DNA of 64,000 bases from Rhizophagus irregularis. Lineage: Eukaryota > Glomeromycota > Glomeromycetes > Glomerales > Glomeraceae. Under the pieces are notes generated by a model, which was not told the DNA's origin, searched no databases, and saw only the letters and a program-made list of their open reading frames with translations. Numbering within the stretch: the stretch's first letter is position 1; every line of letters begins with the position of its first letter. Below, piece after piece: positions 1-64,000 of this stretch. A program made the position numbers and the translations under genes. The stretch is taken from NCBI RefSeq assembly GCF_026210795.1, contig NC_089432.1, positions 2,418,001 to 2,482,000 on the forward strand. Reading direction: 5' to 3'.

Positions 1-103
1 TTTATATAAAAAACAAAAAAACGTATTATAACAAAACAATAAACAATCACGTGATCACGTGTTATGATACGGGATGATTGTAAAATTATTTTCTAAAATA
101 TTA

Positions 104-132
104 TCGCCATTTTCAAAATTATGCGATTTTCA
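104..132 (+). promoter_or_regulatory. Candidate promoter motif TTATCGCC-TTTTC
   Basis: ATTATCGCCATTTTC followed by AAAATTATGCGAT lies about 120 bp before the start of the first gene. A near copy reading the other way sits at about 3440-3471 upstream of the minus-strand transposase, and a shorter match at about 58548-58565 lies upstream of the minus-strand FYR-DDE gene. The orientation is the same relative to each gene. A role in transcription is inference. Confidence 0.35.
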
Positions 133-246
133 AAATAATCAAAAAAAAAAATTCGAATTTGAATTTTGTGTAACATTGTGATCTTATGCATCAAATTTAA
201 AGATTAAAAATATATCGCGTAAAAAATTTTATAGCGTCACGTAAAA

Positions 247-1860
247 ATGTCTTCTATTTCACCAAGAAACTACCAAATTGGAGTTTGTTTTACATGCCAA
301 TTGTGTATGTATTGTGGTTTAGACTTAACATCAAATAACTGTAATTGTGATAAATCCATCAAACCAACCAAAAAAAATCGTACTAAAGAAGTAGCAAATT
401 TTCGAAACTTAACTTACAAGCCAGCCATAGTACATGAAAAAATAAAAAACACTTTATCAAATAGCAATCAAAAATATGGATATAAGCTGGATATAGAACT
501 GCCGTATAACTGTACACTTTGTTCAGCATGTAATAGTCAAATTAACAGAAATGTTAAAGCAGCTGACAAAGAAAAAAAAAATATTATAGTTATTCCTTCT
601 TCACCAACGGATGGTACTTCTCTACCTTCTACACCATTACAAATGGAATTTAAATTGCGCATGTCTATCAAACAAAATAAACAAGTGTTGCCTTTCGTAA
701 TAATTAGTTTTACTTTAGATAATCCAAATTTTATTAATTTTAGAGACAAACTTGAATCATATATTTGTGAACAAGTTGGACTAGTTTATAGAAATGAATA
801 TACTTTAGCATATAAATCACATTCAGAAAGTGGAGCTGGAACACTTTTAGGTAATGAAGAAGCATTTGATGAATTTCTAAAGGATTATCAAAGTATAGTA
901 GCGGGAAATAAGAAAGTAGTAATTATTGTTATACTTAGAGAATTATCAAAAAAACGTTCACATGAGGTATTTATTTTGAAAATAATTATTTGTATATATT
1001 AATTATTCAATTAAATTTTTAATAATATTATAGAATGAAGTTTCAGAACAGGAATCTAATGATGAATCAGAAAATGAAGCTTATCAAAATACCAAATCTA
1101 AAAAACAATTAAAAAAACATATCAAAAAACGTATACCTAAAGAAGCTACTTTAAATGAAAATGAAGCATTAGTTGGATCATATGTGATGAAATTAAATGA
1201 TAAGTATATTTGTGAGATTCAGAATCACAAACGTTGTTTTATTAAAGAAGATCGTCATTTATCTTTAACAAATTTTGCAATTAGTTTATGGGCCAAAGAA
1301 ATTGTGTGTATTTAGTATTGGAATTATCATTATAAATACATTTTTAATAACATTAAATTCGTTTATTATAGGTAAACAAAAATGCAGATTTGGATACTCC
1401 TCCTAATCATGCTATATTTAGTATGATGCATTCAGTAAAGGTAACTAGAAAAGATTCTTCTAATATTGATAATTATCCTCAATCAATGACAGCATATCCT
1501 CAATATTCTCAACAAATGTATTTTCTGTCGCCATTTTCATATAATTATCCTGATTGTGATTATAATATTCAAAGCAGAACTTCAATTTCGCAAATATCAG
1601 ATCATAGCACATCAGTTAATTCACAAATATCAGATCATAGTTCAATAAAAAAAATAGTGCCGAATATGGAAGATTTTCTACAAAATTTGGATCAAGAATT
1701 TGGTGATGGTAAATTTACTTGTTATCTATCTATTTTTGAAGAACAAGAAATTCTTGTTAATCAACTTGCAAGATTATCAGATTCTGAATATATTTTAATG
1801 GATGTAACAATTATTGGACGTAGGCAAATTTTACGTGATGAAGCAAAAAAATATGAATGA
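247..1860 (+). CDS. Cysteine-rich protein of unknown function, three exons, 492 aa
   Basis: Exons read as 247-966, 1034-1303 and 1372-1860; both introns have GT/AG ends and all three exons are in phase 0, so the frame runs through cleanly. The first ATG is used; it follows an AT-rich leader. Residues 14-35 carry CxxC-type cysteines (CFTCQLC, then NCNCD) and a second pair (CTLCSAC) follows near residue 92, suggesting zinc binding. Residues about 137-235 look like a compact alpha/beta domain ending in KVVIIVIL, vaguely like a PB1/beta-grasp fold (weak inference). Exon 2 is lysine-rich (KKHIKKRI) and then has a conserved-looking stretch, YICEIQNHKRCF. Exon 3 has a short internal repeat, QISDHS, twice. 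I do not recognise the function. It resembles lineage-specific fungal proteins, possibly nuclear or transposon-associated. The gene structure is fairly sure; the role is open. Confidence 0.7.
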
Positions 1861-2017
1861 TTTTTTGTATATATTTTGTTATAAACTTATAATATAATTT
1901 GATTAATTTCTAATAAATAAAGTTAGCAATATTATAAATAATATATTCTTAATATTTTAATTTGTAATTCTAATAATTATAAACATTATTTACAAAAAAT
2001 AAAAACTATATTTTATT

Positions 2018-3131
2018 TTATATATAAACCGATTTTTCAAAATAATTTTTTGCCATTTCTGGTGTAATTTGAGCTAATGCAACTAAAATTAAATATATTG
2101 GATCAAAATAATCTACAAAATCTCTGTACCTTTTTAACCAAGACTTTAATGCCGAGAAGGCCGTTTCAATAGGATTAAAATCTGGTGAATAGGGAGGCAA
2201 ATAAAGTACTCTACCACCAATTTCTTCTACTGCTGCAACTAAATCATCATTATGATGTATACGTGCATTATCCATAACCAATACACTATGTTTAGCTGGA
2301 TATGGATTCATTTGAGGTAACTTAATTTAAAATAAATAATATTATTAATAAAAAAATTTCAATTAATTTAATTATAAAAATAATATAATAAAATATTTAC
2401 CAATTGTGTTAAAATAAAAGTTTGGAATCTTTCCTTATCACAACTTCCTTCCATAATATCAACAGCAATAAAACCTTCTAAAGACAATGCAGGTAAAATC
2501 GTATAACGCTTTCCTCTAATAAAAACAACACTTTTTTCTGCTCTAGTATTAACAGGAGAGTAACCATATAACCTGGTGAGTGTTCTCTCATCCTTTGAAA
2601 ATTCATCAATAAAAATTAATTGTTCAGCAGTATAATTCATTCCAATATTATACAAATAAACACCACGTAATATCTCACTTCTTTCTTTAGCTGCTTTTTG
2701 TATTTTCTTTCTAGTTATACCGCAAAATTGAAGAGAACGCCATAATGTTGGCACAGAAACTAATTTTCCTGTTCTCTGTTCCATTTCATGTACCAACTCA
2801 TCAAGATACCAATCTATTTTATCTTTAACCAAACTTTTTAACGCCTATAAATTTGTAAACTTTGTTAAATAATTATTATAAAATAATAAATCACAAAAGA
2901 GTAACCATCTAAATTTCTTACCGACATATCTTGTGTTGTAAAAATTTTTCTTCTTCCCACTCTACAAATAAATGGGTCCTTTACACATCCCCAGTTTTTA
3001 AAAATCCTACAGACTTTATTGACAGTAGCCTCGCTAACATACATTCTTTTAGCAATTTCATTTTGTGTAAAGCCTTCAGCCTGACAATAAATAATACGCC
3101 ACCTTAAATCTTCGCTTAAACTTTTTACCAT
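2018..3131 (-). CDS. Tc1/IS630-type DD34E transposase, three exons, 318 aa
   Basis: Read on the minus strand as 3131-2922, 2844-2401 and 2320-2018; the joins restore ALKSLVKD and LTQLLPQMNPYP, the latter typical of DDE_3-type transposases. Residues 1-70 form a helix-turn-helix of the Tc1/IS630 kind (SEDLRWRII, then FTQNEIAKRMYVSEATV). The catalytic core follows: first Asp in IFIDEF, second in VMDNARIHH, Glu in NPIETAFS, with 34 residues between the second Asp and the Glu. It would cut and join DNA at terminal inverted repeats and target TA. No stop or frameshift is visible, so the protein may be active. I could not find convincing terminal repeats; an imperfect repeat TTTAGTAAG.RTTAGTA occurs twice upstream (about 3150 and 3240). 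Domesticated or recently mobile are both possible. Confidence 0.85.
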
Positions 3132-3440
3132 CTTGGTCTAAAATTGTTTTAGTAAGAATTAGTATACTTGAAAACTTAGACGTGAATAACTAAAATACTT
3201 ACATTTTATAGAGTTTTTTGTGAATTTGCGAAATCCGGTTTAGTAAGGGTTAGTATTTTTGAGAATTCGAAGGAAAAAAATACTCATATAGTTATAAAAC
3301 TTAGACTTTAGTAACTAAAAGTCTTATAGTCTAAAAATATAAAAGGAATTCGCAATATTTGTTTTAAATTTTAAAAGGAGTTCGCAAAAAATTGTGAAAT
3401 TCGTGACATTTTGTAATATATTGTCACGTGATGTAGATCG

Positions 3441-3471
3441 CATAATTATGAAAACGGCGATAAGTTTAAAA
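3441..3471 (-). promoter_or_regulatory. Second copy of the TTATCGCC motif
   Basis: On the minus strand this reads CTTATCGCCGTTTTCATAAT and continues TATGCGAT, about 310 bp upstream of the transposase start. It matches the motif before the first gene almost base for base. The pair is inverted, so it could instead be the ends of one mobile unit carrying both genes. Confidence 0.35.
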
Positions 3472-3559
3472 ATTCCGTATACATTCCGCATTATTGATTT
3501 TTTCCGTATTTGTATACGGAATCTATAGAAACGTACATAAAATGTATACAAAACGTATC

Positions 3560-5050
3560 CATTCCATATACAGATTTCTTATAGGAAATGAGTTAGAGTT
3601 ATGAAAGTGTGAAATTTTGTCTATTTTAATATGAAGTTTTATGAATTATAGTGATCGTCAAAAAAATCTCTGATAGTAATTTTTTATATGGTACTTTACC
3701 TATTTTGATTTAATTATTTGATGGTACACCCTAATGAATCATGTAAAAACTTTTTTCTATTTTTATTATATTGTAATACAATTATTAAATAAAATAAAAG
3801 ATATAAAATTAAATTATTTCACACAAAACATTTTTCTTTTTTCCATTCATTGATCATCAAATTCTTTTTCCACTTTCATTTCTTTTTTTGTGAGCCATTT
3901 TCTTTAACAACTTTTCAAAATTTTCCATATTTCCAATTTAATGGCAACCTATTTCTTGTGAAAAAAAAACTTTTTAACTATTTTATCATATTTTTTTGTG
4001 AATTGTTTCATTTTAGCTATATTTCTTTTTTCTCTTTAAAAAAAAGCCAACCCGAAAAAGATAAAGTGAAAAAAAAATAAAATAAATCAAAAAAATCAAC
4101 GTTCTGCTGCGGCTGATAGCTAATCACATGGTGATTGATAATTTCATTAACCGGAATTGGAACGTACACGTTACAGTCATTACACTCGTTACAGTGTCGT
4201 TACACGATTGTCTTTACCACCTCAACAAACCGCAGCACCTTTTGGTGTATTAGGAACAGGTGTAAAATATTCAAATGTAAAGATTTATTTACTGTATACT
4301 GGTAAATGTATTTATTTAATTATTTATTTGTTGTAATATTTTTTTTTTTTAAGAGTAATAACTGATTTATTAATATGATAGAGAACATAAAATAAATTAG
4401 TTTGGAATAAATCCTCCCTTCTTACCCGCCTTCTCCTGTAACTGTATCTAATTATACCTTTTCGTCTCCTAAGAGAAAGAGTAGCGAGTTTCCTCTATTC
4501 TAAAACTAATCTATTACAAAAAGAGAAATAATAGATCTAATTTAACTATTCTAAATAAACTAAGCAAAATCCACGCACTGTCCTTTGTTCTAAATTTCTT
4601 AACTATCTAACGCCTCCCTGACCCAGTTTAAGCGTACTTGAACTTTTTGTCATATATATATATATCACAATCGTGCAACTTCTTCTTTTTCTAACCTTTT
4701 CTTTCCTTCCTTAATAATTACTTATTTATAACCGGATGATTATTTGTCTCACTTTCCAACAAGAAAAAAAAAAGAAATAATAACATATATAAGAAATAAA
4801 AATGAATTTAACACTATTGTAACAAATAAATGGTTAACGAAGCGTGTTCGGCAAGATTAAACGACGTTCCACAGAAAAAAATTGAAGAAACCACAGTGGA
4901 AATAAATAAATGTGAATTCAATAATAATATAATCGTAAAAATGATCAATTATCAAAACAACAAAATTTTTAGAATGTCGTTGAAATTATTAATGAGAGAT
5001 ATAAATATTGGTGGCAATAATTTATAGGTTAATGAATGTTCTTTTTTGAG
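3560..5050. other. Gene-poor interval with no convincing gene
   Basis: Mostly AT-rich. Short open frames at 3850-4080 (very Phe-rich) and 4830-5027 look like chance. A slightly GC-richer patch at 4090-4260 could be an exon relic, but no frame is supported. The stretch 4920-5000 matches 20255-20330 upstream of K2, so the duplication that produced K1 and K2 includes this flank. Confidence 0.4.
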
Positions 5051-5188
5051 AATTGCTAAATATCACCTATGGTGATCGTCACTTCACCAGAATTAGGATA
5101 GAATTTTGGGCAGAATTAAAAATGCCATGAAACTCTGCCCGCTAATGCTGGTGCGGTAAGAATCACCTGCGGTGAGATTTAGCAATGC
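5051..5188. mobile_element. Foldback MITE of about 140 bp upstream of K1
   Basis: The left arm (from AATTGCTAAATATCACC) is nearly the reverse complement of the right arm (ending GGTGAGATTTAGCAATG) over most of its length, including the inner GGGCAGA/TCTGCCC stem. It is flanked by T-rich near-repeats (CTTTTTTG on both sides, differing by one T), consistent with an 8-9 bp target duplication. The homologous flank of K2 lacks it. hAT- or Mutator-type origin is a guess. Confidence 0.6.
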
Positions 5189-5796
5189 CTTTTTTTGTGG
5201 AAATAAAATATTACTAATTTTATTCGTAACTTTGTACAAAAAATTTTACTCATATGAAGATTGTAGACAATATTATAATTATAGGTAAGATCTTTTATTT
5301 TAAACTACCCCAATTAGTAATTAAGAAATTAGTAAACAAAATTTATTGTTGAAAGATTAACTTATAATTTTACCATTGTGATGCATTCTTGCGAAATAAA
5401 AAATAAATTTTTTAAATTATTTATTAAATTAGTTTAAATAAAGTTAATTTCATTGAAAGATTAAACAGTAAACATCGAAGTTTGATGAAAAATTAGATGA
5501 TGATAATAAACAAAAAAATACTTTTTTCAATTTTTGAAAAGCATAAATTTAAATTCCGGAGTAATAATTTTTTCTATACCCAACAATGTCTAATAGCACC
5601 GAACTTATTAGTAATTCAAATGATTTAAATAAATGGATTGAAGAAGCAATTTCTAAAAAATTTTTTAAATATTATGAATTTAAACAATTTCATAATATTC
5701 AAGAAATTGGTTCTGGTGGTTTTGGAAAAGTTTATCGTGCAAATTGAAAGAATTCTCATAAGCGTTATGCAATAAAAACTTTTTTTAATATCAACG

Positions 5797-7721
5797 CCCT
5801 ACAAAAAATTTTTATTCGGTACACTCCGATTTTTTTCTGAATATTTCGAAATGTCCCGAATATTACTGAAAATATTCCGATTATGTTGTGAATGTTGTTT
5901 TAGTCAAATTTTAGGAATTTAACATAACTGAAAATTTCTAGAAATATTCCGAAAAATAATCCAGTTTTATATTTAATTTGAAAATACTCCAGAAAGCAAT
6001 TTCATGTAGATCACTTAATAAATCAGTTAAATTACATAGTGGACGCGTTTAAAAATATATGTATAAGTATAAAAAACGCGTTTTAATTTAGTCAAAAAAA
6101 ATAAGCTCGCAATGAATGATCATTGAAGTATGAAAGTATAGATAAAAACGTATTTTTGCTTTTTAGAACTTAAATCTTATCATTTTTTTAAAAAAATTAC
6201 TATTACAAAATACTTATAAAATATTCAAAAAAATAAATATTAAATAATAACAATACAATAAGTAATATTATTTGAATAGTAGTTCAAGGATAAAGATTTA
6301 ATGAAATTTTTAATTATTCTGAATTTACACATAAATACTAGCGAACCAAAAGTTCTGCTATAATGATATCCAACAAACCCCTTCTGCGCCAACTCCAACT
6401 CTACTGTTATATCATCAAATACTCCTACAAGAATTATTAACACATCGGTAATTAAATACAAAAATATTTCAAAAATAATATTAGTGATATTAATAATAAT
6501 TGTTAGTTTCCACATGTTTCAGTATACAAAATCCTATTACCAAAGAAGAATGGAAACAATGGAAAAAAATGAAACAACCAAAAGAAGACTGGGAAGATTT
6601 TCTCCATTTATCGTATGATACATATTGGATTTATCAGGCAAGTATAATTTAACAATTTTATATAAATTTAACAATATTTTCTAACGAAGAATTTGTAAAT
6701 TGCAGAAATTGCAGAGAAACTTCGGGTAAAATTCAAAATGTCATTAATAATTTAAGTTATATATTTATATCTTCCATATTCTTAAACCTAATTAACTTTT
6801 CTAAACTATTATTTAGTTTAAAAATGATTTTCCAACATTTCCTGTTTCAGTGGGAGACTTTATTTTGCAAAAATGACTGTAATATCGTTGGAAATTGGGT
6901 AATATTTAGTATGTTATTATTATGTACAATTTTAACCTGATATTAATATAAATTTTATAGCTGAGACTGAATGCAAGAAAAAAGTTAAATAAGTTCATTA
7001 CGAGGTATGATCCACCTCCCAACGAAAATGTATCACTCTCTCTTATCCAAAACTCAAGAAAACAAGTCCAAATTCACAAACACCAAATCATTATCAAGTA
7101 TTGATATTAATGTCAAATTGTCCTCACCTGAAGTTATTAAGAAATCTGCATCAACTCCTTCTAAAACAATTATTGAAGCATCTTCAATCACTGAAAGAAT
7201 GAACTGGTGTTTAATTAGTATCTTCACAAATACAAGATGATTCAAGAAATTCTGGTATATTTATAATTTTTGTTAGTGATTACAATATTTATAATATTAC
7301 AATTTATAATTTGGTAAATATAAGAGGCAATAAAAGTTTAACTAGAATAACGAAATCAAGTTCAACAAAAGAAAAAAACAGCTAATAACCAAATTACTAC
7401 TTGAAAAAATCATAAGAAAGCTAAAAAATAGAATAAGTACTTTCAGATAATAGCTGAAAAATATGAATAAAAGAACCTGTAAATCTGTAATATTCAATAA
7501 ATTTTTCTGGATACTTTCGGATAATATATATTGTAAAATATCTGATAATATTCCGTTTACATTCATAAAATTTACTGAGCAATTTCGGGTGAAATCTGTA
7601 ATTATCATTCCGAAAAATGATCACTTTCTGTAGTAAAATCGGATAATAAAAATCGGAAAATTTTCGGAATACATAAACCAGATAAAAATCAGAATACATC
7701 CAAAAAAAATTTTTTATAGGG
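5797..7721. mobile_element. Decayed CACTA-like element inserted in K1 exon 1 (1.9 kb)
   Basis: Ends are CCCTACAAAAAATTTTT on the left and AAAAATTTTTTATAGGG on the right, the same termini as the complete CACTA element at 43094-49216. Host sequence resumes exactly (ATATCAACG / TAACGATTCTACAG), with AACG repeated at both junctions. Subterminal segments are rich in TTCCGA/TCGGAA repeats. No transposase remains; only pieces of the accessory gene are recognisable (see 6530-6900). Confidence 0.8.
6530..6900 (+). pseudogene. Relic of the CACTA accessory gene
   Basis: Two exon-like pieces align with the accessory gene of the 6.1 kb CACTA element: NPITKEEWKQWKKM plus WEDFLHLSYDTYW (about 6530-6635), matching NPIKIQEYREYK and WHEFLKLDKQQY; and FKNDFPTFPVSVGDFI (about 6817-6870), matching FKEANPTFPVSEANFI. 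The second piece ends in a stop where the complete copy continues. More Ser/Thr-rich coding-like sequence follows to about 7230. It is non-functional and supports common descent of the two elements. Confidence 0.65.
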
Positions 7722-9965
7722 TAACGATTCTACAGTTAAAGTGATAGTTCGTGAGGTAATTATAATATTAAACATTTTTTCATTAAAATTATTGTAAATA
7801 TGTAAAGATTGTTAATGTAATAATTTATTTATTAACTAGATTCAACTTCAACGTGAAGTTGATTTTCATGATAATATTATTCGTTTTTATGGTGTCACAA
7901 CTTCTATTAAGAATATGGTAAATTCTATTATTATTTATTTTATAAGATACAATAATTAATTGGTTAATAAAATTTTTCTTTTTTTTAGAAAATCAAAGAA
8001 AAGAATATTCATTGGTAATAGAATATGCTGAAAATGGTACCCTCCGAAAATATTTGAAAGAAAATTTTAAAAATCTCAGTTGTGACAATAAATTTGATCT
8101 TGCATTTCAATTGGTTATGCAGTATCATGTTTGCATGATGAAGGGATCATGCACCGTGATTTGGTAAATATTTTACAATTTATTATGTGCTCTATTTCAA
8201 TGATTCTCTTATTTTAACGTTAATTTAATATTAATAGCACTCTAATAACGTGTTAGTCCATCAGAAAACTATTAAGCTAGCAGATTTTGGTTTATCAAAA
8301 AGAATTGAGGAAATATCCAACTCCCAATCAAAAACATTTGGATTAATTCCTTATACTGATTTAAAAAGTTTTGACAGAAGTACAACAGAATTTTATTTAT
8401 TAAATAAAAAAAGCGATGTTTACAGCGTTGGTGTTTTATTATGGAAAATATCCAGTTGTAAGCCTCCTTTTCATGGTAAACCATATGATGTTGGTTTGGC
8501 TATAAGTATTTTACAAGGCCTTAGAGAGACACCTATTCATGATACTCTCGAAGAATATATAAAAATTTATATGGTAAATACAATTTAGACCATAACTACC
8601 ATAACTTATATATAATATTATTTTAATTAATTAAAGACGTTCTTTTTTTTGTAGATTGTTGGAATACTGAACCTGATAATCGTCCAACTATTAATCAAGT
8701 TGTTGATGAATTAAAAGTACTCATAACAAAAGTAAACATTATTATAAAAGATTTTCACTTACTATATAATGATACCAATAATGTCCAATCATTAAATAAC
8801 CATCAACTGCCTAATTTAAATATTTCTGAAAGTACTAATTCATCACATGGAGAATTATCTCAAGTTATTCAAAATTTTAATATGATGAATACAAAAGATA
8901 TTGAATCTTCAATATCATCAATTAACAAATTTGAGGATAATTTTAATATAATATTTAATAATATGTTCAATTTTTTTTATGATGATGATGAAGTAGCAAA
9001 GCAAAAGGTCTTAAGTTATCTTAATGAACAAAATATAACTTTGCAAAAGATTAATAATTTATTATTAAATAACCAAAATAACTCAAATACTATTTACTTA
9101 CTTGGAAAGTTTAATCATTTAGGAATTGGGATTAGTGTTGATGAGCAAAAAGCATTTGATTTATATCAAAAAGCAGCAAATTTAGGAAATTCATTAGGAA
9201 TAAATGATTTAGGGTGTTGTTATCATTGTGGAATTGGAACTGATATTGAAAAAAAAGGCATTTGAATTGTATCAAAAGGCAGCAGAATTAGGAAATTCAA
9301 TTGGAATATAAATTTAGGAGGTTGTTATGAAAAAGGAATTGGAACTGATATTGATTATCAAAAAGCATTTGAATTATATCAAAAAGCAGCAAATTTAGGA
9401 TATTCATCTGGAATAAATAATTTAGGACATTGCTATCAAAATGGAATTGGAACTGATATTGATAAGGAAAAAGCATTTAAATTATATCAAAATGCAGCTG
9501 AATTAGGAGATTCATCTGGAATAAATAATTTAGGATATTGTTATCAAATTGGAATTGGAACTGATATTGACAAGAAAAAAGCATTTGAATTATATCAAAG
9601 GGCTGCAGATTTAGGAAATTCATCAGGAATATATAATTTAGGACTTTGTTATAGAAATGGAATTGGAACTGATATTGATAAGAAAAAAGCATTTGAATTA
9701 CATCAAAAGGCTGCAGATTTAGGAGATTCATTTGGAGTAAATAGTTTAGGATATTGTTATCTAAATGGAATTGGAACTTATATTGATAAGGAAAAGGCAT
9801 TTAAATTATATCAAAAGGCAGCAGATTTAGGAAATTCATTTGGAATAAATAATTTAGGAAATTTGTATCAATATGGAATTGGAACTGATATTGATAAGAA
9901 AAAAGATTTGAATTATATCAAAAAGCTGCAGATTTAGGAAACAGTTTAGCTCAATATAACCTTGC

Positions 9966-10612
9966 TAGAGTTCCAAACAGGTCGACCAAATTCAGGTAAC
10001 CTGACAGGTTGATCTGAATTTATCAGGTCAGGTTTAGCAATTGCAATTCAGCATCAGTTCAGGTTGAATGACCTGTTGACTTGAAACTATGATTTTATAT
10101 AATAAGTGAATTATGGTATTATAATTCACTTTTTATATTGATTTTATATAATAAAAGTGAGTTGCGATTGGGATTCACTTTTTTATATTGATTTTATATA
10201 ATAAAAGTTAGTTGCGATTTTAGAATTCACTTTTTATATCGATTTTATATAATAAAAGCGAGTTGCGATATTAGAATTCACTTTTTTATATCGATTTTAT
10301 ATATAAAAAGTGGATTGCGGTACCGGAATTCACTTTTTTATATCAATTTTATATATAAAAAGTGAATTGCGGTATCAGAATTCACTTTTTTATATTGTTT
10401 TTATATTTAAAAAGTTAGTTGCGGTATTGCGATTCACCTTTTTATATGATTTTAATATAAAAAACTGAATCGCAATATTTCAAAAAAAATGTTTTGCACC
10501 ATTTTTTTTTGATATTTTAATAAAAATCCTGAAATTTTCAGGTTTCAGTTCAGGTCAGGTCAAACAGATAATTTGATATAACCTGACCTGACCTGACCCA
10601 TTCGGAACTCTA
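9966..10612. mobile_element. hAT-like non-autonomous element in the K1 Sel1 tail (647 bp)
   Basis: Termini TAGAGTTCC and GGAACTCTA are perfect 9 bp inverted repeats, flanked by an exact 8 bp target duplication AACCTTGC (9958-9965 and 10613-10620), the hAT signature. Subterminal CAGGT/ACCTG repeats are dense at both ends. The interior is a tandem array, with no coding capacity. Confidence 0.9.
10091..10480. repeat. Tandem array of about 51 bp units, each a hairpin
   Basis: Units begin GATTTTATATAATAAAAGTG at about 10091, 10140, 10190, 10241, 10293, 10345, 10397 and 10448. Each holds an inverted pair AAAAGTGAATT...AATTCACTTTT, so every unit can fold. It fills the body of the hAT-like element. 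Confidence 0.8.
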
Positions 10613-10777
10613 AACCTTGCTATGATGTATGAGGATGAAGAGGAAATTGTTAAAAATATAAATGAAGCAATTTATTGGTACAAAAAATCAGCTGAACAAG
10701 GAAACCAAAATGCTCATAATAAATTGGAGGAACTTAAAAATAGGGAAATAGAAAATAATTCATGTAAAATAAATTAA

Positions 10778-11309
10778 TATTTGTTTGTTCAACTATTTTA
10801 AATTTTTAATACTACTATTATAGTTATATTTTTCATACATTTTCAGATCTTTAATACTACTTGCTAATTGTTTTATAATAAAATTCATTCTAATAAATTT
10901 GTTAAATTTTGTTGAATATAATAAACAAGAAATTGGGTTGATTTTTAGAGAAAATATCTGATGTTTTATATATTAAAAAACCTATTTTCATTAGATTTTA
11001 TATAAAATTGCATTAAAATTTGGTATCATATTAAGGTTTACAGAAAAAATAGGCTATTTTTAAATTTAATTTAAAGAATTAAATAAAAAGAATTTTTCTA
11101 ACTATTACCGGAGTGATGATTACCGGTGTCTGAAATTATGACGATCGACCAGCATTAAAAAAATATAGTGCCGGTAAAAATTGATAATTCTGGCCAACGG
11201 TGATGATCGCCCCCGGTGATTTGAAGATAAAAATAGTACTTAAAATGGATATATAACTTTAAATTTGAAAATTCTGATATGTAGTAACTAATATCTGATT
11301 TATGAAATA
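10778..11309. other. Interval with a weak foldback at 11105-11221
   Basis: No gene seen. Between 11105 and 11221 the sequence from TTACCGGAGTGATGATTACC is roughly the reverse complement of the end GCGATCATCACCG region (around 70 percent by eye), suggesting an old MITE. The rest is plain AT-rich sequence after K1. Confidence 0.4.
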
Positions 11310-11639
11310 CAGTTGTCCCCTCTATAGTCATCCTCTATATAATCACTCCTCCACTTTAGTTACGCTATCATTTAGTCCCAACCTTTTTAAATAGAAAATA
11401 CCCTCTTCATAATCACAGATATATTATAAAATATAATCATACCAATTATAAGGCCTGATATTATAGTAGATATAAGAAATTTGCCCCTTATATAATCACA
11501 GTAAAAATTTCCCTCCTATATAATCACTATAATCACATGTTAAATGGTATTGTGCGACTATGATGATCCTATAGATATAACGTGCCTATAATGTGCAGTT
11601 TGTGCATTTTGCGCAGTTCTTGCATTTTACGCAGTTTTG

Positions 11640-14600
11640 TGTATTTTCTTTATATAAAAGTGCCACCTATCCAACTAAAAAGAACTATTAGTTTTGATAT
11701 TAAGAGAGAAATCTGTGAATATAGTATGGTAACAAATCCCAATGTAAATCAAGGTGGTGTTGCTTCATTTTTTAATAAAAAATAGCATAGCAGGCTTTCG
11801 ATTTTATCACACAAGTTTTTTCGATTTTATCACGTGATATACAATTCCGATATGAAACATTGTTTAATTTTTTGAATAATTCGGCATATTAATATATCCT
11901 TAAATTCTATCAATATATATGTCCTATATTAAATTTTAATTATACCAATTTTTATTAAAATCAGATTATTATTGGCTAACTTTTATATGTAACAACTTAT
12001 TAATTTAACGTGATCAATACATTTTTTTGATATAAATGTTTGGTGAATTCAAAATTCTACATAATAATTATAACTCAAACTTTCCAAATTAATAAATAGC
12101 AACTTGATATACTTGTATTCAAAATTTTACTGAATATGGATGTAAAATAAAGAACTTTAATATATATCATCTGTGTAAAATTAAAATCAAACATAATTCT
12201 TATAAAAAAAATGCAAATAATTTAACTTACATATAAACTAGGCGGACGTTTTTATATTCACTTTAAATAATAGACCAAGACCTATCCAACAAATTAAAAA
12301 TTACTTTGGTTGAATCATTGGTTGATGAATAAATGCGTTCAACACATTTATTCCTAATTATGAATTTGATTGTCAACATTTCTATATGTAGTGAATCAAT
12401 TGGAAAGATCTTTGATTCCAAAATTAGAGTGTGATTTAATCTTTTAAAATGTAGAATTATTTGTTTAGCCAATATACACACTGAGAAAATAATACCATAT
12501 TACTAATATTACATCATAAAATTTCTTACCAATAAGTTATTTTTAAGATTTTGTATTTTATTCAAAGGAATGAAAAAGAGTCATTCACTATTCAAAGAAA
12601 ATAAAATAATAGATAGATCAGTTTCTAACAGAGAAAAATTATGTAAATAATTTATTATAAAACCCAAAAAATTTGTTTTTTAAGAAGTTGTTAAATATAC
12701 AAAGAAAAGAGCTTCTTCAAAAGGGTTCTTCCATCATAAATTTCAATAAACATATAGTAGATTAAAAAGCTTAAGTAAAAACAAACCTTTGAATATGTCT
12801 GTTTCCATTGTTGTAAATAGATCTCATATTTCTTTGTTTCTTCAGCTTATTACAATTCGAAAGAAAATGTACTATGCTTATTTTCATTTTATAAGAAGTT
12901 TTCAAGTGTTTATAATTTCTGGATTCCATCTCCAATAGCCAGATTCCTTTGTAATACGTTTAAACATAACCTGAAGAATTGATTTTTTTTATCGTCCTTT
13001 GCTATTAAATTTTTTGTGGCACAATTAAAATAAATTAGTACAATTATCATATGCCGATACATTTGATATCCAGCCAATAAAATACATATCTATGTAACAA
13101 ACAATTACGTCAGTGTTACGACTGTTATGTCATTTAAAATTACTTGAAAACTTGATGATTTACTTAAATTTTATTTGTTATTTAAGTAAAAATCACATTT
13201 GCCAATCGTCATGTGATTATTTGAAAATCGGAAAGCCTGCTATGCTATAAAAAATATCAAAATTAAATATTGATAGAATGACTATTAATAAAATCTGGAA
13301 AAATGGCTTTCTGTTTTATCTACTTCACAAACTTCACATATTTTTTGCCACCGTTCTGTTCGATTTCCAGAACTTGATAAGGCTATGCAAATTTGGACTT
13401 CACAAGCAATAGCTGATGGAGTTCCTTTAACTGATGATATGATATTACAACAAAAAGGCTTAGAGTTTGCTAAAACATTAAATGTTAAAGATCAGTTAAA
13501 ATGTACTAATGGTTGGGTATACAGATTTAAATTGCAAAATGGTCTTCAAAGAATTAATATGTCAGGAGAAGCTAATAGTGCTCCACTCGAGACTCTTCCA
13601 GAAGAACGTTTGCCTGTGTACTCTTTTAGCTAAATATAATGAAGAAGATATTTATAATGCAGATGAAACAGGACTTTTTTTTCGAATGGAACCAAATCAA
13701 ACACTTGGTACAGGTAAAATTTCTGGCCAAAAAAAGGTAAAATTAATATAATTTATATTAATTAAAAATTTGGTTTATTTATTTATATTTTATTTTAATT
13801 TTGTAGGATAAAACCCGAGTTTCTATTCTTTTTTGTGCTAATGCTACAAGTTCTCATAAATTTCGGCCTCTTGTAATTGGAAATCACTTAATCCTAGGTG
13901 TTTTAAAAATTTCAACAAGTCAGCCCTTCCTGTAATTTATCATGCTAATTCAAAGGTGTGGATGAGAGCAGATATTTTTATTGAATGGCTCCATCACCTT
14001 GATAATTATTTTTGCATAATGAATCAAAAAATATTACTCCTTATTGATAATGCAGGGTCTCACTTTAATCCAAAAGTATTTGAAGAAACTAATTCTGACT
14101 TAAGTGAGAGTGATGAAGAAGAAGTTGCAGAATCATCTCATTCAGCTCAAAATAGGAAAAAGGCTAAAAAAAAAGGTAGCAAAAAAGAAACCTGATATTA
14201 AACTTACTAATATTGAGATTGTTTATCTCCCACCAAACACTACAGCCCATTTGCAACCAATGGATGCAGGCATTATCCATAGTTTTAAAGCAAAATACAA
14301 AAGGAAGTTTTATAATCACACAATTCGTCAATTTGATAGGGGAATAAACTGAGAAACGTAAGTTTAATCATTTAAGTTTATAGCATTTATCTGTTTATTT
14401 TACAGTAATTTAATATCTTTTTTTATTTAGAAATTAAATATCAAAGAGGCAATTGATTACATTGCTGAGGCATGGGAGAATGTCACGCAAACAACTATCC
14501 GAAATTGTTAGGTTAAAACAGGAATATCACCATCTTCTGATTGTATTATAGACGATGTTAATATACAAGGTATTGAGTTAAATAAATTAAACGAATTAAA

Positions 14601-14790
14601 TGAAATTAATCTTGATCTTTTACCAGAAGCTGATGATTTACAAGAATATTTTCATATGCTTGACCATGATATTCCAACTGAAGAACATCTTACTTATGAA
14701 CAAATTATTACAAATTATTAATTTGTTGCATGATGAAGGAAATGAAAGCGATAGCGGGGAGATATATCAAATGATAAGAAAGCAATAATA
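11640..14790 (+). pseudogene. Pogo-type transposase pseudogene (CENP-B-like HTH plus DDD domain)
   Basis: The N-terminal psq-type helix-turn-helix is at about 11665-11782 (KRTISFDIKREICEY, ending FFNKK), then interrupted, resuming at 13248 with KYQNLNIDRMTINKIWKNG. The CENP-B-type second HTH runs from about 13380 (MQIWTSQAIADGVPLTDDMI). The catalytic core has DETGLFF (about 13660), LLIDNAGSHF (about 14040) and LQPMDAGIIHSFKAKY (about 14250), the DDD triad of pogo transposases, with an acidic/Lys-rich insert between the second and third Asp. Frame changes at about 13615, 13900 and 14165 and later stops show it is dead. An intron with GT/AG ends lies at about 13737-13806. Confidence 0.8.
11783..13247. 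mobile_element. Nested 1.46 kb inverted-repeat element inside the pogo transposase
   Basis: Ends TAGCATAGCAGGCTTTC and GAAAGCCTGCTATGCTA are inverted repeats. The flanks TAAAAAA at 11776-11782 and 13248-13254 form a target duplication of at least 7 bp. Host transposase codons continue across it (FFNKK / YQN). No transposase domain is visible inside; the only open frame (12263-12481, minus) is not convincing. Superfamily uncertain: hAT- or Mutator-derived are both possible. Confidence 0.8.
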
Positions 14791-15390
14791 GTAACAGAAA
14801 AAAAGGAGTTGGAGCATTAAAGCATTAAAAACATTTATTAATTATTTTGAGCAACAAAATGATCCAGAATTTAATATTGATGAACTGCATGTTTTTAGAA
14901 AATACTTGCGAATTATCAAAGTTAGAGAGTTTATTTAATTCAAAGCATCAAACTACACTTGATATCCTTTTTAAAAGATGAAATTAATAGTTATAATACC
15001 ATTAAAATTAACATTATAATATAGTAATAATTATAGGTAATATAGTAATATAATTTTATATCAGTAATAAAGGGGTGCATTCTTATATGATTTTACGTGT
15101 TTTTTGTGTATGTGTTTGTGTACTGTAAATCAAAATTGTATAAGTTTGAAATCGGAAGGGTGGGTAATGGGAAATCAAGATTTTTTTAAAATGTGTTAAT
15201 TCTGCTTTTATTTACTTAAACTTTTCATTAAAAAATTCATATATAATAAAAAAAATTTCACATATAATCACACTAATTCAAAATTTTATGTAAATGTGAC
15301 TATAAAGTAAAGCTTCACTAAAAGCACTCTCCTTTATAGTCACATCATTTGGTGGTCCAAAGGGGTGTGATTGTAGAGGGGGACACTGTA

Positions 15391-16855
15391 TCACAATTTT
15401 ACTAATAAATTCAATGTATTTTAATTATTTGAATAATTATGACAGATTGAGCAGAAAAATATGAGATAACAAATAATAAATGATTAATAATTAATCGGAT
15501 AATTTAATAGTTACTAATTAATTGACAAACAATTTTAACCTGCCACGATTCACATTTTATTAATTTTAGCGTATTAATTTTTCGATTTGCTGCATCTTAA
15601 TAAAATTTCTGTATTTTTATTTGTTTATTTTTTTTTAACACTGCTTATAATTTTTGTAATTGAATATTTATATGAATAAGTATGTAATAAATATATTTCG
15701 GTTACTTATAGTGAACTAATAAATTTTTATTTATTATTTAGAAGAAAATACTCAAATTTTTATTATTATTAAAAGAACGTTTCAATTATATGATTAAAAT
15801 ATTACTTTATTAGCAGCAAGTGTGAACATTTCAATATATTTTGAATTTCTTTTGGCGAAAAGAATTTTCATTTGCTGTTGTTAGCTACTAGTTGTTATTT
15901 CCAAAAATGATGACCTTTAGAAATTGTAGTGAAAGATGCAAGCTTTGATGACTCAAGTAAAGTTTCTTCAATATTTTCAGAAAATCATCATTCAGTTCAT
16001 TATCACACATGTTAAATAGCTACTTTATAAAATAAGATGTAATATAAAACAAAGGTTTATTCTATTAAACAAAACAATTTTTTTTTTACAAGGTCAAACC
16101 AACTAAATATATTAAAAAAAAACTTATTAAAGTAATAATTATTTATTTCGATTAACCTAGAATTGAATAAGGTTTAGCTTTAAAATATAGGGATGACTTT
16201 TACAATATTATTTCAGTATATTAGTATTATATTTACGGAATTTTTTTTAGGAAACAATTCATAGCCAATAGAAGCGTGTTGATTTGTCTACTTATTTTGT
16301 CAATGAATAAGTACTGATTGATTTAATTTAAGATAAACAATAAAAGACTTATTGCTGAAACCGATATGATGAAAGCGGTACTGTATATAATTCAGTGATG
16401 AACGATAAATATAAAAATCTTAAAAATTTTAAAGTATAAATTTTATTTTACGTAGTTTTTAGTAATGTCTCAAATATAAATTACTTTTTAAAAAAAATTT
16501 CAATTTGTGATAACCTTTTTATTTTACGGGTATGCGCATATTTTATTTTGCAGAGATAGCAATTTGCATAAAAGACAAATAAGTTTCCTTAAGGAGATCG
16601 TGCTACATAGTATAGAATATTTGTATGACAATATTGAAATTACAAAATTTATTTCTATTTTACATTGAGAATATATTACTATATTTCAATGATGTATATG
16701 ATGCAAACAGTTGATATAACTCAAATTTGTAAACATAAAAATATACTGATTAAACTTGCAAATCTTTTATTTAATGCCGTTCCAACTTAAAGTACCCACC
16801 TCTCTATTTTTTTTAAAAATCTAAATTTTGATAAACATATAATGACACATGTTTA
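15391..16855. other. AT-rich interval without recognisable gene
   Basis: No open frame with domain-like content, no tRNA-like or repeat structure seen. Confidence 0.5.
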
Positions 16856-16952
16856 CTCTATAAAAAATTTTATCACGTGTCTGAGTTTCTTCGAAATAAA
16901 AACTAGAAAAATGATCATTTATCGGAGTTTTTTCCAGAATTTTTTTATAGGG
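16856..16952. mobile_element. CACTA-type MITE, copy 1 (97 bp)
   Basis: Begins CTCTATAAAAAATTTTATCA and ends CCAGAATTTTTTTATAGGG; flanked by TTA on both sides (3 bp target duplication, the CACTA size). Shares its core (GTGTCTGAGTTTCTTCG, AAAAATGATCATT) with copy 2. Confidence 0.75.
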
Positions 16953-17364
16953 TTAAACCCCCCTTCAAACTATTCAGAAAATCTAGACGTTAAACAAACA
17001 ATCAATATGTGCTCTGGTAATTTTCCTTCTAACGCTTTAGTTATTTTAATAGAAAATAGTTAATTACATGACTTAATTTAAAAAAAGGTTTAATTTTAAA
17101 TGGACATTCCAAAATCACTAATTCCAAATTTATGAAACATTTATTTGAACACAGATGTGTATTCTATTTTAATAGATACAGTGTTTTACATAAGATTATG
17201 TATCATGACAGAATAAAATTTTTTTTTTTGTAGAAAACTAAAAATTACGACATATTAAAAAAGAACACACACGTAATATTTTAAACAAGGCGAAAGAATA
17301 TTTTCTTTGCTTTAAAATTCCATTAATTAATGTTCACAAAATTTAATTATAAAGTTATTACCAA

Positions 17365-17463
17365 CCCTGTAAGAAAAATGATCACATGTCTGAGTTTCTC
17401 CGGAATAAAAACCAGAAAAATGATCATTATCCAGGAGTTTTTTCCATAAATTTTTTTATAGGG
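17365..17463. mobile_element. CACTA-type MITE, copy 2 (99 bp)
   Basis: Begins CCCTGTAAGAAAAATGATCA and ends CCATAAATTTTTTTATAGGG; flanked by CAA on both sides. Termini match the two larger CACTA-like elements in the window. Confidence 0.75.
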
Positions 17464-17480
17464 CAAAAAATAATCTAGGA

Positions 17481-18377
17481 TAGTGCTTCGATCCCGTCAT
17501 CAGGGTTACACAAAAAAGGATCCGGATTTTATCCGGATCAATCCAGATTCTTATCCGGGTCAAATAATCCGGATAGAAACCGGAATCCGGATTGGATTTA
17601 CAACTGATCGGCAATAATTCTGGCCAGAATTCATAACGCCGGCCAGAATTACAAATTTGTGTAACATTAAAATTCTTCGTGGCACTATGCTTAGCCAATA
17701 AAAAATGTTTTACCCGGTGGCTAAACTATTTTTCCGGTATCACGTGATATTAATTTCGGCCAGAATTACATATTTGGCCAAATTATCTAAGACCGCGAAA
17801 TTTTCATAGTTCCAATTTTATTCAATACTTTTTTTAACCAATTACATATTATTCAGCATTTTTCAGACTATTGTTTAACATTTATTTGTAAATTAACTAT
17901 TAAACTATGAAATTTTGGATAAACAAAATGTTTTGTATACAGCTGAAGATTACTATAGATAGATGTTTTGAGTTAGTAAGGCAATTTTTAAATGTTAAAA
18001 TGAGATTTGTTTCTTCTTTCAAAAATTAAAGAATCATTTGAATCAAATTATATAACACTAAGGTTTTAATTTTTAAAAAAAAGTTGTCTCAAATTTTATA
18101 ATATCCCAATTTTTTTCATTTAAAGTCAGTTGACCAAACATGTCATTCAAGTGTTTTCAGTGTTTTCACTTTTCAATATTTAAAGTTTTGTCTATAGTCG
18201 TACTTTAATGAAAAAAAACATATACTTATTTCTTGTAAATCTTAAAATTACAGTGCTATGAAAAAAAAAAATATAAATATTCATTTCATCTGGATTACAA
18301 TCCGGATGAAAACCGCAAAATCCGGATATCCGAAAAAAAAAATATCCGGATCGATCCGGATACGGATCGAAGCACTA
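17481..18377. mobile_element. hAT-like non-autonomous element (897 bp)
   Basis: Inverted ends TAGTGCTTCGATCC and GGATCGAAGCACTA, flanked by an exact 8 bp duplication ATCTAGGA (17473-17480 and 18378-18385). Both ends are packed with ATCCGGAT-type subterminal repeats, likely transposase-binding sites. No coding region is visible; an open frame at 17456-17698 on the minus strand only overlaps the repeats. Confidence 0.9.
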
Positions 18378-18385
18378 ATCTAGGA

Positions 18386-20180
18386 ATTTTATAATCGTTG
18401 GTATTTGCCCATTTTACTGCCAGGTAAAGCTTGCCACATACCACACTATTTTTAAATTTTCGTCAGCAGTTTCACGCTTATTCAATAGAGCAGTTTAAGT
18501 TATTAATCCTATAAATGGTTTGCAAATAAAGACGATCATGATGGTCAAGAGGTACAATTTACTTAAAATCGTTATGATTAATTCTTATAACGGTTAAAAA
18601 TTTTGCTGCTTTTTAGTGTATAATTAAAGTGATTTAACTTACTTTAGTATTAATATCGATATTGAAAGTGTCAGTATAACCGATATCGTATCACGGTAAA
18701 ATGTTAATCAATAAAGCTGTTCCAACTGGAATTAGTTACTTTTTCAGGTTTATTTATACATAAGAAATTTATGTTTGTAAGCATATCTTATAACACATTA
18801 TATGATTATAAAATTTCAATTATTTCATGCATTTAATCCTAAAAATTATTTAGTTTGAGATTGTAATAGTATTTATCGTTCAAAATGTCGGGAATCAGCA
18901 AAAAAGTTACTAGATTTGGAAAGGTTACTTAGCTTCTAGATCAATAAAGATTAGCGTTAGTTTATTTAAAAAAGTAATTCACATGTCGTTAAGGAGTTAA
19001 AAAAAAAATGAGCAACAAATGGTATTACAAAATCGATAAAAAAGGTTGATTGATCCGGTAAAAAGAGTACCCATAGTCAATCAGTCAATCAGTCATACTG
19101 TCATACATCATGAAGCCATCACGTGTCATTGATTTTTTTATATATCGAAGAAATGGGACAAGACTAAGCAACATTTAGATAAACTTGGCTACGTGACAAG
19201 ATTACGCATAAAAAATTATTTAAATACTAAACGGTAAGGGCTGACATTAGACTTACTTTGGTAGCAAGCGAACAATTTAGAACGGGGCTTGTAATGTAGT
19301 TTTTACAAAAATAATAGAAAATATTTCGTTCATTGGTTTTCTGACTCGATGAAACTTTCACAAGTTCGGAAAAGATATGCTTAACAGCTTACCAACGAAA
19401 TAAAAATATGATCAATCCGAAATTGAAATCCAATTTTATTATTGAAAATAAAAAATATAAAGGATTTTTGTTTATATTTTAAATGAAAATGGGATGATGT
19501 ACACATTGGAGAAGTCAGAACTCAGAAGTCTATTCAGGATTAAGGAATTTCTGATGGCCTACAAGCAAAATTTCCAGATGAATATTTTTGATAAGGAAGG
19601 CATTATAATTTTTAAATTAAGCATCAAATTTCAAGGTTTCACTAACAAACGTAGTCTTTCAATTTCTAAGAACAATAGGGACGGTATGTAAAGATATCCC
19701 TTGATCAGCATAGGATACAGATACAAGTCTGGACCAAGGTATGAGGGAAGAAATTAACAAAATTAATAATACTGGGAAATGAGAATTGTTCAGCGTCTTT
19801 GAACATGGACACAAAGGAAACAAGTTTTGAAGATGCTTTTGCGAGTTCAAAGAATTTAGAAAAAGAAGAATACAGATAGGACCTTCCAGATTAAACTTTC
19901 AAATCAGTAAATATTAGTTTAGTGATATTAGAATTAGGATATTGCAGAAAATTTAGAAAATTAGAAAAATACTGTAAAAATTCAAAATGCATACTTTAGA
20001 AAATATTTTGATATTCACATAGGAGTCTGCTTTTGATAGACTAAATGATATTTGTTTATATTTGTATATTTTACACCTGATCCTAGTACACCAATAGATT
20101 ATGCAAAGATTTAATATTTATATATTTAATTATTTGTTGTAATAGTATTAAATTCATTTCATTTCTTATAAATATACTTC
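18386..20180. other. Interval without supported gene
   Basis: Short frames at 19494-19691 (plus) and 19659-19850 (minus) overlap each other and show no recognisable domain; the patch 19490-19880 is less AT-rich and may be a gene relic, but nothing can be named. Confidence 0.35.
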
Positions 20181-20186
20181 ATATTT

Positions 20187-20232
20187 TTGTTGGAAAAGTG
20201 AGCCAGATAATCGTCCGGTTATAATAAGTAGT
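20187..20232 (+). pseudogene. Fragment of a kinase exon (subdomain XI)
   Basis: After an AT-rich, acceptor-like stretch the frame reads CWKSEPDNRPVI, matching CWNIEPDNRPTI at the start of exon 5 in K4. No other kinase exon is present nearby. It is a relic of another family member just upstream of K2. Confidence 0.6.
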
Positions 20233-20608
20233 TATTAAATAGAATGCTAATTTTACAATAATATAATTGTAAAAGAATCAATTATCAAAACAACAAAATT
20301 TTTAGAATATCGTTGAAATTATTAATCAGAGAATAATTTTTTTAAACGTGTTAAATAAAAAAATACTAATCTCATTCTTAGATTTTAGACAATATTGTAA
20401 TCTGATATAACTATAAGATCTATTACACTCTAGTTAGTAATTAAGAATCAGTAAACAAAATTTTGTTTTTGAAATATAAACTTTGATTTTATAAATTTTT
20501 AAAGTATTTGTTGATAAAACGTTAAAATAAAGTTATAATGATAAACATTTCGATCATCAAAGTTTGATGATCTAACTTAAAAAAAGTAAATAATCGACAG
20601 TTACCTTT

Positions 20609-20992
20609 TATGGAAAGCCGTCCTTGACAAAAGGTTGATGTCCAGACATCATGAAATATAATGTTTAGACATCATGATGGTATGTCTAGACATCATGTTT
20701 GATATATGTAGGATGATGTTTATACATTATTTAACATGATGTAAAAGACATCAACCGACATGATGTCTAGACATCATGCTGATCAAATTACCAAATATAG
20801 TATATTATAAGTTACACAAAATAAAATTTACTATATTTGGTAACATGATGTCTAAGACATCATGTCGGTTAATGCTTGAGCATCATGTTGAATGATGTAC
20901 AAACATTATTCTACATATATCAAACATGATGTCTAGACATTATCCAACATGATGTCTGGATATCAACCTTTTGTCAAGGACGGCTTTCCATA
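20609..20992. repeat. 384 bp near-perfect foldback made of ATGATGTC palindromes
   Basis: The left arm begins TATGGAAAGCCGTCCTTGAC and the right arm ends GTCAAGGACGGCTTTCCATA; the arms pair along about 185 bp to a short loop near 20800 (ACCAAATATAGTA / TACTATATTTGGT). The palindrome CATGATGTCTAGACATCATG and variants recur through both arms. It is flanked by ACCTTT (20603-20608, 20993-20998), suggesting insertion as a mobile foldback. It sits 120 bp before the K2 start. Confidence 0.85.
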
Positions 20993-21112
20993 ACCTTTGG
21001 CGTTCTGTGATACCATTTTATTTATAAATAATCAAAAAAATTTTCTTCATTTTTTCCATTTTTGAAAAGAATAAATTTAAATTCCGCAGCAATAATTTTT
21101 CTATACTCAACA

Positions 21113-24100
21113 ATGTCTAATAGCGCTGAACTTATTAGTAATTCAAATGATTAGAATGAATGGATTGAAGAAGCAATTTCTAAAAAACATATTAAATATT
21201 ATGAATATGAACAATTTTATAATATTCAGAAAATTGGTTCCGGTGGCTTTGGAAAGGTTTATCATGCGAATTGGAAGAATTCTCATAAGCGTTGTGCAAT
21301 AAAATCATTTTTTAATATCAATGATGCTACAATCAAAGCAATAGTTCGTGAGGTAATTATGATGTCAAACATTTTTTCGTTATTATTATAAATATTTAAG
21401 TTAATAATTTATTTATCACCTAGATTCAACTTCAACGCGAAGTTGATTTTCATGATAATGTTATTCGTTTTTATGGGGTTACAGCTTCTATTAAGGGTAT
21501 GATAAGTTCTAATATTTATAATATTATACAATAATTAATTAATTAATTTATAAAAATTTTTTTTTTAAGACAATCAAAAAAAAGAATATTCATTAGTGAT
21601 AGAATATGCATGCAGAAAATGGTACCCTCCGAAAATATTTAAAAGAAAATTTTGAAAATCTCACTTGGAACAATAAATTTAATCTTGCATCCCAACTGGC
21701 TTATGCAGTATCATGTTTACACGGTGAAGGGATCATGCACCGCGATTTAGTAAATATATTACAATTTAATTAGTTATTTTATTTTATTGATGTTTTGTCT
21801 TAATGCTGGTTCAATATTGATAGCACTCCAATAACGTGTTAGTCCATCAGAATATTATTAAGCTAGCAGATTTTGGTTTATTAAAAAGAATTGAGGAAAC
21901 ATCCAACTCTCAATCGAGAACATTTGGATTAATTCCTTATACTGATTCAAAAAGCTTTAATGGAAGTGCATATTTATTAAACAAAAAAAGTGATGTTTAC
22001 GGCGTAGGTGTATTACTATGGGAAATATCCAGTTGTCAGCCTCCTTTTCATGGTAAACGATGTGATGCTGGTTTAGCCTTGAATATTTTACAAGGCCTTA
22101 GAGAGACACCCATTCATAATACACCAGAAGAATATATAAGTATTTATACTGGTAAATACAATTTAAACTATCATAACTTATAAATAATGTCAGTTTTAAT
22201 TAATTAAAAGCATTCTTTTTTTGTAGCTTGTTGGAATGTTAAACCTGATAATCGTCCAACTATCGATCAAGTGGTTAATAAATTAGATAAATTAAAGGCA
22301 AAACAAAATATAATTATAAAAGATTTTCACTTATATAATAATGACAATGATATACAATCATCATATAACTACCAGTCTAATTCAGATGTAATTTCTGAAA
22401 ATATTGATTCATCACATGGAAATTTATCTCAAATTATTCAAAACTTCAATATAATGAATACAAAAGAAATAGAATCTTCAATGTCATCAGGTAACCTATT
22501 TGAGAATAGCTTTGATACTATAGTTAATGATATAATTAATTATCTTGTTGGTGATAGTATTGAAGTAGGAAAACAAAAAGTCCTAAATTATCTTAATAAC
22601 CATAATATAACTTTACAGGACTTTAATAATTTATTATTAAATAATCAAAATAACTCAAATTCTATTTACTTACTTGGAAAATTTAATGACTTAGGAATTG
22701 GAATCTGTGCTGATAGTCAAAAAGCATTTGAGTTTTATCAAAAAGCAACAGATTTAGGAAATGCATTTGGAATAAATGAGTTAGGATATTGTTATGAAAA
22801 AGGAATTGGAACTAATATTGATAAGAAAAAAGCATTTGAATTATATCAAAAAGCAGCAGATTTAGAAAATTCATTTGGTTTATATAATTTAGGAGTTTGT
22901 TATGAAAAAGGAATTGGAACTAATATTGATAAAAAAAAGCATTTGAATTATATCAAAAGGCTGCAAATTTGGGAAATTCATATGGAATAAATAGTTTAGG
23001 ACATTGTTATCAATATGGAATTGGAACTGATATTGATAAGAAAAAAGCATTTGAACTATATGAAAAGGCTGTAGTGGATTCAGAAAATTCATTTGGAATG
23101 ATTGATTTAGGTTATTGTTATGAAAATGGAATTGGAACTGATACCAATAATAAAAAGGCATTTGAATTATATCAAAAGGCAGTAGAATTAGGAGACACAT
23201 CCGTAATAACCAACTTAGGATATTGTTATGAAAAAGGAATTGGAACTGATATTGATAATAAAAAAGCATTTGAATTATATCAAAAAGCAGCAGATTTAGA
23301 AAATTCATCTGGGATGTATAATTTAGGAGATTGTTATGAAAAAGGAATTGGAACTGATATTGATAATAAAAAAGAATTTGAATTATATCAAAAAGCAGCA
23401 GATTTAGAAAATTCATCTGGGATGTATAATTTAGGAGATTGTTATGAAAAAGGAATTGGAACTGATATTGATAAGAAAAAAGCATTTGAATTATATCAAA
23501 ATGCTGCAGATTTAGGAAATTCATATGGAATAAATAGTCTAGGATTTTGTTATGAAAAAGGAATTGGAACTGATATTGATAATAAAAAAGCATTTGAATT
23601 GTATCAAAAGGCTGCAGATTTAGGAAATGCATCTGGAATGAATAATTTAGGAGGTTATTATGAAAATGGAATTGGAACTGATACTGACAAGAAAAAAGCA
23701 TTTGATTTATATCAAAAGGCAGCAGAATTAGGAAATTCATTTGGAATGCATAATTTAGGAGATTGTTATGAAAAAGGAATTGGAACTGATATTGATAAGA
23801 AAAAAGCATTTGAATTATATCAAAAGGCTGCAGATTTGGAAATTTATATGGAATAAATAATTTAGGAAATTGTTATCAATATGGAATTGGAACTGATATT
23901 AATGAGAAAAAAGCATTTGATTTATATCAAAATGCAGCAGATTTAGAAGATGCATTTGGAATGAATAATTTAGGATATTGTTATGAAAATGGGATTGGAA
24001 CTGATATTGATATGAAAAAAGCATTAGAATTATATCAGAAAGCGGCAGATTTAGAAAATTTATCTGGAATGTATAATTTAGAAGATAATTATGAAAAAGA

Positions 24101-24706
24101 AATTGGAACTAATATTGATAAGAAAATGCATTTGAATTATATGAAAATGTAGCTGCTGAATTAAGGAATTCATTTGGAAAAAATAATTTAGAAAATTGTC
24201 ATCAACATGGAATTGAAACTGATATTGATGATAAGAAAAAAGCATTTGAATTATATCAAAAGGCAGCAGAATTAGGAGATGCACTTGGAATAACCAACTT
24301 GGGATGTTGTTATGAAAATGGAACTGGTACTGATATTGATAAGAAAAAAGCATTTGAATTATATCAAAAGGCTGCAGATTTAGGAAATTCATTTGGAATA
24401 TATAATTTAGGAAATTGTTATCAACATGGAATTGGAACTGATATTGATAAGAAAAAAGCATTTGAATCATATCAAAAGGCTGCAGATTTAGGAAATTCAT
24501 TTGGAATATATAATTTAGGAAATTGTTATCAACATGGAATTGAAACTGATATTGATAAGAAAAAAGCATTTGAATTATATCAAAAGGCTGCAGATTTGGG
24601 AAACAGTTTAGCTCAATATTGTCTTGCTGTGATGTATGAGAATGGGGAAGGAACTGCTAAAAATATAGCTAAAGCAATTTATTGGTACAAAAAACAGAAT
24701 ACTTGA
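21113..24706 (+). pseudogene. K2: TKL kinase-Sel1 pseudogene with stop and frameshifts
   Basis: Exons by analogy with K4: 21113-21352, 21424-21496, 21570-21749, 21824-22151 and 22227 onward. Starts MSNSAELISNS, but codon 14 is TAG. The kinase parts are otherwise readable: GSGGFGKVYHA, CAIKSFF (lysine present), HRDL then HSNN across an intron, ADFG, and CWNVKPDNRPTI. A 4 bp duplication (ATGCATGC) at about 21613 shifts exon 3. The tail has a spacer rich in Asn/Asp and then about twenty 36-residue Sel1 repeats (KKAFELYQKAADLGN..GI.NLG.CY..GIGTDID), with one-base losses near 22935, 23838 and 24127. Several losses fall in A runs, so some could be assembly errors, but the stop and the 4 bp duplication argue for real decay. 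Confidence 0.8.
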
Positions 24707-26690
24707 GATAATTTAGAGAAATCTAAAATTAGAAAATAAGGAACAATTTATGTAAAGTAAATTAATAATATTTATTCAAGTATTTTTCAAAATAAAAATG
24801 CTACTGTAATAGAAATACTATTTTATAATAAAATTTGTTCTAATAAATTTGTTAAATGTTATTTTTAATAACTGTTATATTGAAATTTATCATATATAAT
24901 TTATAAAATCCAAGTAATCATGATAAATTGGTTGATATATCAGAAATATCTTATATTTCAGAATTATTGTTTTTAATAAATTTTATATAAAACTTGCATT
25001 AGCAGTTAGAATCAATTGTATTAAGATTTGCAGAAAAATAAGCTATTTTAAATTTAATTAAAGATCACAATACTTTATATTACTGATTTTTTTTATTTAA
25101 AAGAGAATTTTGCTAAAGGATCTTTGGATAAAATGTGTCATTTTACCAAAACTATAACTTTTTTATATAAAGATAGAATAAACTGAGTAACTGACTTCAA
25201 AACCATCCGATTTGTTAAGATTTTTTCCAGAAATGTTGACATTCAGTGTGCCCACGAGTCTTCCGAGTCTACCAAAATTGTCACCTCACGTGACCAATAA
25301 ATTTCGATTACCTTTTTTGTATTAGTTTGTTTTTAATTATATTTACATTGCGAAACACGATAAAATACAATTTTTTCTGACTTTATTTTTTGATGAACAT
25401 GTCCAGCTTAAGTTTGTTCAGGCTGTTATATAAAAAAAAATATAAATGAGTTTTTAAGTAAAAGTATTATAAGAGCAACTTGTAATAGTTGTGGAAATAG
25501 AAATTTAAATATAAAAAAAAGAAAAATAAGACAAAGAAGCGCTTATTTGATAATAGAGAAAATAACAGACTACCTAGTCAGCTTTTTAATATCGTTTATG
25601 GGTATTTATTAGAAACAAATGAAACAAGTGAGTTTTTAAAAATTAAGGTACTCGATTTATTATAGGAGAAATTTTACATATAGAACCTTTATTTAAAGAG
25701 TTGCCGAATACAATAACTGAAGAAGAAAATACAGTCAACTCACAATATAATGAACCCTCCAGTTTTCACCTCAATTCGTTATAAGGCTATACAGTATATA
25801 ATGAAGAATTTTAAAAAATTTAATTGGTTGCTTCATTTTATTTATTTTATTTATTTTATTTTTACTTCAGAAAGGCAAATACACTAGAGAGATACTAAAA
25901 CATTATGTGTAGAAACTAGACATAAAGAATATTGATCTAAACTAAGTGTACAAAATCTAACAGGCAGACTCGCCCTTCGTTGGAACGACCTGACTAATGG
26001 AGAACTAGTCGCCATAGCAGTGAAAGAACAAAGGGGATTAAACACTATAGTAAATACAAGGGGAAAGAGAGGAGTCAGAAAAATTAAAACTACTTGCAAC
26101 CAGTTCTGAACCAAAAGAAAAATCTAAAAATTGAAATCACGGTAAATTATGTAAGAAGTAAAATAGATCCACATGACTTTATTGTCACGTGATCTCAAAT
26201 CATCACTGTTTGGACACCGATATTGCCAAACAGGATGTGCGTTACGTAAATTAATAACGTCTGAGTCATCTGATGATGTGTGCAAACTATCTTGATCTTT
26301 TTTTCGTCGGTAATTTATGAAACTTTTTTTCGTTATGTTGTTAGCGCTTTTCCAGGCTTTCAAGTGTGAACATCGCAATTTCCAAATCGATTTATAGATT
26401 TCTGCATGTATAACGAGAGTTATTATCGTATTTGATTGGTTAAATGTCACATGATTCGTTATATGTTATATTGAGAGTTGACTGTAATAAAGAAATTGCT
26501 AATAGAATTTTCAAAAGTGAATATCAATATGTATGTCACTCTAAACATATACAAAAATTACAATTTTATTTCACGGTTCAAAATAGAGAAAACTATTTAA
26601 CAGACCAACAAAAATGAATATGTGTGTTCTTGTCGACTAATTGTTTTTTATTATGTAAACATTTTTGTTGTTCCGATTGGCAAAATGGAA
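24707..26690. other. Interval without supported gene
   Basis: The K2 3' flank (to about 25080) resembles the K1 3' flank. Beyond it, short minus frames (25884-26114, 26124-26450) show no domain. A somewhat GC-richer stretch at 25870-26450 may be an eroded element; nothing further is supported. Confidence 0.35.
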
Positions 26691-27192
26691 ACACATTTTT
26701 TTAAAAAGGTTAATTTGTTTAAATATATTTTATTTTTATTCAATTGTATTTTTATTTTATTTTAATAGGTTCAAAGAAACAGAACCCATCCTTTAATATT
26801 TCAGCCTAATATAACAATTTGGCAGGAACTTGGAAACCAACATATAATGAATGAATCTAATATATCTAATATTAATTCTATTTTGACAATGGAAAATTCA
26901 AATAATGAGGATGATGAATATACAGAATTCTGTGAAAATACAATAATCAAATTTAAGAATTTATTAAGAGAGGTGATTTTATTTTTAAAAACTAATGAAT
27001 AGGTTTATTATTTAAAAATATATTAATGATTTCTTTATAGACACAAGATCTTTTAGATGAATCTATCAATTTACCTCAGAGAAAAAAGTGGTGGGAAACA
27101 TCTCTTCTACGAATGGTTCAACAAATAAAAGAACATAAACGTCGATTAACAATGCCGAGAACATGAAAGGATAAAACTAAAAACACATTTTA
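26690..27192 (+). pseudogene. Relic of a spliced unknown gene
   Basis: Three exon-like pieces separated by GT/AG introns: a short first piece ending near 26708; 26769-26971 with ITIWQELGNQHIMNESNISN and FCENTIIKFKNLLRE; and 27041 on with LPQRKKWWETSLLRMVQQIK, then RRLTMPRT followed by TGA and KDKTKNTFYW. The stop replaces what is probably a Trp codon. The pattern reminds me of a fungal lineage-specific family, which I cannot name. No clear start codon is present. Confidence 0.5.
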
Positions 27193-29941
27193 TTGGTAAT
27201 TATAGCAATTTTTACAATATTATATCAATCGTTAAAAAGGTTAAAAAATTAAAATTTTTTGTTAAAAAAATAATTATTTTGTTAAGTTAAAAAAGTTTAA
27301 ACTTTTTAAATTTTTTCGTCTAAGTCGTTTAAAAATCATAAACAAGTCACGTGAAAGCAACAAATTTATTGTGCGAGTTAAATTTTCGGCTGCAATCGAT
27401 GTTTCCAAAGTTTTCCATCGTCTAATTTCGGACCACTACTTTTTGGCTTGACTAGTACATTAAGAAGATCTGATTGATATAATTTATATTTTCTCATGCC
27501 TATGCAATTATTTTTGACATAGTAGATGATAATGATTTTGTTGATGAAGATAAGGAAATCTACAGCAGTTGTACTTCAGTTATTTGACTGATCATAGAAC
27601 ATTTGGTAGAATCTAGTAGTATCAGATTTCATCATCAACTATAAATGAGTGTTAATTTTTCGACAACATTATAGTATAATAAAGCAATTATAATGATACT
27701 CCAGTTACTTTATACTATACTATAATATCATGATAATTCTACTCATCTGGATATTGTTAGATTAGATAGTTAAATTTAATATAACGATATAAATACAAGT
27801 ATATAGCATAATTCAATTAATATATTGACGGTCTTTATTAGTGTTATAGTGAAAGTTCAATATGACGACTTTATTGAAATTTTATTTATATGATGATGAT
27901 ATGAAAATATGATGGAAAGTACGAAGCAATTATAAAAACATACTGTAAATCATTTATTCACCAAATTGTAATATTGTATGTTAAATATGGCTAGTATACT
28001 AGACATAAACAGCAGGTAAAATTTACACAAATTTGGATGTTTTCTTTAAAAGTTAAACATAGATTTTCAATGAAAGCTAAAAATGGTTGGTTGTCTTTCT
28101 AAAAAAGGAAACTACTTGAAGACAAATTTTATTGTTTTCTGTTTGTTTAGCCAGTCAGTCAGCTCATTAAAAAACGTAATATAAAGAGATTAAATTTTTC
28201 GACCAAAATTAAAATAATCACATTTAATTTTTCACCCAAAAAAAAAATATATAAATTTAACTAAACCAAAAGAAAACAAAAATGAAAAACTTCCTTTTTT
28301 TAAAAAAAAATTAGTAACCTGGAGTGGAAATAACCATTATGTAAAATACATTAATACTTTCTAATTATTTAACATTAAATAAAATTTTTTATCATTTTGT
28401 TTCGCATAAATTTAACTACCTAAATAATTAAGTAAAACTAAAATTATTTTTTATTATATTATTTTTACTGTTCCATACCAAAAAAGACAAATTCTTTTAT
28501 TTTTAAAAAAAAATTGGTAATCCATCATAATGATCAGATTTAATTATTTTTCACCAAAAAAATATATATTTTTAATATAGTGTTGCATAATAGTCATGAT
28601 TTATTATTGTTTACTAGGAAAACTGAAACCGTCAGCGGTAGGAAATTAAATCATTAAAATATATACAATAATAGCAAATTTAAAAGGGGAAAACGTGTCA
28701 GAACATCAAGAAACTTCAGACAAACGTAATTATCCTCAGCTAAAACTTCGGACAAATAAGAATATGTTTGTGTTTATTGTTTATTATAAAAGAAATAACA
28801 TTGATTATAAATTTCTTACCATATTTAAATTATAGTAATTTTTACATTGATAGTTAGGTAATAATAGTTCATGTAAAATAGTAATAGAATATTTTTTATT
28901 AAATTAGACGAATTTATTATATATTTAATATTTTTTTTTGCAAACCTAATGTAATAATAAATAATTATGATCAACAGTTATTACGAAAGGAATTTTTTTC
29001 AAAAAGAGTATTATATTTGTTTTTTTTTGCATGCTCTAATTTGTTGAAATTCAGTGTCAAATTAAATTTAACTGGCACATTATATAAAACGTCTTTCAAT
29101 CATAAAGTATTAATACTAATTCTATTATTTATTATTATTATAGATACTACACCAAAAATGCATGATAATAGATTTTATTATTTGTTAACATTTAAAGTTC
29201 CCTGCCATGTTTTAATGTTTATTTGTTAAATTATGCATTTTGCTGAAATTTAATTTATTTTTAATGATTTTATCCATTTTTTTTTTCAAAATAAAACAAA
29301 AAAAGACTTTTTATCCAGATAATAGGGAAAACCTGGTAATTTTATTCGGATAAAGACCATAAAGACCGCACTATCAGGATGAACATATTTGTTTGGATCC
29401 AGATCCAGATTACTTGCAGTAAAACAAAACAATTATATTATACACTTTTTACAATATCTTATTTCTGATATTCATTCTATTTTTGGATTTCTAGTCGTCA
29501 CACAAATGTCATTGAAACCAAATTCAATTAAATTTGTTTCACTTACACATCACACAAAATTTGCGGGATGTAACCTTTTTTCTTTTTTTCCTTTCATGTC
29601 GATCATAAACATTTCTCCCCCTAATTTTTAACAATCAAAAACAAAAAAAAAAACCTTTTGTTTCCCCAAAAAGGAAATTTATTATTGAATCTTATGGTAA
29701 TTCAAATGAAGATCAATGATAATTAAGTAATGATTGTCAATGGAGAAATTTTTAAAGTATGATCGACTTAAAATATGCAGACAACGCTTAAGCAAAGACA
29801 GTTCGTTTAATTATTTATTTAAACTCGAGCGGTCGAGCTGCAAACTCACAAAACTCTATAAAAAAAAAAATTATTATTTTATTATTTTTTTTTTTGATAT
29901 TAAACAAAACTTTATTTATTTATTTATTTATTTTTATCAAT
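27193..29941. other. Long AT-rich interval without gene
   Basis: No open frame with plausible content; frames at 29017-29229, 29389-29631 and 29734-29955 look like chance. The patch 29300-29420 contains GGATCC/ATCCAGAT runs like the ends of the hAT-like element at 17.5 kb, but a matching second end was not found. Confidence 0.4.
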
Positions 29942-32900
29942 ATGTCAACGAATAGTAAAGAACAAACTAACAATTCCGATTATATTGATTGGATAGAAAA
30001 AGCAATTGAAGATAATTATATTACATATTTTGATTATGATGAATTTACAAATAAACAAGAATTCGAAAATAGTGATACTAGTTCGGTTGGAAAAATATTT
30101 AAAGCAAATTATAAAAACAATGATACTCCTTTGATCGTAAAAACATCTAGATTAGATATTAAAAAATTTATAAATGAGGTATTTTAAAATTTTAACATAT
30201 TTTATATATATTAATAATTTTCACAAAAATCCTATTAATCAAAATCTATAACAGCTTAAAATCCGGAAGGAAGTTGATTTTCATACAAATATTTTACAAA
30301 TTCATGGGATTTCAAAATTTGACAATCAGTATTCATTAGTTTTGGAGTACGCTGATGGTGGAACATTGTATTCGTACTTAAAAGAGAATTTCACTAAGCT
30401 TGAATGGAATGATAAATATCGTTTAGCGTTACAACTTGCAAGCGCTATAGAATGTATTCATAATAAAGGAATAATCCATTGTGATCTGGTACGTACAATA
30501 TATTATTTAATATTTTTTTATTTATCTAATACATCTCACTAATACGAAAATTAATGATGATAATAATTAACCTTTAGCATGCACACAACGTGCTAATACA
30601 TAAAAACGATATTAAAGTAGCAAACTTTGGCTTAGCTAAGAAAGCATCTGAAGCATCAAATTATTCTATTGAAGTATATGATTTACTTCCTTATATAGAT
30701 CCAAGAAACTTGAGTAATATCAAACATAGAGATCAACCCTGTATAATGGATTTCAAATCAGATATTTATAGTATAGGAGTTCTTCTCTGGTTACTATCAA
30801 GTGGTCGAAAGCCTTTTTGTGATGAAGGTATACAATACGATGCTCGTTTAGCCATGGATATAGTAGGTGGAAAAAGAGAGGAGATTATCAAGGGTACGCC
30901 TATTAAATATAGTAATATCTATAAAGGTAAAATATTATTAATTTTTATAACACGATTGGATGGTTTATGTAACGTATTAATGATGTATAATTCTAATTTA
31001 ATTTTTTTTTTAGCGTGTTGGGAAAATGATCCTGATGAAAGGCCATCCATTCAAAAAGTCGTTTCATACCTTACATCATATCAAGATATTAATGAAGAAA
31101 CAAATTCTATCAAATTTGAAAAAAAAAATGAAATTAAGAAAGGAGCATCAAATAAGGATTTTGATTACATCATGATAGATGATGATTTAATTATAGATGA
31201 AGACATTTTAAATTCTATTATACAAAATGATTTACAAAATGATTTATTAATTAATATAACAGATTCTGATGACATTGAAAAAATTATTAATAAGTTGATA
31301 GACCATTTAATCAAAATGCATGATGAATTTGGTTATGGTTTTGCAGAAGTAAAACAAATTATTGAACAAAATATTAAAAATATTAATCAAACCTTACTAA
31401 ATAATATTCCTAATTGGCTTAAAAATCAAACATCATCACCTAAATATAATTTCTTTCATGGTTTTCTTTATTTTAATGGAATTATTGTAAAGAATAATGG
31501 AGATAGAGCATTTGGATTATTTTCTAAATCATCAAAAGAAAATTATCCTATGGCTCAAGTTTATTTAGGTAAACTGTGTACAGTTCCTAAAATTCAAATT
31601 GATTGGTATCAAAAATCGGCAAAAAATGGAAATAAACTTGCAGAATTTTATTTAGGTAACTGGTATGAAAATGTTAAAAAAGATGATTTTAAAGCATTTG
31701 AATGTTATGAAAAAGCAGCAAATGTTGGAAATAAAATTGCACAATTAAATTTAGGTTATTTTTATGATAATGGTAGAGGAACGGAAAAAAATAAGGAAAA
31801 AGCGATTGAATGGTATGAAAAATCTGCAAATCAAAAATGTAGTAACGCACAACTTTTTCTTGGAATATTATATAAAGGAACTAAAAAAGATTCTAAAAAT
31901 TCATTTGAATTGGTTGAAAAAACAGCAAAAAGTGGAAATAAAATTTCACAATTTTATTTAGGTAAATATTATTATCATGGTACAGGAGTTAAAAAAGATT
32001 ATGGAAAATCATTTGAATGGTATGAAAAATCAGCTAAACAAGGATATAATGATGCATTATGTGCTTTAGGATATTTATATTTAAAAGGTAAAGGTACTGA
32101 AAAAAATTTAGGAAAAGCATTTAATTTGATTGAAGAGGCGGCAGAAAAAGGAAGTAAATATGCACAACATTATTTAGGTACAATTTATCGACATGATAAA
32201 GGTGATATAGTAAAAGCAATTGAATGGTATAAAAAATCTGCTGAACAAGAATATAATGAGGCACAAAATAGTTTGGGATGTTTATATGAAGAAATTTATC
32301 AAGATTTAGATGAATCATTATATTGGTATGAAAAAGCAGCAAAGAATGGAAATAAATTCGCACAATATAAATTAGGATGTTTTTATGAAAATGGTAAAGG
32401 AAAACAAAAAGATGTAAAAAAAGCAATTGAATGGTATGAAAAATCAGCTAAACAAGGGTGTAGTTTTGCACAATATTGTTTAGGATATTCATTTGAAAAT
32501 GGAGAAGGAATTGATCAAGATTTAGGTAAAGCAATTTATTGGTACAAAAAAGCTGCTGAAGATGGAAATAAAACTGCACAATATAGAATAGGATATCTTT
32601 ATGAAAATGGTAGAGGAATGCGAAAAGATATAAAAAAAGCAATTGAATGGTATGAAAAATCGGCTATACAAGAGTATAATAATGCACAATGTAGTCTAGG
32701 ATATTTATACGAAAAAGGCAAAGGAATCGATCAAGATTTAAGTAAAGCAGTTTATTGGTACAAAAAAGCAGCAGATAATGGATATGAAGCTGCGTATTAT
32801 TGTTTGGGTAAATGTCATCAAGATGGAATTGGTATCGAAAAAGATGAAGTTAAAGCATTTGAATATTATAAAAAATCAGCTGAAAAAGGATATTTAAATG

Positions 32901-33040
32901 GAATATATATACTTGGATACTGTTATGAGAATGGGATTGGAACCGAAATTGATAAAGAAAAGGCAGTTGAATTGTATAAAGATGCTGCTAACAGAGGAAA
33001 TAAAGATGCACCAATAAGACTAGAAATGATGAGTTCATAA
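29942..33040 (+). CDS. K3: probable pseudokinase with Sel1-repeat tail, 948 aa
   Basis: Exons 29942-30178, 30255-30488, 30578-30926 and 31014-33040; phases fit and the total is 949 codons including the stop. Residues about 1-310 form the kinase-like domain. The glycine loop is lost (SDTSSVGKIFKA where K4 has GFGGFGKVYRA); the ATP-site Lys is probably present (LIVKTS). The catalytic loop reads HCDLHAHN (Asp kept, Arg changed to Cys), and the DFG motif is NFG, losing the Mg-binding Asp. CWENDPDERPS closes the domain. A linker rich in Asp/Asn follows, then about 15 Sel1 repeats of 30-36 residues (AQ..LG.LYENG.G...D..KAIEWYEKSA) to the C-terminus. It likely works as a scaffold rather than an enzyme (inference). 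It is more diverged than K1/K2/K4/K5 and the only uninterrupted copy. Confidence 0.9.
30927..31013 (+). other. K3 intron 3, 87 bp, no in-frame stop
   Basis: Starts GTAAAATATT and ends TTTTTTTTTAG, and K4/K5 have an intron at the same place, yet it is a multiple of three and open in frame. Retention would add 29 residues between KG and CWENDP. Confidence 0.6.
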
Positions 33041-33990
33041 TTTTACATTATTTAATCAGTCTAATCATATTTTATAATAGTTTCTATCATTCTACTATTT
33101 TGATTATTTTTTTTTTATTTTCTAAAATTATTATATATTTTGTATAATCTCACTATTATTTATTTTATATTCATTATTAAAATGAATGACTTAATATTAT
33201 AAATTTAATTATTAAATAAAATATAACTTGAAGCAAGTATTTTTAATTGAATTGTATCACGTTATATATTGGCGGTGTATGGCGGAGTCTTCAAGATTTT
33301 GCACATGTACAGAATTGAAATTTTGCGAAAAATAGTGTTTTTTACATCCGCAGACCGCAGTATACAATTATTACGTGAAAATAAGGAAAGAAATTAAAAA
33401 AAAAATAAAATTGGCACCGAATAAATTAAAATTGATTGAATTATATCAAAAATATGGAATTGTTGCTATTTTGATAAATGTCAAAGACCTGCTATGAGTA
33501 ATTGCAGTTCTCTTAACCAATAAATTAAAGAGGATATTATTTTTGTATAGCTTCTACTACTTTAAATAAAGGTTATAGTAAATTAATTATTACTGCGTAT
33601 TCTAATCATTTCAATAACAAAACAGGTTCCAAAATTAAAAAAAAAACCATTTTGCTTTCATATCCCACCTGAGTAGATCCAAAGAAACTTTGTATCGTTA
33701 CATTACATCTCATGTCTCTTTACGTCATCTAATAAATCTAATAACAAAATATCAAAGTAATTTCATATCTTATATATCTTATTTACAATAAAAATTGATC
33801 TTTACTATCTATTTAAAAGTAATAAAGTCTATATAAACTTGATGCAAATATAACTGAATTTTGTATACGTAATTGTTAAATATAATTAAACTGATTAAAA
33901 TTATTTTTGTTCTTTACTTCATTGCATGTATTGGCACAGGTACCGTTTTTTCTTAATTATTAATTATATAAAGATGCAATGTATGGTAAT
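33041..33990. other. Interval after K3 without supported gene
   Basis: AT-rich; no gene, RNA or repeat structure recognised. Confidence 0.5.
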
Positions 33991-35170
33991 ATTTAATAAT
34001 ACTTTACATGTTAATTATGGGATTAGAGATTAGATACTGTAATATCGTTGACTTTATATGAGTAATAATGCAAACTAACATATTTTATCGATACGCAGTA
34101 TATTATAATCAGTACATAAACTTGTTATACTTACATCTGTAAATTTTCCATATAATTTAGATAGACTTTTAGTATACTTTTTTTATAGTCCGAAACATAA
34201 GCATAGTACACACTTCAACTCTTAATTAGGGAATATTAAATTCTAGGATCTTGAGTAACTATCGAAATCTCATTTTGCTATCATGTATATCACGCGTGAT
34301 TAGATAAAATATTTAATAATACTTTACATGTTAATTATGGGATTAGAGATTAGTTACTGTAATATCGTTGATTTTATATGAGTAATAATGCAAACTAAAT
34401 ACGCAGTATATTATAATCAGTATATAAATTTGTTATACTTACACCTGCAAAATTTTCCATATAACTTAGATAGACTTTCAGTATACTTTTTTTATTGTCC
34501 GAAACATAAGTATAGCACACAATCAACTCCAAATTAGGGAATATTAAATTCTAGGATCTTGTGTAACTATCGAAATTTCATTTTTTGTTGTATATCACGC
34601 GTGATTAGATAAAATATTGATAATACTATTGTGAGATTAGAGATTAGATACTGTAATATCGTTGACTTTATATGAGTAATAATGCAAACTAACATATTTT
34701 ATCGATACGCAGTATATTATAATCAGTTTATAAATTTGTTATACTTACTTCTGTAAATTTTCCATATAATTTAGATAGACTTTTAGTATACTTTTTTTAT
34801 AGTCCGAAACATAAGCATAGTACACACTTCAACTCTTAATTAGGGAATATTAAATTCTAGGATCTTGTGTAACTATTGAAATCTCATTTTGCTATCATGT
34901 ATATCACGCGTGATTAGATAAAATATATTGATAATACTTTACATGTTAATTATGAGATTAGAGATTAGAGATTAGATACTGTGATATCATTGATTTTATA
35001 TGAGTAATAACATATTTTATCGATATGCAGTATATTATAATCAGTACATAAATTTGTTATACTTACATCTGTAAATTTTCCATATAATTTAGATAGACTT
35101 TCAGTATACTTTTTTCATAGTCCGCATAGTACACACTTTAACTCTTAATTATGGAATATTAAATTACGCG
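33991..35170. repeat. Satellite-like tandem array, four units of about 305-320 bp
   Basis: Units start at about 33991, 34311, 34616 and 34927 and share ATTAGAGATTAGATACTGTA, GATACGCAGTATATTATAAT, TTTCCATATAATTTAGATAG and ATCACGCGTGATTAGATAAA. Small deletions mark individual units (unit 2 lacks the CATATTTTATCG stretch, unit 4 lacks several bases and is cut short). No coding content. Confidence 0.85.
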
Positions 35171-35665
35171 TGTTTAATTTATTTAAGCTTTCAAATACAC
35201 TAGTACACTCAAGAGCTGAACTTGTAATGTATACATGTATATGTATGATAAAAACTTTAATACTTCAAAAATAAATTTAGCTTGATAAAAATTTTTTAAT
35301 TAACAATAATAAAAGCTTTAATAATATGGGAATATTACACAATATCATGTAATCTTCAATTATATGGTTTATAGGGAGTAAATCATACTAACAATCATTA
35401 AATCAATTAATATTACTAGTTTAGGATAAATAACTTATAAATTAATTGTGACTCATAGATAATATAGATAATCTTGATTTTTTTTATCTATTTTGTTATT
35501 AGTCACTATGTATCTATGTATTCAAAGGGTTTTAAAAAATATATAAATACCCTTAAATTTCCTCAAGAAAAAAATCAAAAACCAAATTTCAATATTATTA
35601 TTTTACAAATATCAAACCAAAATTTTTCTAAATTACAATTCAAATTTTTAACTTGCAATTACAAA

Positions 35666-36124
35666 ATGTCTTACCATTTGTGCTCAAATATTGTCAACAC
35701 TATTTTAAATGAATTTCCTATCAACAAATGTTACAATCACCCTCAACCTATCATTGAAACGTCTCAAAATTATTTACCATTACTTACCGGATTTTTTTAC
35801 ATTCTTTTTATAATTCTCCTCATATATACCAACATTCTCACCAATACAATTGTCCTAATTCTTCACTTATTGAAATTCATGTGCACAATAATCATTTCTC
35901 TCAACCAACTCCCTTCTCTTCCTTCATATCTATCTAATATATTTTATTCTTTTAAACATTTATTATTATCAATTCTTTTTCGTATTTTATTTACATTATT
36001 ATCTATTCTTCTTCATTTTCTTTATTTACTCAATTGCATAATTCAGATTCTCATCTTTTCTTATTCTCTACTTTATAAAATAACCTATTTAGTGAATATT
36101 ATTCTCCTTTTAATCTCCCAATAG
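35666..36124 (+). CDS. Small multi-pass membrane protein, unknown function, 152 aa
   Basis: The frame is open from 35474, but the ATG at 35666 (MSYHLCSNIVNTI) is preferred: the upstream part is Lys/Phe-rich low-complexity sequence, and a distinct hydrophilic N-terminus (NEFPINKCYNHPQPI) follows this ATG. From about residue 38 on it is nearly all hydrophobic, with roughly four predicted membrane spans (LPLLTGFFYILFIILLIY, TIVLILHLLKFMCTIIISL, LLLSILFRILFTLLSILLHF, and a C-terminal LVNIILLLIS). No signal for a known transporter family. It lies alone between the satellite and a direct repeat. It could be a chance frame in T-rich sequence, though the length and the C-rich (CAC, CTC, CCT) codon choice favour a real gene. 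Confidence 0.45.
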   Translation: MSYHLCSNIVNTILNEFPINKCYNHPQPIIETSQNYLPLLTGFFYILFIILLIYTNILTNTIVLILHLLKFMCTIIISLNQLPSLPSYLSNIFYSFKHLLLSILFRILFTLLSILLHFLYLLNCIIQILIFSYSLLYKITYLVNIILLLISQ

Positions 36125-36220
36125 CTTAATTAAATAATCTTATATTACGTAGCTTGGCCCATTGCTTACCAAATATAGCATGGAGACGTAATCTTTCCCC
36201 TTTGGTCAACTTGGGATTAC

Positions 36221-36468
36221 TTGACCATTCTTAGATAGATAATTTTTACAAGGGGATCGTTTGCATCGCCCATGAAGCATTGCACTGCGCTGATTGGTGT
36301 CAGAGAGATCCTTTGTCTTGTAAAAATTTACCCTTTCTTGATCATTTGACCATTCTTAGATAGATAAATTTTATAAGGGGATCGTTTGCATCGCCCATGA
36401 AGCATTGCACTGTGCTGATTGGTGTCAGAGAGATCCTTTGTCTTGTAAAATTTACCTTTCTTGATCAT
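36221..36468. repeat. Direct duplication of a 125 bp unit
   Basis: TTGACCATTCTTAGATAGAT starts at 36221 and again at 36346; each unit contains GGGGATCGTTTGCATCGCCC and GCACTG.GCTGATTGGTGTC. The copies differ at only a few positions. No function seen. Confidence 0.85.
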
Positions 36469-36784
36469 CTGATCTATCTCATGTGATTTCCTTCTTCACA
36501 TGTGATACCCTTTATTTCATTCCTTTGTTGAGTTCTTTCCTTAATAACTTATCAACTCAACAAAATCCATCGCCGTTGGTTCCACAATTTTTGTGTCCAA
36601 GTTCAATTCTTGGAGGTGATTTTCTTATTAATTAATTTATCTTCTTTTTTCTTCTTTTATAGGGAGTTCCAGACGATTTTATGTCAAGCAGGCAGGGGAA
36701 ATATTATTAACAAGATGTAGGTGACTAGACCAAAAAATAAAATTACCTAAGGGCGGGTATCTTCATAGTTCCCACCACCACTGT

Positions 36785-38650
36785 TTACCTCTCAAACAAG
36801 AAATTATTTTTTTTCCGCATTAAAACAGGTATTTCGCAAGGTATTACGCAAGGTACTGTATTTTTAAATAACTTCGAGTATCTATTGGTTTGGAACGATA
36901 TCAAAAACTTTCTAACAAAGCTTATTTCATCAAAAGTATTTGAAAGCATCGTGCGGGTCGAAAATACGTTTATCGTGATGACGCTGACGTTTCTCATCCG
37001 GTTTACTATAAGAAAAATCTAAATTGTAATTGTTATTAACCGTTCGCTTGTTATGATGAGTCTTGACTTCTTTGGCATCATCCGAAGTCATTGAAAAATC
37101 CACATTATAAGAGTCTTGGAGAAGATCTGCCTTCATATGCTGACAGGCAATAGGGAATCGATCCGTAAATTCTTTCATCTCTTCGACCAACTATTTTGGG
37201 TGTAAGGGTGCGGTAGTACGTCTTGCACGTTTTCTGAACTCAGACATGTGCTCATGAAAAGCATTGTTGATGTCGGTAAGAGATTGTTTTTGTATATCAC
37301 GCAATCGAAGCTTTTTCACTGAAGTGCCATTCTTGGCGGCTCTGACTGATTCAAAGTCATATGCTTTTTTCTTAAATTCATCCAATCGTTCAGATATGGA
37401 ACGCTTGGCCACTTGGGGAACTTTGTCTTTAATTCGTGTATGATGCCGTAATTGAGTAGTATCCTTCTGGTGGTACAACAACAGGTGATTTTCCTTTGTG
37501 ATAATTTTTAGGCAGAGAAGCACAGCCACTTGAAGGTTGTTGCGCACGTCGCGTATAACAAAGAATTAAAAATGGGTAAGCGTCCACGTTTGGTGCAGTC
37601 TTCAACGTATTATATTTTAAGTATCTGACAGGCTTCTTCACATATTGTGAAGGAAGAAAAAGAAAACGATATTGCTTGGAGATAGCCAATTTGTCAGCAA
37701 GTTAGTGTGTTTGTCCCGCTTTCGGTTTTGATTTAGCAAAAATACGTTTACACGACCGTTCAAACCGTTGTTGTTGTTGTTCTTTTGTATGTGGATTTCA
37801 CTTGGAGTAAACTGGAAGTTGAAAAGTCTCTTCCGGTACATATACTTATTACCTAATTGTAAAATCGATTTCGCGTCTCGAGCGTGATAAGTACTACTAT
37901 ATGTGATACCTAGTCTATTAGAAAGACATTTTTGATCGATCATCTTGCCAACGACAATAAAGAAGATTGGCGTGTGAAACTTTGTCATTATTAAATTCAG
38001 CGCTGGTGTCACGCGTTTTTTTCCGTATAGGTGTGAAAGCCGGCCCTTTAAACAATTGCGAGTGATGAACTCCACAAGCTCATCTGTCTAGTGACATGAT
38101 GATAAGACTAGGGACTGAACAGATATGTTATAGCTCGTTGATGTGTAATTTTATTATTGCATGGGAGAAAGATGCCAGAGTAAAATCTGTATCTTTAGTA
38201 CGAAAAATTAAAGAAAGTTCTTGTTGTATGATTCCGATATGAAATTATTTGTCCACGTGGTGTCGGGAAATTGATAGATAATCTCAAAAAAGAAACTTTT
38301 AAAATCGTAGATCGTTTTAAAACCTGATTCTTTTACTTTGGTCACGTGGAATTTTTCAAAAGAGACGAGGAAAAAATTATCTACTATACTAGAGGTAGAA
38401 ATTAAAGGAAAGGAAGTGTTTGAAGAAACATTATCTTCGATTAAAGTGTCATTATAGGAGATGTAGACTCGAAAGGTTCACTATTGAAGACATAGTCGTC
38501 TGGTGAGAAAGAACTAAAGCCGTACGGAGGAATATAATTTCCGTCTGCCCGAGGAAAAGAACACATAACCCAAAGTTGCGGGTATAAAAAACTCTGTTTT
38601 TCTGAAAAAACTGTAGCGTATATTACGCTATTAGCAAGCAACGGGGCCAC
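36785..38650 (-). pseudogene. Broken unknown gene in a less AT-rich island
   Basis: On the minus strand, coding-like pieces follow one another: 38650-38441 (MAPLLANSVIYATVF) continuing in another frame to about 38230 (IEDNVSSNTSFPLI, then SGFKTIYDFKSFFF), then RTKDTDFTLASFSHAIIKLH to about 38130, then 38085-37850 (ELVEFITRNCLKGRL, KMIDQKCLSNRLGITY), then 37547-37194 (ISERLDEFKKKAYDFESVRA) and, after a single in-frame TAG, 37190-36930 (EMKEFTDRFPIACQHM, KPDEKRQRHHDKRIF). Frame changes and stops make an intact protein impossible without many introns. Composition is visibly richer in G+C than the surroundings. I cannot name the family; transferred or virus-derived origin is only a possibility. 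Confidence 0.5.
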
Positions 38651-41220
38651 CGTGTGGTCCTTCCACCACGAAATAAAAACTAATTAACGGAACGGTAAAA
38701 CTAGTGTTTACTGCGGAAAATTAACAAAAATAAAAAAGGGGGAAGAGTTTTTTTTTTTTATGAAAATGATCTAGGTGAAGTTGAAAAAAGTTCTCGTTAT
38801 TGTATTTCTTATGGCTTATTAGAAGCACGTGATTTTATAAGGTGTAAACGATCCAAAAAAAGAGGATAGTGGAAGTATTAAAGATAGGGTGTATAAAGAC
38901 TTTGATAAGTGACTGTATAGTCGAAACTTTTACCATATGTATATATATTCGCAAATTGGTTTTGTTTGTTAATAAGCAATGTACAAAAAAAATAATAAAA
39001 AGTCTATTTTTTCCCTCAAGTACCTGAAAGATAACCCAAAGATTAACTGAAAAATGTTTTACCAGTTGTTGATGGTAAGAATATTATAAACTATCTAATT
39101 AAGGAATTCACTGTATATTTCAAAATTTATTTAATCAACCCCTTGGGACTTGGGTAACTTTTGGTTAATTGTCCTGAAAACTTGATTGTTTCACTGCAGT
39201 AAACTTTAAACTAAATTCGTCTAAAAATTCATCTACAAGATTTGAATTCATTTCAAAAGCAAATTTATTGTTTTTCAATAAAATATAATTTTAGAATATA
39301 TAATTTATTTTTCCATTTATATTAAAAACTTGAAATATGTCGAAGAAAAATAATGTCTAAAAAGTCAACTAACGATTAAAATTTAGAGTTAGATATAACT
39401 TGAAATTATATATAAAATTAAAAGAATTTTAAAAAGAATTAATAAATAGAAAAAATCATACAAAAAAAGTCGACGCACAAGGATTTTTTAATAAATTTTC
39501 CAAAAATTATTTCATGAAACATTGACCGCATAATCAAATAAACTCAATTTTGATAATTTTGATATTCTTCTAAAATAAGTACTACGTAGTTTTTAATGTT
39601 ATGAATTTTCCTTCCCAGGAAATAAATGAGTAGTCCCCTGGAGCATGTCACTCATTTAATATTAACTATTTTAACTATTTTAAACTAAAATTAGTAATTT
39701 CCCGGCTATCTATATGAGACCGGGAAATAACTAAACGAAGATTCCCGGTCATTTATAAACTCAGCTAATCACTCGTAATTTTTATAATTTTTAAAAATTA
39801 GTATGAAGGTGATCATAAGTGACACTTAGTGCGACAGGGGATTAATTTACTTATACATATAGTTTCGTAATACGATTTTAATGCCTGATACACCTGATAC
39901 ACAATTTATTATAACCATTTTTATTATAAATCACATTACACCGGATAAAATGATGATATCTGTACGACATATTAATCAGATTTAATAATAATTTCATAAC
40001 AACATTTCTTTATATATTTTAATACTATTATCATTAATATTATTTGTATAAATATATTATATTCAATAATATAAAAAAAAAAATTCAAATTCAGTGATTC
40101 TTGAAAACTCTGCGTATAAAACGAAAAAAAAGTTGCTTAGCGCTAATCTTCAAAATTTATTCTAACATTAAAAAGAACTTATATTATTCTTATTATTCTA
40201 ATGATACATTAAAAATTCGTTATTTAAGAATTTTAATTTGTATATTCAATAAGCAAAATTATATATTTCCAAATAGTAATATTTAATATTACCGTATATT
40301 TCTTTTTAAGAGTTAAGTTTGTTAAGGAAATTGTTGGTAAAAAACTTTTTTCTTGATAAATATAAAGTGAACTGATACTATGCTATCCTTATATAGTAAA
40401 TAATAAAAAGATTCTTATATAGAAAATTTTCTAATAGAAAAGTAAATGATGCGAAACAAAAGAATTAATAAAAGAAAATTTTTAAATACCTATGGGAACT
40501 GAAAAGATTTATAAGGATTGAGATTCGTAAAACCAAAAAAAAATCGTAAATCCTTTAATTTATTCAGAGCTTGAAAATACGCTGTTCTTTTTCAGCTTGC
40601 ATGAACTTCCCCAGAAAAATGTCAATAAAATTTGTTTATAAAAATAAATTTTCTTGTACTAAATAATTGTTAACGTTACCATGAATCCATAATACGTTTA
40701 AATAATTCTTATATTTTATTGAGAATAAATAATAATAATAGTAGTAAGAAATATTACCTCCTGCTTCTCTTATTTAGATGACATCACTTTCATATATATA
40801 TTAAATAGAACATTATTATTATTTTATTTATTTTAAAAATAATACCCATAAAAATATAACTGATAATTATAAATTAATAATAAACGATATGGCGAACAAT
40901 AAAAAAAGATAAAATAGATAGAGTAGTTAGTTGCAATAAACTATAAAAGTGATTCGTTCAAAAAATTATTTTATGTATCGATGAGCACAGTATACACTTT
41001 TAGAAATGATCAGCACAAATCACGTGAACGTTACATTTTTCTGCGGGCAACTGGGAAGTTTGCTGCATGCTGAAGATCAGTAAAATTTCGACATAGAAAT
41101 GTCTGGTGTCACTATTTTTATTATAAATAGTTTTACAAAAAAAAAAATATTTTTTTTTTCAATTTAAAAACGTAAAATTAAATTCTGCCACAAAATTTTA
41201 AAATTTTTGTATATCCAACA
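38651..41220. other. Interval upstream of K4, no gene seen
   Basis: AT-rich. A TTTCCCGG...CCGGGAAA inverted pair lies at 39697-39727. The stretch 40200-40300 resembles 58620-58710 upstream of K5, and 41060-41220 matches 59520-59643, marking the shared duplicated flank. Confidence 0.5.
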
Positions 41221-43264
41221 ATGTCTAATAACGCTGAACTTACTAAAAATTCAAATGAGTATAATTGGATTGAAGATGCAATTTCTAAAAAACTTATTAA
41301 ATATTATGAATTTGAACAATTCTGCGATCTGCAAGAAATTGGTTTCGGAGGTTTTGGAAAAGTTTATCGTGCAAGTTGGAAGAATTATTACAAACAATGT
41401 GCACTAAAATCCTTTTTTGATTTCAACGACTCTACAGTTAAAGGAATTGTCCGTGAGGTAATTTTAATATCGAACATATTTCAATTTATATATGTACATT
41501 TCTATTATTAACAAACTTCTATTTATTGCTTAGATTCAACTTCAGCGCGAAGTTGATTTTCATAATAACATTATCCGTTTTTATGGTGTCACAGCTTCCA
41601 GTAAAGGTATCAAAAGTTCTAGTAATATTATTTTTTTTTTATATTAAACTGTAATTAATTATCTAATTTGTAAATTTTTTTTTTTTTAAAAGAAAACCAA
41701 AGAAAAAAGTATATGTTAGTAATGGAATATGCCGACAGTGGTACTCTCCGAAAATATTTGAATGAAAATCTGTCTTGGAATGACAAATATAATCTTGCAT
41801 TCCAACTTGTTTGTGCAGTATCATGTTTACATGGCGAAGGGATCGTGCATCGTGATTTGGTAATTAATTTATAACTTATTATGATTGCGTAGTGTATTTA
41901 GTTTATCTTAATTTAATTATTTTAATTTAATGTAATTGAATAGCACTCCAATAATATATTAGTTCATCAGAATACTGTCAAGCTAGCAGATTTTGGCTTA
42001 TCAAAAAGAATTGAAGAAACATCCAACTCTCAATCAAAAACATTTGGATTAATTCCATATGTTGATCCAAAAAGTTTCAATAGAAGTAAAGAATTATATG
42101 TATTAAGTAAAAAAAGTGATGTTTATAGCATTGGCGTATTGTTATGGGAAATATCCAGTTGCCAGCCTCCTTTTCATGGTAAACAATATGATGTTGGTTT
42201 AGCTTTAGATATATTACAAGGCCTTAGAGAAACACCCACTCATGATACACATGAAGAATATATAAAAATTTATGTTGGTATGTATAAAATTACATTTGTA
42301 TGATTTATAACCATATAATTTTAATTAATTGAGGATAATTTTCTGTAGATTGTTGGAATATTGAACCTGATAATCGTCCAACTATTGATCAAGTAGTTGA
42401 AGAACTAAAAGTACTCATAATGAAAGAAAACATAATTATAAAAGATTTTCACTTATATAATAATACCAATAATTCTCTGTCATCAAATAACCATCAACTG
42501 TCTAATTCAACTGTTAAAATTTCTGAAAGTACTAGTTCAATACATGGAGATTTATCTCAAGTTATTCAAAATTTTGATATGATTGATATGATAAATACAG
42601 AAGAACTAGAACCAACATTATCATCAATTAACCAATTTAAGGATAACTTTAATATAGAAGTTAATATTATGTTCAATCTTTTTAATGATAGTGATGAAAT
42701 AGGGAAGCAAAAGATCTTAAGTTATCTTAATGAACAAAATATAACTTTGCAAGAGATTAATAATTTATTATTAAATGATCAAAATAACTCGCATTCTATT
42801 TACTTACTTGGAAAATTTAATCATTTAGGAATTGGAATCAGCGTTGATAATCAAAAAGCATTCGAGTTATATCAAAAAGCAGCAGATTTAGGAAATTCAT
42901 CTGGAATAAATGATTTAGGATATTGTTATTTAAATGGAATTGGAACTGGTATTGATAAGAAAAAAGCATTTGAATTATATCAAAAGGCAGCAGAATTAGG
43001 TAATTCATCTGGAATAAATAATTTGGGAGATTGTTATCAATACGGAATTGGAACTGATATTAATAATAAAAAAGCATTTGAATTATATCAAAACCCTATA
43101 AAAAATTTTGATCCGTTTTTTTATTCCGTTTTTATTCCGTTTTTATTATTAAATAGACAATTCCGTGTTTATTCAGTAAAGGTCTCATATTCGCGGAATT
43201 TATACGGAAATTTTACTGAAATTATCTATAAAAAAACTGAAATTTTATTGAATAGATTTAATTA

Positions 43265-43690
43265 ATAACACTGATAATAAACTAATAAAAAACTGATAAA
43301 TTCATAGAATAATTTATTACGTAAAACTGATAAAAAACTAATAAAAAACTGATAAATTCAAAGAGAATTTATTGATATAAAATGGATAATAAACTAATAA
43401 AAAACTGATAAATTCATAGAATAATTTATTGTATAAAACTGATGAAAAACTAATAAAAAACTGATAAATTCATATAATAATTTATTGTATAAAACTGATA
43501 AAAAACTAATAAAAAACTGATAAATTCATAGAATAATTTATTGTATAAAACTGATAAAAAACTAATAAAAAACTGATAAATTCATAGAATAATTTATTGC
43601 GTAAAACTGATAATAAACTAATAAAAAACTGATAAATTCAAAGAGAATTTATTGATATAAAATGGATAAATTTCGGATAAAAAACTGATA
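43265..43690. repeat. Seven-copy, 56 bp subterminal tandem repeat of the CACTA element
   Basis: AACTGATAAATTCA recurs at 43291, 43347, 43403, 43459, 43515, 43571 and 43627, exactly 56 bp apart each time, with AATAATTTATTG between copies. The spacing suits arrayed transposase-binding sites (inference). Confidence 0.85.
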
Positions 43691-43729
43691 AATTTCCAAG
43701 ATACAATTTCAGGATTTCTCCCTACTTTA

Positions 43730-45086
43730 CTAATCAGTTTTCTTGCTAGAAGATCTTGTTATTCGTGAAGTTTTTGGAGTTTTTACTGGGGTTTGTGAAG
43801 ATTTCCTTTTTCTTTTTTTATCTATAAAATTGGAAAACATAATAAATATAATTATATTTATTTGAAAAAAAACAAAATTTCTGCCTTACTAGAAGTTTCT
43901 GCAATTTTATCCATAACAGGCGTAATATGGAGAGCATTGTCCTCAGTTTCAGAAGTATTAACTTCACCTGGAGTGGGAGATGGTGGATCCTCAGTACCTG
44001 GCGTATTAGCTTTGGAGATGGGAGTTGGTAAAATAATTGCTTTTGAACAGTAAAAATAATAGTGTTTATATTATTTAATATATTAAATATTAATATAAAT
44101 TACTATGGAATAATTATAAAAATAATACTTGAAGTACTTCCAGAAGCTTGCAAGCTACCAGTAATAGAATCACTCATGTTACGCTTCTTATTATTAGGTG
44201 GTTTGATATTTTTCTTTTTTGGCTGCGGTAGTGGAAGACCATGTTCTTTTGCATCAGCAATTTTCTTTTTTTTGGCTTGGTCAACTATAATAAAATTAAG
44301 TAAAAATTATTTAAAAAAAATACAAAAATTTTTGTAATAAAGCACATACCAGTACTATTACAGTACAAAGCAAGCCATTCACGAAATATAAAGTTAGCTT
44401 CGGAAACTGGAAATGTTGGGTTTGCTTCTTTGAACTGTAATAAAATAATAAATATTATTTATTTTTATATTTATTTTTATATCTTCACTAAAAATATGAA
44501 TTTATATACTTACATCTTTAATAATCTCTTCAACTATCCCCTTTTGCTGATGGGACATTGGTTCACCACGAGTAAGTCTAGAGGCTGCACGATTTCGAAG
44601 ATCATTCTGTAATAGTAATTATATAAAATTAATAATTGTTAGGCAAACACTTAAACTGAGTATATTTACCCTAAAGTTTAAGTATTGCTGCTTATCAAGT
44701 TTCAAGAATTCATGCCATTGGAACTCTTTTTTATTTTGCTTTTGAATTTGCTTATATTCTCTATATTCCTGAATTTTGATTGGATTCATCACAGTTCCTT
44801 TCGGAAACTGTATATAATTGTTATTACTAATTAGTAATTCAAGAAATTATTTGTAAACAAAGTATACCTGTTCATTAGTAGTGCCATTCACAGCACTACG
44901 TGCATCTAGAGATGATCCTGCAAGTGAAGGCTCAATGGTTATTAGCTCTGTATATAATTTATGACGCTTTTCAGAACTTAAAACATTAATAAGAGATATA
45001 TCTTCCAATAATACAAGAAATAGTTGTTTGCGTTCTTCATAACTAAGTTCACTAATATCAATAGCATGATTAGTACTTTGTGACAT
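43730..45086 (-). CDS. Accessory (second) protein of the CACTA element, multi-exon
   Basis: Starts MSQSTNHAIDISELSYEERK at 45086. Exons on the minus strand at about 45086-44869, 44811-44673, 44608-44521, 44436-44353, 44287-44109, 44032-43894 and 43823-43730, with AG/GT signals at each. Features in order: an acidic helical N-terminus (SYEERKQLFLVLL); NPIKIQEYREYKQIQ with WHEFLKLDKQQYLNF; RLTRGEPMSHQQK; FKEANPTFPVSEANFIFREW; a basic patch (KKKKIADAKEHGLPLPQPKK) like a nuclear signal; a Ser/Thr/Pro-rich tail; and an end in KTSRITRSSSKKTD. No known domain. By analogy with plant CACTA elements it could be a DNA-binding partner of the transposase. A related relic sits in the element inside K1. Exon ends are approximate. 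Confidence 0.65.
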
Positions 45087-45519
45087 CTTTTAAAAGAAAT
45101 TTTAAAATATTTATTATTAAAGAAAAGAAGAGTTGAATGTTTAATTAAATAAAAGTTTGAGTTGTATTTATAATGAAAAGTATATGATAATTGATATGCG
45201 TTTTACAAATTTGAAAGTATAAATAGTTTAATATTTATAATACAAAAGTATATAATAGTTTAATAATTATACGCGTCTTACAAATTTGAAAGTATAAATA
45301 GTTTAATATTTATAATATAAAACTATATGAAAGTTTAATAATTGATACGCGAAATTATAATAAAGTCAATATTTAATACTACTATTATATTGTATAAGCA
45401 TTAATTATTTTGATAATATTTTTTTTTAAATATATGGAATTTATCAGTTATATGAAAATTAATAATTATATAAAAATTCAAAACTCTGATTATTTTTAAT
45501 ATTTTTAATAATTTTTAAT
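45087..45519. promoter_or_regulatory. Divergent intergenic region between CACTA genes
   Basis: 433 bp between two outward-facing starts. Contains two or three imperfect copies of a block with ACAAATTTGAAAGTATAAAT and AGTTTAATATTTATAATA, so a shared bidirectional promoter is likely (inference). Confidence 0.5.
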
Positions 45520-48500
45520 ATGGTTAAACAAGTTCTATGCACCTGTATTTGGTGTCTTCAAGAGTCAAATGGCCAAGGAAAATCAGTAAGCAAGGCAACT
45601 CGTGCAAGGCATATAATAAAACAAAAAAAAACTTGGGCCAACCCAGCAGGCATGCCTACATTACAGCGTCATATAACTACTCCCATTTCTCAGACTACTT
45701 CAGCAGTATCACCATCTACAGTAATGCTATTGCCTACTAATACTACAGAAGAAATTTCAAATTATAATCATGGTGAAGATATTAATATAGATTTTTTTGA
45801 AAATATGATGAGTGATAGAAATGAAGAAATCATATCTGAACGATCTTCTAGTGATGAAGAAGATCAAATTGAAGTATTAGAATATGAAGAAAATGAAAAG
45901 GATAATGATGATGAATATGATGGGGATGATGATAATGATGATGATAATGATGAAGGTGATCATAATAATAATAATAATGAAGGAGATGATAAAGGGAATA
46001 ATGAAGAAGAAGAAAATAATAAGGAATATAATGGAGAAATTTCAGAAGATTTAATTAAAGGTTTACGGCTTCTTAAAATTAAAGACAAATATAATATCCC
46101 AGAAGCTGCATTTAATGAAATTCTTAAAGTTTTTGAAATTTCTAAAGTATCTCTTTTTAAACTTCGAAAACTTCTTGGAAATATTGTTCCATTAGAACCA
46201 ACTCTTGTAAATTGTTGCATCAACTCATGTGTAGCATTTACAGGCGAATTTATTAATGAAGATCATTGCCCATATTGTGGGGAATTTCGTTATAAATCTA
46301 GCCAAGTTGCTCGAAAAAATGCTTCTTATTGGTCACTTATTAATACACTTAGAGCACAATATAAGGACAAAGCTCGTTCTGAGACTCTTCGCTATCGACA
46401 TACTTACACCTCAACAAATGAGTATACAATTGGTAATCAAATAAGTGATGTATTTGATGGTTTTCGTTATAAAACTCTAGTTTCTTCTGGATTTTTCTCA
46501 GACAGTCGGGATATTGCCCTAATAGCATCTACTGATGGATACCAGATTTTCTGTCAAAAAAGAAATGACTGCTGGGTTATTCTTTTGATAAATGCAAATC
46601 TACCACCTGATGTGCGTGTCAAACGTGAAAATTTGATGATTTCTGCACTTATTCCAGGACCAAAAGAACCAAAAAATTTTAATTCTTTTTTACAACCACT
46701 AGTTGATGAATTAAAACAATTACAAGGTATTTAATTTATATTTATTAGCATATGTCAGATATGTTTAGATTATAAATAAACTTATAATATATAATACTTA
46801 TAATTCAATTATTATAATAATGAGTATAGAAGGTGTTCAATGTTTTGATGGTTTAACAGAAAGTACATTTACCCTTCATGCACATATTATGAGTTTGTCT
46901 GGTGACATTCCAGCACTTGCTAAAGTTATGTGTACAACAGGACATAACTCATATAAGGCTTGTCGATTTTGCACTATTAATGGAGTGTATTGTCAAGAAA
47001 ATCGACATGTATATTTTCCACACAAATCTGCTAATAGGAGGTATGATCCTGAAAATCTTCCATTACGAACACATGAAGGTTATATTCAAGATGTTATGGC
47101 CATAGAACATGTAAATGGAACTTTATATAGACAAGAAGTGCAAAAGAGAGGTGAGATATAAATTGTTTATAAATTGAATAAAATTTTTATTCATTTATTT
47201 GTTGTTTTTGTAGGTGTAAAAGGTCGAAGCATTCTTTTGGAACTTAAGTCAATTGAGTTCCCAGCTTCATTTCCCATCGATATTATGCATGGATTATTTG
47301 AAAATATTGCACCAGCAATGCTTCGCCATTGGTTTGGTACTTTTTTTAAAAAAGATTTTGCCTCTGAATGTGTACTTTCTAAAAGTATTTGGAATGAAAT
47401 TGGAACTATAATGGAAAAAAATCAAAAGAACATGCCTCTTGATTTTGGCCGTCCACCTATTGACATTCAAAAACATTTTGCAGGATTCAAAGCAGAGGAT
47501 TGGACAAATTGGGTGATACTGTATTCACTTCCACTCTTACAGAATTATCTTCCTGAAAGGTAAATTTGCTTGCAACATATATATATAATGTTACCAAGTA
47601 ATATTTACTATTAATTTAAATTTTAATATTTTTAGGTATTTAAATGGATGGGCAAAATTCGTACATGCTGTAAAGCTTTGTCTTAAAAAAAATATTAGTA
47701 TATCAGAATTGACAGAAATAGATAGATTATTTCGTGAATTTGTTACACATTATGAAAGGTATATTTTCATAAATAGTTATTGCAATCAATTCTTTATTTA
47801 ACTTATTAAATATAATTTAATTTTATTAGAGAGTATATTCAGGATGATTCCAGACGATTTTCGGCAGCACTAATTTCTTATCATTATTTACTGCATATTT
47901 CTACCTCCATTCGTAATACTGGGCCTGCATGGGCAACTTGGCAGTACCCCATGGAGAGATTATGTGGGATGCTAGTGCCATTAGTGCATTCCAAGCAACA
48001 TCCCTATACAAACCTTCGAAACCAAATTACTATATGGACTCAATTCTCACATCTTCAGTACAAAGCTGAAGTGAACCAGAAAGTTTTTGGAAACAAGTTG
48101 AGAGAACTTAGTACAATTGAAGAAGAGTTGTACTCACTATCACGCAAGTATTGTATGAATAGAACTGAGTTACAACGCCTTAGAGCTTATTATGTAACAG
48201 TATTGAATAAGCCTGCAGACCAACTTATGGTGAGCTATGATGTTCCAATTTTAATCTTTAAAAACTTTAGTTCTCTAACATTTGCTTAGCCAATTACAGA
48301 TTCCATACAGAAGTATGGGAAGTTTCGAACAAAGTATGGACTGATTATTAATTCAAAACTATCAAATCGCAAGGGTGATGTTGCTCGTAAAAATTTCTGT
48401 ATTGCTGTATGTATATCATTAGTACTAATGATTTTTCCAAGAATTATCATTTTAATATTAGCCACTTTTAGGTAAAGCTTTTGGTTGATAAAAATGCTCA

Positions 48501-48777
48501 TCGCCCAAATGCACCAATCATTCTGGAAGAAAGGGAGTTTTTTGGAGAGGTACAATATTTCTTTTCACATCAATATAATGGTTGCTGGTCCATGTTAGCA
48601 TATGTGCAATGGGTGCGAAATCCTCGGCCTTCTGGACATGGTCCATTAAAGTTCCGGGATCTTGGTGCATTTGAAGTAATTAATATTAGTGCAATTGATA
48701 GAAATGTTGGATTTCTCAAGATGCCAAACAATGAATTGTATATTATCGATCGAGAAAATAGAGTTAAATTCAGATAA
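45520..48777 (+). CDS. CACTA transposase, Tnp2/Transposase_21 type, 939 aa
   Basis: Exons 45520-46726, 46830-47150, 47214-47559, 47636-47758, 47830-48229, 48290-48406 and 48472-48777; phases agree throughout. An N-terminal Cys motif (CTCIWCLQE) is followed by an acidic Asp/Asn/Glu low-complexity stretch (residues about 105-170). A zinc-ribbon-like CCINSC...CPYCGEFRY comes near residues 229-260. The Tnp2 core follows: IASTDGYQIFCQKRNDCWVI, INANLPPDVRVK, IPGPKEPKNFNSFLQPLVDE, then GHNSYKACRFC and PIDIMHGLFENIAPAMLRHW, the DxMH-type motif expected near the active site. The C-terminal half has TWQYPMERLCGMLVPLVHSK and a region like the C-terminal domain of other Tnp2 proteins. It would excise and insert the element at 3 bp targets. 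No disabling change seen. Confidence 0.9.
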
Positions 48778-49219
48778 TTATTTGTTGTTATTTGGATAGT
48801 ATAATCAATTAAATTTATTAATTTGCGAAAGTCAAAAAACTTTATTTATAAATTATAGTTCATTTCGTTACGGTGTTGTATTACATAAAAAAAAAAAACT
48901 GGGATCCCAGACCCCAGGCGTTACTGACTAGTGAATTTTTATTTGCTTTTTTATTTTATTATATTTCTGATTTATTCATATTTTTTCCATTATTATTCCG
49001 TTTTTTATCATGGTTAATTATCAGCAAATTATCAGTTAATTTTAGAAATTTGATAGTCCATTTTAATTCCGTATTTATATTGCTGAAATTACTGAAAGAA
49101 TCCGGATTGTTACTCAACCGGTTACTATTCCGAAAAAATTCACTGAATATTTACGGAATCCAAACAAAATCATGGAGTTATAACGGAAATATTCTGGAGT
49201 GTCATTTTTTATAGGGAAA

Positions 49220-51110
49220 GGCAGCAGAATTAGGAAATTCATCTGGAATAAATAGTTTAGGATATTGTTATCGAAATGGAATTGGAACTGATATTGATAA
49301 TAAAAAAGCAATTGAATTATATCAAAAGGCTGCAGATTTAGGAAATGCATCTGGAATTAATAATTTAGGACAATGTTATGAAAATGGAATTGAAATTGAT
49401 ATTGATTATCAAAAAGCATTTAAATTATATCAAAAGGCAGCAGATTTAGGAAATGCGTTTGGAATAAATAATTTAGGATTTTGCTATCAAAATGGATTTG
49501 GTACTATTGTTGATAAGAAAAAAGCATTTGAATTATATCAAAAGGCAACAGATTTAGGAAATGCATTTGGAATAAGTAATTTAGGGCAATGCTATGAAAA
49601 TGGATTTGGTACTGATATTGATAAGAAAAAAGCATTTGAATTATATCAAAAAGCAGCAGGTTTAGGAAATGCATTTGGAATAAATAATTTAGGATATTGT
49701 TATGAAAATGGATTTGGTACTGATATTGATAAGAAAAAAGCATTTGAATTATATCAAAAAGCAGCAGATTTAGGAAATGCATTTGGAATAAATAATTTAG
49801 GACAAAGTTATCAAAATGGAAATGGAATTGATATTGATTATCAAAAGGCATTTAAATTATATCAAAAAGCAGCAGATTTAGGAAATGCATTTGGAATAAA
49901 TAATTTAGGATATTGTTATAAAAATGGATTTGGTACTAATATTGATAATAAAAAAGCATTTGAATTATATCAAAAAGCAGCAGAATTAGGAAATTCAACT
50001 GGAATAAATAATTTAGGAGATTGCTATCAATATGGAATTGGAACTGATATTGATAAGAAAAAAGCATTTGAATTATATCAAAAAGCAGCAGATTTAGGAA
50101 ATGCATTTGGAATAAATAATTTAGGATATTGTTATGAAAATGGAATTGGTACTGATATTGATTATCAAAAAGCATTTGAATTATATCAAAGGGCAGCAGA
50201 TTTAGGAAATGCATTTGGAATAAATAATTTAGGACAATGTTATCAAAATGGAAATGGAATTGATATTGATTATCAAAAAGCATTTAAATTATATCAAAAA
50301 GCAGCAGATTTAGGAAATGCATTTGGAATAAATAATCTAGGATATTGTTATAAAAATGGATTTGGTACTAATATTGATAATAAAAAAGCATTTGAATTAT
50401 ATCAAAAAGCAGCAGAATTAGGAAATTCAACTGGAATAAATAATTTAGGAGATTGCTATCAATATGGAATTGAAACTGATATTGATAGGAAAAGAGCATT
50501 TGAATTATATCAAAAAGCAGCAGATTTAGGAAATGCATTTGGAATAAATAATTTAGGATTTTGTTATGAAAATGGAATTGGAATTGATATTGATAAGAAA
50601 AAAGCATTTAAATTATATCAAAAGGCAACAGATTTAGGAATTGCAATTGGAATAAATAATTTGGGATATTGTTATGAAAATGGATTTGGTACTGATATTG
50701 ATAAGAACAAAGCATTTGAATCATATCAAAAGGCAGCAGATTTAGGAAATGTATTTGGAATAAATAATTTAGGATGCTGTTATGAAAATGGATTTGGTAC
50801 TAATATTGATAAGAAAAAAGCATTTGAATCATATCAAAAAGCAGCAGATTTAGAAAATACATTTGGAATAACCAATTTAGGAAATTGTTATCTTAATGGA
50901 ATTGGGACTGGTATTGATTATCAAAAGGCATTTGAATTATATGAAAAGGCGTCAAATTTAGGGATTAGTGTAGCTCAATATAATCTTGCTATGATGTATG
51001 AGAATGGAAAAGGAACTGTGAAAAATATAAATGAAGCAATTTATTGGTACAAAAAATCTGCTGAACAAGGAAATCAAGGTGCTCAAAATAAATTAGAGGA
51101 GCTTAAATAG
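49220..51110 (+). repeat. Sel1 repeat array of K4 (108 bp coding units)
   Basis: About 17 units of 36 codons, consensus KKAFELYQKAADLGNAFGINNLGYCYENGFGTDID. A block of roughly 250 bp starting at 49809 recurs at 50241, 432 bp or four units later, almost unchanged, so the array has recently grown by multi-unit duplication. The reverse strand is also open over long distances, an effect of the repeat composition. Confidence 0.8.
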
Positions 51111-53967
51111 AAAAATAAAGAATAATTCATGTAAAAGTAAATTAAGAATATTTGATTAAACATTTAAATAAAATAACACATAACAATCATTATTTTTTAA
51201 ATATTATTAAATTGTCATTTATATTTTTAACTAAAATTTATTTTTAGTATATTTAATAAGAAATTTTTCATTACAATTGATAATTGCTTGTAACTATAAA
51301 CAATTTATGTACTGATATCTAGTACCTATTTATTAACAATAATTTAATCTATTACTAGGAAACGGGAACCGTTGTAAGTCCGGAGCGAAAAACTAAAATT
51401 TACGATTTCATTGGTGACGATCACGTGGCGGACAGAGAATTTCACGTGATCGATTTTTTTTCATAGTGCGTAGACATATATTGTCCGGAGCGAAGCGAAG
51501 GACAATTATAATATTACTAAACTAAAACTGTTGTCAAGCATCTCCTTCAATTTCATCAAATAGTTACGTTATTGTAACGATCAATAAATTAAAAGCTATT
51601 ACTAATCAATCTATCATTTGGGGCCATAATTAACAAATTTTTATTTTAGAATTATTAAATTTAATAATACAGTCGTTCCAGGGCCTCCGAACTATTTTTA
51701 TTTAAAATTACTTGATTTAATAACAATAAATAGTCAGTTGGGTACATAATTATTAATTACCGTATAGAACTGCCTAAAGTACTCCAAGTCTAAATTAATT
51801 TAAATTTAAAAAAAAAGTAGTTAAAAAAAAAAATGAAAATGAAAGATGATTAATAAGAAAATCAAACTTTTTTGTTAACATTATCTCATTAGTAAAAAAA
51901 AATATACACACATGACTATAATAGCAAACCAAATTATTAATCTATAGTAAATAACATGTCACGCAATTCAAATTATTTATAAGGAGGGTAATCCAAATAA
52001 ATATCACTGGGTAATCCAAATATCACCGGAGTTTTTTTAGTTATAATATATGTCCCCTTTATTCTTACAGTATGCGGAAATTTGTTTTGCTGAAGATAGT
52101 AATAAATAATATTTGCAAAAAAAAATTATAAAAATAAATGTATTTACTTAATGTCTCAAAAAAAATACAATGAAGATACTTGTACAACAGTATTTAATCA
52201 GCAAACAGAATAGATTTATTTAATTTAATAATCTCATGTCAAAATTTTCTTTAAGTTAAATATAAAAAAAAATTTCAGATTTAGCGATTTTTTAACCAAT
52301 TTACTAAAATTCAGCGTATAAAACGAAATAAAAGTTGACATAACACCAATCGACACTTTGCTATTACCACTGTTTTTAATTTAGCCCCTAATTGTGTAAC
52401 CAATGCAAATTTCCCGATTTCCTCCATTTTTTTCAATTGCTTTTAATAAAAGTTTCTTGTTAAGTTTATTTTTTGCAAATTTTCCATGATTTTATAAACA
52501 TTTTATGACAATCTATATACTTGCAAAGTTATAAGTATGATATTTACCAGGTAAGAGTTGGTTTTCAAGTTATGAAGTTTTACAGATTTCCTTCGGGTTT
52601 CTTTTTATGCAAAAATTGTCTTAAACCTATTAAAATTTAGCATAGATATAATTCGTTAATGTTGCAACTGTCGAACATTTGTAGATCCTATATACTATTA
52701 AATTTTTATTTTTATTTTTATTACCCAAGGTATACTAAGTGTCAGTACAAATTATATATATACTATTAAAATCCATTACGTTATACTGTATGTAGGTGGT
52801 AGTCACACCACGTTTTTTAAAAAATAAGTTTATTTTTCTAAATCTTTAGCCTCTTGCGTGTTAGATTCAAGTGTCAGATCCCATAGATCTCGTTAACTAC
52901 AGGAAATGAATGAAGAAACCTTATAAAAACCTTTTATTAAACATTTTGTTTATGATAAGTTTGCTTTCTTAATTTAATACCTAAAACGTTAGCAGTTAAA
53001 ATTTAAAAACACAAATTTCCATTCATTAATAAATAATTTAGAACTTATAAAGTTATTCATTATTAATGTCTATTTGTTTTATTATAGGTTTTATGAGCCA
53101 AACTGAATATTTTATATTATTTATATAATAATAAGGTCATGTATCCCTAAATAATTATAGCTATAGATAGACATATTGAATTATTATGATTCTATATTTG
53201 TTAGAAAGAGTTTTGTTCGCTCTTTTATAGAAATCAAAGATTGTTCAAATTGAATCACAAGAAGCTTAGATATTAATTTTTAAATATAAATTATTAATTA
53301 ATTAATTTCTTGTTATTCTATGATTTATTTTAGATTATTCTTATGCTGTAAGAATGGATATAGTTTCTTTTTATTGGTTATTAGTCACTGAAGAGTTTTG
53401 TCGTTTCAAAAATTATAAATTTAAAAAAGAATGAAAGTCAATGAATAGTCACGTGATCTGAATTTCATAGTTTATTGGCTAATCAATGTCGATCATCACA
53501 TGAAATTAAACCAATGAATGGATTTTTAATTTATACTATAATTATGTATATTTAAATGGTTATATGTATAGTCATGTCAGATTAAAATAACTTTAAAGTA
53601 TTAGGATAAGCTTTGTTTGTTCTTTTAGAATATTAAAAATTATTTAAGTGCCGGTCCTTATATGATCGACATAAAATTATTATGCAGATCCGGGGGGAAT
53701 TTACTATGAAAAACTATGATATACAAATAATTGTCAACAATACCGATAAGGAAAACCCCAAATGTTGTGTAAACAGACACAAAAAAAATCACATTACTCT
53801 GTTCTTCATAGCCCGTTCAAACAATATATATATAAAAAAAAATACTCTCTTTATTATTTAAAACGCACTTATAGTACGGTCGACGTTGGATTTTGGTATA
53901 AAGAAGTATATTACTAGTAAAATTGCAATTTCTAAAATTTATTACAACCAAACCAAAAACCCATTAT
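51111..53967. other. K4 3' flank and gene-free interval
   Basis: 51111-51800 matches the K5 3' flank at 62308-63410. Relative to it, about 150 bp (51355-51504) is extra; this segment is GC-richer, has CACGTGAT motifs and ends in TTGTCCGGAGCGAAGCGAAG. The remainder to 53967 is AT-rich with no supported gene. Confidence 0.5.
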
Positions 53968-56900
53968 TCATGTATTTTTTGAAGATTCTGCTTCTTCCAA
54001 AGCACGAAGTGAAGCAGAAGCTTTAAAAGTTCTAGTATAATTTGCAATCCAGTTTTGAATGGTTTGAACTTTTGGAATATCATTTTCTTCTATTTCTTCT
54101 TGTGACGCACGTTCTGTAAGATTATCATACATTTCTTGTGCGGACATTTTCTTTCTTTTGTCAATATTTCCATTCAAAAACATTGTTTCCATTAGCGCTT
54201 TAATTTCTGGTTTTATTCTTTTTACCGTTCCTCGCTGATTTATTATTTGTTTTTCTTTTAGTGCCCACCCCGCAAAGAAGATACCACGTCTATAAATGAA
54301 TAAATATTAACAAATTGACCAATGGCAAGAAAATATCACAATGTATTATAAAACTTACATTGTGTTTTGTTGTGTATTTTCTTTATTTGTGAGGTCAACC
54401 AAATCCAAATCAACAGAAGAAATTATGATCTAATTGGGAATTGGGTTAATATTTGTACAGTAAATAAAGGGATTGTAAGTATTTACCGTATTTATTTTCT
54501 GATTATTGTTTTGGATATTATTTATTTCTGATGCTAATAAAAAAGTATTGGAAATTTAAGATTAGAGTTCAAAATTAACAAAAATACGATCAATAACTTA
54601 CAAATTGGTCTTAATATTGGAGTTACCCATTGATTAGTTGCTTTAGAAGGAGTAGTAAAACTAGGATTTGGTTTTGTAGTTGGAGTTTTTTCCAACTTTT
54701 TTATTTTCGCTGGCGTAATCGTTGTCCATTCATTTATATGAGGTAAGGCACGTGCAAGTATATGACCTGCATTAGGACCATCAACTGGCCAAGACCATTC
54801 ATTCCAATTATTTATACCAGCTATAGTTCCGATCTTTGTTTTTTTGTCTATTCAAAAAAATTGTATCAAAAATTCAATCTAATATCTAAAAAATCAATAT
54901 ATTTTTTTTTAATTCTTACCAAATTCACGATCAGGTGTCAGTTGTGAAATGCGAGCTCCTGAAATATTCTGTATTGCTTTTTGAATATCTTCTCCATCAG
55001 TAATATTCAATCCAAGTCGTACATAACGTTTTATTGCTTGTGAAATCTACAAAAATAAAATAATGTAAGTAATAAAAAAAATAATTTTCTTCAAGTTTTA
55101 CATTACTTGAGCATGATGGGAATCTATTGATGTTTTGGCTTCTCCAGCCTCTAAGAATATCCACCGTCTCACTTCTACGTTGTACCAATCATACCAATAA
55201 GAAAGGATGATCATCAGTTGTGTATTGTGATAATGTGGACCATTATCAGAAATAATCGTTATCCATTTAGGTTTTTGTTCAAGATTTTCTATTACAGCAT
55301 GGAGAGAAGAGGCAGTGAACCAAGCATCTTGCTTGGTGTCATCAGACCAGTGATCGAATGCTTCAATATTCATAGTTTGTGTACCTTTGATTTTTTGATA
55401 CACAAGAACTGAATGCAAAGTCCATCCGCGTTTTCCAAAAAATTCAGATTTTGTCTCACGAGAAGTTTGTGGAAGAATTCTCATCTTATAATCAACAATA
55501 AGGACTGCACCTTCATCATCCAACTCTTGAAGTCTAATATTAAATTGTGAATTTAGGTAAAATTTTCTTATAAGGTGAGATAACCAGAATATTAGTTGCT
55601 TTAGTTTAATATTCAAAAATTCGTGATGCTCGGCTGATAATTGTTTTTTTAACAGCTCAAAGATGAAAAATAATTTATTGCATTGTGAACATGCATCAGT
55701 ATGTGATTCTGAACATATTCCAAAAGCATGAATTAAGCAATGACAGATACAAGGATTGTGTTTTGGTTTTCCGGTAATATCAACTTTCAACTCTTTTTCA
55801 AAATCCTTTCTGAGATATCGTCGAAGAATCTGTAATTGTTTACATAAATCGTTCTTTTTTCAAATAATAGACGCTATTATTATTATTATAACGTGATAAT
55901 TACAAAGGTACATGAAATATTTACCTTCAATTGCGTATTTACAATATTATTTTCTATCAATTTTTCAAGATCTAAAAATACCTCATAAAAATTTTCATTG
56001 CATATTGAACACAGTCCCCCTAAATTTCCTTATAGACAAATCTACCACTTTCCAATCGTGTCATAAAGGATGTACGTCCCATACCATTAGGATAAAGTTC
56101 TGTGAACTTTTCCCATAAAGATTTTTTATTATTCTGCAGGTACAAGATAGGTAATCCACTTTCATTATCCGTCTTATAGGATGACATGTTTACATTATTT
56201 TTATCAGAAAAAAAAGAGTCAAATTGATCTAATTTTTCTTGTGATAATCTCATACGATGTGTGACAGGCTTCAACATCGGAGGGCAGCCGTAACCACATA
56301 ATCGTGAATGTCGCTTTGCATCAATTATTGTGTGACTTCCAACCTATGATTTATAATAGGTGCATGGTGTAACAAAAAAAAATCATACGATCTTAATTTT
56401 TTTGAATAATTTTTTCAAATAATTTTTTTTTTCGAATAATTTTTTTGAATAATTTTTTCAAATAATTTTTTTTTCGGATAATTTTTTCAAATAATTTTTT
56501 TTTGAATAATTTTTTTCAAATTATAATCTCATTTTATTATCAAATAATAAATCAAATAATATATTTTTTCTAATATTTATACATAAAATCTATTCAAAAT
56601 GTTTTTGTTTCTATGAACGTATATATATTTCTAAAATCTATATTTCTATGAATGTATGTATATTTCTATGAATGTATAAGTCTATATTCTATGAATGTAT
56701 ATAGTCTATATTCTATGAATGTATAAGTCTATATTTCTATGAACGGATAAGTCTATCAAAAATGTTTGTATTTCTATGAATGTATAAAATAAAATCTAAA
56801 TAGATAAAAATTGGGCTAAATCCTTTCTGTTTGTAAGTGTGCTTTTGTTGTTATTATATTACACTTACCTTCAGGTTTTTTTCAAGTTGGGAGTATGTGA

Positions 56901-58285
56901 ATTGATCAGCAATTATAGATATAACCCTACGCTTACCATCATGGGTTTTTTTATTTTCTTTTATAGCACGATCAAAACAATACCAAAATTTTTTTGTCGA
57001 ATTTGGCATATGAATGGGTGTTGATACAAGAAAGCCCATTTTGTAAAGATTTGAAATTGTATCACTATCTTTTATAGGATTAGAGGCTCGCGTCCAGAAC
57101 TGAAACTTTTTATAATAAAGTTAGTATGCAGATTGAATTATCTCTTTTATATATCAAATACAAAAAACTAACCTTTGATTCATCAGAATTGAAAGGAGTG
57201 ATCAGATGAGCACCAGCCGCTTTTAGCAAAGCTCGCCATGCACGCAATTCCCTATCCCCAAATTTATGACGTTTTGGATAAATTTTTTTCAGATTTGAAT
57301 AAAGCTCAAAAATATCACTATCTTGTTTTCCCCAATGACACTACTAGAAAACAATATAAAATTTCGGTAGGTTAATTAATGTTATGAATTGTTAATTTTT
57401 GACAGTGCATGTTCCATTTAAGTCTTTAAGATAACCTATATCAAAAATTGTATACCAATTAATCTTTGAAATAGTTCGTCTCTTTAGATGATATTCAAAT
57501 AATTTTGACATCAGAGACAGATTACCCCAATTACTAGGCGTGCATGTGGGAACATGATGCACGCGTAATGAATTTTGTGTTTTTTGATCTTTGAGACCAT
57601 AAAGTTCGCTCCCATCATACTTTTCCATAAACCATGATTTGCGCCAAACTTCACTTGGTGTAGAGCCACGAATTATTTTTATTTTTTGTGCTTGTTGATA
57701 GATTTCAATAATACATTCATTATCAACAATTCTTGAAACAAATAACGCTTGTTTCTTATTGTAAAAGTGAAGGAGAGATGATGAATAGCCTGAACCAGCA
57801 TTATGCCACTCGGGATGAGATGATACCCCTAAGTCATGTATAAAAATTTTATATTTATCAATTGTAATTTGAAATGGAATAAATCTAAAACCACGAGATA
57901 TTTCTTCTATTATTTTTGGATCGTTTTGTCCTATTATTGTTGGTCCCGAAAATTTAGTTGAGTTATGAAAAATTTCATTATATAAAGAGCTAATAGCTCT
58001 AGTAGGAGAGGTTTCTATTTTCCCAGAAAATGAACCTGAACTACAAAAATATCCAGGCTGTCTAGGGTGTTCTGAATTTCCAAGAACCACTGAAACTATA
58101 AACTCCCGATTATTGCGAAAAACACGAGTCTTCTGACCCAAGCGAATAGGAAAAAAAATATGTTCGTTACTATCATTTGTAGATCGGGAACTCCACCAGT
58201 AACGGGCAAATGGTCCATAGTGTAAATTTTCATTAATAGTGCCTGGTGTTAACAATGTAACTGGAACTTCAAGGTGTTTTGCCAT
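53968..58285 (-). CDS. FYR-domain protein fused to a DDE-like RNase H fold, ten exons, about 1078 aa
   Basis: Minus-strand exons: 58285-57404, 57340-57173, 57099-56869, 56343-55925, 55829-55107, 55046-54920, 54847-54602, 54533-54487, 54429-54359, 54289-53968. All joins fit except exon 4, one base short near 56033 (the exon 1 donor is also weak). N-terminal module: FFPIRLGQKTRVFRNNREFI, like FYRN, then PGYFCSSGSF and TSPTRAISSLYNEIF, like FYRC, as in chromatin proteins (resemblance by eye). A Cys/His cluster (CICHCLIHAFGICSE, CSQCNKLFF) precedes a DDE-like core: Asp in IVDYKMRI, Asp in IISDNGPHYHN, Glu in FLEAGEAKTSIDSHHAQISQ. The C-terminus has WNEWSWPVDGPNAGHI and a conserved-looking end KMSAQEMYDNL...TIQNWIANY. 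It could be a transposase or a domesticated nuclear protein. No terminal repeats found. Confidence 0.7.
56344..56868 (-). repeat. Large intron of the FYR-DDE gene with two tandem repeats
   Basis: At 525 bp this is far longer than the other introns in the gene. 56400-56525 repeats AATAATTTTTTCAAATAATT units; 56600-56790 repeats TCTATGAATGTATAAGTCTA in about seven imperfect copies. No coding sequence. Confidence 0.7.
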
Positions 58286-59643
58286 TATTTTTGTGAAAGT
58301 AAGAAGTCAACAGCAGATTTTAAACGCGACCTTTATTACTATGAGATTATCCCCGAATGTTATTATTATCGATATTAATAATCAATGTCGATCATAACCG
58401 GATTAGCACTTAAATTGAATCACAGGAAACAGTTATTAAACTTTAAAATTATACTTTTTTTCTTTTTTTTTGTTCAACGTGAAAAATCTGAAGACCTGAT
58501 TTCCTATGATGAAATAATGAAAATTAGAAAGGTCGCACTAAGTTGAAAACAGCGATAAATAATTCAAGCTTAAAAATAAAAAAAAAATTCACATCATTTT
58601 AAAGTGATTTAATTATTTCTTGATAGTTTAAGATAAAATCCGTTATTTTACAAGATTCTAATTTGTATATTCAATAAGTAAATTCTATTATATTCCAAAT
58701 AGAATTGATTGATAATGTTAAATTCGTAGTCTCCGAACCAGTGAACATTTTGGGAAATCGTTTTGCAAATTAATTACCCTTAAATGGCTTTTGAACTAAT
58801 TTGCCCAGAAATTTTTTTTTAAATGTTATAGAATAATGTTCCGAATGATAAAATTTGCGTCATCATATTAGTTGATTAACATATACTTGCTAATTAAGGT
58901 TACGATGTTATACAAATTGGTGATATTAGCGTGATAAACTAGCCAAAATTTGTATTACAACCCCAATTGCTTAAAATTGAGAGAATCAAGGTTCGGCAAA
59001 ATTATTATATTGTATGATTAGAAATTTTTTCTTTAGTGACGCTGGATTCCAGCCTTTAAAAACACTATATTATTCAATTACAGGAAGTGTACCGATCACA
59101 AACTTAATATTTTTTATTAAAATATTATTTATAGGTTGGTAAATAATTTATTTTAAAAGGCATGATAAACAAAAAAAAAATATAAAATATTAAATTATTT
59201 ATTTCTATCGATCACAGGCTGACTAGCTTATTGTACCATGTTTTACTTATATTGAGCGGTATATCTAATTTTGAATGGTAGATACTTTTGGAATGTCAGT
59301 TTCTTCCAAACTACCTTTCTTTAATAAGTTCATATCACATTTCCTGCCTGCTATCATATCTATTGCTTTTATCTAAATTTGCTGCTAATTAATTTACAAA
59401 GATAATTCCTGAAATATAATAGTAGAATTCACCGGTTGGAAATAGGTCACCAACTAATATTTTTCTTTCTTAAGCTTTGTTAAAGAAATTTAGAAATTCT
59501 GATTGTGCTGAACTTTATTAACCGCAGTCCTGCATGCTGAAGATCAGTGAAATTTCGACATAAATAGTTTACAAAAGAAAAAAAATATTTTATTTTCAAA
59601 ACGTAAAACTAAATTCTGCTGCAACATTATTGTATACCCAACA
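58286..59643. other. Interval between the FYR-DDE gene and K5
   Basis: Holds the third TTATCGC-type motif (minus strand, about 58548-58565, TTATCGCTGTTTTCA). 58620-58710 and 59520-59643 match the K4 upstream region. No gene seen. Confidence 0.45.
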
Positions 59644-62307
59644 ATGTCTAATAACGCTGAACTTACCAAAAATTCAAATGAGTATAATTGGATTGAAGAT
59701 GCAATTTCTAAAAAACTTATTAAATATTATGAATTTGAACAATTTTGCGATCTGCAAGAAATTGGTTTCGGAGGTTTTGGAAAAGTTTATCGTGCAAGTT
59801 GGAAGAATTATTACAAACAATGTGCACTAAAATCCTTTTTTAATTTCAATGACTCTACAGTTAAAGGAATTGCCCGTGAGGTAATTTTAATATCGAACAT
59901 ATTTCAATTTATATATGTACATTTCTATTATTAACAAACTTCTATTTATTGCTTAGATTCAACTTCAGCGCGAAGTTGATTTTCATAATAACATAATCCG
60001 TTTTTATGGTGTCACAACTTCTAGTAAAGGTATCAAAAATTTTAGTAATAATATTTTTTTTTTATATTAAATAAACTAACTTGTAAATTTTTCTTTTTTA
60101 AAAGAAAATCAAAGAAAAAAGTATATGTTAGTAATGGAATATGCCGACAATGGTACCCTCCGAAAATATTTGAAAGAAAATTTGGAAAAACTCACTTGGA
60201 ATGATAAATTCAATCTTGCATTCCAACTGGTTTGCGCAGTATCATGCTTACATAACGAAGGGATCATGCACCGCGATTTGGTAATTAATTTACATCTTAT
60301 TATGATTTACGTAGTGTATTTTAGCAATTAGCTCATCTTAATTTAATTATTTTAATTTAATGTAATTGAATAGCACTCCAATAATATATTAGTTCATCAG
60401 AATACTGTCAAGCTAGCAGATTTTGGCTTATCAAAAAGAATTGAAGAAATACCCAACTCTCAATCAAAAACATTTGGATTAATTCCATATGTTGATCCAA
60501 AAAGTTTTAATAGTAGTACAACAGAATTATATGTATTAAATAAAAAAAGTGATGTTTATAGCATTGGCGTATTGTTATGGGAAATATCCAGTTGCCAGCC
60601 TTCTTTTCACGGTAAACCATATGATGTTGGTTTAGCTTTAAGTATTTTACAAGGCCTTAGAGAAACACCCACTCATGATACACCTAAAGAATATATTAAA
60701 ATTTATATTGGTATGTATAAAATTACATTTATATGATCTAAATCATATAATTCTAATTAATTGAAGATAATTTTCTGTAGATTGTTGGAATTTTGAACCT
60801 GATAATCGTCCAACTATTGATCAGGTAGTTGAAGAATTAAAAGTACTCATAACGAAAGAAAACGTAATTATAAAAGATTTTCACTTATATAATAATACCA
60901 ATAATACTCTGTCATCAAATAACCATCAACTTTCTAATTCAACTGTTAAAATTTCTGAAAGTACTAATTCATTAAACGGAGAATTACAATTTATTCCGAA
61001 TACAAAAGATATAGAATCTTTAATGTCATCAAGTAACCAGTTTGAGAATAACTTTGATACAATAGTTATTAATACTATGTTCAATCTTTTTAATGATAGT
61101 GATGAAATAGGGAAGAAAAAGGTCTTAAGTTATCTCAATGAACAAAGTATAACTTTGCAATAGATCAATAATTTATTATTAAATAATCAAAATAACTCGC
61201 ATTCTATTTACTTGGAAAATTTAACAATTTAGGAATTGGAATCAGTGTTGATAATAAAAAAGCATTCAAGTTATATCAAAAAGCAGCAGATTTAGGAAAT
61301 TCACATGGAACAAATAATTTAGGGAATTGTTATCAATATGGAATTGGAACTGATATTGATAATAAAAAGCATTTGAATTGTATCAAAAGGTTGCAGATTT
61401 AGGAAATTCTTATGGAATAAATAGTTTAGGAGATTGTTATCAAAATGGAATTGGTACTGATATTGATTATCAAAAAGCATTTAAATTATATCAAAAGGCA
61501 GCAGATTTAGGAAATGAATTTGGGATAAATAGTATAGGATATTGTTATCAAAATGGATTTGGTACTGATATTGATAATAAAAAAGCATTTGAATTATATC
61601 AAAAGGCATCGGATTTAGGAAATTCATATGGAATAAATAATTTAGGACAAAGTTATCAAAATGGAATTGGAATTGATATTGATAATAAAAAAGCATTTAA
61701 ATTATATCAAAAGGCAACAGATTTAGGAAATTCATATGGAATAAATAATTTAGGAAATTGTTATCAAAATGGAATTGGAATTGATATTGATAATAAAAAA
61801 GCATTTAAATTATATCAAAAGGCAGCAGATTTAGGAAATTCATATGGAATAAATAATTTAGGAAATTGTTATCAATATGGAATTGAAATTAATATTGATA
61901 ATAAAAAAGCATTTGAATTATATCAAAAGGCATCAGATTTAGGAAATTCTTATGGAATAAATAGTTTAGGAGATTGTTATGAAAATGGAATTGGAACTGA
62001 TATTGATAAGAAAAAAGCATTTGAATTATATCAAAAGGCAGCAGATTTAGAAAATACATTTGGAATAACCAACCTAGGAAATTGTTATCTTAATGGAATT
62101 GGGACTGGTATTGATTATCAAAAGGCATTTGAATTATATGAAAAGGTATCAAATTTAGGGATGAGTGTAGCTCAATATAATCTTGCTATGATGTATGAGA
62201 ATGGAAAAGGAACTGTGAAAAATATAAATAAAGCAATTTATTGGTACAAAAAATCTGCTGAACAAGGAAATCAAGTTGCTCTAAATAAATTAGAGGAGCT
62301 TAAATAG
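59644..62307 (+). pseudogene. K5: near-duplicate of K4; kinase part intact, Sel1 tail out of frame
   Basis: Exons 59644-59880, 59957-60029, 60105-60280, 60374-60710 and 60781 onward, same plan as K4 and nearly identical in exon 1. All kinase motifs are present (GFGGFGKVYRA, CALKSFF, HRDL/HSNN, ADFG, CWNFEPDNRPTI). In exon 5 the codon after TLQ/TLQ-like ITLQ is TAG at 61161-61163 (K4 has GAG), giving a 401 aa kinase without Sel1 repeats. Downstream, a 4 bp loss near 61212 and one base lost in an A run near 61366 shift the tail, which then stays open from 61378 to 62307 with about eight Sel1 repeats. It may be a pseudogene, or a gene for a short kinase; the kinase part shows no decay. Confidence 0.8.
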
Positions 62308-63674
62308 AAAATAAAGAATAATTCATGTAAAAGTAAATTAAGAATATTTGATTAAATATTTAAATAAAATAGCACATAACTAGTAAACCATTATTTTTTA
62401 AATATTATTAAATTGCCATCTAATATTTTTAAATTAAAATTTATTAATAAAAATTTTTCATTTACAAGGTATGGTGCCAGAAGTCTATACTTGACAATAA
62501 AAATATAACACTTAAAAATCTTCAACTCCTTAAAAAAAAAATACAATTTAGAAAAAATAAATTGGTAACTATATTCTTTGAGGTAAGCTCTATCAAATTA
62601 TCGGTCAGATTTTTAAAAGAAGATCTACGTAAAAAGTTATAAGCATTTGAAATTGCATGATTTTCATATGATCGGCCCAAGTTTGAAACAAAATATGTTG
62701 GCAGAACTTGTGATAATTTGGGCCGACTCTATGCATTGTGATAATGCCAGCTCGAATTATCATAATATGAATCAAATGTAATTTTTTTAAAAAAAAATTT
62801 TTTATCAATGTATAGCTTTTATGAAGTGGTAGTTGCGATTTATTTCCGAAATCTACTTTTTCTTATGTTTTATCTTGTTTGTAATAAAAAATTTTCAAAA
62901 ACCGCATTTCATTAGTACTTTACACAAGAAATCCCGGATCACATGATATAGAATCGGCTCAGAAAATTGACCGTATAGACTTCCGGAACAATTTATGTGC
63001 TAATTACTATCTACCTATTTATTGTGCCAAGAAATTAGTATTAATTAAACAATAATTTAATCTATTATTATAATATTACTAGACTAAAGCTGTTCTCAAG
63101 CATCTCCTTCAATTTCATCAAATAGTTACGTTATTGTCACAATCAATAAATTGAAACGATGATTGAGCAATTGAAGGTCATTGAAGAAAAGTGGTTACTA
63201 ATCAATCTATCATTAGGGGCCCTAATTAACCAATTTTTATTTTAGAATTATTAAATTTAACAATAAATACAGTCGTTCCAGGGCCTCGGAACTATTATTA
63301 TTTAAAATTACTCGATTTAATAGCAACAATAAATAGTCAGTTGAGTACATTTTATATCATAATTATTAATTACCTTATAAAACTGCCTAAAGTATTCAAG
63401 GTCTAACAATTTAAATTGAATTATACCAGCAGGGAGGGTATTGATATTATACTATGGGCAGTATATTTCAAGGGAGATAGTACGCTACACAGCCAATATA
63501 CCGAACAATTAATCAGAGTCGTTATTTATTGATCTATTTAAATGACGCTTTATTAGCAAATAAATACAATATCCATAAACGAAATTTTATTGATTAATGG
63601 TTGGTCTTAATCAAAAAAAAATTTTTTACGTCAAATGGTTCTGCCATGTAAAGAGAAAATTTAGGAGAGCATAG
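62308..63674. other. K5 3' flank, no gene seen
   Basis: Matches the K4 3' flank in blocks (62308-62450, 63040-63410). The minus frame at 62605-62808 has no domain-like content. Confidence 0.5.
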
Positions 63675-63873
63675 TAAACATGTAGTGTATGGTTGGCTAT
63701 GTATGTAGGGTATGGTTAAACATCACATATAAAATGATCACGTGACCATACGTGTTACAAAATAGAACGGTCTAGGCCTTTCTATATTTGGTAATAAACA
63801 ATGTAGATCTGTATGGAACGCGTGTGAAATTTTGCATACCCTACATACATAGGTATCCATACAATACATGTTA
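63675..63873. repeat. Inverted repeat of about 200 bp with 45 bp arms
   Basis: The left arm from TAAACATGTAGTGTATGG, including CTATGTATGTAGGGTATG, is the imperfect reverse complement of the right arm CATACCCTACATACATAG...CATACAATACATGTTA. A palindromic ATCACGTGAC lies between. Could be a MITE; no target duplication is clear. Confidence 0.6.
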
Positions 63874-64000
63874 TCGTAACACCCAAAATGTTTTTTAGCG
63901 ATAAAATACTCAGTTATTATAATGAGAATATGCCAAGGGGAAGTTTTTTAGTCAGTGCTATACGGTAACTGTTTCTGAGGAAGAAGCTATTAGGAAACAT

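Follow-up and report, generated by a model that had tools for sequence, protein, structure and literature searches.

A TTAA-flanked DNA transposon family in Rhizophagus irregularis with a DDE-type core and a probable FYR-like module

Sola3 elements combine a TTAA target duplication with a Sola-type transposase, and the chromodomain integrases of chromoviruses and the Ginger elements are DDE enzymes coupled to chromatin-protein domains. Kolobok elements are described, in the available part of the source, as having a TTAA target duplication, terminal inverted repeats (TIRs), a DDD/E transposase with zinc motifs and fungi among their hosts, and the same text gives a TTAA target duplication for piggyBac (PMC9587614). 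The FY-rich (FYR) module is otherwise known from chromatin proteins such as MLL, and no description of its pairing with a DDE transposase was found in the literature searched.

The window analyzed here is a stretch of 64,000 nucleotides of Rhizophagus irregularis (NC_089432.1, positions 2,418,001 to 2,482,000). A multi-exon coding region was found on its minus strand at 58285-53968, containing the peptides quoted in an earlier note on this DNA, which had proposed a gene joining FYRN and FYRC domains to a DDE-like nuclease fold. The locus is probably a degenerate member of a family of cut-and-paste DNA transposons. The single spliced gene of this family would encode a DDE-type transposase made up, from the N-terminus, of an FYRN-FYRC-like module, a Cys/His cluster, the D-D-E core and a basic C-terminal domain.

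Element borders and the genomic family

The feature limits proposed earlier, 53968-58285, hold for the coding region, but the element itself extends beyond them in the window, from 58413 to 53644, with TTAA on both flanks:

58410-58413, no strand: TTAA target-site duplication, 5' end in gene orientation (duplication shown directly at two sister copies, not here)
58383-58409, minus strand: 5' terminal inverted repeat (GTGCTAATCCGGTTATGATCGACAT...), 19 of the 26 first positions matching the opposite end
53648-53674, plus strand: 3' terminal inverted repeat (GTGCCGGTCCTTATATGATCGACAT...), from the TTAA-anchored end comparison
53644-53647, no strand: TTAA target-site duplication at the 3' border, from the TTAA-anchored end comparison

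Elements of the family are 4.2-4.8 kb long and carry imperfect TIRs of ~27 bp and a TTAA target duplication. When the best TTAA-anchored pair was judged by eye, clear TTAA and TIR pairs were seen in 23 of 26 sequences, with a small margin over the next-best TTAA pair in some copies, e.g. L017 and L018; clear ends were not found in the remaining three (L007, L008 and L019). Empty sites were recovered for two insertions, with 20 of 30 matches (L004) and 15 of 23 matches (L009) crossing the joined flanks end to end without interruption. In the corresponding occupied loci the matches break into 1-164 and 161-324, and the overlap of 4 bp gives an exact TTAA duplication in both insertions tested, and exact empty-site text was present in three of the four loci inspected.

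Genome-wide, the DDE exon has 153 matches and exon 1 has 137. On the same strand, exon 1 precedes at least 64 of the 73 listed near-full DDE matches (≥690 bp) by no more than 4 kb, with a median gap of 1066 bp, and for at least 67 of the 73 it does so within 12 kb. Dozens of copies are dispersed in the genome, and three pairs of them share 99.7-100% identity over 4.2-5.4 kb. Because the copies are many, include near-identical pairs and have empty sites with TTAA duplications, we regard them as a mobile family and not as a single domesticated gene. The check proposed in the earlier note, for paralogues flanked by inverted repeats and target duplications, was thus strongly positive (23/26 with TTAA and TIR; two empty sites). 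The conserved D, D, E/D triad, the TIRs, the fixed 4-bp TTAA duplication and the empty sites of this family are those of TIR cut-and-paste DNA transposons in general.

Gene plan and DDE-type core

The gene model was predicted from GT-AG splice sites read by eye. The blocks in the window join in phase across these borders, two lesions aside, and the plan predicted for the family has about nine coding exons, E8 and E9 being tentative:

57437-58285, minus strand: first part of exon 1 (283 codons), the N-terminal region with the FYR-like module; alignment A1 has the near-identical L001 in its place
57173-57334, minus strand: exon 1, second part, unbroken with the first part in L001 and L002
56869-57099, minus strand: exon E3, from block order in sister loci
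55925-56343, minus strand: exon E4, conserved SSYK...GGLC..C block, frame broken near 56028 here
55107-55829, minus strand: exon E5, Cys/His cluster and DDE-type core (19-member alignment A2)
54920-55046, minus strand: exon E6, from block order in sister loci
54602-54847, minus strand: exon E7, its first part included in the E6 query
54487-54533, minus strand: exon E8, short and tentative, from splice-site reading only
54359-54429, minus strand: exon E9, tentative, from splice-site reading only
53968-54289, minus strand: exon E10, conserved C-terminal GWALK...NWI domain, from block order in sister loci

The ten exons counted previously were therefore one too many, since the first two are separated by a 102-bp insertion and exon 1 is unbroken in most other copies. 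At all 25 fetched loci, picked because exon 1 and the DDE exon both matched, the six queried exon blocks occur in the same order with intron-sized gaps between them. Purifying selection acts on both the FYR and the DDE half: over seven pairs, which are not independent of each other, dN/dS was 0.06-0.15 for the DDE exon and 0.09-0.37 and 0.16-0.73 for the exon-1 blocks R2 and R1 (described below). Exons E4 and E10 gave no convincing match in Pfam or PDB; the C-terminal domain encoded by E10 may perhaps bind DNA.

The core and the cluster preceding it were located in exon 5 as follows:

55680-55751, minus strand: Cys/His cluster C27, C31, C39, H43, C47, C50 (alignment A2)
55491-55493, minus strand: first presumed catalytic Asp, D113 (N in L019)
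55245-55247, minus strand: second presumed catalytic Asp, D195
55149-55151, minus strand: probable third catalytic residue, E227

The acidic motifs IVDYKM, ISDNG and LEAGEAK are where they had been placed before. Their three acidic residues are found in 18/19, 19/19 and 19/19 of the aligned copies, respectively; 80-82 residues separate the two D, and 31 separate the second D from E. E230 and D236, too, are invariant in the 19 copies and, like E227, are candidates for the third catalytic residue. The Cys/His cluster likewise lies ahead of the triad (55751-55680), as described earlier; C31 and C39 are invariant in the 19 copies and C27, H43, C47 and C50 are conserved at ≥90%, and the cluster is a probable zinc site. 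No relatives were found in viral contigs or in prokaryote genomes. Some animal proteins presumably have a similar core.

The TTAA duplication is shared with piggyBac and Kolobok; it would also suit Sola3, whose second mark is a Sola-type transposase. As far as the available part of the source describes it, Kolobok further has TIRs and a DDD/E transposase with zinc motifs, as this family probably does, but its 5'-RR...YY-3' termini and its C/DxxH motif between the second D and the last E argue against membership: an RR start at the 5' end was seen in only 3 of 23 clear-ended copies (L006, L011 and L023), and C/DxxH in none of 19 copies when E227 is taken as the last residue and the 31 residues before it are read. 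Membership in piggyBac was rejected as well, since no Pfam transposase family, and so none of the piggyBac type that we take Pfam to include, was matched when 19 members were scanned with their DDE exons up to E 5. The 5' ends start with GT, TT or GA, which would differ from typical piggyBac ends.

The FYR-like module and its possible role

Two blocks were distinguished in exon 1:

57545-57793, minus strand: FYRN-FYRC-like module R2, exon-1 residues ~165-247 (hhalign 93.9% against FYR; Pfam FYRC below cut-off here in sister copies)
57872-58273, minus strand: upstream block R1, exon-1 residues 5-138, holding the motifs quoted in the earlier note

Compared by hhalign with an FYR alignment of five sequences only, R2 reached 93.9%, its borders having been set after the positions of weak Pfam hits were seen, and the whole of exon 1 reached 90.8%, against ≤0.31% in unrelated comparisons. 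None of 99 permuted R2 profiles did as well, the best reaching 4.3%. The landmarks GY.S, F/Y...I, SP..VW and G..LFGL align in order between exon 1 and FYR, and identity to the known FYR proteins is about 16%. Profile comparison thus relates the module to that of TBRG1 (PDB 2wzo) and the MLL-family KMT2D, although here it resides in a transposase; PHD, SET and JmjC were absent from the Pfam matches of the scanned transposon exons.

Searches with the Pfam profiles themselves were only suggestive. FYRC was matched in 6 of 17 members, all below cut-off (best E 0.014; best 16 bits against a cut-off of 21), and was the family matched by most members, the next being matched by 2/17; FYRN had no match in the 17, and one member matched the unrelated Alpha-amyl_C more strongly (E 0.003) than FYRC. 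A genome scan with Pfam FYRC listed three host genes and one weak match but no transposon copy, and a PDB profile search with alignments A1 and A2 returned nothing below E 0.6.

An N-terminal FYRN plus FYRC had been proposed from motifs in R1 (RLGQKTRVF.../TSPTRAISS...). A module is supported in exon 1, at 57793-57545, but downstream of those motifs, which are near chance and were dropped as the main evidence: R1 scored 2.4% against FYR, with 1 of 99 permutations as good. Against R2, none of 100 permutations matched R1, and none of 60 did against merged R2 and FYR, with just ~21 columns aligning; R1 may at best be a divergent FYR-like repeat. One gene uniting an FYR module with a DDE-type core is supported by the profile comparison (hhalign 94%), the conserved triad and the genome-wide exon linkage.

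Three other explanations were weighed. It is unlikely that the N-terminal region merely resembles FYR and is an unrelated domain, e.g. a terminal-repeat binder, of a DNA transposon. The sub-cut-off FYRC matches, the lack of FYRN, the better score of an unrelated family in one member, the near-chance R1 and the five-sequence reference profile are in line with it, but values of 91-94% for exon 1 and R2 against ≤0.31% for unrelated comparisons, 0/99 permutations, the lead of FYRC among Pfam families (6/17 vs 2/17) and the ordered landmarks speak for a genuine relationship. Transposon families with a second gene are known, and the insertion in the window brings a stop after the first part of exon 1, so that an FYR-like gene and an adjacent transposase gene within one transposon could be imagined; this is rather improbable, given that GT-AG borders join the window blocks in phase apart from two lesions, that blocks E1, E3, E4, E5 and E10 are free of stops in L003 and L004 with intron-sized gaps, and that collinear exon blocks and purifying selection on both halves make two separate genes unlikely.

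A domesticated host gene, in which the fusion of transposase and chromatin module is kept for a host function, had also been suggested. It would fit a single long spliced gene with many introns and a host-type module, FYR being present in three host genes, but at this locus it is contradicted by the TIRs, TTAA duplications and empty sites of a family with dozens of dispersed members, by near-identical copies and by the lesions of the window copy, and we consider it highly improbable. A transposon with one gene encoding both an FYR-like module and a DDE core remains the preferred reading.

In such a transposon, the DDE core would cut and join DNA at TTAA, and the C-terminal or zinc domain would bind the TIRs. 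FYR is documented in MLL1, in the available part of the source, as a protein-interaction surface (PMC8022399), and the label "chromatin-reading" given to it earlier does not describe an established property. The module would presumably act here as it does in MLL: it might keep the subunits of the transposase together, or it might anchor the enzyme on a host nuclear complex and so bias integration sites; chromatin targeting by it is an inference. A bolder and less likely reading is a superfamily of TTAA-targeting DDE transposons that has not been described before. Its FYR module, possibly a tandem pair, would bind trithorax/COMPASS-like complexes, or other partners of FYR, and steer integration, as a possible case of independently evolved chromatin-guided integration in a DNA transposon. 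Chromovirus integrases and Ginger elements show the same principle of coupling, with a different accessory domain.

If the preferred reading is right, the enzyme of a mobile element contains a module that has until now been treated as part of host chromatin regulators. The dozens of insertions with readable ends make site choice relative to chromatin testable in the genome. The transposable elements of Rhizophagus irregularis are reported, in the accessible part of the source, to be two-thirds unclassified (PMC11075540), and the present family would add a bounded one to this largely unclassified set.

State of the window copy

The copy in the window is probably inactive. A private one-base deletion near 56028 breaks the frame of exon 4, and an insertion puts a stop after the first part of exon 1:

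57335-57436, minus strand: 102-bp insertion, taken for an intron in the earlier note, not present in L001 or L002, the two closest copies

An ordinary intron was rejected as a likely explanation: L001 and L002 lack the stretch, and the identical 102 bp are found once more (G000:C14:3154523-3154624), with no further similarity found there. Both observations suggest a patch that was introduced by copying during repair. By hand reading, splicing from the obvious GTTATC donor would lose the frame at either nearby AG. The frame would be kept from an internal GTCAAA donor to the second AG, and the stretch might conceivably be spliced in this way.

Young copies need not all be autonomous, since exon 1 is split between two frames in L009 and L010, which are identical to one another, and stops are present in several other fetched copies. 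Copies without stops in the examined blocks do occur elsewhere in the genome.

Genomic distribution, ends and target site of the element

The gene that the earlier note described as FYRN and FYRC motifs fused to a DDE-like core belongs to a repeated element, whose features in the window are as follows.

53644-58413, gene on the minus strand: window copy of the element
58285-53968, minus strand: coding blocks, with GT-AG borders read by eye
57793-57545, minus strand: FYRN-FYRC-like module, about residues 165-247 of exon 1
57436-57335, in exon 1: 102-bp insertion relative to copies L001 and L002
56380-56790: A/T-rich run and tandem array inside intron 3
near 56028: one-base deletion relative to L001 and L002

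A search of the genome (146.7 Mb, 32 contigs) returned at least 153 matches to the DDE exon (exon 5) and at least 137 to the N-terminal exon 1. Among the 73 DDE matches listed at 690 bp or longer, at least 64 had exon 1 on the same strand no more than 4 kb upstream, and at least 67 had it within 12 kb, which bears out that both protein halves belong to one unit. We fetched 25 loci, picked for the presence of both exons and mostly for few or no stops, plus near-identical pairs. Six exons of the window copy, used as queries, matched in identical order in all of these preselected loci, with 31-67% identity beyond the closest subfamily.

The two closest copies, L001 and L002, showed 99.3-99.6% identity to the window between 58413 and about 53640, beyond which similarity ended; the only gap noted within that span was 102 bp. 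A search for TTAA-anchored ends, judged by eye, revealed a clear pair of terminal inverted repeats (TIRs) in 23 of the 26 sequences (the fetched loci and the window copy), and found no clear pair in L007, L008 and L019. For L017 and L018, whose ends are alike, a runner-up TTAA pair scored nearly as high. As a test for empty sites, the flanks of L004 and L009 were joined with one TTAA and searched against the genome. Whole-query matches made up 20 of 30 for L004 and 15 of 23 for L009, and the occupied loci matched as 1-164 and 161-324, overlapping by exactly the four TTAA bases. The exact joined site was present in three of four loci inspected (L029, L030 and L032) and absent from L031. Thus, the paralogues with inverted repeats and target duplications that the earlier note had proposed searching for do exist, with TTAA duplication and empty sites at L004 and L009.

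Both insertions lie inside repeats having many uninterrupted copies; by eye, the joined flanks appear partly open and presumably reverse-transcriptase-element-like. Near-identity between L009 and L010 (100% over 4172 bp), L004 and L005 (99.8%), and L007 and L008 (99.7%) points to recent movement or duplication. The L007/L008 match begins at the first base of the fetched L007 piece, so this similarity may represent a larger duplication.

The DDE exon and selection on both halves

The DDE exon was aligned for 19 of the 26 sequences, excluding L001 and L024 (stop), L002 (frame-split), and L005, L008, L010 and L011 (near-duplicates). Residues D113, D195 and E227 were conserved in 18, 19 and 19 of these copies, respectively. 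D113 and D195 are separated by 80-82 residues, D195 and E227 by 31, and a Cys/His cluster precedes D113. L019 is the only aligned copy with N at this first presumed catalytic D, and is also one of the three without clear TIRs. E230 and D236 are likewise invariant, so it is not certain that E227 is the third catalytic residue of the predicted core. We infer an RNase H fold from motif order only; a search with the DDE exon gave no PDB chain with E < 0.6. Element borders, TTAA duplication and triad together suggest that the DDE core would drive cut-and-paste transposition at TTAA.

The element shares its TTAA with piggyBac, but differs in that its DDE exon (19 members) matches no Pfam transposase family. 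The TTAA duplication is also common to Kolobok, for which PMC9587614 gives 5' RR and C/DxxH as defining features. By these definitions Kolobok membership was rejected, with 5' RR in 3 of 23 copies and C/DxxH in 0 of 19.

Exon 1 was aligned for 17 of the 26 sequences, without frame-split copies, near-duplicates, one stop-carrying copy and the window copy, for which L001 stands; exon E4 (n = 16) and the C-terminal exon (n = 15) were also aligned. Nei-Gojobori dN/dS over seven pairs with shared members ranged from 0.06 to 0.15 in the DDE exon, from 0.09 to 0.37 in the FYR module and from 0.16 to 0.73 in the block preceding it. These values indicate that the FYR-side and DDE-side halves have both been maintained as protein.

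The FYR-like module in exon 1

The proposed FYR domains were recovered in part, and at a different place. A Pfam scan detected FYRC in 6 of the 17 exon-1 members, all under the curated cut-off (best E 0.014), and FYRN in none. Five FYRC matches, among 10 members listed singly, fell at residues about 180-247; one member scored better against an amylase family (E 0.003), a chance-type match. The genome also holds three ordinary host FYR genes (L026-L028), with FYRN and FYRC above cut-off; one of their FYRC matches shows a TAG in six-frame reading. Aligned with TBRG1 (2wzo) and KMT2D, these genes served as reference for hhalign, which gave 90.8% for whole exon 1, 93.9% for residues 132-250, of which those from 165 onward matched, and 0.31% for residues 245-337. 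No exon-1 part exceeded 0.10% with the DDE alignment as target. None of 99 column permutations of the FYR profile reached the score of the downstream module, the best giving 4.3%.

The motifs quoted in the earlier note lie within residues 5-138, which score close to chance against the FYR profile (2.4%; 1 of 99 permutations equally good). When these residues were instead compared with the downstream module, no permutation did as well (0 of 100, by a narrow margin), and the same held for a profile merging that module with FYR (0 of 60). Given these results, a tandem, diverged FYR pair is possible.

To our knowledge, FYR has not been reported to read histone marks, and the idea that the module reads chromatin therefore goes beyond the evidence. 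In PMC8022399, FYR is documented as a protein-interaction surface, with FYRN and FYRC of MLL1 binding its two cleaved fragments to each other. The module may, by analogy, keep transposase subunits together or bind a host nuclear partner instead.

Among the matches listed in the literature searched, with subscription journals and Repbase outside its scope, no description of an FYR-transposase pairing was found. Matches to FYRN with transposase concerned, by title, MLL1, silkworm SET-domain genes and H3K4 methylation. The one match on TTAA, target site duplication and novel superfamilies did not contain FYRC; neither FYRN nor FYRC occurred among matches listed for Rhizophagus with other topics, nor FYRC or FY-rich among those for transposon with DDE or transposase.

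The window copy and its surroundings

The 102-bp stretch had been taken for an intron; tried by hand, the obvious splice sites break the frame, and a less usual internal donor keeps it. Its only other match found, an identical 102 bp at C14:3154523-3154624 (locus L033:1024-1125), shares no flanks, and the stretch looks like a templated patch. With this insertion and the one-base deletion, the window copy probably yields no complete protein. The DDE exon of L001 contains a stop; that of L002 changes frame, and its displayed frame has two TGA. Stops occur in several fetched copies, e.g., L020 (three blocks) and L021 (E3); L003 and L004 have none in blocks E1, E3, E4, E5 and E10.

Intron 3 contains a low-complexity stretch rich in A/T, together with a short tandem array (TATTTCTATGAATGTAT-like); L001 and L002 share these. 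The matching gap is about 65-95 bp in most other fetched copies and larger in L013 and L019. Long open frames of repeats (AADLGN..GINNLG.CY..GIGTDID type), which we take to be Sel1-like, lie at 49215-51110 and 59648-62307, the latter with presumably protein-kinase-like frames upstream.
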